Positions 1 to 64,000 of a stretch of 64,000 bases of DNA are shown piece after piece. A model generated the notes under the pieces. It did not search any database and was not told the DNA's origin. It saw nothing but the letters and a program-made list of their open reading frames with translations. The translations under genes and the position numbers were made by a program. This DNA comes from Paenibacillus sp. FSL W8-0426 (GTDB taxonomy: Bacteria; Bacillota; Bacilli; Paenibacillales; Paenibacillaceae): NCBI RefSeq assembly GCF_037969725.1, contig NZ_CP150203.1, positions 5,594,001 to 5,658,000 on the forward strand, given 5' to 3'. Each line of letters begins with the position of its first letter. Position 1 is the first letter of the stretch.

Positions 1-215
1 TCGCGTACCGATTGCTTCAATGCTCCAATGACGCCAGCATCGATGGCATCGAACCCCTGAGGAATGTAAAGCACCTTTATATCGCGCAATGGCAGCTTGA
101 ACCCCTCCACTCTTGCCATCACGGCCTGACAACCACCGAATCTGCGGCCTTCCGCGTATCCGCAGCGATATGCCGCTTCCGATTCCGTCAATGGCCGGTG
201 CCTTTTTTTTGTCAC
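1..215 (-). CDS. CgeB-like spore glycosyltransferase, N-terminal part (runs off the window)
   Basis: Reading the minus strand from a GTG at 213-215 gives an open frame of 71 codons that continues past base 1. A ribosome site (GGGTGAAGGA) lies just upstream. The start is basic (VTKKRHRPLTESEAAY), followed by GYAEGRRFGG and then IKVLYIPQGFDAID. This layout, a Gly-aromatic motif followed by a short beta strand of the type KVLYIPQGFD, is what I recall for Paenibacillus proteins of the CgeB family. CgeB acts in spore-surface maturation and glycosylation in B. subtilis. The assignment rests on this short N-terminus only, so the family call is tentative. The frame itself is convincing. Confidence 0.5.
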   Translation of the reverse strand, partial: MTKKRHRPLTESEAAYRCGYAEGRRFGGCQAVMARVEGFKLPLRDIKVLYIPQGFDAIDAGVIGALKQSVR

Positions 216-394
216 ATCCTTCACCCTGACTTCCTGCAGGAGAACCCGAATTGGATTCTCCCCGAGATTTGATCTTCCCTCTAAAGGATATGCCCTAGGG
301 TCAGATGCATCATGGACGGCTGTCCTGCTGAGCGCAAAATTGGCGCATGCCCGAGCCAATAGCCTGTACGGGCATGTCCGCTCCTGCGGGGACG

Positions 395-425
395 CAAAAA
401 AACCCGGGGGAAATATCCCGCCGGG
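395..425 (-). terminator. Rho-independent terminator after the four-gene small-protein operon
   Basis: On the minus strand CCCGGCGGG pairs with CCCCCGGG around ATATTT, with one bulged C, and is followed by seven T. It lies 60 nt after the stop of the Lys/Arg-rich gene at 486. Confidence 0.8.
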
Positions 426-485
426 CAACATCATGCCGCTGGTCCGGATGAATGAGACGGTCTGGAAAATGACTCCATTAGTCTG

Positions 486-818
486 TTACTGCGCCTTGTA
501 CGCCAGTTGATGTCCGTCCTCGAATCCCTTCGCGAAACCCGCGTTGAATCCCTCGTTGTACGCTTCGTTGTATCCCTGGCCGTACGCATTGTCCGGATTG
601 GGATCGGTGGGCGTAGCCGGCGCGACCGATTGTACGGGATCTTGGCGCCGTACGGCCGTACGTTTCTTTTTTCTAAGCCACGCTTTGCGTCCCCGAAGCG
701 TGCGTTTGCGAAGCACAGGTTTGCTTTTGGCGGCTCGCGGCTTGCGAACTTTGCGCAGACGAGCACCGCGAGCTACGAGCGCTCTTTTTTTCGACCCTAC
801 TTTTTTCTTCTTCAACAT
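486..818 (-). CDS. Lys/Arg-rich small protein with Gly-aromatic repeat
   Basis: A 110-residue protein of unknown function. The start at 818 has AGGAGG nine bases upstream and overlaps the previous stop as TGAGATG. An upstream ATG at 860 has no such site. Residues 1-60 are strongly basic (MLKKKK, then many Arg and Lys). Residues 61-80 are Pro/Ala-rich. The C-terminus holds repeated Gly-aromatic steps (GYNEAYNEGFNAGFAKG). The same basic-then-Gly-aromatic layout occurs in the glycosyltransferases at 33.1 kb and 34.8 kb and in the partial gene at the left edge. A spore-coat-associated role is an inference. It is the last gene of the operon 1772 to 486. Confidence 0.75.
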   Translation of the reverse strand: MLKKKKVGSKKRALVARGARLRKVRKPRAAKSKPVLRKRTLRGRKAWLRKKKRTAVRRQDPVQSVAPATPTDPNPDNAYGQGYNEAYNEGFNAGFAKGFEDGHQLAYKAQ

Positions 819-819
819 C

Positions 820-1119
820 TCAACATTCCTCCTGTATGCCCGGAACGATGCGTACTGCATATCCGGGTTCTTTGAGCCACGGCACGCTTGGCTCTCCCTG
901 CTGAATGCGGGCCAGCCTGATTCCCGTCACCATACAGGACATTTCTTCCTGATACCGGCTCAGCAAACGAATATTCTCGGCAATACTGCGAGCGGACAGC
1001 TCCGAAATGGCGGATACGCTGGCTACGCTGTCCAGAATACGGGCTAACGCCTCCTGGCTGTGCGCAATGGATTCAATGAGAGCCAGCTTGACTTCCTGTT
1101 CACGCCTCAACAGATTCAT
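820..1119 (-). CDS. Small helical protein, paralogue 3
   Basis: A 99-residue, mostly alpha-helical protein of unknown function. Its start overlaps the previous stop by four bases (1116-1119), so it is probably translationally coupled. The segment IAHSQEALARILDSVASV resembles IAQSHQQLARVLDAKR in the gene at 1482 and, more loosely, the N-terminus of the gene at 1116. The three therefore look like diverged copies. There is no signal peptide, membrane helix or catalytic motif. The C-terminus ends in Cys. Confidence 0.75.
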   Translation of the reverse strand: MNLLRREQEVKLALIESIAHSQEALARILDSVASVSAISELSARSIAENIRLLSRYQEEMSCMVTGIRLARIQQGEPSVPWLKEPGYAVRIVPGIQEEC

Positions 1120-1457
1120 TTTCCCATGTCCCCCATGTCCATACCGCCAAACATGCCTCCGTCCATGCCGCCTTCTTGCTCATTCTCATCCTTGACCATC
1201 AGTGCTTTCAGGTTGTTGCACAGGCCGGTCTCCATCCGTGTTAAGCCTTCCAGCACTTCAATGAGCTGATCATGTACTTTGAGCGGCTCTGCCACCTGAT
1301 CACCGTGGGTCAGAAACGTGTCGCCGTTCAGATGATTCAACATCCATGTCCTCACCTTTTCGGCCTCGATCGCCTTGGCCTCCAGAATAAGCGCAATATT
1401 CCACTGCATCTTCGCTGCCGCATCCAACATCTGAATCAAGCTCTTCTCTTTGCTCAT
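1116..1457 (-). CDS. Small helical protein with Gly/Met-rich tail, paralogue 2
   Basis: A 113-residue protein of unknown function. The first 90 residues are predicted helical (MLDAAAKMQWNIALILEAKA and further heptad-like segments). The last 20 residues are a Gly-Met-Asp tail (GGMDGGMFGGMDMGDMGK) with no obvious fold. The tail might bind metal or act as an adhesive spacer, but nothing in the sequence proves either. It starts 24 nt after the upstream gene and overlaps the next start by four bases. Confidence 0.75.
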   Translation of the reverse strand: MSKEKSLIQMLDAAAKMQWNIALILEAKAIEAEKVRTWMLNHLNGDTFLTHGDQVAEPLKVHDQLIEVLEGLTRMETGLCNNLKALMVKDENEQEGGMDGGMFGGMDMGDMGK

Positions 1458-1481
1458 GCCCCTTCACCCGCCTTCCGGGCC

Positions 1482-1772
1482 CTATTCTTCTTCTTCTTGA
1501 TCCGCCATTTCACGCATAACCTGGGTCAATGTTTCGGCTACCGCCTCCTCCAGATCCGCCAAGCCTCCCAAGTAGGAGATGATGCTTTTGTTGATGTTTC
1601 CCGAGCTGCCCAACAGACCCTCAACGCCATCGAGCTCCGGCTCGATATCCGGCAAATGATTGATGATTTCAGCCATGCGCACAGCGACTTGGCGCTTGGC
1701 GTCCAGCACGCGTGCAAGCTGTTGGTGGGATTGTGCAATGTGCGAGAATATTTCATCGATCTTGCTCTGCAT
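1482..1772 (-). CDS. Small helical protein with acidic tail, paralogue 1
   Basis: A 96-residue helical protein of unknown function and the first gene of the small-protein operon. The start at 1772 has AGGAGG six bases upstream. The motif IAQSHQQLARVLDAKRQ is shared with the gene at 820. The C-terminus is acidic (ADQEEEE). It has no signal peptide or membrane segment. The promoter should lie between 1773 and about 1890, but no convincing consensus was seen there. Confidence 0.75.
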   Translation of the reverse strand: MQSKIDEIFSHIAQSHQQLARVLDAKRQVAVRMAEIINHLPDIEPELDGVEGLLGSSGNINKSIISYLGGLADLEEAVAETLTQVMREMADQEEEE

Positions 1773-1812
1773 GGTTCTCCTCCTAACCGATGCGGCCTGT
1801 TCAATCCATACG

Positions 1813-1857
1813 AAAAACCCGGCCTATCAGCATTTGCCTGCTACAGCATATGCCGGG
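1813..1857 (-). terminator. Terminator of the tcy operon
   Basis: On the minus strand CCCGGC and GCCGGG flank about 28 bases and are followed by TTTTT. It sits 40 nt after the stop of the ATPase gene at 1897. Confidence 0.65.
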
Positions 1858-1896
1858 CCGGGATCGTCAGTTACTCCAGCTTGCGCCTATATATCG

Positions 1897-2649
1897 TCAA
1901 ATCACATAACTCCAATCCGGCGAATACCGGCTGAGGAACTGGCGAGTCCGTTCCTGCTTGGGCCTCACGAAAATTTCCTCGGGCGCGCCTTCTTCGACAA
2001 TGCTGCCTCCATCCATGAAAACGACGTGATTCGCCACCTCGCGGGCAAAACCCATCTCATGCGTAACCACAATCATTGTGATCCCTTCCTGGGCAATGGA
2101 GCGGATGACGGACAACACCTCGCCTACCAACTCCGGATCGAGGGCGGATGTCGGCTCGTCGAACAGGATGACTTCCGGATTGAGCGCCAGCGCCCGGGCA
2201 ATACCCACCCGCTGCTGCTGTCCACCCGAAAGCATGCTGGGATAGGATGCGATTTTGTCCGATAAGCCCACCTGATCCAGGACGCGAAGGGCACGCTGGC
2301 GAGCCTCCTCTTTAGGGACCCTTTGGGCCACGATGAGTCCTTCCGTCACGTTCTCCAGCACCGTTTTGTGTTTGAACAGGTTATAATGCTGAAACACCAT
2401 TGCCGTCTTGCGCCGAAGCTGCAATATATCCTGCTTCTTTGCATGTTTGCAATCGACGGTTAATCCGCTGATATCGACTTGCCCCTCATCTGCCCGTTCC
2501 AAAAAATTGACGCACCGCAGCAGCGTGGTTTTGCCTGAACCGCTCGGGCCGAGAATCGCCACGACGTCCCCTTGCTCCACGGTGAGGTCTATGCCTTTCA
2601 GTACCTCCTGTTTGGCAAACGATTTGCGTATGTTGGTCAACGTAATCAT
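1897..2649 (-). CDS. tcyN: Amino-acid (cystine-type) ABC transporter ATP-binding protein
   Basis: A 250-residue polar amino-acid transporter ATPase. Walker A is GPSGSGKT at about 34-41. The Q-loop is VFQHYNLF, the signature LSGGQQQR is near 141, Walker B is [13 protein letters not shown], and the switch histidine is in VVTHEMGFA. Sequence features such as [20 protein letters not shown] and the C-terminal RTRQFLSR block resemble B. subtilis TcyN (YtmN), which energises uptake of cystine and related sulfur compounds. It overlaps the permease by four bases (ATGA) and has AAAGGAGG upstream. The cystine specificity is inferred from family resemblance and from sulfur genes nearby. Confidence 0.8.
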
Positions 2650-3356
2650 GAGACCCCTCCTTTGCTGTACCTTGCAACCCTGCGCTCAAGCAGCGCCGTG
2701 ATCCGCTCGGCAATGATGGTCAATCCCCAGTAAATGAAGGCCGCGGCGATAAAGGCCTCCAGAAACTTCAGGCTGACCGAGGCCACGACGTCCGCCTTGC
2801 CCAAAATATCCATCTGGGATACGGTAAAGGCCAGCGTCGAGCCGTGCAAAAAACCGACAAACATGCTGCACAGATTCGGCAGCACTGCCCCGATAGCCTG
2901 CGGAATAATGATCCTCCGCAATGCCTGGAGCGTGGTCATTCCTACGGCGCGTGCCGCCTCCATCTGTCCCGGGTCCACCGCAAGAATGCCGGAGCGGATG
3001 ATTTCGGACATGTAAGCTCCCGCCGTGAGAGAGAAGGCCAGCAGCACGAAAACTAGAATCGGAATCGATGCCGAATGAAACCCCCAGCCGTAACGCTCCG
3101 ACAATTTGTCGATAATCATCGGGATGCCGTAATAAATGAGAAACAAATGCATCAGCATCGGCGTGCCGCGGAAGAACGATACATAGAACCCGGCCGCCCG
3201 ATGAATCCATCGCACCCGGTAGATACGGATCAGCGCGGTGGCGAGCCCGATGCCCAAACCGGCGACGAGCGGAACAATCGTAATGACAAGCGTCAGCGGC
3301 AATGCCTTCAGGATCTGGAAAAAAGACGTGAATATAAAATGGAAATCAATCGACAT
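2646..3356 (-). CDS. tcyM: Amino-acid (cystine-type) ABC transporter permease
   Basis: A HisM/GlnP-type permease of about 236 residues with roughly five membrane segments. It carries the family EAA-type loop ([20 protein letters not shown]). The ATG at 3356 follows GGGGTGA, and the longer reading from 3371 would use a TTG inside the upstream gene. It starts 4 nt after the tcyL stop and overlaps tcyN by 4 nt, so these are one transcript. Order and length match TcyM in the B. subtilis tcyJKLMN operon. Confidence 0.8.
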
Positions 3357-3360
3357 AGGT

Positions 3361-4104
3361 TCACCCCGCAATCCGTTTCAGCCATTTGGCGCTGGCTGGC
3401 GGCAGGCCCGCTTCGTTTTTGCGCTCATGGCGCTGCAACCTGCGTTCCGTGCGCGCGAAGCCTTTTTCCAGCACAATGACGATGATGTAATAAATGATCG
3501 ACAGGCTGATGTAAACCTCCAACGCGTGGGAGGTTGCCGAAATCAGCGTTTGGCCTCTGCCCACCATATCCATGACGCCGATGGAAAAAGCCAGCGATGT
3601 ATCCTTGAGCGAACCGATCAGCGTATTGGCCATGTTGGGAAAAGCGACGACCAACGCCTGCGGTACTACGATCCGGCGAAAAGATTGAAATGCCGTCATG
3701 CCCGCAGCATAGGCTGCCTCGGTCTGTCCTTTGTCCACGCTGCGCACCGCGCCGCGGAAAATCTCCGCAAAGGATGCCGCGTCGCTCAGCGCATAAGTCA
3801 CGATGACGAACAGCACCGGATCTGCCCGCGAAAGGTCAATGCCTAGCGGTTTCAACAGTTCCGGCAAGCCGTAGTACACCAGAAACAGCTTGATCAGAAT
3901 CGGCGTGCCCCGCATAAAAGAGACATATAGGGTGGCCAGTTGGCTCAGCACCGGAACCCGATACAGCCTGGGGACAGCCAGCAGCAGTCCACCGATCAAT
4001 CCTAGCACGATGGAGCCGCCGAGCACGATGAGCGTAATATGCAAATATCGCAGCAGTTCCGGCACAAAGTCCAGAACAAGCGACAGATCGAACGATTTTC
4101 CCAT
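3361..4104 (-). CDS. tcyL: Amino-acid (cystine-type) ABC transporter permease
   Basis: A 247-residue permease, the partner of the gene at 2646. It has several membrane helices beginning YLHITLIVLGGSIVLG. The coupling loop AVRSVDKGQTEAAYAAGMTA matches the HisM family EAA motif. It is preceded by GGGAAG and lies 23 nt after the binding-protein gene. The two permeases would form the heterodimeric channel for the ATPase at 1897. Confidence 0.8.
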   Translation of the reverse strand: MGKSFDLSLVLDFVPELLRYLHITLIVLGGSIVLGLIGGLLLAVPRLYRVPVLSQLATLYVSFMRGTPILIKLFLVYYGLPELLKPLGIDLSRADPVLFVIVTYALSDAASFAEIFRGAVRSVDKGQTEAAYAAGMTAFQSFRRIVVPQALVVAFPNMANTLIGSLKDTSLAFSIGVMDMVGRGQTLISATSHALEVYISLSIIYYIIVIVLEKGFARTERRLQRHERKNEAGLPPASAKWLKRIAG

Positions 4105-4127
4105 GTCTTCCCTACGCTCCTTTAGGT

Positions 4128-4967
4128 CTACTCCTCAACCGTATAATCCGCGCCAAGCCATTCGGTGCTTAGCTTGCTCAACGTGCCATCCTCTTTAATG
4201 GATTTGAGCGCTTCGTCGATTTTGCTCTTCAGTTCTACCTCGTCCTTGTTCAGGATGAAATACACCTTGGAATTGGATAGGGTATCCCCCACCGTTTTCA
4301 ATTGCGCATCCACGGCCTTGTTCTGATAATCGATGGCAAACGGCGTGCTGATCGTTGCGTCCACCCGGCCTGTTTTGATCTGGGTTATTGTGTCTTCACC
4401 GGCACCGGAGTAAACGATGTCGATGGCGTTGTCGTGCTCCGCATTCCACTTTTCAGCCAATACCGCCGCATTGCTTGTGGCGCCTACGATCAATTTTTTG
4501 CCTTTCAGGTCGTCGATGGATTTGACGTCCTGGTTTTTCTCGCTCACGACCACTTTATTAGGGAAAATGTTATATGCTTCGTCATTGAACAGGAACTTGG
4601 CCTGTCTTTCCTCATTCACTTCCATCTGATGGGCGATGACGTCTATTTTTTTCGTTTCGAGACTGAGCAGCAGGTTTTTGAACTCCATCGTGCTGAATTC
4701 GAATTCGTATTCCGGCAAACGTTTGTCGATTTCGCGAATCAATTCCACGTCATAACCCGTCAGCTTGCCGTTTTCGTCAATGAAGCAAACGTTGGGAAAC
4801 TGCGTGCCGGTCCCGACGATAATTTTCTTTACCGTGCCCTGACTGGAATTTGTCCCAGAGCTGGCCTCATCCGCTCCTCCTCCGGCACTGCAGCCTGCAA
4901 GCACCGCCAGCATGGTGATGAACAGCATCGCTGTCCGAATCTTTTTGATCCCCTTTTGCTTACCCAT
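4128..4967 (-). CDS. Extracellular amino-acid (cystine-type) binding lipoprotein
   Basis: A 279-residue SBP_bac_3 protein that delivers substrate to the TcyLMN-like permease. It has a lipoprotein signal with lipobox LAGC at about residue 26. Typical family blocks follow: GTGTQFPNVCFIDENGKLTGYDVELIREI at the start and TEWLG at the end. It is the first gene of the operon, with GGAGGAGATC upstream. It resembles TcyJ/TcyK. A CymR-like site lies about 80 nt upstream at 5045-5070. Confidence 0.8.
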   Translation of the reverse strand: MGKQKGIKKIRTAMLFITMLAVLAGCSAGGGADEASSGTNSSQGTVKKIIVGTGTQFPNVCFIDENGKLTGYDVELIREIDKRLPEYEFEFSTMEFKNLLLSLETKKIDVIAHQMEVNEERQAKFLFNDEAYNIFPNKVVVSEKNQDVKSIDDLKGKKLIVGATSNAAVLAEKWNAEHDNAIDIVYSGAGEDTITQIKTGRVDATISTPFAIDYQNKAVDAQLKTVGDTLSNSKVYFILNKDEVELKSKIDEALKSIKEDGTLSKLSTEWLGADYTVEE

Positions 4968-5044
4968 TCCCGATCTCCTCCAATGGCTTTGGCGCCAAAT
5001 ATGATGTGTCCTCCCATTCCCCTCTTCCGATTTATATTAACAAC

Positions 5045-5070
5045 CATTCTTACTTGTATAGTCGGAATTA
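5045..5070 (-). promoter_or_regulatory. CymR-like sulfur-regulon site upstream of the tcy operon
   Basis: On the minus strand TAATTC and AGAATG are separated by 14 bases. The same arrangement (TAAWNC, 14 bases, GGAATW) occurs upstream of the glutaredoxin-like gene and the 446-residue monooxygenase. A possible -10 (TATACA) lies inside. From memory, the CymR consensus has the same half sites with a spacer near this length. Confidence 0.35.
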
Positions 5071-5177
5071 GATTGAACCAAGAATATCATCGCGCCCATG
5101 TCCAGGCAATATGCCAGGCAATAGGAGATGTTGATATCGTTATAGAATTTCTCTATTCCTGACGGTGGCCCCTCGCC

Positions 5178-5217
5178 AAAAAAGCCGCTCCCCTTGGACT
5201 CGTCCGGGAAACGGCTT
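5178..5217 (-). terminator. Terminator of the gene at 5238
   Basis: On the minus strand AAGCCGTTTCCC pairs with GGGGAGCGGCTT, with small mismatches, and is followed by TTTTTT. It lies 20 nt after the stop of the 110-residue gene. Confidence 0.8.
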
Positions 5218-5237
5218 CTTTCATTCATGATGCTATG

Positions 5238-5570
5238 CTATCTGCGACTGGCCCATTTGATTTTGCGGGCGATCTCTTCCCGCTGCACCTGCAGCAGTCC
5301 GATCCGTTCCTCCCATTTCTCCCGCTCATCATTCGATTGAGCCACTGGGAGCTGGCCCAGCAACCCAGTCAGTCGACTGTTGATTGTCGTAAATCTCGTC
5401 CATAATTCATCTTCAGGCGATTCCTGCCGCTCCACCCCGGGCTGAAAAATTTTGAGCTGATGGATAAGGGACTGCTGCCATTCCTGATCCTGAATTTGGA
5501 TGGCAAAATGCAAAAGATCCAGATAGTCGTCGATTTGCAATGATACGCCGCAATCAGGTTTCGTTCTCAT
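5238..5570 (-). CDS. Hypothetical 110-residue helical cytosolic protein
   Basis: I do not recognise the family. The protein is predicted helical, with no signal peptide or membrane segment. It carries one Cys near the N-terminus, a central Trp/Gln-rich stretch (QDQEWQQSLIHQL) and a C-terminal coiled-coil-like part (REKWEERIGLLQVQREEIARKI). A good terminator follows. It is a single-gene unit between the tcy operon and modB, with no functional clue from its neighbours. Confidence 0.65.
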   Translation of the reverse strand: MRTKPDCGVSLQIDDYLDLLHFAIQIQDQEWQQSLIHQLKIFQPGVERQESPEDELWTRFTTINSRLTGLLGQLPVAQSNDEREKWEERIGLLQVQREEIARKIKWASRR

Positions 5571-5751
5571 AGTCGTCTCTCCTTAGTTCAGTGCTTTGGT
5601 TGGAGTCAGTCTCTTCTATTTTACAGGATGAAGGTTCGTTTAGGCGATAGTTTGCAGAAGAAAAGTTGTAAATTTTTTGTTTAATCAGATGGTGATTTGC
5701 CACAATTGGATCGCGGGCTTGCCGGATGCATTGAAGCCTTCAATGAACATA

Positions 5752-5786
5752 TAACCCGCCTCAAGGACATATCCTTGCGCGGGTTA
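5752..5786 (-). terminator. Hairpin downstream of modB (possible terminator)
   Basis: TAACCCGC, three bases, AAGGA, CATA, TCCTT, three bases, GCGGGTTA form a long stem about 50 nt after the modB stop. The T-run on the minus strand is poor, so it may be an mRNA-stabilising hairpin rather than a strong terminator. Confidence 0.5.
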
Positions 5787-5832
5787 CTCTGGAATCGATA
5801 CAACGTACCCTTTCAGACCCTGCCTGCACAGT

Positions 5833-6516
5833 TCAAGAGCCGTCTCGATGAGACTGCCTCGTACATAACAGCATTAAAAACGAAATGACGATCACGGCGC
5901 CCGTCCATGCCCAGGCCATGGGCTGATTTCCCGAATCCACAGCTACATAGATCGCGGTAGGCACCGTTTGCGTTTTGCCCGGAATGTTTCCCGCAATCAT
6001 TAACGTAGCTCCGAACTCCCCAAGCGCCCGGGCAAAGCCCAGGATAAAGGCCGTCATGAGCGCCCTCCCGGCGAGTGGCAACGAGATATATCGAAATACT
6101 TGCCACTCGTTCGCACCGATAGATCTCCCGGCATCCTCCAGATCGCGGTCGATTCCCGCAAAACCGGACTTCATCGTCTGATAGACCAAAGGAAAAGCCA
6201 CCACAACCGAGGCGATCACCGCGGCCCACCAGGTAAAAATGACCGGAGCGGAAAAAATCGCTTCAATCCATCGTCCGAGCAAGCTTTTGCGTCCGAGCAG
6301 CACCAGCAGCAAAAATCCGACGACCGTTGGCGGCAGCACCAAAGGGAGCATAAATGCCGTCTCCAGCAACACTTTGCCCCGAAACGAACGGCGGGACATG
6401 AACCAGGCTACGGCAATGCCCAGAACGGCCGCAACGATGCTGGATAATAACGCGACCTGCAACGATAAGCGAACGGGAGGCCAGAATGCCCCCCAATCGA
6501 TGGTCGTTCCGCTCAT
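5833..6516 (-). CDS. modB: Molybdate ABC transporter permease
   Basis: A 227-residue ModB/CysT-type inner-membrane permease with about five hydrophobic helices. The family EAA loop reads LEDAGRSIGANEWQVFRYISLPLAGRAL, broken here at its conserved G and P positions. ARALGEFGATLMIAGNIPGKT is a typical ModB block. Its start overlaps the modA stop by four bases (ATGA). No modC ATPase follows: after the stop there is only a 260-bp gap and then an unrelated gene. The short polar C-terminus (TRQSHRDGS) is slightly unusual. Confidence 0.9.
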   Translation of the reverse strand: MSGTTIDWGAFWPPVRLSLQVALLSSIVAAVLGIAVAWFMSRRSFRGKVLLETAFMLPLVLPPTVVGFLLLVLLGRKSLLGRWIEAIFSAPVIFTWWAAVIASVVVAFPLVYQTMKSGFAGIDRDLEDAGRSIGANEWQVFRYISLPLAGRALMTAFILGFARALGEFGATLMIAGNIPGKTQTVPTAIYVAVDSGNQPMAWAWTGAVIVISFLMLLCTRQSHRDGS

Positions 6517-7385
6517 TCCGCGATGGAGAAACCGTATTTGGTGAACACGTCCAGCACCTCGGGCGTTTGCAAATAGGCATAGAATTTTTCGGCTTCCGCA
6601 CGATGCTTCGTAGCTGTGATAATACCTGCCGGGTAGTTGGCTGGCGTATAGCTGGCCTTGTCCACTTCAAAGGCAATCTTTACCTGGTCGGATGTCAAAG
6701 CATCCGTTTTGTACACGAAGCCTGCATCGGCATTGCCTGTCTCCACATATTGCAGCACCTGTCTAACATCCTTGCCCTGCACCAGCTTGCTTTCCAACTG
6801 GTCCCACAGTTTGGAGTAAGTCAGGGCTTCCTTGGCATATGTACCCGCAGGCACGCTTTCCGGAATGCCGATGGCTACGGTACGGATCGCATCAGATGTC
6901 AGATCCTTTTCGCTCGCGATGTTGTTTTGGCTATCTGCGGGCACGATGGCAACGAGTGCGTTTTGCAGCAGGTTTTTCTGGTCTGCCGAAGCGATCAGCT
7001 GTTCATCGACCGGTGCGTTCATGTTTTTGGTCGCAGCGGACACGAACACATCGGCCGGGGCTCCTTGTTCAATTTGCTGCTGCAGCGCTCCGGATGCTCC
7101 GAAATTAAAGCTTAAATCGATGTTTGGATTTTCGCTCTCAAATCCTTTTTCAATCTCGCCCATGGCATCCGTAAGACTTGCCGCCGCCGAGATGGTCAAT
7201 GTTACTTTTTCCTGAGGCTCCGTACTGCCTGCAGAAGCGTTATCGCCAGTCGTTGCCGTCGTCGAAGCCGCTTGGTCACCCGTGGTGGCCGATTCTGCAG
7301 CATTGCTGTTTGCTCCGCAGCCGCTCAGCACCAACGCCAATCCCAATGTCATGCTTCCCAATATGTAACCCAATTTCTTTTTCAT
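6513..7385 (-). CDS. modA: Molybdate-binding lipoprotein
   Basis: A 290-residue periplasmic-binding-type lipoprotein. The signal ends in the lipobox LSGC at about residue 23. A Thr/Ala/Ser-rich linker (25-55) follows, then the ModA core starting LTISAAASLTDAMGEIEKGFE. The family blocks FNFGASGALQQQIEQGAPADVF and VPAGTYAKEAL, which hold oxyanion-contacting residues, are present. It is the first gene of modAB. Its promoter region carries five 10-bp tandem repeats that a divergently encoded regulator could bind. Confidence 0.92.
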   Translation of the reverse strand: MKKKLGYILGSMTLGLALVLSGCGANSNAAESATTGDQAASTTATTGDNASAGSTEPQEKVTLTISAAASLTDAMGEIEKGFESENPNIDLSFNFGASGALQQQIEQGAPADVFVSAATKNMNAPVDEQLIASADQKNLLQNALVAIVPADSQNNIASEKDLTSDAIRTVAIGIPESVPAGTYAKEALTYSKLWDQLESKLVQGKDVRQVLQYVETGNADAGFVYKTDALTSDQVKIAFEVDKASYTPANYPAGIITATKHRAEAEKFYAYLQTPEVLDVFTKYGFSIAE

Positions 7386-7400
7386 CCGGTCTCCCCCAAT

Positions 7401-7450
7401 GTTATGTTTCGTTATAACTAGTTATAATTAATTATAATTCATTATACATA
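7401..7450. promoter_or_regulatory. Five tandem 10-bp repeats between modA and its regulator (candidate operator)
   Basis: Reading the plus strand in tens gives GTTATGTTTC, GTTATAACTA, GTTATAATTA, ATTATAATTC and ATTATACATA. The helical-turn spacing puts the same TTATA face on one side of the DNA. The block starts 15 nt upstream of the modA start codon, so it lies in the leader or promoter region. Confidence 0.5.
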
Positions 7451-7661
7451 AGATCGATCAAATGAAAAGGTGACATAAAGCACACTTGCCCTATTTTTGG
7501 CTTTCTTTATGGCTCGCTGCGTCCCTTTTGGTTTATCGCGCCCGGCAGGAATGGTATAGTACAAGAGGCACGGTAAATTGAACACGCCCCAACCGGAAGC
7601 GGAATCGCAGCAACGAACCATAGATGACATACATGTACCTTTTTGAAGGAGGCGCTTCACC

Positions 7662-8723
7662 ATGACAGAGGAGCAGTCCTATACCACGGAGGAAATCTCC
7701 AAGCTGTTGAAAATATCCAAATTGACCGTATACGATCTGATTAAAAAAGGGGAACTGGTCGCCTACCGCGTCGGCAAACAGATGCGTGTCGATGCCACGG
7801 ACCTGGAAGCCTATAAACGTCGCGCCAAACAGCTGCAATCTTCGGGGCAACGGGGACAGGACACCGGAGCTGCAGCCCCGTCCGCCTCGAGGCTCATTCA
7901 CGAACATGCCGAGATTGCTGCCCATCCTGCGGCGGCGGCATCCGGGGACCTAGCTTTTTCGGCGCCACTTGCCCCTTCCCGCCCGGAGCAGGGTCATTTG
8001 CCCGGGGCGGGAGCGGCAAGGCATCTTGTCATAACAGGACAGGACGTTAGCTTGGACATTCTCATGCGGCATATGGAGAAACACACCGGAAACCTTCGTC
8101 CCTTGCGCTCCTTTATGGGCAGTCTGGACGGTCTCGTCTCGATGTATCGGGGAGAATCCGATCTGGTCAGCACCCACTTGCTCGACGGAGATACGGGGGA
8201 GTACAACTTGCCTTATATCCGCAAAATTTTGACCGGCAGGTCTTACTTCGTGGTAAACCTGTTGTCACGGCCTGCCGGCTTGTACGTGCAGCGCGGCAAT
8301 CCCCGAGGGCTCCGGAACTGGACAGACCTTGAACAGCAGGGGCTCAGGCTCGCTAATCGGGAAAAAGGCTCCGGGGCCAGGGTTCTGCTCGATGAGCAGC
8401 TTCGTTTGCACGGCATCCTCGCCTCCAGCCTCTGGGGCTACGACCAGGAAGAAACCAGCCATATGGGCGTAGCGGCCAAAGTAAGCTCCGGCGAAGCCGA
8501 TGTCGGAGTCGGCATCGAGAAGGCTGCGCGGATCGTAAGCGGGGTCGACTTCGTCCCATTGGTGCGGGAACGATACGATCTCGTCATGCTCAACACGAAA
8601 GGTAACGAAGCCTGGACGGAATCGGTGCTCCGCATCCTGCAGTCCCCGGAATTCAGGCAGGAACTTCAGGCCTTTGAAGGTTACGACGTCTCCCGGACCG
8701 GCGAAATTTTATTTGAAGCATAG
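7662..8723 (+). CDS. Excisionase-type HTH / substrate-binding domain regulator, probably molybdate responsive
   Basis: A 353-residue two-domain protein. Residues 5-55 form an excisionase/MerR-like helix-turn-helix (YTTEEISKLLKISKLTVYD, then YRVGKQMRVDATDLEAY). Residues 56-115 are a Pro/Ala-rich linker. Residues 120-350 form a periplasmic-binding-type effector domain (VSTHLLDGDTGEYNLPYIRK, NREKGSGARVLLDEQL, GEADVGVGIEKAAR). Such HTH-PBP proteins are often found beside mod genes and are thought to sense molybdate or tungstate. It is divergent from modAB, with GGAGG upstream. The molybdate ligand is inferred from position. Confidence 0.8.
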   Translation: MTEEQSYTTEEISKLLKISKLTVYDLIKKGELVAYRVGKQMRVDATDLEAYKRRAKQLQSSGQRGQDTGAAAPSASRLIHEHAEIAAHPAAAASGDLAFSAPLAPSRPEQGHLPGAGAARHLVITGQDVSLDILMRHMEKHTGNLRPLRSFMGSLDGLVSMYRGESDLVSTHLLDGDTGEYNLPYIRKILTGRSYFVVNLLSRPAGLYVQRGNPRGLRNWTDLEQQGLRLANREKGSGARVLLDEQLRLHGILASSLWGYDQEETSHMGVAAKVSSGEADVGVGIEKAARIVSGVDFVPLVRERYDLVMLNTKGNEAWTESVLRILQSPEFRQELQAFEGYDVSRTGEILFEA

Positions 8724-8851
8724 GGCGGCGAGGCAAACGGAAGCAACACGATCTTTCTTATGCTTCATCTCGAACCCATACTATGGCTCGGATGATTGGA
8801 GCAAGAACCGTCCGTCTGGAAGTTTGGTCCCCTGCTCGCCTCCAAACATGC

Positions 8852-8893
8852 AAAAAACGCCGCTGCAGCTTCTCGCTGCGCGGCGTTTTCTTC
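8852..8893. terminator. Strong bidirectional hairpin terminator
   Basis: ACGCCGCTGCAGC, loop TTCTC, then GCTGCGCGGCGT, preceded by AAAAA and followed by TTTTCTT. It can end both the regulator (plus) and the DUF3024 gene (minus). Confidence 0.85.
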
Positions 8894-8974
8894 TTTGGGG
8901 GCATCATGATGTCGTGACATTTGTCGCCATCCAGCGTCTTCCCGCCGTCATTGCAAATTCGCAGGGCTCTATTC

Positions 8975-9319
8975 TTATCTCCAAAACAGGCCTGCTTCAT
9001 CCCGCTCCACTTGTTCAAGCAAATCCTCGAAGCAGGCTTGGGGTCCAATTCCATCTACCGTATGCCATGTGCACCCGCCTTCCGCAAGCGCATACACCTT
9101 CCACTGCTCCGATTCCCAACAAAAGCGTGCAATATGCTGTTTCTCCCAAGGGGTCTGCCTGTCTACGGGACGTTCTTCCGTCAGAATCAATTCGTCATTG
9201 TTGAGCTCGTATGTCAGCTTGACCATCGTTCGAAGCGATGCGGGAATTTTGGCGTCAATGTACCCGTTCAATAGTGCCTGGATATTGTAGAGGGTGAAGT
9301 CATCCACGATTGGTCTCAT
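8975..9319 (-). CDS. DUF3024 family protein
   Basis: A 114-residue protein whose C-terminal half (HIARFCWESEQWKVYALA, then a Trp-His pair and EDLLEQVERDEAGLFW) matches the pattern I know for DUF3024: a W-x-V-Y strand and a final acid-Glu-x-G-x-F-W segment. The function of that family is unknown. It is a soluble single-gene unit ending in the strong hairpin at 8852-8893. Confidence 0.7.
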   Translation of the reverse strand: MRPIVDDFTLYNIQALLNGYIDAKIPASLRTMVKLTYELNNDELILTEERPVDRQTPWEKQHIARFCWESEQWKVYALAEGGCTWHTVDGIGPQACFEDLLEQVERDEAGLFWR

Positions 9320-9441
9320 CTCCCGCAGCAGTCCAAATTTTAACGATTCATGATCGTTTTTGGTTGCAACATATGCTTCATCTCATCGCACGTTCCTCGC
9401 TGCCCGTTTCATACATGAACAGGCTTTAACAAAACATGGCC

Positions 9442-9711
9442 TCACCAGCTCGATTTGGTTACCCCGGGAATTTGCCCTTTGTGGGCAAGTTCGCGAAACG
9501 CAATCCGGGATACTTTGAATTTGCGCAGATATCCTCTCGGTCTGCCGGTAAGCTCGCAGCGGTTTTTCAACCGGGTCGGAGAAGCGTTGCGGGGCAATTT
9601 TTGCAGTGCTTCATAATCTCCTTTTTCCTTCAGCTCCCGGCGGAGTTCAGCGTATTTGGCAACGGTTGCCTGTCGTTTTTGTTCACGGACGATTTTCGAT
9701 TTTTTGGCCAT
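9442..9711 (-). CDS. rpsN: 30S ribosomal protein S14, zinc-independent form
   Basis: An 89-residue S14 of the long, C-minus type. It has the family blocks [19 protein letters not shown] and [16 protein letters not shown] and no paired CxxC zinc ribbon. The start at 9711 has AAAGGAA upstream; the frame is open further but without a ribosome site. In B. subtilis this paralogue replaces zinc-binding S14 when zinc is scarce and is controlled by Zur. Here it lies just downstream of a ZagA-type gene with a Zur box, which fits co-regulation. A structured repeat (9735-9958) fills the gap between them. Confidence 0.93.
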
Positions 9712-9734
9712 GGTTGTACATTCCTTTCTGTTAT

Positions 9735-9958
9735 ATTTAAACCGCACTATCAATCACACAAGGCCAATGCGAGTGCAGTACCTTTTTCCGATCGCCTGTT
9801 ATTCCCAGATTTTTTGTTTCCCCTTTTTTAAGGAGAAAGTCCGGTGATAAGCCTATGCTTCCGATGCAGCTTTCTTTCAGAAAGCTTTTGGCGAACGCTT
9901 CGCTTCTCCAGATTGGTTCTGCCTCTCCGTTGACGTGTGTATGTTTTTTGCGGTTTAT
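9735..9958 (-). ncRNA. Structured intergenic element, copy A (leader of rpsN)
   Basis: About 225 bp, read on the minus strand, starting 10 nt after the zagA stop and ending about 25 nt before the rpsN start. Its core matches copy B at 60125-60356 closely. Shared landmarks are GGAGAAGCGAAGCGTTCGC, AGCTTTCTGAAAGAAAGCT and GCATCGGAAGC. Outer arms AAACCGCA (plus-strand 9949-9956) and TGCGGTTT (9739-9746) pair. A second stem pairs CACAC with GTGTG, and a third CAGAACC with GGTACTG. Copy B has different outer-arm sequences that also pair. The class is unknown to me. Confidence 0.55.
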
Positions 9959-9968
9959 ATGCATGGTT

Positions 9969-11180
9969 TTATTGCAACAGGGGCTGCGCGGCTTCGATCG
10001 GCCATGGCAGCGGATTATCAAACCGTGCCCAGTCCGCCTGCATTTCTTCGTCGTTCAACAAACATTGATCCAACTCTTCTTCGATCTGCGCACGTTCCAT
10101 CTCGATGCCGATCATGACCAGTTCGGTTTGGCGGTCTCCCCACTCGGCATGCCACTGCTCCATGATCTCCGGTTCGGTTTGCAAAATGGCTTCCCTGTCC
10201 GCTTCGGGCAAAGCCGCCGTCCAGTACCCTGCCGGTCCGAATTGAATGGATGGCCCGGCTTGACTGAGGCTTGCGGCGAGATCTCCCTGTGCGGCGAGCC
10301 ACACCAACCCTTTGGCTCGTACCACTTCTTCCGGCCAATGGCTCATGAATGCGGCCAAACGAGCCGGATGGAACGGTTTGCGGCGACGGTACACAAAAGA
10401 GCTGATGCCGTATTCTTCGGTTTCCGGCGTGTGGGATTCCCGTGCCAGCTCCTGGATCCAACCGGCCGACAGGCTTGCTTTTTCAAAATCGAACAAACCG
10501 GTATTCAAAATTTTGGACGGGTCGATCTGCCCCTTCACGGTACGGATCAATTTGGCATTGGGCTGCAATTTGCGGATAACATGTTCCAGCTTCAGCAATT
10601 CGGCCTCGTCCACCAGATCACATTTGTTTAGCAGAAGTACATCGCAAGTCTCGATCTGATCGATCAGCAGATCCACCACATCGCGGGTATCGCCTTCATC
10701 CGTTGCTTGATCCCGGTCCAGCAAGCTTTCGCCCGAGGCAAAGTCATGCCAGAAACGGTGGGCATCCACTACCGTCACCAGACAGTCCAGTCGCGCCAGC
10801 CCTGTCAGGTCGATGCCGGTTTCCTCATCCGCATAAGTGAACGTCTGCGCCACAGGTACCGGTTCGCTAATCCCGGTCGACTCAATCAAGATATAATCGA
10901 AATCACCCTCATTGACCAACTTTTCGATCTCCTGCATCAAATCGTTGCGCAGGGTGCAGCAGATGCAGCCGTTCGACAGCTCAACCAGCTTTTCTTCCGT
11001 ACGGGACAAGGCTGCTTCTCCCTTTACCAGCGCCGCATCGATATTGACCTCGCTCATGTCGTTGACGATGACGGCTACTTTAAGCCCTTGCCGATTATGC
11101 AACACATGATTGAGGACCGTTGTTTTGCCTGATCCGAGGTAACCGCTAAGAACCGTTACCGGGACTTGTTTTTGTACCAT
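9969..11180 (-). CDS. zagA: CobW/COG0523 family zinc-metallochaperone GTPase, ZagA (YciC) type
   Basis: A 403-residue P-loop GTPase. Walker A is GYLGSGKT (13-20). The metal-binding CxCC motif is GCICC (71-75), Walker B-like ILIESTGISEP follows, the guanine-specificity motif is LLLNKCDLV, and the CobW_C domain begins ISSFVYRRRKPFHP. ZagA supplies zinc to folate synthesis in B. subtilis under zinc limitation. The start has AAAGGAG upstream, and a near-perfect Zur box lies about 55 nt further up at 11233-11253. The next gene downstream is the zinc-free S14. Confidence 0.9.
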   Translation of the reverse strand: MVQKQVPVTVLSGYLGSGKTTVLNHVLHNRQGLKVAVIVNDMSEVNIDAALVKGEAALSRTEEKLVELSNGCICCTLRNDLMQEIEKLVNEGDFDYILIESTGISEPVPVAQTFTYADEETGIDLTGLARLDCLVTVVDAHRFWHDFASGESLLDRDQATDEGDTRDVVDLLIDQIETCDVLLLNKCDLVDEAELLKLEHVIRKLQPNAKLIRTVKGQIDPSKILNTGLFDFEKASLSAGWIQELARESHTPETEEYGISSFVYRRRKPFHPARLAAFMSHWPEEVVRAKGLVWLAAQGDLAASLSQAGPSIQFGPAGYWTAALPEADREAILQTEPEIMEQWHAEWGDRQTELVMIGIEMERAQIEEELDQCLLNDEEMQADWARFDNPLPWPIEAAQPLLQ

Positions 11181-11232
11181 GAAATTCTTCTCCTTTTGAA
11201 ACGAGTAATGAATTGTTTTATCTTTTTTTATT

Positions 11233-11253
11233 TAATAGTAATTATTACGATTA
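11233..11253 (-). promoter_or_regulatory. Zur box upstream of zagA
   Basis: On the minus strand the site reads TAATCGTAAT A ATTACTATTA. It fits the B. subtilis Zur 7-1-7 core TCGTAAT-n-ATTACGA with one mismatch. It lies 53-73 nt upstream of the zagA start, a position suited to repression when zinc is sufficient. Confidence 0.85.
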
Positions 11254-11341
11254 ACAACAATGACTATACTCCGCTTGCTTTAAGATGTCAAATCCCTTTT
11301 TCATGTAAACGTGCGGGCAACATTCCATAAAATGTTGTGAG

Positions 11342-11374
11342 AAGAGCCATGAATCGGCCGATTCATGGCTCTTT
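11342..11374. terminator. Hairpin downstream of the surface-protein gene
   Basis: A near-perfect palindrome, AGAGCCATGAATC-GGCC-GATTCATGGCTCT, 29 nt after the stop of the 1119-residue gene. Only a short T-run follows on the minus strand. Confidence 0.7.
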
Positions 11375-11402
11375 GGTTCACTTCTCCTACCACGCTACAT
11401 CT

Positions 11403-14400
11403 TTAATGCGGTACCTGTGACTGAAAATCGTCCCGGCTGGATCGACCCGCATCGTAAAAGACCACATCCCCATCCATCAAAGGCCATGTGTTTCCTTGGC
11501 CGTTCAAAAGGCGTGTATCAAAACCCTCCAACTTCCACTGATTCATCAGCGGAGCGTGGATATATTGCAGATAAGGCTCGTTCACATTGCCGTTACGCAA
11601 TGTCTCGATATTAAAATTAACCACGATATACCCGTCTCGCAGAAACACGGGCGACTTTTCATCCAATGACTGCTGTCTCGCAACGGCCTCCAGATCGGTG
11701 CCTTTGGGAACGGCATATACATCGGCCGGCAGGCTGTACTCTCCATACCAACGCTGGACAGAGGCTAAGGCCCGGTCGGCATTTACGCTTGCTGGCAGAT
11801 CTGTCTTGGGCCCGATCAACGTCCGGATGGAGTCAGGCAGTATCATCCAGTCGTAACGGCCGACCCACGTCTTTCGCCGCGATTCTTGTTCGGTTTGCTG
11901 GACCATATACTCGGCCAACGTCCGCCGCCCTCGTTCCTCGGCCGTGAGTTCGTTGGCATATCGATAGCGGGCCGTATCCCCAAGCTCGGTTCCGGGGACA
12001 TTGCGCAGCCGTTCGTTAAGCACGACGTACCGTTTCTCCAGATCCTGTTCGGAGCCGATCCGAATCAAACGCTCCTGCCCGCGATGGTAATACAAGTCCA
12101 CCTCTTGCCTCGACTTGCCGTCCCGGCTCACCACGTAGAAGCTCGGCGTGATTCGGATGCCATCCTGCCCTCCAAACATGTTGCCTTTGGTTTTCAAGTC
12201 GAACCGGAAAAGGTAACCCGTTTTTACCGCTACGTTGCCAAAGCCCTGCACCGGATGACTCCCTGGACGGATTGGCAGCATATAAGGCATCAGGTTCCCA
12301 CGCGGATCGCCATCAATACCGAAGGGACCTACCCAATAGTTATTTCCCGTTGTTTCAGGACGTCCAATTTGTTTCCGAAATACATTTTCCCAACGGTAAT
12401 CGGCAATATCTGTTATTTTAAAATCATACACTCGACCAATCACTTGCACAGGCACTGTGTTCACGGCGACATGGTTAACCAAGTCCAAATTTGCCTTGTC
12501 CTCGTAAGTAAAGCCTGATTCGGGCGAGTTCTCTGCAAATGAGCGATAAGAAACCGAATAATCCCCCTCATCCACCCAGGTTGGCAAATAAAAGGTGGTC
12601 TCCGTCTGTGAAACCGGAATATCGATCCACGTACTTGCCGGATAAAACGTGACTTTATTCGCCGTATACACGTCAAACGGGAATAACACCTGTTTGCGCT
12701 TGATATACTTTGCATAATCTCTGTCCCCGTAGCCGGGAATATTGCGATGCTGTCCATTGGTGGGCAGCGATACGGTAAAAGGCCGGTCCAGAATAAAAGC
12801 TCTGCGCGCATAATCCGGCGTCGTTCTCTGATTGTGCTCCCGGTCATCGGAAGCATCGGAATACATAACGGTCGGTGTATGCACCGTTACCGTATTAATC
12901 CCCTTAATCGGATGCTCTTGATTGGCCCCTCCATTCACATTGCCTGGAAGCAATTCATAAGAAACGTTTCCGGAACTGCCCGTGCTTTCTCTGTTCAGCA
13001 GCGTGCTGCTGATCATGTTTCCAGGTTTGTATAGTACATCCCGCCCAACCTTTGTTGGATTCGGAATATTCGATGGGTTCGGTCCATCTTTCGTATATTC
13101 GGCCCCATCCATGATCGTCTGGTTGTTAAACTTGACCAGATCGTTATTCACTTTGCTTTGCGGTGTATTGGTCTCGGCCATCCCCTTAAGCAGTTCGGTG
13201 TCATCACGAACATCAGGTGGAGCGTTGAGTCCCCCGGTTAATTTGGGCGGTGTATACGATATCGCTGCCGTTTGCCCAGGACGCACGTGGCGATCGACGG
13301 CTTCTTCATGCCTCGATTCCAGCGTTGGTGCGGTGTACCCCGCTGGCATCATCGTGACCGTGCCGCCAGGCAGCGCATAATTGCTCATCGTTGCTTTGGC
13401 GAGTTTGTACACTTCCAGATTGTTGATTTTCCAGTACGAGTAGTCGCGGGTCATTTGAAATTGGTACGATTTCGTAACGGTGTCCCGCTCCGGAACAGGA
13501 TCTCCATCCGTACAGTTGCCCTCTTCATCACATACTTCCGGGCCTGGAACCGTCCATTCTCTCTCATACGTAATGGAACCACTGCAATTGTAGGTCACTT
13601 TTCCGCTCATTTTTGCCCAGGCTTGCTTAAACAGGTAATTATCCGTCAACGCATTGGTATAGAGCGATTCCGAGGTCGGGATTCCCTTTGTCACATCAAA
13701 TTTCTCCGCATCCCGCTGGTCCGCGCGAATGACTCCCGTCGCATTGGGATCGAGATCGCTCATGATCATCGTTGTGCCCGCAGAAGGCGGACCGATGGTG
13801 GGAGCACACACCACGTCGCCCCCGCCTGGATTGCCACCTCCATCATCAGTACCTTGTCCGACCACAATATTTGTTGAGGTTGTCAAATGATAGCCATCTT
13901 TTACCCATAATACCGTAATCGTCGTCGTTCCTTCGGTTAAGGCACGAACAACCCCTGAACTGCTAACAGTAGCCACAGTTGGATTGGAGGAAGTCCATGT
14001 GATATCTCCATTTCCACTGTTTACATTCGTTTCTGGGCCAAAACTGCCATCGCCGGTTTTGGTCTTTACTGTTGCATTCAGTTGTTTTGTATCATTCTTG
14101 TTAAGAGACCCACCATTAGTAAGGTTTATTTCTTTGGTGACCTCGGCTCTGGCTCTCCAGTAAATGTCAGTGTTGAAAATATAGGAAGCAGAGTATTTGG
14201 GTGGGTTATACGGCCCATAGTTGGTGGGTTGAATAGCTCCACCAATCTGTGTTTTAAATTTAACCCAATCTCCATCAAATGATTCCACTGATACTAGAAT
14301 GGGTCTACCAGGTTCATAGTATTGGGTATTGTCCATATACATTGGTTTCAAGGAAGTAACTGTAAATTCCGAAGTATTGTGTATTTCCCCTAAGCTATCT

Positions 14401-14762
14401 TTATACACTTCTGGTTTGTAACTTGGTGCAGCCAATGATAAGTTAACACAAACAATCGAAGAAATCGGTTTGTTAGTTTCAGAGTCATTTTGCAGCAGAA
14501 TATCGTTACACTGCCCGTCGACACTCCATCTTAAGTCATCAAGTTGATAGATATAAATACCAATGTTACTAGTACCTTTTCCCTCAACTGGGCTGACCTT
14601 TTTTTGTACTTTTGAAGGGACCGTTGGTTCAAAAAAGGGAGCATCCAGTGGTGGTTTTTCACCTGGACCACCCCCAGCCTTCACATAAGAAATCTGAGAA
14701 TAAAGCAAAGTTAATGGAACTATTACCAAAATAATTCTTCTAAGTAATGAATGAAAACTCAC
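11403..14762 (-). CDS. Large secreted surface protein with Ig-like (Big_2) domain
   Basis: A 1119-residue exported protein. A signal peptide (RRIILVIVPLTLLYSQISY) opens it. Around residues 205-300 there is a bacterial Ig-like Big_2 domain (VTWTSSNP-like: GDITWTSSNPTVATVSSSG, then ALTEGTTTITV). The remaining 800 residues are beta-rich, with no catalytic motif I recognise and an acidic Cys cluster near 430 (CDEEGNCTDGD). The start is GTG behind GGGGG. It lies 19 nt downstream of an SLH protein, so the two are probably co-expressed cell-surface partners. The first 700 bases of the gene are clearly AT-richer than the rest. Confidence 0.75.
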   Translation of the reverse strand: MSFHSLLRRIILVIVPLTLLYSQISYVKAGGGPGEKPPLDAPFFEPTVPSKVQKKVSPVEGKGTSNIGIYIYQLDDLRWSVDGQCNDILLQNDSETNKPISSIVCVNLSLAAPSYKPEVYKDSLGEIHNTSEFTVTSLKPMYMDNTQYYEPGRPILVSVESFDGDWVKFKTQIGGAIQPTNYGPYNPPKYSASYIFNTDIYWRARAEVTKEINLTNGGSLNKNDTKQLNATVKTKTGDGSFGPETNVNSGNGDITWTSSNPTVATVSSSGVVRALTEGTTTITVLWVKDGYHLTTSTNIVVGQGTDDGGGNPGGGDVVCAPTIGPPSAGTTMIMSDLDPNATGVIRADQRDAEKFDVTKGIPTSESLYTNALTDNYLFKQAWAKMSGKVTYNCSGSITYEREWTVPGPEVCDEEGNCTDGDPVPERDTVTKSYQFQMTRDYSYWKINNLEVYKLAKATMSNYALPGGTVTMMPAGYTAPTLESRHEEAVDRHVRPGQTAAISYTPPKLTGGLNAPPDVRDDTELLKGMAETNTPQSKVNNDLVKFNNQTIMDGAEYTKDGPNPSNIPNPTKVGRDVLYKPGNMISSTLLNRESTGSSGNVSYELLPGNVNGGANQEHPIKGINTVTVHTPTVMYSDASDDREHNQRTTPDYARRAFILDRPFTVSLPTNGQHRNIPGYGDRDYAKYIKRKQVLFPFDVYTANKVTFYPASTWIDIPVSQTETTFYLPTWVDEGDYSVSYRSFAENSPESGFTYEDKANLDLVNHVAVNTVPVQVIGRVYDFKITDIADYRWENVFRKQIGRPETTGNNYWVGPFGIDGDPRGNLMPYMLPIRPGSHPVQGFGNVAVKTGYLFRFDLKTKGNMFGGQDGIRITPSFYVVSRDGKSRQEVDLYYHRGQERLIRIGSEQDLEKRYVVLNERLRNVPGTELGDTARYRYANELTAEERGRRTLAEYMVQQTEQESRRKTWVGRYDWMILPDSIRTLIGPKTDLPASVNADRALASVQRWYGEYSLPADVYAVPKGTDLEAVARQQSLDEKSPVFLRDGYIVVNFNIETLRNGNVNEPYLQYIHAPLMNQWKLEGFDTRLLNGQGNTWPLMDGDVVFYDAGRSSRDDFQSQVPH

Positions 14763-14781
14763 GTTTCATCCCCCAAATTCA

Positions 14782-16041
14782 TTAATTTACTGATACATCG
14801 TACAAAGCACCTTCTTTCGATAAAAGACTCACTTGAGTAACTAACTCTTTATCAAAATGTAAAAGCCCTTTACTCCAGTAAACAGATTCTTTAACGTTGA
14901 ATTCACCTTTACTATTAACGAAGTCTCCAATTTTAGGAACAGAATATTCCGCAAAAGACTGTGTGAACGGTGAAATCAATGCATTTATAGTAGGCGATTC
15001 AATTAAACTCCCAGCCTGCAATTGGGTCATTTTATCTTTTATTCTTAATTCAAGTTCGGCATAAGAATGATAAGACCCACGATTAGGTGTAGTTCCCTCG
15101 TCCACAAATACAGGATAGTAAATACTCCGATCATCCTCTTTGGCATAAGGACTCACGACGATCCAATTTCTAATTTTAAGATCCGCATAATTGGTTCGGG
15201 TAACAATCTCTTTATTCCGCACTTTTGAAAAATCATCCGTTACCATACTATAATCAACAGTCGGGGAGACCTTACTCTCTGGCGTTTTCTTATACGACGG
15301 CGCAATAATACTCAAGTTCGTGCCCGTTAAACCTACCTGGCGCAACTCATTCAAACCTTTAAAATCGGACGGCTTCGCCTTTGCCACCGAAGAATAGCGT
15401 TCAATGAGGACCGCTACCTCTGCGCGTGTGGTTGTGCGATCAGTTCCGAACATTTTATCATTCGCAACGCTCATCAGCCCCGTGCCCATCGCTACTGCCA
15501 CCGCATTTTTTTCGGAAGCCGCGAGTTTACCTGTAAAATATTCTTTAGCTGGTACAACGGTATTGGTAACGTCAGACAGCGCTTGCTTGTAATCGGCATC
15601 AACAGTTGCCAAACCTTGAGTAAGCCAAACTGCCATTTCCCCTCTTTTAAGGGAAGCACCGGCATCCAGTTTTCCTTTGTAATCGGATGGATCAATGAAC
15701 CCTTTTTGAATAGCCAAGTCCACCCCGTCTTTCGCCCATGCGGGAATGTCTGTAAATGTATTGGTTTGATGGATTGCCGAGTTCGGCTGGTCCCTCAGCC
15801 TTCCCAAAATGCTTGCCATTTCTGCCTTCGTTACAGGCGAACCGGGTTTAAACGTTCCATCGGTGTATCCTTTTAAATATCCCTGTTCCACTGCAGCATT
15901 AATGGCTTCCGATGCCCAATGCGTTGCCGGCACATCTTTAAATTTTACCGAGGAAGCAGCCTCCGAAGAGGACCCACCCGTTCCCATAACGCCAGCTAAC
16001 AAAGATAATGCCATCAATCCGGATAATAACCTCTTTTTCAT
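14782..16041 (-). CDS. S-layer homology (SLH) domain protein
   Basis: A 419-residue exported protein with a signal peptide and three SLH modules, which bind pyruvylated secondary cell-wall polymer. Module 1 starts VKFKDVPATHWASEAINAAVEQGYLKG (about 33-85). Module 2 is FTDIPAWAKDGVDLAIQKGFI (about 95-145). Module 3 has TTTRAEVAVLIERY near 215. The C-terminal 200 residues are unique. The ATG at 16041 follows GGAG; a GTG three codons upstream is the alternative. It precedes the Big_2 protein on the same strand and probably anchors or escorts it. Confidence 0.85.
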   Translation of the reverse strand: MKKRLLSGLMALSLLAGVMGTGGSSSEAASSVKFKDVPATHWASEAINAAVEQGYLKGYTDGTFKPGSPVTKAEMASILGRLRDQPNSAIHQTNTFTDIPAWAKDGVDLAIQKGFIDPSDYKGKLDAGASLKRGEMAVWLTQGLATVDADYKQALSDVTNTVVPAKEYFTGKLAASEKNAVAVAMGTGLMSVANDKMFGTDRTTTRAEVAVLIERYSSVAKAKPSDFKGLNELRQVGLTGTNLSIIAPSYKKTPESKVSPTVDYSMVTDDFSKVRNKEIVTRTNYADLKIRNWIVVSPYAKEDDRSIYYPVFVDEGTTPNRGSYHSYAELELRIKDKMTQLQAGSLIESPTINALISPFTQSFAEYSVPKIGDFVNSKGEFNVKESVYWSKGLLHFDKELVTQVSLLSKEGALYDVSVN

Positions 16042-16513
16042 GCCATGCACTCTCCTTCAATTGAATTTTTCGAATCGATACCCGAAGCGTCTTGACCCAT
16101 TTTTGCTAACTCCATGCTTTACTTCCTCGTCTGCCCTCAGCCTGTTTCTATATTGCTGCATGTTCCTATGTACCTGAAAGCAGACATATTCCCTTGCTCC
16201 ACTTACTCCACCACGCTGTCCTCACCATTCGAAAAATCTAATTTTGTCAGAATCACCTATATTCTACCATGCAACATGGGAGATTGGGATTATTTTTCAT
16301 TAATTCCATCCGACTAAAAACGCATCCCCCTCCTCCCAAAGACCTATCTCACCTCCTGTCAAACAACAAAAAAAGGCCACGAATCCGCAGATTCATAGCC
16401 TTATGCTTTAAGGTCGTCGTCGATCATATTTCATGCTTGCAATCAAGCATAACCGATTTCTCGGTCTTTGAACAGAGGGCAACAGGAAAATATTTCATCT
16501 AAATCTTCCCATA
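16042..16513. other. Intergenic gap between SLH gene and MFS gene
   Basis: AT-rich, 472 bp. It holds the SLH promoter region and one terminator (16366-16402). Short plus-strand frames here show no ribosome site or family resemblance, and I see no gene. Confidence 0.6.
16366..16402 (-). terminator. Terminator of the cnt-like operon
   Basis: On the minus strand AAGGCTATGAATC, loop TGCG, GATTCGTGGCCTT with two G-T pairs, then TTTTT. It is about 110 nt beyond the MFS stop, with no other minus-strand gene between. Confidence 0.75.
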
Positions 16514-17740
16514 TCAATGACTCATCCCATCCAACAGCACTCCCGCCGCCTCCATCCGCTTCCTGCAAACGACAACCGGAATCACTGCCAACACCGACAG
16601 CAACGTACAAATCATAAACATCGCGGAATATGACGCAGCCTGCACAATCACTCCCATAACAAGCCCGCCTAATGAGAAACCAAGGTCGTACGAGGACATG
16701 AAAATGCCCATAAGCACGTATCTTGATTCTGCCGGAAGCACAAATGATAGAAACGTCGTGAGCGTCGGATAAAGCAATGCTACCGCAAACCCGCTGAACA
16801 CCGCAGACAAATAAACCAGCGGGCCGATCATTTCCATCATCGATAGCAGCTGGGTGCCCAGTGCGGCAGACAGCAACAATCCGGCCATCAGCCACGTATT
16901 CCAACTGCCGTCCGAAGGGATTTTTTTACGCAGCACGAAGCGGCAGACAATCACCACCAGTCCCTGGAGGGTCAAGAACAACCCTGCACTAGCCCCACCG
17001 TTCGCTACCATGTACAAAGGCAAAAAGGTCGCAGTCGCGCCGAACACGCACGAAGCAAACAGCATGACCACCGTGCTCACCAGCAAAGGAGTGCACTTCC
17101 AAACGCCGCCAAGGGAACGGAACATATCCGTTAGCGTATACGATTTATTTTGCACCGTGCTCTCCGGCAAATCCAGACGAAATCCGAACAATAGCGGTAA
17201 TCCGGCCAGAGCAGCAAGCATCAGCACAAACCAGAAGCCGCTTGCCTGTTCCCAGATTTGGATCGCCAGCACGGGAATGACCAGCGAAGGAACCATCGTA
17301 AACAATGTGTACATTGACAATCCTTGCGCCCGATCCTTGTCCTCCAGCCTCTCCACGATCCCCGCCTGCATCGTCATCGAAAAAAAGGCCGTAGCCACGC
17401 CCTGCAACGCCCGCAGCCACAGGTAACTCTCCACGCCACCCACCATGAACAGCAGCAGCGTCGCTGCATGCAAAACAAGCAGCCCCTTCATGACCCGAAG
17501 CGGCCCGCAGCGTCCAAGAAGCTGGGCTGCGAAAGGACGCAGCAGCATGCAGGTGAACATGTACGCGCCCATCATCAGACCGATTTCGGACTGGCTCAAG
17601 CCAGCAGCTTCGCTGCGGAGCGGAAGAATGATCGTCAATGCCGAATTGGCGGCAAAAAACAAAAAAGCCAATATATAAAACCGGATAAACGATAAGGAAC
17701 CCGGATTCAGTTTTTCAGATTGCTGTGCAGCTCTATTCAA
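16514..17740 (-). CDS. cntE: MFS exporter, CntE-like (metallophore export)
   Basis: A 408-residue major-facilitator transporter with about twelve hydrophobic helices and a short inter-half loop (DLPESTVQNKSYTLTDMF). Opening residues FYILAFLFFAANSALTIILPL and the RPFAAQLLGRCGPLRVM loop are typical MFS features. It is the last gene of a run whose order equals cntABCDFE of Staphylococcus, where CntE exports the opine metallophore staphylopine. The role is inferred from that order; a simple drug/sugar efflux role is possible. The start codon appears to be TTG at 17740, with a weak ribosome site. Confidence 0.65.
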   Translation of the reverse strand: MNRAAQQSEKLNPGSLSFIRFYILAFLFFAANSALTIILPLRSEAAGLSQSEIGLMMGAYMFTCMLLRPFAAQLLGRCGPLRVMKGLLVLHAATLLLFMVGGVESYLWLRALQGVATAFFSMTMQAGIVERLEDKDRAQGLSMYTLFTMVPSLVIPVLAIQIWEQASGFWFVLMLAALAGLPLLFGFRLDLPESTVQNKSYTLTDMFRSLGGVWKCTPLLVSTVVMLFASCVFGATATFLPLYMVANGGASAGLFLTLQGLVVIVCRFVLRKKIPSDGSWNTWLMAGLLLSAALGTQLLSMMEMIGPLVYLSAVFSGFAVALLYPTLTTFLSFVLPAESRYVLMGIFMSSYDLGFSLGGLVMGVIVQAASYSAMFMICTLLSVLAVIPVVVCRKRMEAAGVLLDGMSH

Positions 17741-17829
17741 CAGTGCGCCCTACTTTCTCTCTTTCAAATCCCGACCCCATCTTGACGAAACCGAGAGCTT
17801 CTCATCCTCGGCTTCATCCAACGATACAA

Positions 17830-18660
17830 TCATTTGACTTTGGAAACAAGTAGGCGGGTATAATCATGGCGTTCTGCATCATAAATCCGTTCAGTTTCAA
17901 ACAGGTCAACACGTCGCCCTTTCTTCATCACCAAGATGCGCTGGCTAATAGAGGCTACCGAAGCAATGTCATGCGATATAAACAAGTAACTGATGCCCAG
18001 TTCCCGGCTGAGCCCCTTCAGCATACGCAAAATTTCGGCCTGCACCGTCACGTCCAAGCTGGACGTCGGTTCATCGCAGATCAGCAGTCGGGGATTCAGC
18101 GCAATGCCGCGCGCAATCGCCACCCGCTGCTTCTGTCCGCCGCTCAGTTCATGCGGGTAACGGTCCAGATACTCCGGTGAAAGCCCGACCATATCGAACA
18201 GTTGCCCGGCACATGCCCGGCGTGAACCCCGAGCTTCGCTCAAAAATGGTGGAACGATCTCCGGAAAGTTGTCCAGCGGCTCCATGACCGAACGCCATGC
18301 GGGAAGCCGCGGGCTTAACGACGATGACGGATCTTGAAACACGACTTGCATATTTTTCCGCATTTGACGAAGCGCTTTTCCTTTCAAACCAACCAAAGAT
18401 GTGCCACCAAAGACAACCTCGCCTGCATCCGGACGTTCCAGACAGAGCAGGATGCGCCCAATCGTGCTTTTGCCGCTGCCGCTCTCGCCGACAATCCCCA
18501 AACACTCGCCCTGCCTAATCTGCAAAGAAACATCCTGCAGTGCTGTCACCAAGTGTCCGGCATGGCGGTAGCTTTTGCACACGTCCCGAAGCTCGGCCAG
18601 TACAGGCCGCGAAAAATCCTGAACCGCTAAGCGTTCACCTAAACGGACAGAGCTAACCAT
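17830..18660 (-). CDS. cntF: Opp/Nik-type ABC transporter ATPase, CntF-like
   Basis: A 276-residue oligopeptide/nickel-family ATPase. Walker A is GESGSGKST, the Q-loop is VFQDPSSSLSPR, the signature LSGGQKQR is near 170, and Walker B is LLICDEPTSSLD. The C-terminus has lost the OppF oligopeptide tail and ends YTRLLVSKVK. It overlaps the preceding ATPase by 8 nt. In the cnt model CntD and CntF form the ATPase pair for metal-opine uptake. Confidence 0.75.
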   Translation of the reverse strand: MVSSVRLGERLAVQDFSRPVLAELRDVCKSYRHAGHLVTALQDVSLQIRQGECLGIVGESGSGKSTIGRILLCLERPDAGEVVFGGTSLVGLKGKALRQMRKNMQVVFQDPSSSLSPRLPAWRSVMEPLDNFPEIVPPFLSEARGSRRACAGQLFDMVGLSPEYLDRYPHELSGGQKQRVAIARGIALNPRLLICDEPTSSLDVTVQAEILRMLKGLSRELGISYLFISHDIASVASISQRILVMKKGRRVDLFETERIYDAERHDYTRLLVSKVK

Positions 18661-19546
18661 GCTTCACCAACTCCCGATCCGAACGTTCTACAGTATCTCC
18701 ACGCTCTTGGTCCTCAGCATCACCAGTGGACTTATCATCCTCCACATCATCCTTTACCGGCATTTTTGGGCAGCTGTCCAACAGTTTCAGCGTATATGGA
18801 TGCTTCGCTTTCATGCGAATATCCGATGCCGTGTTCTGTTCAACGATCTGCCCCTCCTTCATTACGGTAACATGGTTGGCACGTTTCAGGGCCATCTGCA
18901 AATCATGGGAAATGAGCAAAATGGCGCATCCTGTCTGCCCTTGAATGTCCTGCATCAGATCAAGCACGGTCTCTCCGCTAATGACATCCAATGCCGTCGT
19001 TGGTTCATCCGCGATCAGCAGCTCTGGCTCCAGCATCAACACCGCCGAAAGCGCTGCACGCTGCAATTGCCCCCCACTCAGCTGAAAGGAATAACTGGAA
19101 AAGATTCGTTCTGCCGGCAAACCTACCTTGTCCAGATGCTCCAACACCATTTTTTTGCATGCTTTGCGCGTGTATGCTCGGTGAGCGCGAATCGCATCCA
19201 TCAGCTGGCTGCCGATCGTTCTGAACGGAGCGAAGCTGCCCCGATAATCCTGGAATACGTAACCGATGGATCGGCCCGCCAGTTTCCTGCGCTGTTTACC
19301 GTGCTGCTGCAACAGGTCCTGCCCTTGAAAAATCAGTTGTCCCTGAACGACCTTTATTCCCGACGGCATCAGACCAATAATGGCATTGGCCGTCATGCTC
19401 TTTCCGCTTCCGCTCTCGCCAACCAGCGCCAATATTTCTCCGGAACGAATGTCAAAAGAAACGGCCTTCAGGATCATCCGCCCCCCGTCAGCCGAACGAA
19501 CGGATAGATTCCGTACGCTTAAAATGGGCACCGTGCCTGAATCCAT
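18653..19546 (-). CDS. cntD: Opp/Nik-type ABC transporter ATPase, CntD-like
   Basis: A 297-residue ATPase. Walker A is GESGSGKSM, the Q-loop is VFQDYRGSFAPFRTIG, the signature is LSGGQLQRAALS, and Walker B is LLIADEPTTALD. The last 30 residues are very acidic and charged (DDVEDDKSTGDAEDQERGDTVERSD). The ATG at 19546 follows GAGGTGA; the GTG at 19555 is an alternative. It is coupled to the ATPase at 17830. Confidence 0.75.
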   Translation of the reverse strand: MDSGTVPILSVRNLSVRSADGGRMILKAVSFDIRSGEILALVGESGSGKSMTANAIIGLMPSGIKVVQGQLIFQGQDLLQQHGKQRRKLAGRSIGYVFQDYRGSFAPFRTIGSQLMDAIRAHRAYTRKACKKMVLEHLDKVGLPAERIFSSYSFQLSGGQLQRAALSAVLMLEPELLIADEPTTALDVISGETVLDLMQDIQGQTGCAILLISHDLQMALKRANHVTVMKEGQIVEQNTASDIRMKAKHPYTLKLLDSCPKMPVKDDVEDDKSTGDAEDQERGDTVERSDRELVKHG

Positions 19547-19582
19547 GAGTATCACCTCAACTTAACCAATTCATGATCAAAG

Positions 19583-20461
19583 TCATCCTTGTTTGCCACG
19601 AACGTCCAACCCATCTCTCACACCTTCCCCGATCAAATTAAAAGCAATGACCACCAGCATAATGGCCACTCCGGGATAAATCATAAGTTCCGGTTGGGTT
19701 TGGAAAAACGGTCGGCCATCGTTCAGCATCGCTCCCCATTCAGGGGAGGGCGGCTGTGCCCCCAGTCCAAGATAGGACAGGGACGAGATGACCAAAATCG
19801 TTTTGCCGATATCGAGTGCGGCATAGACGAGCACCGGAGGGAGAACTGCGGGCAATAAGTGTCGCCACAGGACGGTCCATGTGTTTCCACCGGCGACCTC
19901 AGCCGCCGTAATATAGTCTTTTTCCCGCTCGGACAGCACGATCCCACGTACAATGCGCGCATATCCAAGCCAGTTGATCAACACGATGGACACCACCATG
20001 TTTTCCATGCTTGGCCCCAAAAAGCCGGAGATGGCAATGACCAACAGAAAATCAGGCAGCACGCTAAGCCCATCCACAATGCGCATAAGGAACGTATCCA
20101 CCTTGCCGCCAATGTATCCCGAAAGCAAACCCAGCGGAATGCCGATCAACATGACCATAACGATGACCATCGACGAAATGCCAAGAGTCGAACCCGCACC
20201 CTCTACTAAACGGGAGAACAAGCATCTGCCCAGCTGATCCGTACCGAAGGGATATGCCAGGCTGGGCCCCTGCAGTCTGATCGCCATATTGACCAGATCG
20301 GGGTCATTCCGAACAAACAACGGTCCGAACACAATCAGCAATACCATCAACACAAGTATGGACGAACCAGCCACGATGCCTGGTCTGCGCAGCAGCCTTT
20401 TGAAAGAAGGAGATTTGCCAGAACTCAGAGAGCTCTTCCCACGAGCTGTAGCCATTCTCAC
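19583..20461 (-). CDS. cntC: Opp/Nik-type ABC transporter permease, CntC-like
   Basis: A 292-residue DppC/NikC-type permease with about six helices. It has the family N-terminal OppC_N segment with a preceding basic region (SFKRLLRRPG), GTDQLGRCLFSRLVEGAGSTLGI, and the coupling loop AAEVAGGNTWTVLWRHLLPAV. A GTG start overlaps the previous stop as GTGA. It pairs with the permease at 20458. Confidence 0.78.
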   Translation of the reverse strand: MRMATARGKSSLSSGKSPSFKRLLRRPGIVAGSSILVLMVLLIVFGPLFVRNDPDLVNMAIRLQGPSLAYPFGTDQLGRCLFSRLVEGAGSTLGISSMVIVMVMLIGIPLGLLSGYIGGKVDTFLMRIVDGLSVLPDFLLVIAISGFLGPSMENMVVSIVLINWLGYARIVRGIVLSEREKDYITAAEVAGGNTWTVLWRHLLPAVLPPVLVYAALDIGKTILVISSLSYLGLGAQPPSPEWGAMLNDGRPFFQTQPELMIYPGVAIMLVVIAFNLIGEGVRDGLDVRGKQG

Positions 20462-21405
20462 GAGGAGACTCCCCCTTTGCGCAAACGAATTCTCGGGTCG
20501 ATCCAGCCATAGAGCAGGTCTACGAGCAGATTCACCAAAATGGTAAACGCACCCGTCATCATGAGATATCCCTGTATGAGCGGATAATCCCGCTGGAAAA
20601 TAGCCTCCACCGCCATGCTGCCCAATCCGGGCCAGGAGAACAGCGTTTCAACAACGACCGAGCCGGCAATCAAACTGCCAAAGGTCATGCCAAACACCGT
20701 CAGCACCGGGATACACGCCGCACGCAGCGCATATTGCAGGACGATTTTGAATTCGCCGATGCCTCGCGCCCTTGCAGAACGGACGTATTCCGTGGACAAG
20801 CTTTCAAGCATGCCGGTTTTGAGCAGCTGTGTGTGGACCGCCGCCAGACCGAAACCAAGCGTAATGGATGGCAGCACCAGATGTTTAAATTCGCCCTTGC
20901 CCATCGTGGGCAGCCAGTGCATTTTGGTTGAAAACAGGTAGATCAGAATCAGACCGATCCAGAACGTCGGCATGGATGCCCCCAGCAAAGCAAACATTTT
21001 GCCAAAATGATCAGGCAATCTTCCCGGAAAACGCGCAGCCAGCAAACCCAGCGGGACGGAAATCAGCACCATCACGGTTATGCCGCCTATCGCAAGCTGT
21101 AACGTGGCTGGCAAACGATCAAGCAATTCGTCAAGGACCGGTTTGTTCTTCAACAGCGAATCGCCCAAGTCAAGCGTCATCACATTCGTCATCCAGCTCC
21201 AGTATTGAACGGCCAAAGGCCGGTTGAAACCAAGCTCCTCGCGCAGCGCCTCTGCCTGTGCCCGGGTTGCCTGCATTTCATCCGCTCGCAGCAAACTCAT
21301 CACCGGATCGCCGGGAGCAAGCTTCATCAGCACAAAAACGACAATCGATAAAACAAACAACACGATGACCAGTTGAGTCAGCCGTCGCCCTATCCATTTC
21401 AACAC
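20458..21405 (-). CDS. cntB: Opp/Nik-type ABC transporter permease, CntB-like
   Basis: A 315-residue DppB/NikB-type permease. The N-terminal signature LKWIGRRLTQLVIVLFVLSI is followed by LAPGDPVMSLL, and a long extracytoplasmic segment precedes the channel domain. The coupling loop is YVRSARARGIGEFKIVLQYALR. The start is one base after the binding-protein stop, so translation is coupled. Within this family substrates range from peptides to nickel and metal-opine complexes. Confidence 0.78.
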   Translation of the reverse strand: MLKWIGRRLTQLVIVLFVLSIVVFVLMKLAPGDPVMSLLRADEMQATRAQAEALREELGFNRPLAVQYWSWMTNVMTLDLGDSLLKNKPVLDELLDRLPATLQLAIGGITVMVLISVPLGLLAARFPGRLPDHFGKMFALLGASMPTFWIGLILIYLFSTKMHWLPTMGKGEFKHLVLPSITLGFGLAAVHTQLLKTGMLESLSTEYVRSARARGIGEFKIVLQYALRAACIPVLTVFGMTFGSLIAGSVVVETLFSWPGLGSMAVEAIFQRDYPLIQGYLMMTGAFTILVNLLVDLLYGWIDPRIRLRKGGVSS

Positions 21406-21406
21406 G

Positions 21407-23002
21407 TCAGTTCACGTCCATCTTATTCGTCATAAAGTAGTAGTCCTCGGCGCCCGGTTTCCAGCCTGTGACACGGTCGCTCATACCCACGATGATATTC
21501 GGATAAACGATATAAGCATGCGGCATGTACTGCTTGGAAATTTCCACTGCTTCCTGCGTCAGACGGATTCGCTTGTCCATATCGCTTGCGGCATTCAACG
21601 TGTTAACCGCGCCCGACAGCTCATCGATCTCGATATCGGCTGCATTCAGTGCCCCGCCGGGCATCAATGCCGAATTAAGGAAATATCCACCATCACCGCG
21701 AGGCGCGGACAGATTGCTGTACGTCACGATATCCCAGTTGTTATTGTCACGGATGGCCGTGTCTACATTTTCCACCGTTCGGATGTTGATCGTTACACCG
21801 GCTTTCTGCGCTTCAGATTGCAACACCTGGGCAATAAGCGGCAGCTCCGGACGTGCCTTGTACGTCAACAATTCCAGCGTCAACGGTTGTCCGTCTTTCA
21901 CCATTTTCCCGTTCTCGAGCACATAACCGGCCTCCTGCAACAGCGCTTTGGCCAGCTCGACGTTTTCCGGTTGAACGGGATCTGTGCTGCCGAACGGAAG
22001 GTTCGCATTAAACGGACCGTTGGCTGGAGCGGCATACCCCAACATGACGTCATTCGCAATGCTTTGGCGATCCAGCAGCAAATTCAGAGCTTGTCTTACT
22101 TTCAATTCCTTCGTTACCTCCCCCGCCGGGTTAAACAACAGGAAGTGCACGCGCAATCCAGGGAGTGATTCCACATGCAAATCGGATGATTGCTCGATCG
22201 GTTCCACAGATTCAGCAGGCAACTGTGTGGCAATGTCGACCTCGCCCGATTGCAGCGCCAATGAGCGCACGTTTCCATCCTCATTGAATTTGAAATCGAC
22301 CTGCTGCAGCGGGGAAGCGCCATCCCAATACCTGTTATAACGTTCCAATTGGATTTGGATACCTGGCGAAAAGTTCGTTACCTTAAAAGGTCCCGTACCT
22401 ACGGGCGCCAGATTGAAATTTTTCGTACCCATCGCTTTTTCGGCCTCAACGTTAATGATCGAAGCGTAAGGGTTGATCAGTTCCGATACAAGGGCAGGAT
22501 TGGGTTTGTTGGTCATAATGGTCAACTGCTGCCCCTCAGCCTGCATGCTTTTGATATCGAGTGCATTTTTCAATGCCCCATTCACGCTAACAGCACGCTC
22601 CAGCGAAGCTTGGACCGCCGCCGCATCAAGCGGAGCACCATCTTGGAAAGTCACGCCATTCCTGATCTCAAAGATCCATGTATCATCTCCCTGTGCTTCC
22701 CAGCGGGTGGCAAGCCAAGGCTGTACGGCCAGATTCTCGTCTAACCTGACAAGGGTTTCCGTAATTCCTGCCCGTACCGCCACAAGGTCATTGGAAGGGT
22801 CAAGCGTACTGCTCTTGAAATGGAACAACAACGTCATCTTTTTAACCGCAGATTCACTTTGGGATGCTGAGCCCGCGGAGGTTCCTTCACCAGACCCGCC
22901 ACCTGCCTTTGCGCCGCATGAAGACAATATCATTGCCGAGGCAAGCACCGTTAGCGTCAATAACAACCATTTTTTACACAACACTCGCTTTTTGTTTTTC
23001 AA
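21407..23002 (-). CDS. cntA: Metal-complex/nickel-type binding lipoprotein, CntA-like
   Basis: An SBP_bac_5 family lipoprotein of 531 residues, the uptake receptor of the operon. I place the start at the TTG at 23002: GGAAGGA lies 11 nt upstream, and a normal lipoprotein signal follows (KKRVLCKKWLLLTLTVLASA, lipobox LSSC). The longer reading to 23071 puts a helix of unrelated sequence ahead of the signal. The family block FEIRNGVTFQDGAPLDAAAVQASLERA is clear. CntA in Staphylococcus binds staphylopine-metal complexes. A nickel or peptide ligand is the alternative. Confidence 0.75.
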   Translation of the reverse strand: MKNKKRVLCKKWLLLTLTVLASAMILSSCGAKAGGGSGEGTSAGSASQSESAVKKMTLLFHFKSSTLDPSNDLVAVRAGITETLVRLDENLAVQPWLATRWEAQGDDTWIFEIRNGVTFQDGAPLDAAAVQASLERAVSVNGALKNALDIKSMQAEGQQLTIMTNKPNPALVSELINPYASIINVEAEKAMGTKNFNLAPVGTGPFKVTNFSPGIQIQLERYNRYWDGASPLQQVDFKFNEDGNVRSLALQSGEVDIATQLPAESVEPIEQSSDLHVESLPGLRVHFLLFNPAGEVTKELKVRQALNLLLDRQSIANDVMLGYAAPANGPFNANLPFGSTDPVQPENVELAKALLQEAGYVLENGKMVKDGQPLTLELLTYKARPELPLIAQVLQSEAQKAGVTINIRTVENVDTAIRDNNNWDIVTYSNLSAPRGDGGYFLNSALMPGGALNAADIEIDELSGAVNTLNAASDMDKRIRLTQEAVEISKQYMPHAYIVYPNIIVGMSDRVTGWKPGAEDYYFMTNKMDVN

Positions 23003-23145
23003 TGAATGGTCAATCCTTCCTTCTGCTTCTCTTAAAACCGCAATCAAAGCTATTAAGACAGTAATTTTCACACTATCGGAGAATCCCTTTATTTCCCTGT
23101 CATATTTTCTATCATTATATGTAATTCAATCTATGTTGTACACAC

Positions 23146-23172
23146 AAAAAAAGACTGACACCAATGTGCCAG
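23146..23172 (-). terminator. Terminator of the organosulfur cluster
   Basis: On the minus strand CTGGCAC, ATTG, GTGTCAG (one G-T pair) is followed about two bases later by TTTTTTT. It lies 12 nt past the stop of the amidohydrolase. Confidence 0.8.
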
Positions 23173-23184
23173 CCCTTGCTTCAT

Positions 23185-24435
23185 TTATTTTTCATTTCCG
23201 AAGTGTTCTTTCCGTGCTTGTCTCAGTGCGTTCTCCGCGAGAGATGCAAGCAGTTCAGCCCCCAGCGGCAGCGCCCGTTCATCCAAATCAAAAGCAGGAT
23301 GATGCCATTCGTGCGACCCGGAAGTACCTAAGAAAAGAAACAGGCCCGGAACCTCCCTTTGATAAAAAGAAAAATCCTCGCCTGCCGGTGACGGCAGCGG
23401 CCTGACGCCATTCAATCCTACAGCTGCGGCGGTCTGTTCCGCCAAGGCTGCAAGCGAAGGGTCATTGACCACGGCAGGAGGTCCCTGAATCCAGCGGACC
23501 GTGGCGGTGGTGCCGTATGCCGCGGCTACGCCAGCCACCACCTGGTTGAAGCGCTCCCTGATGCGTGCCCGCACCTTCTCTTCAAACGTACGAACCGTGC
23601 CGTCGAGCACCGCTTCCTCCGGAATGACGTTCCAGGCCGTGCCGCTATGGATTTTGGTCACGCTGATCACGGCGCTTTCCTGTGCTCCGACATTTCGGCT
23701 CACGATGGACTGCAAGGCCGTGACGATATGGGATGCCACCACGATCGGATCAATGCCTGCCTCAGGTACGGCCGCGTGGCTTCCTTTGCCCTGCACCTTA
23801 ACGACAAAGCCGTCCGCGGCGGCCATGAGTGCACCTTCGCGGATGCCAACGCTGCCTACCTGCAAGTCAGGTTTGTTATGCAGCCCGAAGATGGCTTGAA
23901 CATCCTGCAGCGCACCGGTTTGAATCACTTGTTTGGCCCCCGTCGCTTTTTCTTCCGAAGGCTGGAACAGAAGGCGAACCCTGCCCGGCAGCCGCGATTC
24001 GCGTTGCTTTAACAATTCGGCAGCGCCGATCAGTATGGCCGTATGAGCGTCATGTCCGCAGGCATGCATCTTTCCGGACACCTGTGACGCATACTCCAGT
24101 TTCGTTTCTTCCTGGATCGGCAGTGCATCAATGTCGGCCCTTAACGCAACAACCGGACCTTCGCCTTCCCCGATTTCGGCAACCAGTCCGGTGCGAAGCG
24201 AGTATTCCTCGGCAATGCGAATACCTTGTTCCTCCAGCCAGCCCCGGATGGATTCCGTCGTTTCCCATTCCTCGCCCGACAATTCCGGATGACGATGCAA
24301 ATGACGACGGATGGCCGTCAATCGTTCCGCGAAAGAAAGATCCTGGCCGCGATCCGCCATATCCGATAAGGACGTTGGTTCTTTAGGCGCATCCTGCGAA
24401 TCCTGCGCCTCTCGCTGCTCCAATTCGCTTTTCAT
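23185..24435 (-). CDS. M20 family amidohydrolase (N-acyl-cysteine deacetylase type, SndA/HipO-like)
   Basis: A 416-residue metallo-aminoacylase of the M20D amidohydrolase type. Metal ligands are visible in GKMHACGHDAHTAIL, in EE of QPSEEKATGA, and in the final SHEWHHPAF. The HRHPELSGEEWETT opening is diagnostic. The start at 24435 has AAGGGGG upstream. The family removes N-acyl groups from amino acids. Together with two flavin monooxygenases, an FMN reductase and a glutaredoxin-like gene, it matches the B. subtilis ytnL (sndA) context of S-alkyl-cysteine salvage. The exact substrate is inferred. Confidence 0.82.
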   Translation of the reverse strand: MKSELEQREAQDSQDAPKEPTSLSDMADRGQDLSFAERLTAIRRHLHRHPELSGEEWETTESIRGWLEEQGIRIAEEYSLRTGLVAEIGEGEGPVVALRADIDALPIQEETKLEYASQVSGKMHACGHDAHTAILIGAAELLKQRESRLPGRVRLLFQPSEEKATGAKQVIQTGALQDVQAIFGLHNKPDLQVGSVGIREGALMAAADGFVVKVQGKGSHAAVPEAGIDPIVVASHIVTALQSIVSRNVGAQESAVISVTKIHSGTAWNVIPEEAVLDGTVRTFEEKVRARIRERFNQVVAGVAAAYGTTATVRWIQGPPAVVNDPSLAALAEQTAAAVGLNGVRPLPSPAGEDFSFYQREVPGLFLFLGTSGSHEWHHPAFDLDERALPLGAELLASLAENALRQARKEHFGNEK

Positions 24436-24563
24436 GAAATGGCCCCCTTGGTTCAATTTCCGATCCATCAAATCGTTATGGAACACGTCATTTCGCGATC
24501 AAAGCTGCAACTTCTCTGGTCGTGGCCCGATTCGCGGTAATTTAATTTTGGCACAACCAGAGG

Positions 24564-25625
24564 TTAGCCGACAACGGTCTGGATAGCTTCATGCTCTGCC
24601 TCAAATGCATCCAGCCCTTGCTCTACCAACGCCTCGCGCAGCAGCTCGAAGGAACGCAGTCTTTTGCCGAAATCGCGGGTTGCCGTTGTTACGATCAGTT
24701 CATCAAAGGCAAAATCCCGCTGCAGCTTGGCCACAACCCGGCCTACGCTCTCCTTGTTGCCCTTGATCGTGCTTGGTTCAAGCACCTCGATCCGGTATTT
24801 TTCATTCGATTGCTCGCCAAACTGTTCCGCTTGTTCAATCGAACCGACCGTCAGCGTTTTGCCGCCTTCCAGGTGAATTTTAACGAGTTTGTGCTCGCTG
24901 GTCAGTTCCTTGGCCTCTTCCTCCGTCTCCGCCACGATGAGCGCCGCTGCCAATGCCACGTAAGGCTCGGAACCACCGGAACGGTCGAATCGTTCGCGAT
25001 ACACGCGGAAGGCCTCCTGCGCCACCTCCGTATTGCCGTTAATGAACAGAGAAAATACATAAGGCAGTCCTAACTCGGCGGCCATCGCCGCGCTATCCAC
25101 GCTGGCTCCAAGCACGTAGAGCTCGGCAGGCGCATCGACGACCGGTGCGGCACGCAAGCCTGCCAGAGGATGCGTCTCGTCCGCAAGCGGTTCATTGTGA
25201 ATATACCGCTTGACTTGCAGTATCTTTTCTTTCAGTGGAGCCGCATCGCTCACTCCCTCCTGCAGGGCTTGGGTGGAGCGCGGCAAACCTCCCGGCGCGC
25301 GACCGATGCCCAGATCCACCCGTCCCTGACCAAGGGCGGCAAGCACGTTGAAGTTCTCGGCCACCTTATACGGGCTGTAATGCTGCAGCATCACTCCGCC
25401 GGAACCCAAACGAATCCGCTCCGTATGGGCAAGCAGGTGCGAAATCAATACCTCGGGCGACGAGCCGGCGACATGCTCCGAATCGTGATGTTCCGATACC
25501 CACAACCGATGGAATCCAAGCCGCTCCGCCGCCTTGGCAAGCTCGATCGTATGCCGGAAAGCCTGTACCGGCGTTTCTCCTTCATAGATCGGGGTCTGAT
25601 CCAAAATACCAATACGAATACTCAT
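24564..25625 (-). CDS. Luciferase-like (LLM) flavin monooxygenase, YtmO/CmoO-like
   Basis: A 353-residue LLM-class FMNH2-dependent oxidoreductase. Family blocks are RLWVSEHHDSEHVAGSSPEV, IRLGSGGVMLQHYSPYKVAE and VDLGIGRAPGGLPRS. The start at 25625 has GGAGG upstream. These proteins are typically MsnO8/YtmO-type. In the B. subtilis ytm operon CmoO acts in cysteine S-conjugate breakdown. FMNH2 could come from the reductase at 26607. Confidence 0.8.
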   Translation of the reverse strand: MSIRIGILDQTPIYEGETPVQAFRHTIELAKAAERLGFHRLWVSEHHDSEHVAGSSPEVLISHLLAHTERIRLGSGGVMLQHYSPYKVAENFNVLAALGQGRVDLGIGRAPGGLPRSTQALQEGVSDAAPLKEKILQVKRYIHNEPLADETHPLAGLRAAPVVDAPAELYVLGASVDSAAMAAELGLPYVFSLFINGNTEVAQEAFRVYRERFDRSGGSEPYVALAAALIVAETEEEAKELTSEHKLVKIHLEGGKTLTVGSIEQAEQFGEQSNEKYRIEVLEPSTIKGNKESVGRVVAKLQRDFAFDELIVTTATRDFGKRLRSFELLREALVEQGLDAFEAEHEAIQTVVG

Positions 25626-25664
25626 CCTTTTTCCTCCTTCGCATGCCAACCTGCCTTGCCTCAT

Positions 25665-26537
25665 CTATAACTTCCGCAACAGCTCCCCGAAAGGCTCCGC
25701 AAACGGCGAATGTTGTTCTTTCAATGTCACGACGCTGATCTGTAACGACACACCCGCGACTTCATGCACCTGGATCGGAAACAATTCCTGTTCCCCAACT
25801 TCCTTCTGCACCGTCAATCCGGGCAAAAATGCGATGCCCGCCTTCTGAAGCACAAGCTTCTTCGCGGTTTCCGACTGATCCACATGGTAGGCGATATCCG
25901 GCGGTTGCTCCAGCGAGTCGAATGCCCGGTGAATCCGCAGCCAATCGAGCGATCCACATTCGAAGAACACAAGCAGCTCATCCCGCAGCGCTTCCATGCT
26001 GACGTGTCCTTTTTCAATGAACGGATGTCCTTTGTACACGTAAAGCTGAATGGGATCTTCGTAAAAAGCGACCGTGCGAATGGCCGGATGCATAACCTTG
26101 CGCACAAACGCCAGATCAATTTCCTGGTTCAACAGCTTGGCAACCAGTTGGTCCGTCGTCGCCGTCGTCAATTTGACCGTTACATCCGGATAGGCTTCCC
26201 TGACCTTCGGCAGGAAATCGGGGAGGACATAGGTGGACACCGAGATGGTACTGCCGAGTCGCAGCGCATTCGGCGTCGTGCGCCGCTGCTGCAGCTTCTG
26301 TTTTCCCTTCTGGATCACCTGCAGCACCTGCTGGGCGTACGGCAGGAATTTCCTGCCTTCCTCCGTGAGCACGATCTGTTTGCCAAGCCGGTCGAACAGC
26401 TTGCAGCCGAGCTCGCGTTCCAGCGACTGAATGCGTGCCGTTACGGAAGGCTGGGACAAAAAAAGCACTTCGGCAGCTTTATTGAAGCTTCCGTAATGAT
26501 TGATATATACAAATGCTTCAATGTTCTCAATGTTCAT
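25665..26537 (-). CDS. LysR-type transcriptional regulator of the organosulfur cluster
   Basis: A 290-residue LTTR. The winged HTH occupies residues 1-60 (IEAFVYINHYGSFNKAAEVL, then FLSQPSVTARIQSLERELG). The effector domain runs from about 90 (LRLGSTISVSTYVLPDFLPK). GGAGG lies seven bases before the ATG at 26537. It is embedded on the same strand among the sulfur genes, and its likely targets are those genes. YtlI (AscR) plays that role for the B. subtilis ytm operon, but orthology was not tested. Confidence 0.82.
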   Translation of the reverse strand: MNIENIEAFVYINHYGSFNKAAEVLFLSQPSVTARIQSLERELGCKLFDRLGKQIVLTEEGRKFLPYAQQVLQVIQKGKQKLQQRRTTPNALRLGSTISVSTYVLPDFLPKVREAYPDVTVKLTTATTDQLVAKLLNQEIDLAFVRKVMHPAIRTVAFYEDPIQLYVYKGHPFIEKGHVSMEALRDELLVFFECGSLDWLRIHRAFDSLEQPPDIAYHVDQSETAKKLVLQKAGIAFLPGLTVQKEVGEQELFPIQVHEVAGVSLQISVVTLKEQHSPFAEPFGELLRKL

Positions 26538-26606
26538 AAGCGCCTCCGTATCCTTATCCATTGACGATAACGTCAATATTGATTTAACCCATTAATTTAC
26601 TTGGTT

Positions 26607-27155
26607 TTAGGAGATCGTAATGCTCTCCCTGCTTAATGTCAATACCAATTCTTCCAAAGCGCGATCCAAACGTGCGGCGATCTCCGCCGAGAGGGCATAG
26701 GTCCCGTCTTCCAGACGTTCAATGCCCTGATCCACGGCATATACGCCGCCAAGGATATGTCTTCCGCCGAGGGCGGCTAACACAGGTTTCAGCGCGTAAT
26801 CGATCGCCAGCAAATGCGCAATGGAACCGCCGATGACGAGCGGAAGCGCAAGCTTTCCTTTCAATCCCTCCTGCGGGATCAGATCCAGAAACAACTTCAG
26901 TACGCCGGAATAGGCAGCTTTGTATACCGGGGTGGACACAATCACCGCATCCGCTGCCTGCACAAGCGCAAGCGCATCCTGAATGGCAGGACTGTCGAAT
27001 TTGGCCTGAACCACATCTTCTGCCGGCAGATCGGCGACATGAATAATATTTACCGTAGTGCCTGCTTCACCCAATTTTCCTGCACTGTAATCGATCAGTC
27101 CTGTCAGGCGGGAACGCTTGGATGGCGATCCCGCGATAATTACGACGTTTGACAT
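26607..27155 (-). CDS. NADPH-dependent FMN reductase, SsuE-like
   Basis: A 182-residue flavodoxin-fold reductase. The FMN phosphate loop is AGSPSKRSRLTG near residue 8, followed by STPVYKAAYSGVLKLFLDLIP, the hallmark of SsuE. The likely role is to supply FMNH2 to the two flavin monooxygenases of the cluster. The ATG at 27155 has GGAGGG upstream. Confidence 0.85.
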   Translation of the reverse strand: MSNVVIIAGSPSKRSRLTGLIDYSAGKLGEAGTTVNIIHVADLPAEDVVQAKFDSPAIQDALALVQAADAVIVSTPVYKAAYSGVLKLFLDLIPQEGLKGKLALPLVIGGSIAHLLAIDYALKPVLAALGGRHILGGVYAVDQGIERLEDGTYALSAEIAARLDRALEELVLTLSRESITIS

Positions 27156-27188
27156 TAACAATCCCTCCTCAAGCGATCTTGGTATGTG

Positions 27189-28106
27189 TTAAGCCGTTCC
27201 TTTGGTTTGCGGGTCCAATCGGTCGCGCAGCACGTCGCCGATCAGATTGACCGCGAGCACAAACAGCGTAATGACGAGTCCCGGGAATGTGCAAATCCAC
27301 CATGCCACGGTCAGGTAGCCCCTGCCCTGTGAGAGCAGCATGCCCCAATCCGGAACTTCCTTGAGCACGCCGAGCCCGAGAAAGCTGAGCCCCGATCCCG
27401 TCAGGATGGAGGTACCTACGCCAAGCGTAGCCATAACGAGCAGCGGAGACAACGAATGCGGCAGGACATGCCTCCAAAAAATCCGCGCGTTCGAACCGCC
27501 CAAGGAACGGGTAGCCGTAATGAACGGCAGCCCCTTTACCGACATGACCTGCCCGCGAAGCACACGCGCATATCCCGGAATGGCTGCGACGGCCACGGCG
27601 AGCGCGATGTTCATCAGTCCGGGGCCAAGCGCGGCCGCAACAGACAGTGCCAGCAGAATCCCGGGAACGGCCATCAGAATATCGACGGAACGCATAATGA
27701 CGGTATCCACCATTCCGCCCGCGTACCCCGAAATGATGCCAAGCGCGCTCCCCACCAGTCCCCCCACCAGAACGGAGACGAGACCGATGAGCAGGGAATC
27801 CCGGCTGCCATGCACAACGACGCTAAAAATGTCGCGTCCGAAATAATCGGTGCCGAACCAGTGCGCTGCTGAAGGAGCCTGCAAAATCGCGTCCGTCATC
27901 ATTTCCGTCGGAGAATAAGGAGCGATCCATCCCGGCACGATGGCACAGGCCACGATAAAAGCAACCACAACCAATGCGGAATAATAAAACCACCGCGATA
28001 TCGCAAACGATGCTTTGATGCGTTTGCGAATGCCGCCCCGCCAACGAATGCGCCCAGCGGTTCGGTTCCATGCTTTCTTTTCCTGAGCCAGCGGCTTCAT
28101 GCTCAT
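27189..28106 (-). CDS. Peptide/sulfur-compound ABC transporter permease (DppC type)
   Basis: A 305-residue permease with a basic N-terminus (RIRWRGGIRKRIKAS) and about six helices. It has the OppC block FGTDYFGRDIFSVVVHGSRDSLLIG and the coupling loop ATRSLGGSNARIFWRHVLPHS. It is the partner of the gene at 28165. GGAGGAG precedes the ATG. No ATPase genes accompany this permease pair in the cluster. Confidence 0.82.
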   Translation of the reverse strand: MSMKPLAQEKKAWNRTAGRIRWRGGIRKRIKASFAISRWFYYSALVVVAFIVACAIVPGWIAPYSPTEMMTDAILQAPSAAHWFGTDYFGRDIFSVVVHGSRDSLLIGLVSVLVGGLVGSALGIISGYAGGMVDTVIMRSVDILMAVPGILLALSVAAALGPGLMNIALAVAVAAIPGYARVLRGQVMSVKGLPFITATRSLGGSNARIFWRHVLPHSLSPLLVMATLGVGTSILTGSGLSFLGLGVLKEVPDWGMLLSQGRGYLTVAWWICTFPGLVITLFVLAVNLIGDVLRDRLDPQTKGTA

Positions 28107-28164
28107 CTGCTTCTCCTCCCTGCTTCGTGCAAATGCCCTTCGATATTCCGCATATCTGCCATCG

Positions 28165-29097
28165 TCATGCCTTCACCGCACGCCTGATCCTTGGATCGAT
28201 GTACGCGTAGGAGATGTCGACCAGCAAATTCAGGACCACGTAAATGATGGCCGTAAAAAAGACGACGCCCTGCACGACAGGCAAATCCTTGGCCATCAGC
28301 GCATCCGCGATGATTCGCCCGATGCCTTGTCTGGAGAACACCGTTTCTACCACCACGGTTCCTGCCAGCAAGTCGGCAATCATCATGCCGATGACGGTGA
28401 CGGCGGGGATCAGCGCATTGCGTAAAGCATGCCCGTACATGATCGTTCGCTGCGTCAGCCCTTTGGCTCGCAGCGCAACGACAAACGGTTCGTTGATCAC
28501 TTCCAGCATACTGTTGCGCACCATGCGCACGATAAATCCTGCACCTACCAGCCCAAGGGTTGCCGCCGGAAGCACCAGGGAACTGAAGCCCTCCGACCCC
28601 ATGGCCGGGAACCAGCCCAACTGTACCGAAAATAACAGGATCAACAAGATTCCGGTCCAAAACGTCGGCATCGAGATGCCGAACAACCCGACCAGTCTGG
28701 CGACAATGTCAATGACGCCATTGCGATGAATGGCGGACAGTACGCCGAGCGTAATGCCAACGACGATCGCGATAATGGCGCTGAGCGCCGTCAAGGCAAG
28801 CGTAGCCGGGAAATGCTCCAGTATTTTCGGCAGCACCGGGTCGGAATTCAGCATGGACTTGCCGAAATCGCCGCGCAGCATATCGCCGAAATAGTTGGCA
28901 AACTGGATATAGAAAGGCTGATCCAGCCCAAGCTGTGCCCGCAGGTTTGCGATCATTTCCGGCGTGGCCGAGGAAGGGTCCAGCATGAGCAGGACCGGAT
29001 CCCCCGGCAGAAGGTACATGATGCAGTACACCAGCACCGAAGCTCCAAAAATGACGAACAATGAGGTCGCGATCCGGGTCAGTATCGTTTGTGCCAT
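28165..29097 (-). CDS. Peptide/sulfur-compound ABC transporter permease (DppB type)
   Basis: A 310-residue permease with the DppB opening ILTRIATSLFVIFGASVLVY and LLPGDPVLLMLDPSS. The coupling loop is VVALRAKGLTQRTIMYGHALRNA. The start at 29097 has GGAAGGAG ten bases upstream; the longer reading to 29130 lacks a site. Its gene neighbours suggest that it imports an organosulfur amino acid or peptide. Confidence 0.82.
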   Translation of the reverse strand: MAQTILTRIATSLFVIFGASVLVYCIMYLLPGDPVLLMLDPSSATPEMIANLRAQLGLDQPFYIQFANYFGDMLRGDFGKSMLNSDPVLPKILEHFPATLALTALSAIIAIVVGITLGVLSAIHRNGVIDIVARLVGLFGISMPTFWTGILLILLFSVQLGWFPAMGSEGFSSLVLPAATLGLVGAGFIVRMVRNSMLEVINEPFVVALRAKGLTQRTIMYGHALRNALIPAVTVIGMMIADLLAGTVVVETVFSRQGIGRIIADALMAKDLPVVQGVVFFTAIIYVVLNLLVDISYAYIDPRIRRAVKA

Positions 29098-29156
29098 GCC
29101 GGGACATCTCCTTCCTGAATGTAAATTCATGCATCGTCAAAATGCATCAAGCGGCG

Positions 29157-30794
29157 TCACTGCTGGATCCGCGCATCATTGAACAGCGGATAACCGAGCG
29201 AATCGAATTTGATGTCCTGCACGGTTTTCGATGCCGCCACCGTGTAAGGGAACACGTAAATGGGCAGGATCACGGCCTGATCGATCAAATACTGCTGAAT
29301 TTGTTTGTAGATTTCCACCCGTTTCTCCTTATCGCTCTCTACCGCACCCTGCTCAAGAAGTTTGTCGATCTCCGGGTCCGACAGGCCCGACAACGTTGGG
29401 CGTTCGCCTTCGGCAGGCGTGTGGTAAAAGGCATACAGCGCATGGGGATCGGAATTAACCTGGCTGTTGCCGTACAAATCATAGTCCCAATTCTGGTAAA
29501 TGACCGTGGCAACGTCCTTCGTAATCTCCACCTGCACCTCGATCCCCACTTGTTTCAACTGCTGCTGAATCATCGCCGCGATATCGTTGCGCTTCTCCCG
29601 GTTAGGCGAACCGTCTACGTACCGCAAGGTCAGCCGTTTGCCGTCCTTCTCCCGGATTCCGTCCGCTCCCTTAGTCCATCCTTGCTCATCCAGCAATTGG
29701 TTGGCTTTGGCAATATCCGGCTTGATGCTGCCTTCCAGCGAGCTGTCGTAGCCGAGGATGCCCGGGGACAAGGCGGACCATGCTCTGTCGTAAGTTCCCA
29801 GATACAACGTTTTAACGATGGCATCCACGTCCACTGCGGCTTGCACGGCCTGACGGAGCTTTGCGTCATTCCACGGTGCCCTGCGTTCGTTAAAAAAGAG
29901 CGTATATGGCAGCCCTACCGTGTTGGCTTGCAGCAATTGCTGGTTCGGATCGCTTTGGAGCGCAGCGACGTTTTGCGGAGGAACCGTCTCGGCCGCAAGC
30001 ACCTGGCCGCTCTGCACGCTTCCGATCCGCGTGGCTTCTTCGGGAACGATTTTGAACGTAATCTGATCCAAATGAGGCGCACCGTCATTGTCGACCGTCT
30101 CCGGTGCCCAATGATAGTCCTTGTTTTTGGCAACGACGATGTCGGCATTTTCGGACCAGCTGACAAAGGTATACGGCCCGGTACCTACCGGATTTTTGCC
30201 CAGCTGATCGCCGTATTTTTTCGCCGCCGTAGGGGACACGATGCCGAGCAGTGCCTGACTCAGGTTGCCGAGGAATGCTTCGGATGGTTGAGACAGGTTA
30301 ACCTTGATCGTGTATTCATCAATGACCTCGGAGGAGCTGTAGGGTCTGATCAGGGCAAGGGCGTTCGCGGCTTTAGTCGCCGGATCGATGACCCGGTCCA
30401 GGTTGTATTTGACCGCTTCGGCGTTGAACGGCGTGCCGTCATGGAACTTCACGTCCTCACGCAGCTTGAACGTATAACTTTTGCCGTCGTCCGACACCGT
30501 CCACTCCTTGGCCAGCCATGGCTTGATGGAACCGTCCGGCAGCTGCACGACCAAATTGTCGTACAAGGTTCGGATGGCCCGCACAGCCACGGCCAGGCCG
30601 CTGCGATGAGGATCAAGCGTATCGGGAGAAGTGGCGAGGGCATAGGTCAAATTGCCGCCTTCTGCCTTCGCTTGTTCCCCGCCCGACGCCTGAGCCGGGC
30701 TGCTCGCCTGACGGCCTGCACCGCAACCGGACAATACCAGCATCAAGGCCGACGCAAGCGCCACATATTTAAACCACGAAATGGACCTGATCAT
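29157..30794 (-). CDS. SBP_bac_5 binding lipoprotein of the organosulfur cluster
   Basis: A 545-residue extracellular solute-binding lipoprotein. A lipoprotein signal ends in the lipobox LSGC. A linker of Ala/Gly/Gln follows, then the family block FKLREDVKFHDGTPFNAEAVKYNLDR. The ATG at 30794 follows GAGGGGGAAG; the frame reads open to 30878 but lacks a site and would bury the signal peptide. It would feed the permeases at 28165 and 27189. Its ligand is unknown, and sulfur context suggests a cysteine conjugate or peptide. Confidence 0.82.
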   Translation of the reverse strand: MIRSISWFKYVALASALMLVLSGCGAGRQASSPAQASGGEQAKAEGGNLTYALATSPDTLDPHRSGLAVAVRAIRTLYDNLVVQLPDGSIKPWLAKEWTVSDDGKSYTFKLREDVKFHDGTPFNAEAVKYNLDRVIDPATKAANALALIRPYSSSEVIDEYTIKVNLSQPSEAFLGNLSQALLGIVSPTAAKKYGDQLGKNPVGTGPYTFVSWSENADIVVAKNKDYHWAPETVDNDGAPHLDQITFKIVPEEATRIGSVQSGQVLAAETVPPQNVAALQSDPNQQLLQANTVGLPYTLFFNERRAPWNDAKLRQAVQAAVDVDAIVKTLYLGTYDRAWSALSPGILGYDSSLEGSIKPDIAKANQLLDEQGWTKGADGIREKDGKRLTLRYVDGSPNREKRNDIAAMIQQQLKQVGIEVQVEITKDVATVIYQNWDYDLYGNSQVNSDPHALYAFYHTPAEGERPTLSGLSDPEIDKLLEQGAVESDKEKRVEIYKQIQQYLIDQAVILPIYVFPYTVAASKTVQDIKFDSLGYPLFNDARIQQ

Positions 30795-30907
30795 ATCGCT
30801 TCCCCCTCTGTATATACAGCAGTCATCAGTGTTAAATATATATTTCCTATGAGTTAACTTGGTTTTAGGCTGCAACATGCGGAGCCCTGGAAAACTTCGA
30901 TACCTTG

Positions 30908-32248
30908 TCAGATACCAACTTCTTGACGGGCAGCCGTGTATCGGTTAACGGGAATGTTCAATCCAAGATTGCCGCGCAGCGTATCATGCTCGTAATCGGT
31001 CCGATAGATGCCGCGCTCCTGCAGAATCGGCACGACCAATTCGACGAAATCGCTCAGCCCGCTCGGAAGCTCGGAATGAATGATGAAGCCGTCGGCGCCT
31101 TCTGCTTCGAACCACGCCTGGATTTGATCCGCAACCTGCTCGGGCGTGCCCAGGAACTTGCTTCGCGGCGTTGCGGCACGAAGGGCAACCTCGCGCAAGG
31201 TCAATCCTTGCTCTTTCGCATCCTTCTTGATTTTGTCCGTGGTGCTGCGGAAGCTGTTGCTGCCGATGCCGTTCAACTCGGGGAACGGCTCATCCAGCGG
31301 ATATTGGGAGAAATCGTGATGTTCGAAAAACCGGCCAAGGTAATCCAACGCTTTCTCGATCGTCACCAGACCCGCAATCTCCTTGTATTTCCGCTCAGCC
31401 TCTTCTTCGGTGCGTCCGATGATCGGATTGATGCCCGGCATGATGACGATATCGTCCGCGGAACGGCCGTAGGCCACGGCACGCTCTTTGACGTCTTTGT
31501 AGAAAGCCTGCGCATCCTCCAGTTTGTCATGCCCGGTAAAAACGGCATCGGCTTCTTTGGCAGCCAGCGTTTTACCGTCGTCCGACGATCCTGCTTGGAA
31601 GATGACCGGCTGCCCCTGTTTCGAGCGATCGATGTTGAGCGGTCCTTGAACGGAGAAATATTCCCCTTCATGATTCAGCGTGTGCAGCTTGGAAGGATCG
31701 AAGAACACTCCGCTCTCCTTGTCTCTGACAAAGGCGTCGTCTTCCCACGAATCCCATAGTCCCTTTGTGACCTGCAAATATTCGCTGGCGATCCGGTAAC
31801 GCTCCGGATGAGACGGATGATCCTTTTTGCTGAAATTTTTGGCCGAACCTTCCAGAGGGGAAGTCACGACGTTCCAGCCCGCGCGTCCGTTGCTGATTTT
31901 GTCCAGCGACGCGAATTGCCTTGCCACGGTGAACGGTTCGCTGTAGGAAGTCGACAGCGTGCCGACCAATCCGATGCGCGACGTTACGGCAGCCAGGGCG
32001 GACAGGATGGTAATCGGCTCGAAGCGGTTCAAAAAGTGAGGAATCGATTTCTCCGTAATGTAGAGTCCGTCCGCGATAAACACGAGGTCGAACTTGCCCT
32101 CCTCGGCTTTCAACGTCTGGCGTTTGTAGAATTCGAAATTAACGCTGGCGTCCGGCAGTACCTCCGGATGCCTCCAGGTCGTCATGCTGCCTCCCACGCC
32201 ATGGACGATGGCACCCAGCTTTAATTTTCGTTGCGTTGTCATATGCAT
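30908..32248 (-). CDS. NtaA/SnaA/DszA-family FMN-dependent monooxygenase, CmoJ (YtnJ)-like
   Basis: A 446-residue LLM monooxygenase of the NtaA/SnaA/DszA group. Characteristic blocks are [44 protein letters not shown] and [20 protein letters not shown]. The family uses FMNH2 and O2 to oxidise or cleave sulfur- or nitrogen-bonded substrates. In B. subtilis CmoJ dealkylates oxidised S-alkyl-cysteines. Either of two ATGs (32248, 32242) fits GAGGAAGG. A CymR-like site lies about 105 nt upstream. Confidence 0.82.
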
Positions 32249-32351
32249 TCCGCCTTCCTCGAATGGGATTCAACTGAAGTCAATAACTCCGAAATGAACG
32301 ATGAAACAAACCAACCTCGGGCAGCAAGCTGATAAGACTACAATTAATAAC

Positions 32352-32377
32352 TATTCCTATGCGTTTGGTATGTTTTT
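32352..32377 (-). promoter_or_regulatory. CymR-like site upstream of the CmoJ-like gene
   Basis: On the minus strand AAAAAC and GGAATA are separated by 14 bases, the same spacing as the sites at 5045 and 32878. The first half site is the weakest of the three. Confidence 0.3.
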
Positions 32378-32537
32378 AATTTCCACAAATCTTATCACCG
32401 CCCCCGAAACGGGTCAACCATGCTTCGATAGAACTTTTCTATAAGAACGAATCCCGGCCATCTTCAGCGGTGGCAGACTCGCAACCCATGACCGGGGGAC
32501 ATTGTCTTCGCTTATGCAAACGGCTTCCGGCCCGCAA

Positions 32538-32822
32538 TCAGACGGCTGCTGTTTCCCCCGGCTGTGCCAGCAGGGCTGCCAGCTTTTCCAGGTCCGGCTC
32601 CAGCAGAGCTTCGAATGTTCCGTCCACGCCTACCTCGATGACAGGAACATGCCGAATGCCGTACTTGGCTTCGAGGACATCCCTCAACACGTCATGCCCT
32701 TGTACCTCAATGTTTTCGAAAGGCTGGTTGCGCTCATTCAGGAATGCTTTGACTTCTCCGCAAAAATGACAACCCGTTTTGCTCCATAACACGACTTTTT
32801 TGCTTGCAGCAGACATTGACAT
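32538..32822 (-). CDS. Glutaredoxin-like protein, CmoI (YtnI)-like
   Basis: A 94-residue thioredoxin-fold protein with a redox-active CHFC (CxxC) near residue 18-21 in VVLWSKTGCHFCGEVKAFL and the cis-Pro in HVPVIEVG. A small glutaredoxin (YtnI/CmoI) is part of the ytm operon and is thought to act in S-alkyl-cysteine salvage. Here it is the first gene of the cluster, with AGGAGG upstream and a CymR-like site about 55 nt before the start. Confidence 0.82.
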   Translation of the reverse strand: MSMSAASKKVVLWSKTGCHFCGEVKAFLNERNQPFENIEVQGHDVLRDVLEAKYGIRHVPVIEVGVDGTFEALLEPDLEKLAALLAQPGETAAV

Positions 32823-32877
32823 ACCTCCTGTTTGTCTTCATGATAAAGGTCCGAAGAACTGTCATTCTTAGACCATC

Positions 32878-32903
32878 AATTCCTACCTGTTAAATAAGAA
32901 TTA
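32878..32903 (-). promoter_or_regulatory. CymR-like site upstream of the glutaredoxin-like gene
   Basis: On the minus strand TAATTC, 14 bases, GGAATT. This is the best of three similar sites in front of sulfur transcription units in this window. Confidence 0.4.
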
Positions 32904-33090
32904 TGGCTTTAAATGTACTCCTCCGTCCAGGAAGCGTCAATGGAATTGCTAATAGAATAAACCTATAAGCACATAGAAAGAATGTATTCGATCTCTCGCA
33001 GCATATGTAATTGGCGAATGCGGAATGAAACCCAAGGCGGGTCTCCCTGCGATTCATTCCGCACCACGGCCGACCTCCATGCAAGCCCTC

Positions 33091-34749
33091 CTACAGTTGG
33101 CAACCCAGCAATTTCGGCGGCGCTATGATCGGCCATCCTTCCTCTAGAGCATGCAGCTTTTCGTAAGGAACCCGTATGACCGCATAAGGGTAAACTCCCC
33201 AGCATTCGGCGGCGTATGCCGAAGCATATTTTCTCCGCTTGCCGCCGCTAATCTGGTACCATATCTGCGGTGCTTCGTTGGCCGCAACAACGCTGCCTTC
33301 CGGCCATTCCGCCGAACTTCCTTGCAGCAGATGGGCCGATGATTGGCCGGACTCTGAAGCCCTTCCCTGGATCTGCATGGAAGAATCGATGGCATTGCCG
33401 ACCGGAATGCCCAGCAGATCGGGCTTTGCCAACCGAACGGGAGAAATGCCCTGCGGAACTGGAATGTGCAATTTACGCCGACAACCTCCAGACAGGTAAT
33501 ATGCGTCGCCATTCACATCCGTCAAGAAGCTCCCCTCCGGATAGAAATCGCTGCTGCGCCTGAAAGGCTGGCGCTCACGGGCGTCGAACGAAGCCGGAGC
33601 CTCCTTTGACATGCGGGCAGCTTCGGCGATCAAGGCGTGGGGGTCTCCCCATTTTCGCTCATAAAATTGCTCATTTTCCTTGTTCACAGCAGCCAATTTT
33701 TGCTCTCCCACCGCCTTTATGCTGACGCTCCCGAAATGATGGATAAAGGCATCCCCTGCCACAGCGAGCTTGTATCCCGCAAGTTTCGCGCGCACGATCC
33801 AATCTTCGTCCTCGAAATTGCCTATGGCATAACCTTCGTCCAGATAACCTACCCGTTCGAACAATTCCCTTGAAAACAACCAGCAAAATCCGACGAGGCG
33901 ATCCGTCAGGCGGTATTTGGACGCATCGGGCTTATTGTAGTTTGCGGCAAAAGCCCACATCTCCGATACGTCATCATAAGGCACCTCGATCTGCTGCTCT
34001 CCGCCGATATAATTCGTCACCGGACCGACGACGCCGATGTCCGCTTGACTTTGAAGGCATGCCATCATGTTGTCCAGCCAACCCGGCGTGACCAGCGTGT
34101 CGTTGTTCAGCACGACGATATGCCGTCCTTTGGCCATCATGAGGCCATGGTTCACTCCGCCGGCAAACCCACGATTGCCATCCAGCGCGGCTACCCGAAC
34201 CATGCCCCCGATCCGCCCAAGCGCGTCGGCGGTGCCGTCCTGCGATCCATTGTCCACCACGATGATTTCGTAGGGAGCCGGGGTGTGCTTTTCAATGCTG
34301 GATACGCATTTCAGTACATAATCCCGCTGGTTGTAAGTCGGAATGACGATGCTTACCCCGTCAAACACGGCGCCGAACGAATTTTTCCCTTGGCGCACGC
34401 CGTCCTCATACCCTCTTTTGTAGCCCTGATTGTATATCTTCGTCCTTCGAAGAGCCTGTTGTCCCTTCCGGCTTGCTTTGGATTGGCTTCCCTTGCCGCG
34501 GGCTGCCGCATGCAAAAAAACAGATGGGGCCGACGCCCGATTCCCGTTCCGTCTTTTTCCGGGTTTGCCGGAAGAGCGCGGTAGAATGGCCTGCTTGCCT
34601 GACGGCCTCCCTAAAATCCGCATTCGCTCCTCCTGACGGCATTCGGCCCGGGGTGAAACACCCCCGGCGAAAACATCCTCACAGTCGTACGTTTCATCTG
34701 TTTGCCTATAAGGCTGCCCCGCGTTTGTCTCATGATCCGGTCTGCCCAT
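33091..34749 (-). CDS. Family 2 glycosyltransferase with basic Gly-aromatic N-terminus
   Basis: A 552-residue protein. A Lys/Arg-rich N-terminal region (about 45-105) leads to YNQGYKRGYEDGVRQG. The GT2 (GT-A fold) domain runs from about 130 to 370: SIVIPTYNQRDYVLKCV, VVDNGSQDGTADAL, NRGFAGGVNHGL, VVLNNDTLVTPGW. The C-terminal 190 residues carry WYQISGGKRRKY-type repeats. Two starts are plausible: 34749 with a perfect AAAGGAGG seven bases upstream, and 34623 with AGGAGG five bases upstream, which would start at the basic part. It is the last gene of the surface-glycan run. Confidence 0.82.
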   Translation of the reverse strand: MGRPDHETNAGQPYRQTDETYDCEDVFAGGVSPRAECRQEERMRILGRPSGKQAILPRSSGKPGKRRNGNRASAPSVFLHAAARGKGSQSKASRKGQQALRRTKIYNQGYKRGYEDGVRQGKNSFGAVFDGVSIVIPTYNQRDYVLKCVSSIEKHTPAPYEIIVVDNGSQDGTADALGRIGGMVRVAALDGNRGFAGGVNHGLMMAKGRHIVVLNNDTLVTPGWLDNMMACLQSQADIGVVGPVTNYIGGEQQIEVPYDDVSEMWAFAANYNKPDASKYRLTDRLVGFCWLFSRELFERVGYLDEGYAIGNFEDEDWIVRAKLAGYKLAVAGDAFIHHFGSVSIKAVGEQKLAAVNKENEQFYERKWGDPHALIAEAARMSKEAPASFDARERQPFRRSSDFYPEGSFLTDVNGDAYYLSGGCRRKLHIPVPQGISPVRLAKPDLLGIPVGNAIDSSMQIQGRASESGQSSAHLLQGSSAEWPEGSVVAANEAPQIWYQISGGKRRKYASAYAAECWGVYPYAVIRVPYEKLHALEEGWPIIAPPKLLGCQL

Positions 34750-34812
34750 ACCGCTCCCTCCTTTTTTGTTCAAAAGCGCTGTTCTTTTTTACATAATCAA
34801 ACTGGAAGCGCG

Positions 34813-35991
34813 TCAATATTGAAGTTCTCCCGTCACCAACTTGTTTGCCAGATGACCGAAATCGATGGCCACCTTGCCAAGTTCATCCGCAATATGACGG
34901 CACAGTACGATTGCGGGAATGCCCGCCGCCACCAGCGCCAGATCGAAATCATGCTTCCGAATTCGCTGCATGACTCGCGGAATGTCGGCATATCCGGCAA
35001 CCGGTGCGATCATGCCGGCGACATGCACCCCGTGGCTCTGCAGCAGCCCCCCCAGTTCGGAGGCCAAATTGCCGATCACAAGCACGCGCCGGTTCTGCAG
35101 AAGGGACGGCAGCAGCCTGGAATGATGCAGGCTGTAATTGATTGTGGAGTCGGTCAACTTCAGGCTCGACCAATCGATCGCGAAATGGCGAAGCACCGGA
35201 AACAGCAACCCTTGGAACGTAGGTGCCCGCGAGATGGGTACCCCGACCCAATCGGCTCGGCGAATCGCTTCCACCAAGGAGGCACGAACATCCGGCGTGG
35301 AGCGCGGCACTCCCGCATAGGGCAGAAACGGGGCCAGCTCTTGCACTTCTTCGCTGGACAGCACAGTGTCCGCTGCCAGCGCAAGCAATTCGCCATCGCC
35401 GAGGCGAATGACCGACAACGGGCGCCCGGCGTCCAGCGCCGCGTAAATGTGGGCAGCCACCTCATGCGGGCCGGCCAATCGGGCGAGGCGGTGGGCATAT
35501 TGGTTGACCCCCGCCGCGATCAGTTCTGCCGCGGCAACGTCCGGCAGAATGTGGTCGGGCGGAATGCGCTGCTCCACCAGCGCCTCCCCGCCCGCGTACA
35601 CGCCGTCGCGGAAACCGGCGGCGTAGCTGCTATCCCGTGCCGCCCGCTTCGCAGCCTGCGGCGGCACGCCCTTCGCGCTGCCCCGAGCACCGGCAGCGCC
35701 TTCACCCCCCGCAGCGGCGCGGGGCCGCACCTGGCCCGCTTGCGGCGGTGCTGCGCCGACAGCGCCCGCCGGCAGTGCCTGCGGTGCCGGCGAGTGCGTG
35801 CGGCGCACAGCCTTGCCCCGCTTGCCCCGGCGGCGGCCGGGCGCCGCGCTCTGGCCGCGGGCAGTGCCCGCGCGCGCTCCGGCATTAAGCTTAGCGCGCC
35901 TGTGCTTCGCCCGCCCTTTTGCCTGCCCGGCTGCCTGGCTTCCTGCGCCCAAAGCCGGAGTGCCGGGACATTTTTCCTTTTCCGGTACCAT
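34813..35991 (-). CDS. GT-D fold glycosyltransferase with Arg/Ala-rich extension
   Basis: A 392-residue protein. Residues 1-120 are low-complexity Arg/Ala/Gly/Pro of very high GC, ending in SYAAGFRDGVYAGG. Residues 150-390 contain the GT-D type domain: PLSVIRLGDGELLALAADTV (the RLGDGE motif), VGVPISRAP, and VLVIGNLASELGGLLQSHG. GT-D enzymes transfer hexoses onto glycosylated surface proteins in Gram-positives. The ATG at 35991 has GGGGGAGG only one base away, so the true start is uncertain. The N-terminal part overlaps another open frame (35891-36262). Confidence 0.72.
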   Translation of the reverse strand: MVPEKEKCPGTPALGAGSQAAGQAKGRAKHRRAKLNAGARAGTARGQSAAPGRRRGKRGKAVRRTHSPAPQALPAGAVGAAPPQAGQVRPRAAAGGEGAAGARGSAKGVPPQAAKRAARDSSYAAGFRDGVYAGGEALVEQRIPPDHILPDVAAAELIAAGVNQYAHRLARLAGPHEVAAHIYAALDAGRPLSVIRLGDGELLALAADTVLSSEEVQELAPFLPYAGVPRSTPDVRASLVEAIRRADWVGVPISRAPTFQGLLFPVLRHFAIDWSSLKLTDSTINYSLHHSRLLPSLLQNRRVLVIGNLASELGGLLQSHGVHVAGMIAPVAGYADIPRVMQRIRKHDFDLALVAAGIPAIVLCRHIADELGKVAIDFGHLANKLVTGELQY

Positions 35992-36262
35992 ACCTCCCCC
36001 GGCGTGCAGAAATGGACACTCGCTGCTTGCAAGGCGCTATCTCGCCACTTTTGCCATTTATATCCATAAGTTCGTCGCTTTCGTTGACGATGATCTGCTC
36101 ATCACTGCCCTGGTTCACTCCGACATTAAGCTGCCCGTCTTCGTTTGCATCAACAAGACGTCCCACGCGTTTAACGAATGGGTTTTGCACCGCTCTTCGG
36201 CGGGCTGCTTTATTCTTAAGCTTGGCTGCCTCTACTTCTGGACGTTGAACCTGACTTGCCAT
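35891..36262 (-). CDS. Hypothetical small protein with Ca-loop-like motif
   Basis: A 123-residue reading frame not matching any family I know. AAAGGG lies 11 nt before the ATG. The first 25 residues are basic (AAKLKNKAARRRAVQNP). A segment VDANEDGQLNVGVNQG has the D-x-N-x-D-G-x-L spacing of calcium loops. The tail is Arg/Gly/Ser-rich. The last 100 bases overlap the GT-D gene in another frame. It could instead be the displaced N-terminus of that gene. It lies in the gap between the nucleotidyltransferase and the GT-D gene. Confidence 0.45.
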   Translation of the reverse strand: MASQVQRPEVEAAKLKNKAARRRAVQNPFVKRVGRLVDANEDGQLNVGVNQGSDEQIIVNESDELMDINGKSGEIAPCKQRVSISARRGRYGTGKGKMSRHSGFGRRKPGSRAGKRAGEAQAR

Positions 36263-36451
36263 CGTTGATGGGTCCCTTTCGGGAAGCTTGCCCTCTCTCC
36301 TGCTTGCTCCGGTGTTTTTCGCTGCTGTCACCCCATTCCCCCTTGCCGGCCACAGAAAGTGCCACTGCACAAAGCGCCGGAGCATTGGGGCTCCAGCGCG
36401 GTTCATCCACCCGATCGAGGTGCCGCATGGCGGCAACTGTGGCTCATCGAC

Positions 36452-37183
36452 TTATGGCAGCTGTCCTTTCATGCGGACGGCCGCTTCCTGCAACGATTCA
36501 AAGGTGCCTGCATCAGTCCAGTAATTTTGCAATATATCGTACTCCAAGCTTCCGGCGGCAGCATAATGGTTATTCACGTCGGTGATTTCCAATTCTCCGC
36601 GCGCCGACGGCGAGATGCCGGCAATGAAATTGAAAACATGATCATCATACATATAAATCCCGGTGACACAATACGAAGTTTTCGGCTGACTTGGTTTCTC
36701 TTCGATATGGGCAATCCGCTCCGGGTTCGCCGGGTCGAACACAGGCACCCCATAACGCCGAGCATCGTCCACCTCTTTCAAAAGGACCCGTGCTGTCCCT
36801 GCCGGTTGTGCCATATAGCGCTCCACATAAGGCTTGAGGTCATCGCTGAACAGGTTATCGCCAAGCAGTACAACGAACTTTTCGCCGGGTGTAACGAAAC
36901 CTTTGGCCAGGTTCAAGGCCTCCGCAATCCCCCCGGCCTTCTCCTGAATGCGATAGGTGAGCTTGACGCCGTACTCTTTGCCGCTTCCCAGAAATTCCGT
37001 GTACAAACCCGCAGAATGAGTGCCCATCACGATCATGATATCTTCGATTCCCGCCTGATGGAGTCTGTCGAGTCCGTATGCGATCATCGGATGTTTGCCG
37101 ACCGGAAGCAGGTGTTTGTTGATCAGGCGAGTCAAGGGATATAGTCTTGTTCCCGTTCCGCCTGCAAGAATGACACCTTTCAT
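36452..37183 (-). CDS. Sugar-phosphate nucleotidyltransferase, RmlA/SpsI-like
   Basis: A 243-residue enzyme that would make an NDP-sugar (dTDP-glucose type). The nucleotide-binding signature is GVILAGGTGTRLYPLTRLINKHLLPVG at the N-terminus. LLGDNLFSDDL holds the metal-site Asp, followed by IEEKP, CVTGIYMYDDHVF and ELEITDVNN. The short length, lacking the C-terminal tail of RmlA, fits SpsI of the B. subtilis spore-polysaccharide sps operon. It follows the frameshifted GT2 gene by 3 nt and would supply activated sugar to the neighbouring glycosyltransferases. Confidence 0.85.
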   Translation of the reverse strand: MKGVILAGGTGTRLYPLTRLINKHLLPVGKHPMIAYGLDRLHQAGIEDIMIVMGTHSAGLYTEFLGSGKEYGVKLTYRIQEKAGGIAEALNLAKGFVTPGEKFVVLLGDNLFSDDLKPYVERYMAQPAGTARVLLKEVDDARRYGVPVFDPANPERIAHIEEKPSQPKTSYCVTGIYMYDDHVFNFIAGISPSARGELEITDVNNHYAAAGSLEYDILQNYWTDAGTFESLQEAAVRMKGQLP

Positions 37184-37186
37184 TCC

Positions 37187-37950
37187 TTATCCCTCCTTCG
37201 TCTGATGGTCAACATAGTCAAGCGGATCCACTTTCCACTTATGGATAAAAAGCTTTCTGTTCCGTTCAATCAACCGGTTCCACTGATCCCGGTCCGTTTT
37301 CTTGAAACTTGCGCTGCCCTGATGGTGGACCAGCACATCGCCGCACGCGAGCAGCCGGTAGCCTGCCAGACGGGCTCTATAGCAATAATCGTCATCTTCG
37401 TAGTGCCCCGGGGAATACGCTTCATCCAAAAGACCCACGTTCTCCATCATGTCTCGCCGAAACATCATGCATAATCCCACGATCCTTTGGACTTCTCTCC
37501 ATCTGCCCGGATCGGGTTGGTTATTCACGGCGGCCAGTTCCTGAAAATGCTCCATATCCCGGAAATCCACGTTGACCTGCTGAATGCCGCTTGCATAATT
37601 GGTCATCGGACCAACGATACCGATGCCGGCATCGCTATGCAAGGCAGCATGAAGATTGCGAAGCCAGCGGGGCGTTACGGTTACGTCGTTGTTCAACAGC
37701 AACAGATCATCTCCGCATGCCGCACGCATGCCCGCATTGCAAGCTGCCGGAAATCCGCGGTTGGCCGGCAAACGAACGAAACGAATCCGTTCGCTCGCGC
37801 AAAAGGAGGCCGTTCCGTCAGTCGAGCCGTTATCTGCCACGACAATTTCATACGGCGTGGCGTCGTCGGTATGCCGGCGAATGGCCGCGATGCAAGACTT
37901 CAACAGCTCCAGCCGTTATAGGTAGGAATAATGATACTGGTCAATGTCAT
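37187..37950 (-). pseudogene. Family 2 glycosyltransferase interrupted by a one-base deletion
   Basis: The true start is the ATG at 37950, with AGGAGG eight bases upstream, and the product opens MTLTSIIIPTYNGW. That frame stops after two more codons. Adding one base at the C-run at 37909-37910 restores WELLKSCIAAIRRHTDD and the full GT2 domain (VVADNGSTDGTASF, NRGFPAACNAGM, LLLNNDVTVTPRWL, EDDDYCYRARLAGYRLL). The reading frame from 37903 downwards therefore lacks the first beta strand of the fold. The start overlaps the upstream stop as ATGA. This is either a real phase-off gene or a sequencing error. Confidence 0.85.
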
Positions 37951-39028
37951 CTGCCGTTCCTCCTGTAGGCCACTTCGATACGCGAAATGCCCGGCGAAGT
38001 CCTCCCGCTTTCTTCCGACAATTTCAGCCAAACCGCCAACGCTTCAAGATGGTCGCCGATGATCAGCTTCGCAACCTCGTTGCCGCTGCCGATATTCGAC
38101 TTGCGCAAACGATTGGTCCGGATAACGTCAACCCGTGCGGGAGCAGCTATTGCCAGACCATGATGGATGGCAAGGGTTTGCGCTTTGGGCGGCACAACGA
38201 GCGATTCCGGTTTGACGGTATCGATCATGCGGCGGGATACTGCATGGGGGACGGCGGTCATGGAGTTGGAGCCAAGATCCGGCCTTCCCAATGTACGGTT
38301 GAGGTAGGCCTTGATGCGGCTAACTTCATCCTGCCTTGCAAAAGGAGGAATCAGCGAGGAGATATCGTTCAGCGCAACATCGCTTCCACGGTCGATTTCG
38401 TACAGGAAAGGTGCAGCTGTTCGGCAGGAAGCACCATGTCCCCATCCACGAACAGCACGGAATCCGCCATCGTCATTTTGGCTCCCAATGCCCGGCCCAC
38501 GTCATGTCCGGCCCGTTCCGGTTCATACACAATTGTGATGCCTTTCTCGGAAATCACCCGTTCCAAACTGTTATCCTTCGTTCCATTCAGCACAACGATA
38601 ATATCCTCCAAAGGCAAACGTTTCAGCTGTCTCAGCACTTGCGGAAGCGTCTGCTCTTCATTGCAGGCACAGACTACGGCCGCAGCCGGGCGGCGCAGCA
38701 GCAAAGGGACCAGATCGAGATTGCGGCCGGCGGCATGAGCGTATCCTTCCATGAACGCCTTGCCTGCCAAAATCGCACTATCGTACGTGGGAAACGTTCC
38801 CTCGACCGCCTTGCCGTGTTCATGCCATGACTGGAATGCATGCCTGATGAATGCCTCCCTTTCTTCGGGGGCAGCCTGGCCTGCTTGTTGTCCCGCCCTT
38901 CGAAAGACATCCAAATTTACTGCGTATGGATGGATAGCCATCCCCGGACGTTTCCTTTTATGGATTCTGCGGTTCCGACGCACTCTTCTATTTATTGCGG
39001 GCCTACGTCGCCCCGTTTGCTGCTTCAT
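37947..39028 (-). pseudogene. Glycosyltransferase interrupted by a one-base deletion
   Basis: The ATG at 39028 follows GGAGGTGAAACC and a basic start (KQQTGRRRPAINRRVRR). The frame runs through an A-type GT2 domain (AAVVCACNEEQTLPQVLRQL, VVLNGTKDN, FVDGDMVLPAEQL) and then stops at 38369. A missing base in the A-run at 38407-38409 (plus strand) explains it. With one base added the frame reads LHLFLYEIDRGSDVALND and continues in frame to 37947. The neighbouring gene has the equivalent PAEQMAPFV and DVALND blocks. Length with repair is about 360 residues. Confidence 0.85.
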
Positions 39029-39047
39029 GGTTTCACCTCCGACCTGC

Positions 39048-39935
39048 TCATCTTGCCAAAGCGCGGACACGGTTCAAATCGGGAAATCCTCCTCGTGGAC
39101 CACGATGACCCGTAATCCATCGGATCGCGGCCAGATGATCGTTCAGCACGATTTTTTCCAACGGGTCTGGCCCTGATCGCTTCAAGGCGCGCAGCCGGTT
39201 CATTTTGCCGACGGGCACATGATGCACCGCCCGTACCCGAAGTCCCGCATCCACGGCCTTTGCCAAGGCCAGCGGCGGAGTTTCCAGCGCTTCCACGCCG
39301 ATGATTTCCAGTGCCTTGCGGTTCATCGCGTGAGGTATGGCAGTAAGGGAAGCTCCTTTAAGGTCCGGTCTTTCCAATATGATGTTCAATGCATGCTTAG
39401 CCTCTATGACCGGATGCACGGGATTGCGCTTTATTGGCCCGGTGTAGTCATTAAGAGCCACATCCGTTCCGTCAACAATCGCTTGCACGAAAGGCGCCAT
39501 TTGTTCGGCGGGAATAACGATATCCGCATCGGTAAAGAGCAGGATATCGCCGCATGCCTCCGTTGCGCCTACGCGCCGTCCTCCGTCATGGCCGAGGGCA
39601 TCGTCATGGACAAGTACTCGTGCGCCCGCGCCTGCGGCTAATGCCGCCGTACGGTCCGTAGAACCGTTGACGACAACGATCACTTCGGTGCTCGGGCTGA
39701 TTCTCTTCGCTTCGCGTACCGCCCTGCGGACGGTTTTCTCCTCATTCATGGCTGGAATAATGACCGAAAGCAACGGGTTTCCTGCATTAGGCAGACCTAT
39801 ACGGGGCAGAACATACCTTCGGCGTTTGGATTTGTTGGAAATCCCCGTCTTTCGGACGTCTCTTCTCCGGCGATTCTTTTTTCGTCCTGCACTTGCCTTT
39901 ACGACAGCACCAACCTTCCGTCTCCGATTCTGCAA
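39048..39935 (-). CDS. Family 2 glycosyltransferase with basic N-terminus
   Basis: A protein of about 295 residues. I choose the TTG at 39935, which has GGAGG eight bases upstream; the open frame reaches 40121 but the extra 62 codons look non-coding. Residues 1-40 are very basic (QNRRRKVGAVVKASAGRKK). The domain is GT-A like: LLSVIIPAMNEEKTVRRAV, EVIVVVNGSTDRT, GHDGGRRVGATEA, LLFTDADIVIPAEQM. It is the first glycosyltransferase of the run, 19 nt before the next gene. It is a paralogue of the gene at 37947. Confidence 0.8.
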   Translation of the reverse strand: MQNRRRKVGAVVKASAGRKKNRRRRDVRKTGISNKSKRRRYVLPRIGLPNAGNPLLSVIIPAMNEEKTVRRAVREAKRISPSTEVIVVVNGSTDRTAALAAGAGARVLVHDDALGHDGGRRVGATEACGDILLFTDADIVIPAEQMAPFVQAIVDGTDVALNDYTGPIKRNPVHPVIEAKHALNIILERPDLKGASLTAIPHAMNRKALEIIGVEALETPPLALAKAVDAGLRVRAVHHVPVGKMNRLRALKRSGPDPLEKIVLNDHLAAIRWITGHRGPRGGFPDLNRVRALAR

Positions 39936-40407
39936 TATGGTCACCTCCCGTATTCTTTCATCATCCATCGCCAAAGGAGCACACAGTATTCTATGTATCT
40001 GTGGAGAAGTGGAAACGGCATTCGCCCTTGAGCAGTTTTCTTCACTTATGACTTGCTCCGTCCGTTTCGACATGGATCGTTTATGGAAACAGCCGACAAA
40101 GCCGTTCACATGCTTTACCATTCGGTGATCACCCCTTTGAAGCCACGTCCAAATATCCGGCTGCCAAAACTGATATCATTCAGCCTGCACTCGACTTGTA
40201 TGGACCCAACTCATTCGCTGTGACAACCATTGCAAAAAGTGTTCCGGGCCGTCGGCCTCCGGGCATGGAATACGGGACTGCCCCTTTATACTGACCTGGC
40301 CTTCTCTGGCGATTCAGACAGGACAATCTTTATACAGATAGTAAAAAAGGCGGCATTCCGGATTTTCCCGGATACCGCCTTTGCAGCATTAACGGCTGTT
40401 ATCTCCG
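39936..40407. other. Intergenic gap between giant repeat gene and glycosyltransferase run
   Basis: 472 bp holding the promoter region of the glycosyltransferases and the terminator of the giant gene (40344-40383). Short frames here have no ribosome site or family match. I see no gene. Confidence 0.55.
40344..40383 (-). terminator. Terminator of the giant repeat gene
   Basis: On the minus strand AAAGGCGG...CCGGGAAAATCCGG...CCGCC, then TTTTTT. It lies 25 nt past the stop. Confidence 0.85.
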
Positions 40408-43400
40408 TTATAACGACGGACCGGCCGCGATCCATGACAACAGTCCGTACGTGTGCTTGCATCCTGCTGTACGTGTAACTTCCAACACTGCTTCGTCTTC
40501 GCTCTGGGACAAGAGCGATACCTGAAATCCCCGGTCATTGCACATCGCCACAATGACGTAGTGCTCCGATGCAAAAGCTTCTTCAAATATTACCGTCAGT
40601 TCGACCGAGGAATCTTCTTCAGGCAGGATGAAGGCTTCCATGCCGAACTGTTGAACGATCGGCTGGCGGCTGGAACTTCGCACCGGATGGAAAGATAAAT
40701 GTTTTGGGGTTACGGCCCCTGCCTTCAGCTCCCGGCTACCCACCGCATCCTCGCACAGGTGATCCCCCCGAACGGAATTTTCACTGATCCGTTCTGCAGC
40801 TTCGAGGCTTTCCCTTACGTCGGCAGCCGGCTCCGGATTCGGTTGTACGTCCACCTGGTTCGTATCCTGAATCGGTTCGTCTTTTAGAGTAAATGCTGCT
40901 GCCTTTGCCGACTCTTGTTCTTCCTGCTGCTTTGCGGCAACCAATTGTTCCAACGTATCTCCGCTGAGTTGGCGAATCGCCTCCCAGACTTCCGCACTCA
41001 AATGCTCCGTCCCCACGATCCCCCCATTTAAGTGAAGGGAACTTATGCTTTGTTTGCCAAGTTTGCTGCCATCCACGCTGCCATTTGCCAGTTTTGGACC
41101 GGTAACCGATCCGTCTTGCAAGTTTAGCGTGCCGACCGCTTCTTCTTCCAAGTGCAAGCTGCCGATGCTGCCATCCAAAATGTGGCGCGATTGCACGGAA
41201 CCGGCCGCCAGTTTGCTGCCGTCGATCGAACCTAGCTCGATATGCTCCGCGCGTACTGAGCCAGCGGCAAGCTTGTTGCCTTGTACCGCTCCGTCTGCCA
41301 AATGCTCTGTGTTGATGCTCGCTTTTGCAGGTTCCCTGTTTTCGATGATATCTGCTGCCAGATGTGCCAAACCAACCGATCCTGCCGCCAGTTTGCTGCC
41401 GTCTACGCTGCCTGGGGCCAGCTTGGAAAGCGTGACCGCGCCATCTTGCAAGTTCAACGTTCCGACAGCTTCCTCTTCCAAATGAACACGACCAATGCTG
41501 CCATCGGAAATGTGATAGGAGAATACGGCGCCTTCGGCCAGTTTGTTTTCATCAATGGAGCCATCTGCCAGTTGCTCCGATCCGATGCTTCCCTTAACAA
41601 GTTTACTGCCATCAATGGATTCTGCCACGAGATGCTCCCAACCGACGGATCCAGCTGCGAGCTTGCTGCCTTGCACCGCACCGTTCGTCAAATGCACCGT
41701 ATCGATGCTGCCTTCGGCCAGTTTGCTGCCATCCACGCTGCTTGGAGCCAGCTTGGAAAGCGTGACCGCGCCATCTTGCAAGTTCAACGTTCCGACAGCT
41801 TCCTCTTCCAAATGAACACGACCAATGCTGCCATCGGAAATGTGATAGGAGAATACGGCGCCTTCGGCCAGTTTGTTCTCATCAATGGAGCCATCTGCCA
41901 GTTGCTCCGATCCGATGCTTCCTGCGGCCAGGTTGCCGCTTCCCAGCACTTCTGCCGACAAATGCTCCAGGCCGATCGTCCCTGCCGCCAGCTTGCTGCC
42001 ATCCACGCTGCCGTTGGCGAGTTTGGAGGCTGTCACTGATCCGTCTTGCAAGTTCGCCGTACTGATCGCTTCTGTTTGCAAGTGCGCGCTGCTGATGCTG
42101 CCTTCAGCCAATTTGCTGCCTTGTACCGCACCGTCCGCCAAATGTACCGTGTCGATGCTGCCTTCAGACAGTTTGTTGGTCTCCAGTACTTCTGCCGACA
42201 AATGCTCCAAGCCGATCGTTCCTGCTGCCAGCTTGCTGCCATCCACGCTGCCATTGGCGAGTTTGGAGGCTGTCACTGCTCCGTCTTGCAGGTTCGCCGA
42301 ACTGATCGCTTCTGCTTGCAAGTGCGCGCTGCTGATGCTGCCTTCAGCCAATTTGCTGCCTTGTACCGCACCGTCCGCCAAATGCACCGTGTCGATGCTG
42401 CCTTCAGACAGTTTGTTGGTCTCCAGTACTTCTGCCGACAAATGCTCCAAGCCGATCGTTCCTGCTGCCAGCTTACTGCCATCCACGCTGCCGTTGGCGA
42501 GTTTGGAGGCTGTCACTACTCCATCTTGCAGGTTCGCCGAACTGATCGCTTCTGTTTGCAAGTGCGCGCTGCTGATGCTGTCCTCGGCCAGTTTGCTGCC
42601 ATCCACGCTGCCGTTGGCGAGTTTGGAGGCTGTCACTGCTCCATCTTGCAGGTTCGCCGAACTAATCGCTTCTGTTTGCAAGTGCGCGCTGCTGATGCTG
42701 TCCTCGGCCAGTTTGCTGCCATCCACGCTGCCATTGGCGAGTTTGGAGGCTGTTACTGCTCCATCTTGCAAGTTCGCCGAGCTGATCGCTTCTACTTGCA
42801 AGTGCACGCTGCTGATGCTGCCTTCGGCCAGCTTGCTGCTCTCCAGCACTTCTGCCGACAAATGCTCCAGGCCGATCGTTCCTGCCGCCAGTTTGCTGCC
42901 TTGTACCGCCCCGTCCGCCAAATGCGCCGTTTCGATGCTGCCCTCGGCCAGTTTGCTGCCATCCACGCTGCCATTGGCGAGTTTGGAGGCTGTCACTGCT
43001 CCATCTTGCAAATTCGCCGTACTGATCGCTTCCGCTTGCAAGTGCGCGCTGCTGATGCTGCCTTCGGCCAGTTTGCTGCTTTCCAGCACTTCTGCCGACA
43101 GATGCTCCAAGCCGATCGTTCCCACCGCCAGCTTGCTGCCATCCACGCTGCCGTTGGCGAGCTTGGAGGCCGTCACTGCTCCATCTTGCAGATTCGCCGA
43201 ACTAATCGCTTCTGTTTGCAAGTGCGCGCTGCTGATGCTGTCCTCGGCCAGTTTGCTGCCATCCACGCTGCCATTGGCAAGTTTGGAGGCTGTCACTGCT
43301 CCATCTTGCAAATTCGCCGTACTGATCGCTTCCGCTTGCAAGTGCGCGCTGCCGATACTGCCTTCGGCCAGTTTGCTGCCATGCACCGCCCCGTCCGCCA

Positions 43401-46400
43401 AATGCGCTGTGTTTATGCTGCCTTCAGCCAGTTTGCTGCTTTCCAGCACTTCTGCCGACAGATGCTCCAGACCGATCGTTCCCACCGCCAGCTTGCTGCC
43501 ATCCACGCTGCCGTTGGCGAGCTTGGAGGCTGTTACTGCTCCATCTTGCAAGTTCGCCGTACTGATGGCTTCTGCTTGCAAGTGCGCGCTGCCTATGCTG
43601 CCTTCGGCCAGTTTGTTTTTCTCCAGCACTTCTGCCGACAAATGCTTCAGACTTATCGTTCCCGCCGCCAGTTTGCTGCCGTCGATCGCACCTGCCGCAA
43701 GATGCTCCGGACCCACGGATCCTGCTGCGAGCTTGCTGCCGTACACACTGCCCTTGGCGAGCTTGGAGGCCGTCACTGCTCCATCTTGCAAGTTCACCGA
43801 ACTGATCGCTTCTGCTTGCAAGTGCACGCTGCGGATGCTTCCTTCAGCCAGTTTGTTGCTTTCCAGCACTTCTAACGACAGATGCTTCAGGCCTACCGTT
43901 CCCGCCGCCAGTTTGCTGCCATCCACGCTGCTGTCGGCAAGTTTGGAGGCCGTCACTGCTCCGTCTTGCAAGTTCACCGAACTGATCGCCTCTGCTTGCA
44001 AGTGTTCGCTGCCTATGCTTCCTTTGGCCAGTTTGCTGCCGTCGATCGCACCTGCCGCGAGATGATCCGAACCTACAGATCCTGCTGCGAGCTTGCTGCC
44101 ATCAACCGCTCCGTCCACCAAATGCGCTGTTTCGATGCTGCCTTCGGCCGGTTTACTACCCTCCAACACTTCCGCCGACAAATGCTCCAGGCCGATCGTT
44201 CCCGCGGCCAGCTTGCTGCCGTCCACGCTGCCCTTGGCAAGCTTGGAAGCCGTCACTGCTTCATCTTGCAAATTTGCCGAACTGATCGCTTCTGCTTGCA
44301 AGTGCACGCTGCCGATGCTTCCTTCAACAAGTTTGCTGCCGTCGATCGCACCTGCTGCGAGATGATCCAACCCCACGGATCCTGCTGCGAGCTTGCTGCC
44401 TTGCACCGCCCCGTCCGCCAAATGCACCGTGTCGATGCTGCCGTCGATCAGTTTGTGCCCATCCACGCTGCCATCGGCGAGTTTGGAGACCGTCACTGCT
44501 CCATCTTGCAAAGTCGTTGTGCTGACCGATTCTTCTTCCAGATGAGCATTGCCGATGCTGCGCTCCAAAATGTGATGCGAGAGCACGGCGCCTTCCTCAA
44601 TATGACGGGATTTCACTGCCCCTTGCTGCAGATGTACAGGACCTGTCGATTCCGCCTGCAAATGCAGGCTGCTGATTAGCCCAGGCTGCAAATGGACTCC
44701 CGATATCAACAGGGGTGCCAAGTGTTCTTCTTTGATCGATGAAGGCGCCAAATGCCGCGCCTTGATCTCATGGCTGGCAATGTGCTCGCCATTGATGCTT
44801 TCTACCTGCAAATGCTGCGGGCCAACAATCCGTTCGGCCAGATGATCCGAATCCACGCTGCCCGCGGCAAGATGGGCGGATTCCACTACCGAGGCCTGCA
44901 GATGTTCCTTCCCAACGGCGCCAGGCTGCAGCGCGGTGCCGGATACGGAACCTGAAGCCAAATATTCCTCCCGAATCAGACCCGGTTGCAATTTATTGCT
45001 GGTGATGCTGCCATCGGCGAACAAATCAGGGGAACGAACCTCATCTGCCAAATGCTCCAAGGAAACCACATGCTGTTTCAAATGGTATCCGTGAATCGTA
45101 CCTGTCGGAATATGTTTGGGCGCAATGCTCTCAGCCATTATTTTGGCAGAGTTCACACTGCCGTCCGCCAGTTTGGCCGACGTCACCGCCTGATCGGCAA
45201 TTTTATCAGTGGACACACTTTCCGGAGACAGCTTTGGCGAAGTGACGGCATGGTCCGTCAAATGCGGAGGGAAAATCGAGCCATTTGCCACTTGTGCAGA
45301 AGCTACGCTGCCTGGTGCAATCTTTTCTCCCGTCACGGCTCCTTTAGCCAGCGCCGACGTCTGCACGCTCCCCGGCTGCAGATGAGGGGCTCCTACAGCA
45401 CGCTCGGTCAGATGCTCCGATTTTACCGTATACGGCCGTAACGCCTCTGAACTTACACTGCCTGGAGACAGGTGACTGCTCGTCACTCCGCCATTGGCAA
45501 GGTGTACTGTCGAAACGCTGCCTGGTGCCAGAACTTTGCCATTGACCGATGCCGGCCCCAGTTTGTCTGATGTCACGCTTCCTTCAGCGAGTTTTTTACC
45601 CGTGATCGCTCCGTCTTGGATTTGATCCGTTCCGACGGATGCTTCGGACAGATGTTCGGTAGACACCGCATTCTCTGCCAATGCTGCACCCGAAACGCTG
45701 CCGTCTGCCAAATGCACAGCTTCCACGCTTCCTGAAGCGATATGAATGGAATGGATCGCGGCATTGTCGATGTGGACTGGCGTAATTCCCCGGTTGGCGA
45801 TATGTTCGGCACGAATGGAAGCCTGGGCCAGATGTTTTCCCTGAATGACCTCGTCGGCGATTTTGGAGGAAACAATGCTTTGATCCGCGATTTTGGAGGC
45901 CGTCACCGCTTGTTCCAGAAGCTTTGCCGTTCCGATTGACTGATCCGCGATCTTTGAGCCGATGACGGCTCCTTCCGCCAAATGCTCGCTTTGCACTTCC
46001 CCTGGTCCAATTTGGTCCCGCCCCACCGCATAAGCACCAATCTGAATTTGGCTGATGGAACCGCTGGCCAAGTGTCTGCCGTTTAGCGCACCCGGTGCAA
46101 TATGCCTCATTTCGATCGCGCCTTCTTCAATCTGCTTGCTGCCAACGCTTTCGTCCGCCAGTTGAGGTCTTCCCACCAAACCTTCGGCAAGATGACTTTG
46201 TTGAATAGCCCCTGTCTGAATGTGTGCCGACGTAATGGATTGTTCTTCGATCTTGCTGCCCGTTATCGCGCCTTCACGGATTTTGGACGTTGTAACCGCA
46301 TCGTCGGCAAGCTTCGAGGTATGCACGGCCCCTCCGGCCAAATGACGGGTATCAATGCTGCTAACAGCAATCTTTTCTCCGGTGATGGCCTGATTTTTAA

Positions 46401-47226
46401 TCAGATCCTCGGTAATGACCATGTGATTAAAATGCCTTGCACTGATTGATCCGTCCGCGATTTTGGAGGCATCGATGACCTGATTGCCGAGCTTCTGCGA
46501 CGTGATGCTACCATCCCTGATTTTATCCCCCGAAATCGAGGCGTTTCGGATTTTGTGGCCCGATACGGAACCATCAATCAAATGCTCCTCCGACACGGAA
46601 TTTTCGGCAAGCTTGGCGGACAGGATCGCTCCGTCAGCGATATGAATGCTCGTTACGGCATAGTCCTGAAGAGCCTCGCTTCCAACGGCACCCGGCTTCA
46701 GTTTGCTTGCATCCACGGACAGCGGGGCCAACCGGCTCTCCGTAACCGCATGCTCGCTTAAGTCATCGGTGTAAATATAATGTCCGACTTGGCCGGGCAT
46801 CTGGTTTTGCCTCAACTGTTTGAGCCTTTCTCCGGCAGTGAGGCCTTCCTGCTTGTTGTCTTCTACTTCCGCGGACCATTGGGCTACGCTGCTGACTTTC
46901 ATCTGATCCTTCTCGAGAGCAGTTGCCTGCGCAGCTTCCGTAACCGCAGTTTCCGGCGGCGGTTGAACGACTTCAACATGAATTTCGGGCTGCTGCGCAT
47001 TTCCAGATGGTTCAACGGTTTCCGGCAATGCGGGATCGGATGGCTGTAGAGGTCCGTCTGGCTCCTTCGATGACGGAACATGGGCATTCAAACGATCATC
47101 CTTCTCGAGAGCAAAGCTTGAACGAACCGGACTAGTGCGGCGTTCCGTCAGCTCCAGCTCCCTAAATGTGGGGCTCAGATGACGAAGTTTCGGCGTCTGG
47201 GCCTTTTTTCTCCCTTTTTTACTCAT
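40408..47226 (-). CDS. Giant 2272-residue decapeptide-repeat surface protein
   Basis: Residues 1-150 are basic then charged (MSKKGRKKAQTPKLRHL) with no signal peptide. From about 155 to 2070 it consists of a ten-residue repeat of pattern G-S-V-x-x-x-x-L-A-x (for example GSVDGSKLAEGSIGSAHLQA), roughly 190 copies with almost no break in phase. After a charged linker (QLVAAKQQEEQESAK) and a few more repeats, a globular domain of about 90 residues closes the protein and ends WIAAGPSL. AGGAAGGAG precedes the ATG. The repeats suggest a beta-solenoid or long fibre. Beside YheC/D and glycosyltransferases, it is probably a spore-surface filament. I know of no assigned function. Confidence 0.8.
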   Translation of the reverse strand: MSKKGRKKAQTPKLRHLSPTFRELELTERRTSPVRSSFALEKDDRLNAHVPSSKEPDGPLQPSDPALPETVEPSGNAQQPEIHVEVVQPPPETAVTEAAQATALEKDQMKVSSVAQWSAEVEDNKQEGLTAGERLKQLRQNQMPGQVGHYIYTDDLSEHAVTESRLAPLSVDASKLKPGAVGSEALQDYAVTSIHIADGAILSAKLAENSVSEEHLIDGSVSGHKIRNASISGDKIRDGSITSQKLGNQVIDASKIADGSISARHFNHMVITEDLIKNQAITGEKIAVSSIDTRHLAGGAVHTSKLADDAVTTSKIREGAITGSKIEEQSITSAHIQTGAIQQSHLAEGLVGRPQLADESVGSKQIEEGAIEMRHIAPGALNGRHLASGSISQIQIGAYAVGRDQIGPGEVQSEHLAEGAVIGSKIADQSIGTAKLLEQAVTASKIADQSIVSSKIADEVIQGKHLAQASIRAEHIANRGITPVHIDNAAIHSIHIASGSVEAVHLADGSVSGAALAENAVSTEHLSEASVGTDQIQDGAITGKKLAEGSVTSDKLGPASVNGKVLAPGSVSTVHLANGGVTSSHLSPGSVSSEALRPYTVKSEHLTERAVGAPHLQPGSVQTSALAKGAVTGEKIAPGSVASAQVANGSIFPPHLTDHAVTSPKLSPESVSTDKIADQAVTSAKLADGSVNSAKIMAESIAPKHIPTGTIHGYHLKQHVVSLEHLADEVRSPDLFADGSITSNKLQPGLIREEYLASGSVSGTALQPGAVGKEHLQASVVESAHLAAGSVDSDHLAERIVGPQHLQVESINGEHIASHEIKARHLAPSSIKEEHLAPLLISGVHLQPGLISSLHLQAESTGPVHLQQGAVKSRHIEEGAVLSHHILERSIGNAHLEEESVSTTTLQDGAVTVSKLADGSVDGHKLIDGSIDTVHLADGAVQGSKLAAGSVGLDHLAAGAIDGSKLVEGSIGSVHLQAEAISSANLQDEAVTASKLAKGSVDGSKLAAGTIGLEHLSAEVLEGSKPAEGSIETAHLVDGAVDGSKLAAGSVGSDHLAAGAIDGSKLAKGSIGSEHLQAEAISSVNLQDGAVTASKLADSSVDGSKLAAGTVGLKHLSLEVLESNKLAEGSIRSVHLQAEAISSVNLQDGAVTASKLAKGSVYGSKLAAGSVGPEHLAAGAIDGSKLAAGTISLKHLSAEVLEKNKLAEGSIGSAHLQAEAISTANLQDGAVTASKLANGSVDGSKLAVGTIGLEHLSAEVLESSKLAEGSINTAHLADGAVHGSKLAEGSIGSAHLQAEAISTANLQDGAVTASKLANGSVDGSKLAEDSISSAHLQTEAISSANLQDGAVTASKLANGSVDGSKLAVGTIGLEHLSAEVLESSKLAEGSISSAHLQAEAISTANLQDGAVTASKLANGSVDGSKLAEGSIETAHLADGAVQGSKLAAGTIGLEHLSAEVLESSKLAEGSISSVHLQVEAISSANLQDGAVTASKLANGSVDGSKLAEDSISSAHLQTEAISSANLQDGAVTASKLANGSVDGSKLAEDSISSAHLQTEAISSANLQDGVVTASKLANGSVDGSKLAAGTIGLEHLSAEVLETNKLSEGSIDTVHLADGAVQGSKLAEGSISSAHLQAEAISSANLQDGAVTASKLANGSVDGSKLAAGTIGLEHLSAEVLETNKLSEGSIDTVHLADGAVQGSKLAEGSISSAHLQTEAISTANLQDGSVTASKLANGSVDGSKLAAGTIGLEHLSAEVLGSGNLAAGSIGSEQLADGSIDENKLAEGAVFSYHISDGSIGRVHLEEEAVGTLNLQDGAVTLSKLAPSSVDGSKLAEGSIDTVHLTNGAVQGSKLAAGSVGWEHLVAESIDGSKLVKGSIGSEQLADGSIDENKLAEGAVFSYHISDGSIGRVHLEEEAVGTLNLQDGAVTLSKLAPGSVDGSKLAAGSVGLAHLAADIIENREPAKASINTEHLADGAVQGNKLAAGSVRAEHIELGSIDGSKLAAGSVQSRHILDGSIGSLHLEEEAVGTLNLQDGSVTGPKLANGSVDGSKLGKQSISSLHLNGGIVGTEHLSAEVWEAIRQLSGDTLEQLVAAKQQEEQESAKAAAFTLKDEPIQDTNQVDVQPNPEPAADVRESLEAAERISENSVRGDHLCEDAVGSRELKAGAVTPKHLSFHPVRSSSRQPIVQQFGMEAFILPEEDSSVELTVIFEEAFASEHYVIVAMCNDRGFQVSLLSQSEDEAVLEVTRTAGCKHTYGLLSWIAAGPSL
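41011..46770 (-). repeat. 30-bp tandem repeat array encoding decapeptides
   Basis: About 190 units of 30 bp in constant phase, with no indel other than whole units visible. From 41.4 to 44.5 kb the units are nearly identical. The block ATCCACGCTGCCRTTGGCGA recurs at 42001, 42241, 42481, 42601, 42721, 42961, 43141, 43261 and 43501, giving higher-order spacings of 120, 180 and 240 bp. Flanking units (44.6-46.7 kb) have diverged. Confidence 0.9.
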
Positions 47227-47581
47227 GCAGCTTGCTCCTTCCTCTAACCTTCGTCTCCGCCATCATATGCGCTGATTTGGGCATATGCCACTATCTTTGG
47301 AGACATTGGCGCAGAAAGGACAGCCTCTGCACGAGAAAGAGCAAACAACCTGTCCCGTATGAAATAGGCTGTCCCCCTCCATGCCGGTCAGGCGGGTGTC
47401 CAAGCATCGGTCCGGCGGCGTCATACGATATCTATATACACCGTTGGCACACACCCAAGAAACATGACTGCTGCATGTAAGCATTGCCAAAAAATAAACG
47501 TGATTCAATCTGCATTCGTTCGCCAACATATCGGCTTCGTAAGTAATACTTCTCGCATTTACTCGAAAGGGGGAATAATCA
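47227..47581. other. Divergent promoter region between giant gene and yheC/D-like gene
   Basis: 355 bp without a gene. It contains an inverted repeat, GGACAGCCT (47318-47326) and AGGCTGTCC (47366-47374), separated by 39 bases. It also holds CATACGATA at 47422 (plus strand), which fits a sigma-K -10 (CATAnnnTA). A clear -35 was not found. Confidence 0.45.
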
Positions 47582-48712
47582 ATGCCGCAAGAACTGATCG
47601 GCATTTTGCTCGATACACGGATGTACCGCGGCATACCGAATGGCAAAACCGGCCAAGAATCACTCGTCAATTATGAGATGGCAGCGGCACTCTACAATTT
47701 GGTGCCCTGTTTCCTGCGGCTGGAGGATATCCATCCCGAAAGCAAAACCTGCTTGGCCTATATCCGCATAGGGGAAACTTATGTCCGGAGGCGGATACCC
47801 CTTCCTGCGGTCATTCATAATCGCGCTTTCCAGCTGCGCCGGATGGAACAGCACAAAATTGCCCAGTTGCTGCTGCAAGGCATCCAGATTTACAACGTCC
47901 GCAACCGTTATCGCAAAGACTATATCCATGACATGTTGTTTCAAAATCCGGTTTTGCGTGAACATCTGCCTCATGCGCAAAGGGCCACGCAGCAATCTTT
48001 GGCTCATATGATGGACCAATTCGACGATCTCATTATCAAACCGTGCAGCGGAAGCATCGGCCATGGAATCATGCGTTTGTTCAAAAAAGAAGGGCAATGG
48101 CATTTAACCTGTCAATCCAAGGCTTCACGAAAGGGATGGGCTACCTTCCGCCTGCACAAGGGCCAGCTGCCATCGGCTGCGCTTCGGCGAATATTCCGCC
48201 ATGCCTATTTGATTGAGGAACGAATTCCACTGCTGCGTTACAAGGGAAGACCCGTCGACCTGCGTATATCCGTGCAGCGCGGAAAAGACGGTTTGTGGCA
48301 AGTGACCGGCATGTTTGCCAAAGCCGCTCCTGCGCATACCTTTGTCACCAACATCGCGCAAGGCGGAAAAGTCATGAAGCTCGGAGACGTGCTGGACAGC
48401 GATTCAACCACTCTGGCCCGCGCCGAGCTCGAAGACTCGATTTGTTCCATTGCGCTCCAGGTGGCCTACACCCTTTCGGCGAACCTGCCGCATTTGGCCG
48501 ACCTTGGATTGGACATGGGCGTGACTGAACAGGGAAGGATCTATTTTATCGAATGCAACGGAAGAGACCAACGTTACGGCTTTCGCAAAGCCGGGATGAA
48601 TGAACACTGGATGGCCAGTTATCGGGAACCGATGGCCTACGGCCGTCTGCTGCTTGAACAAAACGCCCGCATTTCCCGCCAAACCCAAACGTATCATAGG
48701 GGCCTGTATTGA
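47582..48712 (+). CDS. YheC/YheD-family spore-coat-associated ATP-grasp protein
   Basis: A 376-residue protein. The N-terminal domain (1-130) opens LIGILLDTRMYRGIPNGKTG. The ATP-grasp part runs from about 130 to 350: DDLIIKPCSGSIGHGIMRL with the ATP-binding Lys, YLIEERIPLL, RPVDLRISVQRG and the metal-site FIECNGRDQRYGFR. YheC and YheD are endospore-coat proteins of unknown reaction in B. subtilis. AAAGGGGG precedes the start. Its divergence from the giant repeat gene supports a sporulation context for the whole 33-48 kb region. Confidence 0.85.
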   Translation: MPQELIGILLDTRMYRGIPNGKTGQESLVNYEMAAALYNLVPCFLRLEDIHPESKTCLAYIRIGETYVRRRIPLPAVIHNRAFQLRRMEQHKIAQLLLQGIQIYNVRNRYRKDYIHDMLFQNPVLREHLPHAQRATQQSLAHMMDQFDDLIIKPCSGSIGHGIMRLFKKEGQWHLTCQSKASRKGWATFRLHKGQLPSAALRRIFRHAYLIEERIPLLRYKGRPVDLRISVQRGKDGLWQVTGMFAKAAPAHTFVTNIAQGGKVMKLGDVLDSDSTTLARAELEDSICSIALQVAYTLSANLPHLADLGLDMGVTEQGRIYFIECNGRDQRYGFRKAGMNEHWMASYREPMAYGRLLLEQNARISRQTQTYHRGLY

Positions 48713-48797
48713 TTTCGCTTGCATTCTGTGTCAATATTATGCAGAATGGTTGGCCATTGCCGATCCTGATGTTTTGCATTAATTAAGGGGGATATTC

Positions 48798-49592
48798 ATG
48801 GCAAAAACGCTGTTACGGTTAATGACCGAGCTTTCTTCTCGCAAATGGATCTCTCAAACCGTAGGGGGATTTTCCAAGAGCAGGATAAGCAAGGCCTTTA
48901 TCCCTTATTTTGTTCGAACATACGACATCCCTTTGCATGAAGCCGAAATGGACTGGAAGGACTATCGTTCACTGAATGATTTCTTCACGCGGAAATTAAA
49001 GCCTGGCATGCGCCCGCTTGATCTTTCGGAGCATGCTCTGATCAGTCCGGTCGATGCCAAAATCACGGCCTCCGGACCCATCTCTTCGGGCACGCTCCTT
49101 AACGTGAAGGGACAAAATTATACACTTGCCGAGCTGTTGAACCATTCTCCCCACCAGGAGAAGTACAAACATGGTTATGCCTTTGTCCTTTACCTCAGCC
49201 CTCGCGACTATCACCGCATTCATGCACCCGTAAGCGGCCACAAAATCGAGACGGAGCACGTTAAAGGCAAGGTTTACCCCGTGAACGATTTCGGACTCAC
49301 CCATATGCGAGCGGTGTTAAGCCGGAATGAACGGCTGATTACCTACATTGCTCACGATTTTGGCGAAGTGGCCGTCGTCAAGGTCGGCGCCATGAACGTA
49401 AGCAGCATCCAATACGCCGATGAAACAACAAGTGCCTGGGCACAAGGCGATGATTTGGCTTATTTCGAGTTCGGTTCAACCGTCGTCCTGTTAACGCAAA
49501 GCGGGACATTTGAACCTCGAACGGACTTGCAGCCTGGAGATACCGTCAAAATGGGAACACTTCTTGGACGGTTTAAACGGGTCAATCCATAA
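48798..49592 (+). CDS. psd: Phosphatidylserine decarboxylase proenzyme
   Basis: A 264-residue enzyme that makes phosphatidylethanolamine. Its autocleavage site is GST at about 226-228 (LAYFEFGSTVVLL), where Ser becomes the pyruvoyl group. SPVDAKI, LSPRDYHRIHAPVSG and VGAMNVSSI supply the other active-site and family residues. AGGGGG lies seven to eight bases upstream of the ATG. It is a short single unit between the YheC/D gene and a strong terminator. Confidence 0.95.
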   Translation: MAKTLLRLMTELSSRKWISQTVGGFSKSRISKAFIPYFVRTYDIPLHEAEMDWKDYRSLNDFFTRKLKPGMRPLDLSEHALISPVDAKITASGPISSGTLLNVKGQNYTLAELLNHSPHQEKYKHGYAFVLYLSPRDYHRIHAPVSGHKIETEHVKGKVYPVNDFGLTHMRAVLSRNERLITYIAHDFGEVAVVKVGAMNVSSIQYADETTSAWAQGDDLAYFEFGSTVVLLTQSGTFEPRTDLQPGDTVKMGTLLGRFKRVNP

Positions 49593-49607
49593 CGACTGAA
49601 CGCAGGC

Positions 49608-49648
49608 AAAAAAGGCACAGCCCCTGAACCAGGTACTGTGCCTTTTTT
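49608..49648. terminator. Bidirectional terminator after psd
   Basis: AAAAAAGGCACAG, a loop of about 14 bases, CTGTGCCTTTTTT. It also faces the end of the minus-strand AraC gene. Confidence 0.9.
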
Positions 49649-49719
49649 GGTTTGATCGGAAAACCCGTCCGCCGCATTTCTCCCATTACGTGGTGTTGAG
49701 ATTGTAAACTGTCATTAAC

Positions 49720-50505
49720 TTAACGGATCTCGGATGGGCTTTTGCCGGTGTATTGCTTGAATTGACGACTGAAGAAAAAAATGTCGCGATACCCGAGCGC
49801 ATCGGCCACCTCGGTAACGTTCATGCCTGTATGCACGAGCAGATGCTCGGCACGCTCAATGCGCATGCGGATAATGTACGATTGCACGGAGGAACCGACA
49901 AGTTCCTTGAATTTGATGGAAAAATATCGCGGGGATAATCCCGCACGAGCTGCCAGATCCTCCACGCGATGGGTTATTCCGGGATGCTGCCGGACATAAT
50001 TGGCGACTTCCTGGATCACATCGGAGAGCTGGTTGCTTACTTTCCGTTCGGCAGGCGGTTCCGTATCGGCCCGCAGCAGATGAATCATAAGCTGTTTCAG
50101 AATCAGCTTGCTCTCCTCTTCCCGTCCGTACACATCGGACAAAAACAGCCTCACATACCGGGCAAGCAGATGCTCAAACTCCACCGTCTCCTGTACCGTG
50201 CGGTAGGGCTGCGGAGTTTCCGTAACATGCCCTTCCACATCAAAATGAATGTACGTGAGCACAAGCGGCTTTTGCCGATTATGAGTCGCACTGGTATGGT
50301 CGCCCGGCCGAAACAGGAAACAACTGCCCTTGCCAACCTCATACGGCTGATCATTGAGGACAACCGTACCTTCACCGCTCCATACATAAAACAAATCGTA
50401 ATTCTGCATCGGTTTTTCCCGCTTCTGCCACTTCCAGCCCGGCTCGCAGACAATTTTGGCGACTGCGGGCAAAATAACAAAAGATGACGGCGATGCCTGC
50501 AGCAT
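49720..50505 (-). CDS. AraC-family transcriptional regulator with cupin sensor domain
   Basis: A 261-residue regulator. An AraC-type cupin fold spans residues 30-130 (NYDLFYVWSGEGTVVLNDQPY, FLFRPGDHTSATHNRQKPLVL). The C-terminal double HTH is classical (THRVEDLAARAGLSPRYFS, MNVTEVADALGYRDIFFFSRQFKQYTGKSPSEIR). Start at 50505, with AAGGGGG upstream. Such proteins usually regulate sugar utilisation. No target gene is adjacent, so the effector is unknown. Confidence 0.87.
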   Translation of the reverse strand: MLQASPSSFVILPAVAKIVCEPGWKWQKREKPMQNYDLFYVWSGEGTVVLNDQPYEVGKGSCFLFRPGDHTSATHNRQKPLVLTYIHFDVEGHVTETPQPYRTVQETVEFEHLLARYVRLFLSDVYGREEESKLILKQLMIHLLRADTEPPAERKVSNQLSDVIQEVANYVRQHPGITHRVEDLAARAGLSPRYFSIKFKELVGSSVQSYIIRMRIERAEHLLVHTGMNVTEVADALGYRDIFFFSRQFKQYTGKSPSEIR

Positions 50506-50653
50506 GTCGCCACTCCCCCTTGAATGTTGATCTCTCTTCATGCGTGCCATACTGTTCGTCCAACATAAAACGACGCACGGCACGCTCATCTATGGATGTC
50601 AGCTCCCTCCGGAGCATAAAACCATACAACCTTATCCTATTATACAGCGGAAT

Positions 50654-52105
50654 TCACCGAAACGAAAATATGCACTTCTCCCACGCACGCCGCATGATGG
50701 CGATGCCTTCGGCCAATGCCTTCTCGTCGAGATGGGCAAATCCAAAGCAAACGGCAGAAGAGAACGGCTTCAAGTGATACCGGGCCGCATCACGAAATCG
50801 AACGCCTTCCTGCGCAGCCAACCGTTTGAACCGTTCAAAGGATTCGGAACTGCCGTTCCATGTCGCATAAACGTGCAAGCCTGCATCTCCCGGCTGCACC
50901 GTAAAAGCTTCCGGCAGCTGCCGCTCCAGCTCGTTCACGAAAAAATCATGCCGCTCCCCGTACAGGCGCGTCAACCTTCTCACATGCCGCAAATAACAGC
51001 CCCGGGTCATGAATCGGGCCAATGCACGCTGCTCCAGCAATGCGGGGGAAACGGGTTCATACAACGTTTTTGCCGCCAAAACAGGACCTACGAGGCTTTG
51101 CGGCAAAACGGCATACCCCAGCCGAACCGCCGCCGGCATCGTCTGCGAGAACGAGCCGATATAGATCACTCGCTGTTCGCGATCAAGTACTTTGAGCGGT
51201 TCGATCGGCCTGCCTCCCCACCGGAATTCGCTGTCATAGTCATCCTCAATAATGACGGCATTCCGCTCCGAAGCCCAGGTCAGCAGTTTTTTCCGACGCT
51301 CCAGGCCCAGCACCGCCCCTGTAGGATATTGTCTGGTCGGCGTAACGAACAACACGCCTGCTTCCCACGCTTGCGGAATGATTCCGCCCGCATCCACGGG
51401 AGCCGGCAGGAGACGGCCGCCTCCCGCCTTTACAGCTTGGGCAATGCCCGGATAACCTGGATTTTCCAGCACAACGGAGTCTCCTTCGGAAACGAGCAGC
51501 TGGGTCAGCAGCGTTATTCCCTGCATCGACCCGCTGAACAGCACAATCTGCGAAGGATCGGCGTGTATTCCTCTCGTCCATCTCACATGCGAGGCGATGG
51601 CCTCACGCAGTTCCAGATCCCCTGCCACGCTGCTCTGCCTCCTCCAATCACTGCGCTGGGCAGCGGCAAGCGCACTTCTCCACTCGGCTTGCGGAAAATG
51701 CTCGGCAGGCATGCGCTGCATGTTGAAATCGATGACGGGCTGGCGGACGGCGTCGATGGGCACGTCCCCGTTCACCATATGAAAGTTGGCTACCCTCTTC
51801 CCCCAAGGGGACAAGCTGATCTTGGCCTCGCGCCCAGTATACTCCTTTTCCGTCAGCGTGTCTGAAACATATGTCCCTTTCCCACGGTAGGCGCGCACGT
51901 ATCCGTCTGCAAGCAGCATGTCGTACACCTGGGCAACGGATCCGCGCGAAAGATTGTATTGGCGGGCCAGATCTCGCGTCGACGGCAGCCTCGTTCCGCT
52001 TGCGAGCGTTCCCGCATGGATGGCATCGCGGAGCGCGTGATACAATGCGGCATATTTGAAACGGTGCTGGCGTTCATAGCTTTCCATGGGGAGCCAAAAC
52101 TCCAT
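50654..52105 (-). CDS. MocR/PdxR-type GntR-aminotransferase regulator
   Basis: A 483-residue fusion. A GntR winged helix at residues 12-75 (YHALRDAIHAGTLASGTRLPSTRDLARQYNLSRGSVAQVYD) is followed by a fold-type I PLP domain: PGYPGIAQAVKAGG, EDDYDSEF, and the PLP-lysine region YIGSFSQTMPAAVRLGYAVLP. At the usual Lys position the sequence has S-Q-T-M-P-A, so the Schiff-base lysine may be missing. The protein is divergent from a PNPOx-family gene, a typical pairing for vitamin B6-linked MocR regulators. Start at 52105 after GGAGG. Confidence 0.85.
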   Translation of the reverse strand: MEFWLPMESYERQHRFKYAALYHALRDAIHAGTLASGTRLPSTRDLARQYNLSRGSVAQVYDMLLADGYVRAYRGKGTYVSDTLTEKEYTGREAKISLSPWGKRVANFHMVNGDVPIDAVRQPVIDFNMQRMPAEHFPQAEWRSALAAAQRSDWRRQSSVAGDLELREAIASHVRWTRGIHADPSQIVLFSGSMQGITLLTQLLVSEGDSVVLENPGYPGIAQAVKAGGGRLLPAPVDAGGIIPQAWEAGVLFVTPTRQYPTGAVLGLERRKKLLTWASERNAVIIEDDYDSEFRWGGRPIEPLKVLDREQRVIYIGSFSQTMPAAVRLGYAVLPQSLVGPVLAAKTLYEPVSPALLEQRALARFMTRGCYLRHVRRLTRLYGERHDFFVNELERQLPEAFTVQPGDAGLHVYATWNGSSESFERFKRLAAQEGVRFRDAARYHLKPFSSAVCFGFAHLDEKALAEGIAIMRRAWEKCIFSFR

Positions 52106-52251
52106 AACAACCATCACCTCCACGTTACCCGATTCAAATTGGCCTATAAAAATGAATGTAAATTGGATCTATTTTATTGTCAATATAGCTTATATCTTAG
52201 AAGTACGCTCTACGACGATTCAGGCCATACCAACCAAGGGGGATCTTGCAG

Positions 52252-52869
52252 ATGAGAAGAAAAGAATTCAGCGTGAGTGAAGAACAGGAAATCGAAGCAT
52301 TTTTGAACGAGGCTTCATTTGGTTTTCTGGGAACGATTGGCACGGACGGCTCGCCTCGGGTAACGCCGCTGAACTTTGTTTATATGGAGGGATGCTTCTA
52401 TTTCCATGGCAGTCTGGCCGGAGAGAAGATGAAACAGATCAAACAGGATTCCTCCGTCAGCTTTACGGTCGCCGAGGAGTTTTCCTTGATTCCTTCCTAC
52501 TTCAGCGATCCCGAGCTCGCTTGCCCGGCAACCTCGTTTTTTAAAAGCGTCATGGCTTTCGGACAAGCCGAAGTCGTCTCCGACCTGCACACCAAAGGGA
52601 AGGCGCTGCAACGATTCATGGAAAAGCTTCAACCGCAGGGCGGTTACGTTCCCATCGATGCGAATGATTCCCGTTATGCAGGCCGCCTCAAAGCGGTCGC
52701 GGTGGTCCGCATCGTTCCCGAACGCCTCAGCGCCAAATTCAAATTCGGGCAAAACCTGGCGGCAGACCGGTTCGAGCACATTAACGGCGAACTGCAGCGC
52801 CGAGACGAAGGCCGGGATGCCGAAACCGCCGAAATGATGCGAAAGTACTGTCCTTTTCACCAGAAGTGA
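52252..52869 (+). CDS. Pyridoxamine 5'-phosphate oxidase-like FMN-binding protein
   Basis: A 205-residue split-barrel flavoprotein. Blocks LNEASFGFLGTIGTDGSPRVTPLNF, YFHGSLAGEKMKQIK and GRLKAVAVVRIVPERLSAKFKFGQN are typical of the PNPOx-like/NimA group. The start at 52252 has AAGGGGG upstream. It is divergent from the MocR-like regulator at 50654, which probably controls it. Its substrate is unknown. Confidence 0.8.
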   Translation: MRRKEFSVSEEQEIEAFLNEASFGFLGTIGTDGSPRVTPLNFVYMEGCFYFHGSLAGEKMKQIKQDSSVSFTVAEEFSLIPSYFSDPELACPATSFFKSVMAFGQAEVVSDLHTKGKALQRFMEKLQPQGGYVPIDANDSRYAGRLKAVAVVRIVPERLSAKFKFGQNLAADRFEHINGELQRRDEGRDAETAEMMRKYCPFHQK

Positions 52870-53046
52870 CCGTTCATTGTATGTGAAAACAGGGAGCGCT
52901 TTTTCGTCTTTCCAAGCCAATTCTCCTCCTGCAACAACGCGGTGAAGTGTAATAACTGTCATTATGCGTAATTTCCGTGACGGGTTGCATGCAAGGTGAT
53001 ATAATGTTAGGCAGTTGAATCCCAAAGACTTGGAAGGATGAAAATA

Positions 53047-54345
53047 ATGAATCCACTGGCTGAACAGTTGAACGAAAGTATTCAGGCAGGCAGCAGTCAC
53101 GTCTACTCCATGCTGTCGCAGCTCGGAAAGGAAATCTATTTCCCGAAAGAAGGCATTCTGAGTCAGTCTGCCGAAGCGGCAAGCCTGGCCAAAACCTATA
53201 ACGCAACGATTGGTATTGCCCTTGAAGGCGGCGTACCGATGCATCTTCCTGTCATTCAGGAGAAGCTCTCCGCATATGAACCCAAGGATCTGTATCCTTA
53301 CGCTCCGCCTGCGGGCAAGCCTGAGCTGCGGAAAGTTTGGAGAGAGAAGTTGCTGAAGGAAACGCCTTCCCTGGAAGGCAAAAGCTTCGGCAATCCGATT
53401 GTAACCAATGCATTGACGCACGGACTCAGCATCGTAGCCGACCTGTTTGCCGATGAAGGGGACGCTGTGATTTATCCGGATAAAAACTGGGAAAATTATG
53501 AGCTGACCTTCGGAATTCGCCGTCACAGCCAGTTGGTTCATTATCCCCTGTTTAACGAAGACTTGACGTTCAACAGCGAAGGTCTGCTGAATGCACTTCT
53601 TGCACAGAAAGACAAGGGCAAAGCCATCGTGCTGCTTAACTTCCCGAACAATCCGACAGGTTACACGCCGGGTGCCGAAGAAGCAGACCTGATCGTGGAT
53701 ACGATTCGCCAGGCTGCGGAAGCAGGCGTCGATGTGGTTGCTGTTACGGATGATGCCTACTATGGCTTGTTCTTCGAAGATTCCATTCACGAGTCGTTGT
53801 TCGGTAAGCTGGCCGGCATTCACCCGCGGGTCCTTGCTGTCAAGATCGATGGCGCGACCAAGGAAGAATTCGTATGGGGCTTCCGCGTCGGTTTCATCAC
53901 GTATGCCCACGAGGACGCCGGCGTTCTGAATGCACTGGAGCAGAAGACGCTGGGCATCATCCGTGCCACGATTTCCAGCGGTCCGCATCCGTCTCAAACC
54001 TTTGTGCTGGATGCACTCAAGGCAGAAGGGTTCGAAGCCCAAAAACGGGAGAAGTTCGAAATTATGAAAGGCCGTGCCAACAAAGTAAAGGAACTGCTTG
54101 ACAGCGGCAAATACGGCGATGCACTGCAATATTATCCGTTCAACTCCGGTTATTTCATGTGCCTGAAGCTTAAAGATGTCAGTGCGGAAGCACTCCGCAA
54201 CCATCTGCTGCAGCAATACGGCGTAGGTACCATCGCATTGGGAGAAACGGATTTGCGCGTAGCCTTCTCCTGCATCGAGGAGTCCTCGCTTGAGGATCTG
54301 TTTGATACCATTCATCGCAGCGTTCTGGAACTGCAAGCCAATTAA
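53047..54345 (+). CDS. Class I/II PLP-dependent aminotransferase
   Basis: A 432-residue fold-type I aminotransferase. Visible are LNFPNNPTGYTP, the Asp-Tyr pair in VTDDAYYGLFFEDS, and the PLP lysine in VKIDGATKEEFVWGFRVGF. The start at 53047 has GGAAGG nine bases before it. It is unusual in its loop sequences but has all key residues. It is a single-gene unit with a hairpin terminator at 54409; its substrate is not predictable. Confidence 0.85.
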   Translation: MNPLAEQLNESIQAGSSHVYSMLSQLGKEIYFPKEGILSQSAEAASLAKTYNATIGIALEGGVPMHLPVIQEKLSAYEPKDLYPYAPPAGKPELRKVWREKLLKETPSLEGKSFGNPIVTNALTHGLSIVADLFADEGDAVIYPDKNWENYELTFGIRRHSQLVHYPLFNEDLTFNSEGLLNALLAQKDKGKAIVLLNFPNNPTGYTPGAEEADLIVDTIRQAAEAGVDVVAVTDDAYYGLFFEDSIHESLFGKLAGIHPRVLAVKIDGATKEEFVWGFRVGFITYAHEDAGVLNALEQKTLGIIRATISSGPHPSQTFVLDALKAEGFEAQKREKFEIMKGRANKVKELLDSGKYGDALQYYPFNSGYFMCLKLKDVSAEALRNHLLQQYGVGTIALGETDLRVAFSCIEESSLEDLFDTIHRSVLELQAN

Positions 54346-54408
54346 ATATAGGATAAAACGCCTATTCCATAAAAACGGAGACGGGGCTGCATTGCTCTCC
54401 TCATTCCG

Positions 54409-54453
54409 AACACCTCTCTTGAAACATGCCCGCATGCGACAAGGGAGGTGTTC
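54409..54453 (+). terminator. Hairpin terminator after the aminotransferase
   Basis: AACACCTC-T-CTTG, about 18 bases, CAAG-G-GAGGTGTT, followed by a short T-rich stretch. Confidence 0.7.
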
Positions 54454-54541
54454 TTGCGTTTACGGAAGTGCAATCCGGCGCCCAAACCTTCTTTTTCCTT
54501 TGGAAACGGGGCACTTGCCCAATCAACTTATACCCACGGCT

Positions 54542-54550
54542 CATAATATA
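54542..54550 (+). promoter_or_regulatory. Sigma-K-like -10 element before the YjcZ-type gene
   Basis: CATAATATA fits CATAnnnTA exactly, 47 nt upstream of the start codon. AC at 54526-54527 could be the -35, but its spacing (14) is short. Confidence 0.35.
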
Positions 54551-54597
54551 CGGTGTACGCAAAGGCGTGCCAACAACGAACCGAAAGGGGAATGACC

Positions 54598-54723
54598 ATG
54601 TCTGGCGTTGAAGAAACAAGAGGCGGTTACGGATACTGTGGCGGTGGATTCACAAGTACAGGTGCTATTCTTGTACTGTTCATCCTGCTCGTGATCATTA
54701 CGAAATCGTTCCTCTGTTGTTAG
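54598..54723 (+). CDS. YjcZ/SscA-family small sporulation protein
   Basis: A 41-residue protein. MSGVEETRGGYGYCGGGFTS is followed by one hydrophobic helix (GAILVLFILLVIITKSF) and the end LCC. The Gly/Tyr-rich start plus single helix is the YjcZ/SscA pattern; those proteins are made in sporulating cells and take part in spore assembly. The ATG at 54598 has GAAAGGGG upstream; an in-frame ATG two codons earlier is less well placed. A sigma-K-like -10 lies upstream. Confidence 0.85.
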   Translation: MSGVEETRGGYGYCGGGFTSTGAILVLFILLVIITKSFLCC

Positions 54724-54770
54724 TACCATAACTCCGGCGCGGTATAAACGCTTCGGCCCGAACTAACGCA

Positions 54771-54810
54771 AAAACGGTTGACCCGGAACTTCCCCTGGAT
54801 CAACCGTTTC
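54771..54810. terminator. Bidirectional terminator between the YjcZ-type gene and ecsB
   Basis: AAACGGTTGA, about 18 bases, TCAACCGTTT with A/T tracts at both ends. It serves the plus-strand YjcZ-type gene and the minus-strand ecsAB. Confidence 0.85.
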
Positions 54811-54861
54811 TTCAACTCTAAGAACTGTCGCAAATGCCATTAACCAAATAGCGAATGAGCT

Positions 54862-56079
54862 CTATATGTCCTCTTCTTCCTTCAACCATTTGTTTCTTTG
54901 GGATCTTCTCATCAGGTACGCAACCGCAACGCCAAGGACCAGTGCTGCCCCGATGATCCCCAAACCGTCCATTCCCGCGGTGAGCATCGGCAGCCATAGC
55001 AGGAGTGCGAAACCCGCATGGAGGTGAAAAATAAAACCAAGCACCTGGGAACGACGGCTTTCTTCGGTAATCGGATAAATCATGATCCAGAACGATTCGG
55101 CATGGGCACGGCGCAACGACCCCAGCTGGACCCCGGCGATCAGCAGGAAGAACAAATACACGCCGAGGCCAAAGTAAGTGCCTGCCGTCCACCACGTCAA
55201 TAACATGCCCAGCAAAATCAGACGCACCACGATCGGAAATACTTCGGTCCGAATAAACGTTTTGGTGATCAAATACTGGTAAGCCTTCTCGGGTTTCCAA
55301 GGCAAGCCGCTTCCCCACTTGCTCAACCAGCGGCGTGCGCTGACCTTCTGCCCTGAAGATGGGACATCCACAAACCATCCCAGCGTTTGCATGACTCTCG
55401 CGCTTTGGGATTGCTCCACTCGAATCAGGCGTTCCCAGGCTACCCGATGTTTATGCGGAATTCGCAATGCCACGAGGTAAAGCACGGCAAGCAGCAATTC
55501 GAACCAGATGCTTCGCTGCAGCGGATGCCACAACCAGGCGGCCACCGCCAGAATGACCACAGCCCAGCGCAGCAGCCGGTACCCTCGGGCTGCGCCGTAT
55601 TGGACCATGCGGAGCTCCTGCCAAGCTCCATAGCTGGACACTCCTTTCCATGCGAGCAGCAGCAGCAAAAACCACCCGAACGGACGCGCATCCGCGTCGG
55701 CGCGCACATAGAGCGGCCATAACGTCACGTAAACGATCAGTAGTCCGATACACTTATAGATCACGCCGCGCGAGAAACTGTTTTTCAAATACTCTTGCAT
55801 CCGATGCTCCTGCGGCCTGAGAAAAACGATGTCTGCCGGCTGTAAATACGTACGATATCCCGCAAAAATGGCCAGCGGGGCAAGCAAAAGCAACGCGACC
55901 CAGCGAATTGGAAAACCTGCAGGAATACGTTGTACGAAAGAGGTATACCAGGCGGAAAATGCAATGACCACAAACAGAAAGACCATGGCAACGCCGCTCT
56001 GGATCACGTAACCTATGTACGGAACGATGTTGTTCCAGAACCCTGTGCGTCTTTGCTTCCAAAGCTGTTTCAGATCCAT
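54862..56079 (-). CDS. ecsB: ABC transporter permease EcsB
   Basis: A 405-residue integral membrane protein with about eight to ten helices. The start LWKQRRTGFWNNIVPYIGYV, PADIVFLRPQEHRM (cytoplasmic loop) and PYLIT-like segments match EcsB. EcsAB in Bacillus affects protein secretion, sporulation and intramembrane protease activity. The start is 3 nt after the EcsA stop, so they are coupled. The C-terminus is acidic (EEEDI). Confidence 0.88.
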   Translation of the reverse strand: MDLKQLWKQRRTGFWNNIVPYIGYVIQSGVAMVFLFVVIAFSAWYTSFVQRIPAGFPIRWVALLLLAPLAIFAGYRTYLQPADIVFLRPQEHRMQEYLKNSFSRGVIYKCIGLLIVYVTLWPLYVRADADARPFGWFLLLLLAWKGVSSYGAWQELRMVQYGAARGYRLLRWAVVILAVAAWLWHPLQRSIWFELLLAVLYLVALRIPHKHRVAWERLIRVEQSQSARVMQTLGWFVDVPSSGQKVSARRWLSKWGSGLPWKPEKAYQYLITKTFIRTEVFPIVVRLILLGMLLTWWTAGTYFGLGVYLFFLLIAGVQLGSLRRAHAESFWIMIYPITEESRRSQVLGFIFHLHAGFALLLWLPMLTAGMDGLGIIGAALVLGVAVAYLMRRSQRNKWLKEEEDI

Positions 56080-56081
56080 GC

Positions 56082-56843
56082 CTAATCCCTGCCTTGCACG
56101 AGCGAATAGAACATTTGCTCCAGCGTGGCATCCGGCTGCCCGGACTGGTTCCGAAGCTCGCCCAGCGTGCCTTGGGCAATGACATGCCCGCGATGCAGCA
56201 CCACGAAACGATCGCAGTAATTCTCGATGGTCGACAAAATGTGGGAACTCAGCAAAATGGATGATCCGGCCGCTTTCATCTCAAGCATGAAATCCAGCAA
56301 GGAACGTATCCCTAGCGGATCAAGCCCGAGGAAGGGTTCGTCAATGATATAGAGCGGCGGCCCGGCCACGAACGCACACATGATCATCACCTTCTGCCGC
56401 ATGCCTTTGGACAGATGCGTGGACAAGCTGGCGCTCTTTTCGCGCATGCGGAACAAGTCCAGCAGCTTCTCCGTACGCTGCTTGAAATCGGCTTCCGATA
56501 CGCCATAAGCCCGTGCCGTGAATTCCAAATGCTCCATGACGGTCATCTCATCATATAACTCCGGCGACTCGGGGACAAAAGCCATCGCAGACTGATAGAT
56601 TTGCGCATCCTCTTCCCGCGTCTTGCCCATCACCCGCACATCGCCCTGCTGCGGGCTCATCAAACCCAAAATATGCTTCATGGTTGTGCTCTTGCCCGCG
56701 CCGTTCAGGCCAATCAGTCCAACCATCTCTCCGCGTCCGACCTGAAGGTCGATGCCATGCAATACAGGGCGCTTGGCACTGTAACCTCCGCTCAGGCCGC
56801 TGATTTGCAACACAGGTTCAGTGTTATTCATGCATCCATGCAC
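56082..56843 (-). CDS. ecsA: ABC transporter ATPase EcsA
   Basis: A 253-residue ATPase. Walker A is GLNGAGKST, the Q-loop is FVPESPELYDEMTVMEHLEF, the signature is LSKGMRQKV, and Walker B is LYIIDEPFLGLDP. The EcsA-type LSKGMRQKVMIMCAFV block is characteristic. AAAGAGG lies just upstream of 56843; an internal ATG at 56831 is the alternative. It powers the EcsB channel encoded next. No ecsC follows. Confidence 0.9.
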   Translation of the reverse strand: MHGCMNNTEPVLQISGLSGGYSAKRPVLHGIDLQVGRGEMVGLIGLNGAGKSTTMKHILGLMSPQQGDVRVMGKTREEDAQIYQSAMAFVPESPELYDEMTVMEHLEFTARAYGVSEADFKQRTEKLLDLFRMREKSASLSTHLSKGMRQKVMIMCAFVAGPPLYIIDEPFLGLDPLGIRSLLDFMLEMKAAGSSILLSSHILSTIENYCDRFVVLHRGHVIAQGTLGELRNQSGQPDATLEQMFYSLVQGRD

Positions 56844-56858
56844 CTCTTTCGTCAGCGA

Positions 56859-58226
56859 TTATTGTTCGGAACGAGGCTTGTTCTCCTTGCTCCATTTCGG
56901 CGCTCCTTTGTTTTTTCGATCCTGTTCGCGCTCGGATCTGCCGCCGGCGGCTTTGCTGCCTCCGCGCTGGTTGGATATCGCTGCCCGCGCTCCGCTGCCA
57001 CGGCTCGCCTGACCAGGTTTGCGCCCCTTGGAAAGGCCGGCAGCCCCTGCTGCTCCACGTTCGCCGCCTGAGCGTGCATCGGTATGCTTGTCGGATTCGA
57101 TGACCTTGCCGCCGTATAGTGCACGTTCCTTGATGTCGATACCCAGTTCACGCGCAAATTTGCGCATGATAAACACCTGTTTCTCGTCCACGATCGACAG
57201 CACGATCCCGCTGCGTCCCATTCGCCCCGTTCGGCCCGCACGGTGGACATAATGTTCCGAATCGAAGGCCGGGTCATAGTTGATGACCATAGGCAAGCCT
57301 TCGATGTCTAGCCCTCTGGCCGCCACTTCGCTGGCGATCAGCAATTTGATTTTTCCGTTGCGGAAGCTGGACAGCACGTTGCTGCGCGTCACTTTGTCGG
57401 CATCCCCGTACAATGCGGCGGCGGACAAGCCGAGATGGTTCATTTTCGCCTCAACCTCGCCAATGTCCTCGGTTGCGTTGACAAAAACGATGGCCCGATC
57501 CGGATTATATTGTCTTACCAGACGACGCAGCAGGTCGATTTTATCCCGTTCCTCCCCGACGAAGTAATAATGCTCCAATCCTGAAGCCGTAGCTTGGTCC
57601 GGCGCAATCCCGATATGCACCGGTTCCTTCATTTCGCGTTTGGCCAGCGCCGACGTATGTTCGTCCATCGTGGCCGACAGGAAGACGAGTTGACGATCCC
57701 GCAGCGCGCTTCGCAGAATGAAATCCACGTCGCTGGCTCCGCCAAGCTGGAACACCTGATCCGCTTCATCGATCACGATCGTCGATACGTTGTGCATTTT
57801 CAGCTTTTTCATCGTAATCAATTCCTTGAGCCGTCCTGGCGTACCTACGACCAATTCCGGGTGTTCACGCAATTTCTCTACCTGACGTTTAACCGCTGCG
57901 CCTCCGATGAGTCCCAGCACGCCAATGCCGCGACCTTCTCCATACCGTTGTCCCTCCCGCACGATTTGCATGGCGAGCTCTTGAGTCGGGGCGATGACCA
58001 GCTTCTGCGTTCCTTTCACGTCGCTTTTGACGGTTTGCAGCAGCGGCAGCAAATATGCCAGCGTTTTGCCTGTTCCCGTTTGGGATTTGGCGACTACGTC
58101 GCGCCCTTCCAGCATGACCGGGATCGTCTGAGCCTGCACGGGGGAAGGCTGTGTAATGTCATGGCTGGCCAGTACCGCTTCCAGGTCCTGATCCACGCCA
58201 ATTGAAGCAAATGTTTCATTCGTCAT
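56859..58226 (-). CDS. DEAD-box RNA helicase (YfmL-like)
   Basis: A 455-residue helicase. The Q motif region ITQPSPVQAQTIP is followed by motif I SQTGTGKT, Ia PTQELAMQI, Ib TPGRL, II (DEAD) VIDEADQVF, III LSATM, and domain 2 motifs IV IVFVNATED, V ASEVAARGLDIEG and VI HRAGRTGRMGRSG. The last 70 residues form an Arg/Gly/Ser-rich RNA-binding tail. The core resembles B. subtilis YfmL, which helps 50S assembly. EcsA begins 16 nt past its stop, so they may share a transcript. Confidence 0.9.
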   Translation of the reverse strand: MTNETFASIGVDQDLEAVLASHDITQPSPVQAQTIPVMLEGRDVVAKSQTGTGKTLAYLLPLLQTVKSDVKGTQKLVIAPTQELAMQIVREGQRYGEGRGIGVLGLIGGAAVKRQVEKLREHPELVVGTPGRLKELITMKKLKMHNVSTIVIDEADQVFQLGGASDVDFILRSALRDRQLVFLSATMDEHTSALAKREMKEPVHIGIAPDQATASGLEHYYFVGEERDKIDLLRRLVRQYNPDRAIVFVNATEDIGEVEAKMNHLGLSAAALYGDADKVTRSNVLSSFRNGKIKLLIASEVAARGLDIEGLPMVINYDPAFDSEHYVHRAGRTGRMGRSGIVLSIVDEKQVFIMRKFARELGIDIKERALYGGKVIESDKHTDARSGGERGAAGAAGLSKGRKPGQASRGSGARAAISNQRGGSKAAGGRSEREQDRKNKGAPKWSKENKPRSEQ

Positions 58227-58341
58227 GATTGTCCATCCTTATTTAAAGTAATAGTTGCGCCAGTCTATCTTCACATTACCTTTCATTATATGCGAAAAAA
58301 GTCCACACACCAAATATCGGTTTGCAAAAAGTGGCATGTTC

Positions 58342-58373
58342 AAAAAAAATAAAGCCCCTCGCGGAGCTTTTTC
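58342..58373 (-). terminator. Terminator of the SDR gene
   Basis: On the minus strand AAGCTCC-GCGA-GGGGCTT followed by ATTTTTTTT, 35 nt past the stop of the reductase. Confidence 0.8.
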
Positions 58374-58407
58374 GGATGTTCCATATGATAAAACGATGGG
58401 TGCGACC

Positions 58408-59181
58408 TTATTTCTGATTCATCATGCCGTGGGTCAGACGGTCGGCAAGACGTGGGAACAGCTGGTACAGGCGTATGCCCGCCGACGCCAGTCGGGGCAG
58501 ATTCACTTCTTCCTTGCGTTTCTTCATCGCCCGGATCATGTGCGCGGCAACATCCTCCGGCTTCAGCATCATCCAGCGCACATTGTTGACATAGTTACCG
58601 GACGGGTCGGCACGGTCGAAAAACGGCGTATCGATCGGTCCTGGATTAATCGTGGTCACCACCACGCCCGTTTTGCGCAACTCCTGGCGCAGCGCATTGC
58701 TAAAACCAAGAACGGCATGTTTCGTCGCCGTGTAGGAAGCCGACTTGGCTGTACCGATCTTTCCGGCCATAGAGGCCACATTGACGATCTGGCCCTTGCC
58801 ACGTTTCAGCATTTGGGGCAGCACGGCTTTTGTACAGCGCACAATCCCCATGTAGTTGACATTCATCATCTCTTCGAACTCCTGCACCGTCATGTCTGCG
58901 ATTGCCGCAAACCTGCCGTAGCCTGCATTGTTCACCAAAATGTCCACTTGGCCGTACTTCTTCATCACGCTGTCCACGGCTGCCTGAACCTGTGTATCAT
59001 CGGTGACATCCAGCTCAAGCAATTCATGTCGTCCTGTTAACGAAGCTCCGATTCCTTCGAGCCTGTCCCGCGAACGGGCAGCCAAAACGGGAATGGCACC
59101 TTCTTCAATCAGCATTCGGGCACAGAGCTCGCCGATGCCGCTCGATGCGCCCGTAATGAAAACGATCTGGTCCTTCAACAT
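58408..59181 (-). CDS. Short-chain dehydrogenase/reductase
   Basis: A 257-residue classical SDR. The NAD(P) loop is FITGASSGIGEL (TGxxxGxG), NNAGYGRF follows, the catalytic triad is Ser in VNVASMAG, with Y and K in ASYTATKHAVLGF, then INPGPIDTPFF. Arg in RSRDRLEG after strand 2 favours NADPH. Substrate unknown. GGAGG precedes the start. It is a single unit ending in a strong terminator. Confidence 0.88.
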   Translation of the reverse strand: MLKDQIVFITGASSGIGELCARMLIEEGAIPVLAARSRDRLEGIGASLTGRHELLELDVTDDTQVQAAVDSVMKKYGQVDILVNNAGYGRFAAIADMTVQEFEEMMNVNYMGIVRCTKAVLPQMLKRGKGQIVNVASMAGKIGTAKSASYTATKHAVLGFSNALRQELRKTGVVVTTINPGPIDTPFFDRADPSGNYVNNVRWMMLKPEDVAAHMIRAMKKRKEEVNLPRLASAGIRLYQLFPRLADRLTHGMMNQK

Positions 59182-59236
59182 ATCCGAAATCCTCCCGTAA
59201 TGAACGCTAATGCCCTTTCAGGCGTTTGGTTCCATT

Positions 59237-59695
59237 TTACGAGATCATGACTTGAATATCCATCTCACCGATACCGTCCATCATAAGCGGTATGCATAGT
59301 GCTTTCGAGGCATTGAACTCCGTCAGATGTTCCGACTTCATGACTTGTGGAGGCGTAATGTCTACAACTACGCCCTGGCTGGATAGTATGGTGCTTGCAT
59401 TCCCGCTGATCATGTTGCCAAGCTCCGAAATGGCGCTTTTGCTCATGTCATCCATCTCCGTAATCACAAAACCGCCCATCATGGCAGAAACGATTTTGAG
59501 CGCAACCTGCTCCTGAATGCCAAATACGATGTTTCCGCTCAGCTGCCCTGTCATGCCGATCACGATCCAAACATGGTCAGCAATGTACTCCACGTTCTTC
59601 ACGCCCAGATTCCCGGTGGAAGGTGAAACCTGAATAAGTTGCTCAAATACGTTTCGCGCGGATTCCAGGAAAGGATTAATCACTTCCGCTTTCAC
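59237..59695 (-). CDS. cheX: CheX-type chemotaxis phosphatase (CheY-P phosphatase family)
   Basis: A 152-residue CheC/CheX/FliY-family protein. The catalytic E-x-x-N of the phosphatase is in ISELGNMISGNAS (E91, N94). INPFLESARNVFEQLIQV and SGNIVFGI support CheX. It would dephosphorylate CheY-P and act in chemotactic adaptation. It is a solitary gene here, with no che operon adjacent. GGGGG lies upstream of the ATG. Confidence 0.88.
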   Translation of the reverse strand: MKAEVINPFLESARNVFEQLIQVSPSTGNLGVKNVEYIADHVWIVIGMTGQLSGNIVFGIQEQVALKIVSAMMGGFVITEMDDMSKSAISELGNMISGNASTILSSQGVVVDITPPQVMKSEHLTEFNASKALCIPLMMDGIGEMDIQVMIS

Positions 59696-60385
59696 TGTTT
59701 AATGTCCCCCTTACACTGGGTTATGGGTCACACACCAAAAGTCCCATTTTCAATAATTTCATTATACTTTATCACGTCCAAGAATTCATCATGAATTCGG
59801 CAAGGCATGTGCTCTATAATTTATCGTCATTGATAGATCAAATGTTTATAGCTGTTATTGGCGAATTCTCACAGCTTTTCTCCCCTGCCGGGCAAGAATT
59901 GGCGATTCCAGGGGGTAGAACTTTGGTTTTAGGACTATTTTACCTATATTTCGATGAGCTTCGGCGGGGAAAGAGAAAAATCATGTCCAGTGATATATGT
60001 ACCAACCCGTTGTACAGATTGTGCAAAAGTTGCTTCCATCTGCTTCATTGCCGTGCTGCCCCGTTTCCCATATAATTTAAAGTAACAGAACGATGACATG
60101 TTTGCGGGATTTTTTTACTCCCCCCTATATAAGTTGAACTATATATTTACACAACAACGGAGAGGACAGAACAAATCTGGAGAAGCGAAGCGTTCGCTTA
60201 AAGCTTTCTGAAAGAAAGCTGCATCGGAAGCGTAGGCTTATCCCCGGATTTCCCTCTTTGAGACAAAATTCAAAAAAATCTGGGGATAACAGCGATCGGA
60301 AGATGGTTCTGACCGCGCAGTGGTCCCGTGTAAAATCTTTTATTCAACTTATATAGTTGACAAGTTGATCGCAAGGAGGCCAACC
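59696..60385. other. 690-bp gap carrying structured element copy B
   Basis: Between cheX and the LysR gene. The right part is the repeat element (60125-60356). The left part has a plus frame (59791-60075) with no ribosome site or family match. A TATAAT at 60071 could be a promoter -10 for the transcript that includes the element and lysR. Confidence 0.5.
60125..60356 (+). ncRNA. Structured intergenic element, copy B (leader of lysR-type gene)
   Basis: 232 bp. Outer arms CTATATAAGTTGAA (60125-60138) and TTCAACTTATATAG (60343-60356) are a perfect 14-bp inverted pair. Inside are TTTACAC (60146-60152) with GTGTAAA (60328-60334), CAGAAC (60167-60172) with GTTCTG (60306-60311), hairpins at 60183-60199 and 60202-60220, and TTATCCCC (60238-60245) with GGGGATAA (60282-60289). 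The middle part matches copy A at 9735-9958 closely. The outer arms do not match yet also pair in copy A. It ends 29 nt before the LysR start. Confidence 0.6.
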
Positions 60386-61288
60386 ATGAATATCAGCCAA
60401 CTGGAAACGCTGATTACGATTTCCAAAACGATGAGCTTCCGCAAGGCAGGCGAGCTTTTGAATCTGACTCAACCTGCCGTTTCCGCCCAGATCAAAAGTC
60501 TGGAGGACGAATTCAACACCGTGCTCGTGGATCGCAATCAGCCCGTTACCCTCACGGACCGGGGGAAAGTATTTTTGGAGCATGCAGAGCGCATGCTGGA
60601 TATCGTGGATGAGCTGAAGCAAAAACTCTCGGATCTGGATGAGACCCCTCAAGGACATATCGTATTAGGGACAACCACTTCCATTGCCATTCAGATTTTG
60701 CCGCGCGTGCTGTCCTATTTTCAGGATCAATTTCCCTTGATCAAGACGAGCATTCAATCCATGCCCTCCTCGCAAATTTATACGCTGGTGGAGAGCGGGT
60801 TAATCGATATCGGCATCGGTTATCTGACGGAGCGCAATCCAAACCTGAATACGTCCGTGTTGTATTATGATACGTTTGAACTCATTGTTTCTCCTGCCCA
60901 TCCTTTGGCCAAACTAAAACATGCTTCAGTGGACGTACTGCGCGATATCCCGCTGATCCTGCTGTCGCCGGACACGGTTGGCCGCAAGTTTACGGAAGGC
61001 ATTCTCAAAAAACACGGCATCGAACCGAATGTGGTCATGGAGCTGTCCAGCAGCGAGGAAATCAAAAGGATGGTTGAAATCAACCTCGGAGCCTCGATCA
61101 TTTCCAAGCAGTCGGTCGCGCATGAACTCCGGCAAGGGACGCTGAAAATGATCCCGCTCGGCGAGCTTGAAGTCAGCCATCCTGTGGGCGTCATTTACAA
61201 AGCAAGCCGTTATCTCAACTCGGCCATGCAGCAGTTTTTGAGCGACCTCAAAGGCATGCCTGAAACGCAGTTCATCAGTTCGGAATAA
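60386..61288 (+). CDS. LysR-type transcriptional regulator
   Basis: A 300-residue LTTR. The HTH is at 1-60 (LETLITISKTMSFRKAGELL, LTQPAVSAQIKSLEDEF), then the effector domain (HIVLGTTTSIAIQILPRVLSYF, DIGIGYLTERN). The start at 60386 has AAGGAGG upstream; the open frame extends back through the repeat element but has no site. The hisJ-like gene follows at 30 nt on the same strand. Its ligand and target genes are not evident. Confidence 0.87.
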   Translation: MNISQLETLITISKTMSFRKAGELLNLTQPAVSAQIKSLEDEFNTVLVDRNQPVTLTDRGKVFLEHAERMLDIVDELKQKLSDLDETPQGHIVLGTTTSIAIQILPRVLSYFQDQFPLIKTSIQSMPSSQIYTLVESGLIDIGIGYLTERNPNLNTSVLYYDTFELIVSPAHPLAKLKHASVDVLRDIPLILLSPDTVGRKFTEGILKKHGIEPNVVMELSSSEEIKRMVEINLGASIISKQSVAHELRQGTLKMIPLGELEVSHPVGVIYKASRYLNSAMQQFLSDLKGMPETQFISSE

Positions 61289-61317
61289 GAAATTTGCCCG
61301 AGAAAGGAAGAACAGTC

Positions 61318-62127
61318 ATGAAATTCGATCTTCATACCCACCATTTTCGCTGCGGTCATGCAGACGGAAACATTCGCGATTACATCGAAGCAGGCATCCG
61401 TGCCGGACTGCAAGCGATCGGCATCTCCGATCATACGCCGTATTTCGGCAGCGAAGAAGAGCATGCATTCCCCCGAATTGCCATGGCTAAGTCGGAATTG
61501 CGTCATTACGTGGAAGAAGTGCTTGCATTGAAAGCCGAATATGCAGGCAAAATCGACGTTCTGCTTGGCATCGAGTCCGACTTTTTCCCAGCCCATGCCG
61601 AGTTATACCGAAGCACGCTTGGTCAATATCCTTTTGATTATGTGATTGGTTCCGTCCACCATACCGAAGATGTCAGCATCTTCAACAAAACACGTTGGAA
61701 AGGACTAAGCGATGCAAGAAAGATCGAAGTCAAAGAAAAGTATTACGATTTGATCAGCCAATCTGCACGCAGCGGCATGTTCCAGATTCTCGGCCATATC
61801 GACGCCATGAAGGGCAACTATCCTCCTTTCTCGGAAATCAAGACGGATCAAGCGATCGATCATACGCTTAAAGTCATTGCCGAATGCAACGTGGCCATCG
61901 AAATCAACACTTCAGGCAAAACCAAACTGAGCGGCGGCTGGTATCCTTCGGATGCCATTTTGGAAAGAGCCCGTTTTTACGGGGTCAAAGTCACGTTCGG
62001 ATCGGATGCCCACAAGCCTGCACGCGTAGGAGACGAACTGGAAGCGGTCCGCGACAGGCTGAAGCAGATCGGTTTTACCGACTGGGTATATTTCAAACAG
62101 AAGCAGATGCAGGTGGTGCCACTGTAA
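61318..62127 (+). CDS. hisJ: Histidinol-phosphatase (PHP family)
   Basis: A 269-residue PHP-domain metallophosphatase. The metal ligands are in FDLHTHHFRCGHA, ISDHTPYFG, LGIESDFFPAH, GSVHHTEDVSI, ILGHIDAMKG and TFGSDAHKPARVG, the pattern of HisJ/HisK enzymes, which remove phosphate from histidinol phosphate. GAAAGGAAG precedes the ATG. Start at 61318. No his operon is adjacent, as is usual for this gene in Bacilli. Confidence 0.85.
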   Translation: MKFDLHTHHFRCGHADGNIRDYIEAGIRAGLQAIGISDHTPYFGSEEEHAFPRIAMAKSELRHYVEEVLALKAEYAGKIDVLLGIESDFFPAHAELYRSTLGQYPFDYVIGSVHHTEDVSIFNKTRWKGLSDARKIEVKEKYYDLISQSARSGMFQILGHIDAMKGNYPPFSEIKTDQAIDHTLKVIAECNVAIEINTSGKTKLSGGWYPSDAILERARFYGVKVTFGSDAHKPARVGDELEAVRDRLKQIGFTDWVYFKQKQMQVVPL

Positions 62128-62131
62128 CCAT

Positions 62132-62180
62132 AACCCGTTGCCAAGAGCAGTGCTCTCTTCAGGCAATGGGTTTCTTTTTG
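62132..62180 (+). terminator. Terminator of the histidinol-phosphatase gene
   Basis: AACCC-G-TTGCC, a short middle stem (AGCA/TGCT), GGCAA-T-GGGTT, then TCTTTTTG. Five bases after the stop. Confidence 0.85.
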
Positions 62181-62204
62181 TTCATGGAACCCTGATTCTG
62201 GAGG

Positions 62205-62233
62205 CAAAAAAAATGAACCCGTTCGCACGGGTC
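62205..62233 (-). terminator. Hairpin with T-run, possible terminator of the GNAT gene
   Basis: On the minus strand ACCCGT-GCGA-ACGGGT, then TCATTTTTTTT. It is 127 nt downstream of the GNAT stop. Confidence 0.55.
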
Positions 62234-62359
62234 CCAACAGCATAATCTATTTATCAAAAAGGGGGTCATGAGATAAGTTTACCCCTTGTCTGTTAGAGTT
62301 CAATTGCAGCTATATTTCAATTGTGTAACAAATGATCGATGTTTGTTACATCCTGATGG

Positions 62360-63016
62360 CTAATATAAATTATGCGCTTCAGGTTTGCCGAATGCCACCG
62401 GTTGCAACGTATGCAGAAAATCTTGTTTTTGAGCGAATTCATGCTGTTCCTTGCAAATGCCGTAAATGTGCACGTCCAGCTCATGGCCTGGCATGGCTGC
62501 ATCCGCCCGAGCCGGCCCGTATGACGCAATTGTCCGTTCCCGGCTCATCCCGAGTTTGCGCAGTACCTGAAGGGACATTTGGTTTGCTTCATAACAGCGT
62601 GCCTCCACTTTGGAGAGCTGCAATTCGCCAAAACCAAATTGCAGCAAACGGCGTACAGCTTCCGTCGCGACGCCTTTGCCCCACATCGACTTGTCCACAA
62701 TGTACCCCACTTGCGCGGTTCGCCCATGTTCGTTCCAATTCTGAAAGGAAGCAAGGCCAATTACGCTTCCCGTCTCCCTCCAGCAAATGCCGTAATGAAT
62801 CGAATCGAGATTGGCGCTGCTGCTGCGGATTTGATTCAGCAGTCTTCTCGCACGAATGGGCGCAGGCTGACTCCCCCTGTTCACGTACTGGATAACCTGC
62901 GGATCGGAAAGCAAATCGGCGATCATGCCGAAATCGCTCTGGCGCAATGTCCGCAAAACCAGACGCTCCGTCTGCAGCATGGGCAATCCTTCCATCAGCA
63001 TCTCTCGCGTCAACAT
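62360..63016 (-). CDS. GNAT acetyltransferase, RimJ/RimL type
   Basis: A 218-residue N-acetyltransferase. Acetyl-CoA loop VGYIVDKSMWGKGVATEAVRRLL follows the Q/R-x-x-G-x-G/A pattern. LQTERLVLRTLRQSDFGMIADLL is the RimJ/L-type N-terminus. EARCYEANQMSLQVLRKLGM completes the fold. The start at 63016 has AAAGGAG upstream. The substrate (ribosomal protein or small amine) is unknown. Confidence 0.85.
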   Translation of the reverse strand: MLTREMLMEGLPMLQTERLVLRTLRQSDFGMIADLLSDPQVIQYVNRGSQPAPIRARRLLNQIRSSSANLDSIHYGICWRETGSVIGLASFQNWNEHGRTAQVGYIVDKSMWGKGVATEAVRRLLQFGFGELQLSKVEARCYEANQMSLQVLRKLGMSRERTIASYGPARADAAMPGHELDVHIYGICKEQHEFAQKQDFLHTLQPVAFGKPEAHNLY

Positions 63017-63156
63017 GATCATCGCTCCTTTTGCCTGTCGAATAAGGTTCCGATAAGACAAGCTTGCTCCCAAGAAATTCCGGCAGCAACCGTATGCATC
63101 GACGATCCAAATCAAAGTGTAGCTTTCCTTCAAACGCCCTTTTCTATACTGCGGCT

Positions 63157-63891
63157 CTATTGATCCTGCAAACCGCGATAAACGCCTGTTCGCAGCTCAC
63201 GGATATAAAAATCCAGAAACGGCACATTGGCCTGCTCCGCCGCGCGCACCTCTTGTTCGATATCATAAGGGACACGCACGAATTGCAGATTAAAGGCACT
63301 TTTAACATCATTGCTGTTTTCGCCTTCGATAATGCAATAGGACGCTTGAGTCATATCCAGAGGATTGCCCACGCTTCCAACATTAAAAAGCATCTTGCCG
63401 TTCAGATGCTGCAAAAACGCATTGTGCACATCACCATAACCGACGATATCGGCTGTTCCGAATCCCGTCGCCTCTTCCGGAGCATCGAACATCGCCATTC
63501 TCTGCTCCAGCTCATCCCATGGCTGCACGCGATGATATACGCTCTTCGGCGAAGCATGCACCAGACGGATGGCACGCCCGCTAAGCCGAAGCTCATAGCT
63601 GAACGGAAGATTGGCCAAATAGGCCAGGCGGTTTGCTCCCAACCGTTCTGCCTGCCAGGTGAAATTTTCATTGTCCTTGTTCACGGCCACCAACTCGTCC
63701 CAATTGCCGCGGATCACCTGCTCGCAGGTTGTTCTCACGGAATCCACAGCCTCGGCAGGTGCCGGGCCTTTGCCCACGAGGTCGCCGAGACAAAATATGC
63801 GCGTGATTCCGCGATGACGAATATTATCCAGCACTGCATTCCACGCCGTCATGTTACCATGAATGTCCGAAACGATCGCTATTCTTTCCAT
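63157..63891 (-). CDS. Metallophosphoesterase (YfcE/diadenosine-type)
   Basis: A 244-residue calcineurin-like phosphoesterase. Metal ligands are in IAIVSDIHGNMTAW, FCLGDLVGKGPAPAE, VIRGNWDELV (GNHD-like), LVHASPKS and IVGYGDVHNAF. The N-terminal SDIHGN and GNWD motifs are typical of small protein-phosphatase-type enzymes. The start at 63891 has AAAGGAGG eight bases upstream. It may act on cyclic nucleotides, diadenosine phosphates or phosphoproteins. The window ends after about 110 bp of sequence in which I see nothing. Confidence 0.85.
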   Translation of the reverse strand: MERIAIVSDIHGNMTAWNAVLDNIRHRGITRIFCLGDLVGKGPAPAEAVDSVRTTCEQVIRGNWDELVAVNKDNENFTWQAERLGANRLAYLANLPFSYELRLSGRAIRLVHASPKSVYHRVQPWDELEQRMAMFDAPEEATGFGTADIVGYGDVHNAFLQHLNGKMLFNVGSVGNPLDMTQASYCIIEGENSNDVKSAFNLQFVRVPYDIEQEVRAAEQANVPFLDFYIRELRTGVYRGLQDQ

Positions 63892-64000
63892 CCGGCTGCC
63901 CTCCTTTGCCAAGATCATATTTATATGTTCTCCAATGAAGCGGACGATCCTGCCGTTCTTTCAGGCATCCCTTTAAGTTGAAATACCGTTAACTCCGGCC

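Follow-up and report, generated by a model that had tools for sequence, protein, structure and literature searches.

In the Bacillus cereus group, bcr1 to bcr3 have been described as MITE-like repeats that often lie in untranslated regions (UTRs) or intergenic parts of operons, and 40 to 51% of bcr copies belonged to an mRNA and bcr10 and bcr18 had a conserved RNA structure (PMC3446304). Furthermore, a second source describes the transcribed MITEs NEMIS/Correia, RUP, and ERIC as short, non-coding, bearing terminal inverted repeats (TIRs), and often gene-adjacent, and states that MITEs stabilise or destabilise mRNAs by folding (PMC3733652). In Bacillus subtilis, RNase J1 has been implicated in the processing of the polycistronic ilv-leu mRNA (PMC3997798). 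Some bacterial MITEs are transcribed, and their RNA may or may not exceed a folded inverted repeat. In NEMIS/Correia, RUP, and ERIC, the structure is the inverted repeat itself.

Here, we examined a repeat that occurs twice in the window, by which we mean the whole stretch of 64,000 nucleotides of Paenibacillus DNA that was analysed. We hold with moderate confidence that its core is a structured RNA that spans an order, has no match in Rfam 15, is made in mRNAs, and acts in cis, while also being transposon cargo. Like bcr1 to bcr3 among the interspersed repeats bcr1 to bcr18, the elements are MITE-like and lie mostly in intergenic sites, and bcr10 and bcr18 likewise have a conserved RNA structure; the elements are set apart by a core that is order-wide, compensatory, conserved in place, and found with and without TIRs. 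Like NEMIS/Correia, RUP, and ERIC, the elements are short, non-coding, TIR-bearing, and often beside genes. Their TATA-rich ends and TA target resemble those of Correia elements. Unlike all three, they hold a separate conserved core that occurs with or without TIRs. The core resembles order-level bacterial RNA classes of the Rfam type in its covarying stems and in having been found by comparative genomics; however, it matches no Rfam 15 family, is tied to no single gene family, and is high-copy and mobile in the window's genus. The likeness to the processed B. subtilis ilv-leu transcript is one resident copy at ilvC-leuA; the core had no match outside the window's family in our class sample, and a processing role here is putative. 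Because the core occurs with and without the ends, covaries order-wide, and is kept at core-metabolism junctions, ends and core are separable, which would allow a direct test of functional RNA as a cause of transposon success. The repeat also adds an RNA class without an Rfam match that exceeds 100 copies in a single genome.

The earlier note had described two copies with sequences, coordinates, and pairings, and all of these were as described when the sequence was re-read. The features of the two copies and of their neighbours are as follows.

60126..60355, plus strand: copy A, whole MITE-like element, long form; termini taken from 77 full copies and from empty sites at other loci
60126-60127 and 60354-60355, plus strand: probable TA target duplication of copy A, judged from other loci
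60126..60139, plus strand: copy A left terminal inverted repeat, subfamily A (outer arm 1)
60342..60355, plus strand: copy A right terminal inverted repeat, subfamily A (outer arm 2)
60147..60334, plus strand: copy A structured RNA core, spanning positions 1-150 of model R1 together with the long-form insertion (cmsearch E 2.8e-22)
60177..60197, plus strand: most conserved motif of copy A, with CTGGAGA, the mini-hairpin GC-GAA-GC (P3a), and then the P3 5' strand CGTTCGC
60200..60237, plus strand: copy A 38-nt insertion hairpin, which splits long (~230 bp) from short (~190 bp) forms
60238..60289, plus strand: copy A P4 stem with apical hairpin, in which TTATCCCCGGATTT pairs with AAATCTGGGGATAA
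60290..60302, plus strand: copy A CAGCGATCGGAAG, the P3 3' strand and conserved junction strand
60386..61288, plus strand: LysR-family regulator gene, start codon 30 nt past copy A (Pfam PF00126, PF03466)
59237..59695, minus strand: CheX-like gene, divergent, on the opposite flank of copy A, where it is the nearest gene with Pfam support (Pfam PF13690)
9734..9960, minus strand: copy B, whole MITE-like element, long form, with degenerate TIR-B ends
9753..9940, minus strand: copy B structured RNA core (cmsearch E 1e-16)
9949..9956, minus strand: copy B left TIR-B arm AAACCGCA, which pairs with TGCGGTTT
9739..9746, minus strand: copy B right TIR-B arm TGCGGTTT
9851..9888, minus strand: copy B 38-nt long-form insertion hairpin
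9969..11180, minus strand: CobW-type GTPase gene, upstream of copy B and co-directional (Pfam PF02492, PF07683)
9442..9711, minus strand: ribosomal protein S14 gene, downstream of copy B and co-directional (Pfam PF00253)

The outer arms of copy A, CTATATAAGTTGAA (60125-60138) and TTCAACTTATATAG (60343-60356), are followed inward by a stem in which TTTACAC (60146-60152) pairs with GTGTAAA (60328-60334) and by a second of CAGAAC (60167-60172) with GTTCTG (60306-60311). In copy B, CAGAACC (9915-9921) faces GGTACTG (9776-9782) with one mismatch. Copy B sits between two genes of its own direction, and this pairing of a CobW-type GTPase with S14 (9442-11180) may recall zinc-responsive operons. Single-strand folding against shuffles gave z scores of -5.8 for copy A and -5.3 for copy B, with 0/200 shuffles reaching either, a result that long inverted repeats alone would also favour. 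The covariance model R1 found both copies in the window, plus two more lines at an E of about 0.05.

In this genome, with 150 candidates scored, R1 gives at least 132 matches (E <= 0.001), two of which lie in the window. A 26-base core pattern allowing up to 3 mismatches gave 122 matches genome-wide and none when reversed. The ends belong to two TIR subfamilies, A (TATARGTTGAAC) and B (TATAAACCGCA), each conserved within its subfamily. With up to 3 mismatches allowed in recognition, 99 of the 132 copies carry a TIR at both ends (BB 65, AA 30, AB 3, BA 1), 16 at one end, and 17 at neither; the 77 full copies comprise 48 long forms, 27 short forms, and 2 that are more deleted. The earlier note had taken outer arms that were changed yet still paired as a sign of selection on RNA structure, and had named many copies without covariation, or arms identical between copies as in a simple MITE, as evidence to the contrary. 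For the outer arms, many copies with arms alike were indeed found: these arms are the TIRs of two MITE subfamilies, and they looked unrelated in the window since it holds one copy of each, copy A of subfamily A and copy B of subfamily B. As a separate observation, 4 of the 99 two-TIR copies have mixed ends (A-B or B-A; for example, 1326678-1326903 in this genome), so ends may be exchanged.

Mobility is seen in empty sites. Thirteen of 34 prepared sites were compared in relatives; in the same species, 12 were filled (two separated pieces) and 1, at 1025149, was empty (contiguous match). Site 2516357 was empty in all 4 other species searched. At site 1295113, where the left flank was comparable over only ~10 nt, the copy was absent in 2 of 4 other species and a short-form copy stood at the same place in the other 2. 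The fetched site 826934, whose left flank had no match, was left out of this comparison. The three sites with an empty counterpart point to duplication of a TA target. None of the three holds an arm-length palindrome, so the empty sites seen lend no support to insertion into palindromic targets, which the earlier note had offered as its alternative. Judged from sequence, the elements would be MITEs: they are short and non-coding, and they have common TIRs, a putative target duplication, and empty sites. No transposase with the same TIRs was seen among the 8 TIR loci read, 5 of which lack the core. Two of the 13 sites, 1063633 and 1247796, hold the short form here and the long form in the other same-species strain, with the rest nearly identical. 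The short form at 1247796 moreover contains core letters absent from the long form, so this is not a simple deletion; could it reflect local conversion between copies?

Inside the ends, a core of ~150 nt is a conserved structure with compensatory changes beyond chance. In a model-fitted alignment of 93 matches (92 distinct rows, mostly cross-genus, including 4 partial opposite-strand matches), which leans to the model, 95.5% of cells pair over 35 pairs and 32/35 pairs have double-sided changes. There were 845 double-change cells versus 235 in shuffles, 0/500 shuffles reached any of the measures, and slid versions of the structure dropped to 33-47% paired. A structure-blind MAFFT alignment of 36 sequences from several genera still had double changes in 22/25 pairs, and 14 copies had them in 20/36 pairs. 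Copies without TIRs in the same genome retain GGAGAAGCGAAGCG and AACAGCGATCGGAAG, slightly altered, amid quite different stems. Covariation is informative in the inner stems of copies that lack TIRs or come from other genera, not in the outer arms. The earlier claim of a conserved structure with covarying stems stands for the inner core and falls for the outer arms, which are TIRs.

In the predicted fold, P1 and P2 make up a stalk, and the CTGGAGA strand runs into the mini-hairpin P3a. P3 pairs CGNUCGC with GCGAUCG and is followed by P4 with a variable apical hairpin, and GGAAG leads back to P2; long forms insert a 38-nt hairpin between P3 and P4. The pairs and loop of P3a vary together (GC-GAA-GC, AC-GAA-GU, AC-GUA-GU, GC-GAUA-GC, and GC-GCAA-GC), with a loop of GNA or GNNA; P3a lay outside the model, the search pattern failed to fit 6/89 rows, and the mini-hairpin is absent from a few of the rows that did fit. 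The strongly conserved junction strands CTGGAGA and GATCGGAAG adjoin short helices. Such conservation points to catalysis or a binding partner, neither of which a simple hairpin would require.

A covariance-model search beyond the window, which the earlier note had proposed, bore out the core: it occurs in most of the family and order genomes sampled, with pairs changed on both sides. Under strict filters, with up to 10 candidates per genome and overlapping samples, it was present in 248/295 family genomes (13/19 genera), in 239/296 order genomes (32/48 genera in five families, one of them by a single match at E 1.4e-5), and in 27/299 class genomes, all 27 from the window's family; the order was taken as Paenibacillales from named relatives. 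Plasmids gave 2 distant matches, both in Paenibacillus cellulosilyticus, and the phage sequences searched gave no core match. At the gathering score, Rfam 15 had 0 matches in the window and 0 in 7 loci; at E up to 5, 8 loci gave 6 weak matches, all outside the core and one touching its edge. The earlier note had not recognised the class, and in these searches the core likewise matches no Rfam 15 family. In the literature searched, we found no description of this repeat or RNA, and an earlier one is possible in the survey of Weinberg 2017, which reportedly covers 224 RNAs.

Some copies persist in place. In one low-copy genus, 16/17 genomes have a copy at citZ-icd (13), ilvC-leuA (15), or both (12), on the strand of both flanking genes and ending ~40-50 nt before a start codon. 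At these resident copies the flanks vary with gaps and the core stays, with 5/30 pairs doubly changed at citZ-icd (11/13 sequences) and 9/41 at ilvC-leuA (13/15 sequences). ilvC is followed by a strong hairpin, as expected at a processed junction. Two further features were observed at citZ-icd: loci there carry another conserved element beyond citZ, in which the long hairpin GTGCGGG..GGTACC/GTACCGC..CCCGTCAC leads into TTTTTGTGTG, and in many of them a GACGAG..CTCGT hairpin precedes the RNA.

Outside the window's genome, 55 loci were chosen (all 30 of one set and 25 of the 30 in another) and 54 could be scored, leaving out the low-copy genus above; gene directions follow a longest-ORF rule, not annotation. 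The downstream gene was on the same strand as the copy in 37 and on the opposite strand in 17 (p 0.009), and both neighbours were on the same strand in 27, both opposite in 10, and mixed in 17 (p 0.008), with p values that are optimistic since some loci are orthologous or tandem. The 115 copies with one or two TIRs in this genome were flanked ++ in 48, -- in 14, +- in 24, and -+ in 22, with 7 undecided. Copies tend to run with the genes but do not do so strictly; 10/54 external copies and 14/115 TIR-bearing copies are antisense to both neighbours. Junctions read by eye included jag-mnmE, yhbY-nadD, rplI-dnaB, and aroE-yhbY, and an arrangement of dgkA, four copies, cdd, and era is supported by Pfam. 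A fixed yhbY-nadD element was considered and dropped: only 2/80 named yhbY regions carry a copy, so copies there are sporadic and speak against a fixed operon role. The neighbours share no common function (LysR, S14, and cytidine deaminase by Pfam; icd, leuA, nadD, mnmE, and dnaB by eye), in contrast to the consistent tie to one gene family expected of a riboswitch.

Wobble pairs were compared between the strands. In the 89 model-aligned rows, from which the 4 partial opposite-strand rows were excluded, non-Watson-Crick cells were GU in 126, AC in 35, and other in 104. By pair, GU was ahead in 24 and AC in 7 of 31 informative pairs (p 0.003), and without the three richest pairs GU led by 84 to 35, in an alignment that somewhat favours GU. 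The blind alignment gave GU 28 and AC 12 (p 0.017) but by pair 9 to 6 (p 0.61), which does not bear out that lead. Across genera, these counts lend moderate support to the strand read in the gene direction as the one that folds. When the 77 full TIR copies in this genome were aligned without structure, their core had GU 94, AC 34, and other 117; one pair gives 58 of the 94, and setting it aside leaves 36 to 33. TIR stems in 57 of the 77 copies (20 were dropped for >5 mismatches) had GU 26, AC 22, and other 53. The mobile copies of this genome show no sign of strand-specific selection and may drift after insertion. The idea that the core is strand-selected unlike the TIRs of the same mobile copies was dropped, as its GU excess was traced to that one pair.

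If the origin is near coordinate 0 and the terminus half-way, as was assumed, 90/115 TIR-bearing copies point along replication (p 8e-10), as do 37/46 of those whose neighbours disagree in direction; the 17 TIR-less copies are split 9 to 8. The bias can be read as insertion coupled to replication or as selection against antisense copies.

Our best reading is a new mRNA-leader or intercistronic RNA that is also transposon cargo. The RNA would be made as part of mRNAs. It lies mostly in intergenic sites, in many cases tens of nt ahead of a start codon, and certain copies are resident, with compensatory changes arising in place. Non-autonomous, TA-inserting elements with two TIR types carry the same core as cargo in the window's genus and have taken it to >100 sites. 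Its molecular function would most likely be that of a leader or a processing/stability element acting in cis: the core could shield the downstream transcript from 5' decay or mark an intercistronic cleavage point. With either role, insertions into operons could be tolerated, and carriage by transposons would be favoured as a result. The replication-direction bias (90/115) speaks against an mRNA role, which does not explain it.

That bias is what a single-stranded DNA would account for, folded in transposition or replication and never working as RNA, and mobile copies lack a clear GU preference. We consider this DNA reading improbable, however, since TIR-less resident copies conserve the core in place and split 9 to 8 in orientation (n = 17), since the core has two end types here and other settings elsewhere, and since GU is ahead in 24/31 pairs across genera. 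The indifference of the mobile copies to strand, minus the one pair, is expected of drift after insertion into a plain MITE, in which only the TIRs matter and the inside is unconstrained filler, alike from a recent common source. TIRs, TA duplication, and copy number fit such an element, and it may be a true account of individual mobile copies. For the family as a whole it is very hard to believe: the core persists amid wholly different stems in TIR-less copies and in other families and genera, one genus retains it at two operon junctions where pairs have changed in a compensatory way, and the model-fitted covariation (32/35 pairs, 0/500 shuffles) speaks against such an element.

The remaining rivals grant the RNA and differ in what it does. 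Four tandem copies stand at each of two unrelated loci, one in this genome (571942-572751) and one at L308 (G422:C15, ~26190-26890), with the same 221-bp period, different spacers, and a hairpin in every spacer. In the window's genome, the array runs antisense to the genes beside it. Such arrays would suit a family of trans-acting small RNA genes, transcribed alone from tandem or single copies and acting elsewhere; we think this unlikely, given that the citZ-icd and ilvC-leuA copies end ~40-50 nt before a same-strand start codon. A new self-cleaving ribozyme that separates operon transcripts by cleavage between genes would fit the intergenic position and the strong conservation of CTGGAGA and GATCGGAAG, the junction strands next to short helices, and some known ribozymes are likewise spread by mobile elements. 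Yet no Rfam family, ribozymes included, was matched and no cleavage site is indicated, which leaves a ribozyme quite unlikely. A further, tentative possibility, which we doubt but do take seriously, is that a catalytic or protein-binding RNA module is itself a selfish cargo. Unrelated transposons would have taken it up on several occasions, since it renders their insertions between co-transcribed genes harmless, and it would have been domesticated repeatedly at operon junctions, citZ-icd and ilvC-leuA among them. Its carriers would be the TA-target A and B elements, elements beside an IS1182-type transposase in a Cohnella-like genus, and elements with other ends in a second family.

In that Cohnella-like genus, so called because locus L182 reads like L252 (Cohnella sp. 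WQ 127256), nine copies were aligned; a hairpin downstream is common to most of them and a stretch upstream to several, and a DUF772 transposase, of the IS1182 type, is found next to one. Reading by eye in the second family showed a few copies flanked by AAGTCCGG and CCGGACTT or by variants of these. A T-box was considered from GGGTGGTACC, which adjoins the Cohnella-type copies, and was set aside as Rfam gave no match. Loci L176, L184, L186, L193, and L189 of the Cohnella-like genus have an upstream stretch like GGGTGGTACCTCC and an inverted repeat like AAACCGTTC/GAACGGTTT, which together have the look of a T-box tail, again with no Rfam match. Elsewhere, two matches lie 443 bp apart at G205:C30, and in this genome a TIR-B copy is nested within a divergent copy of the same RNA family (6307756-6308095).
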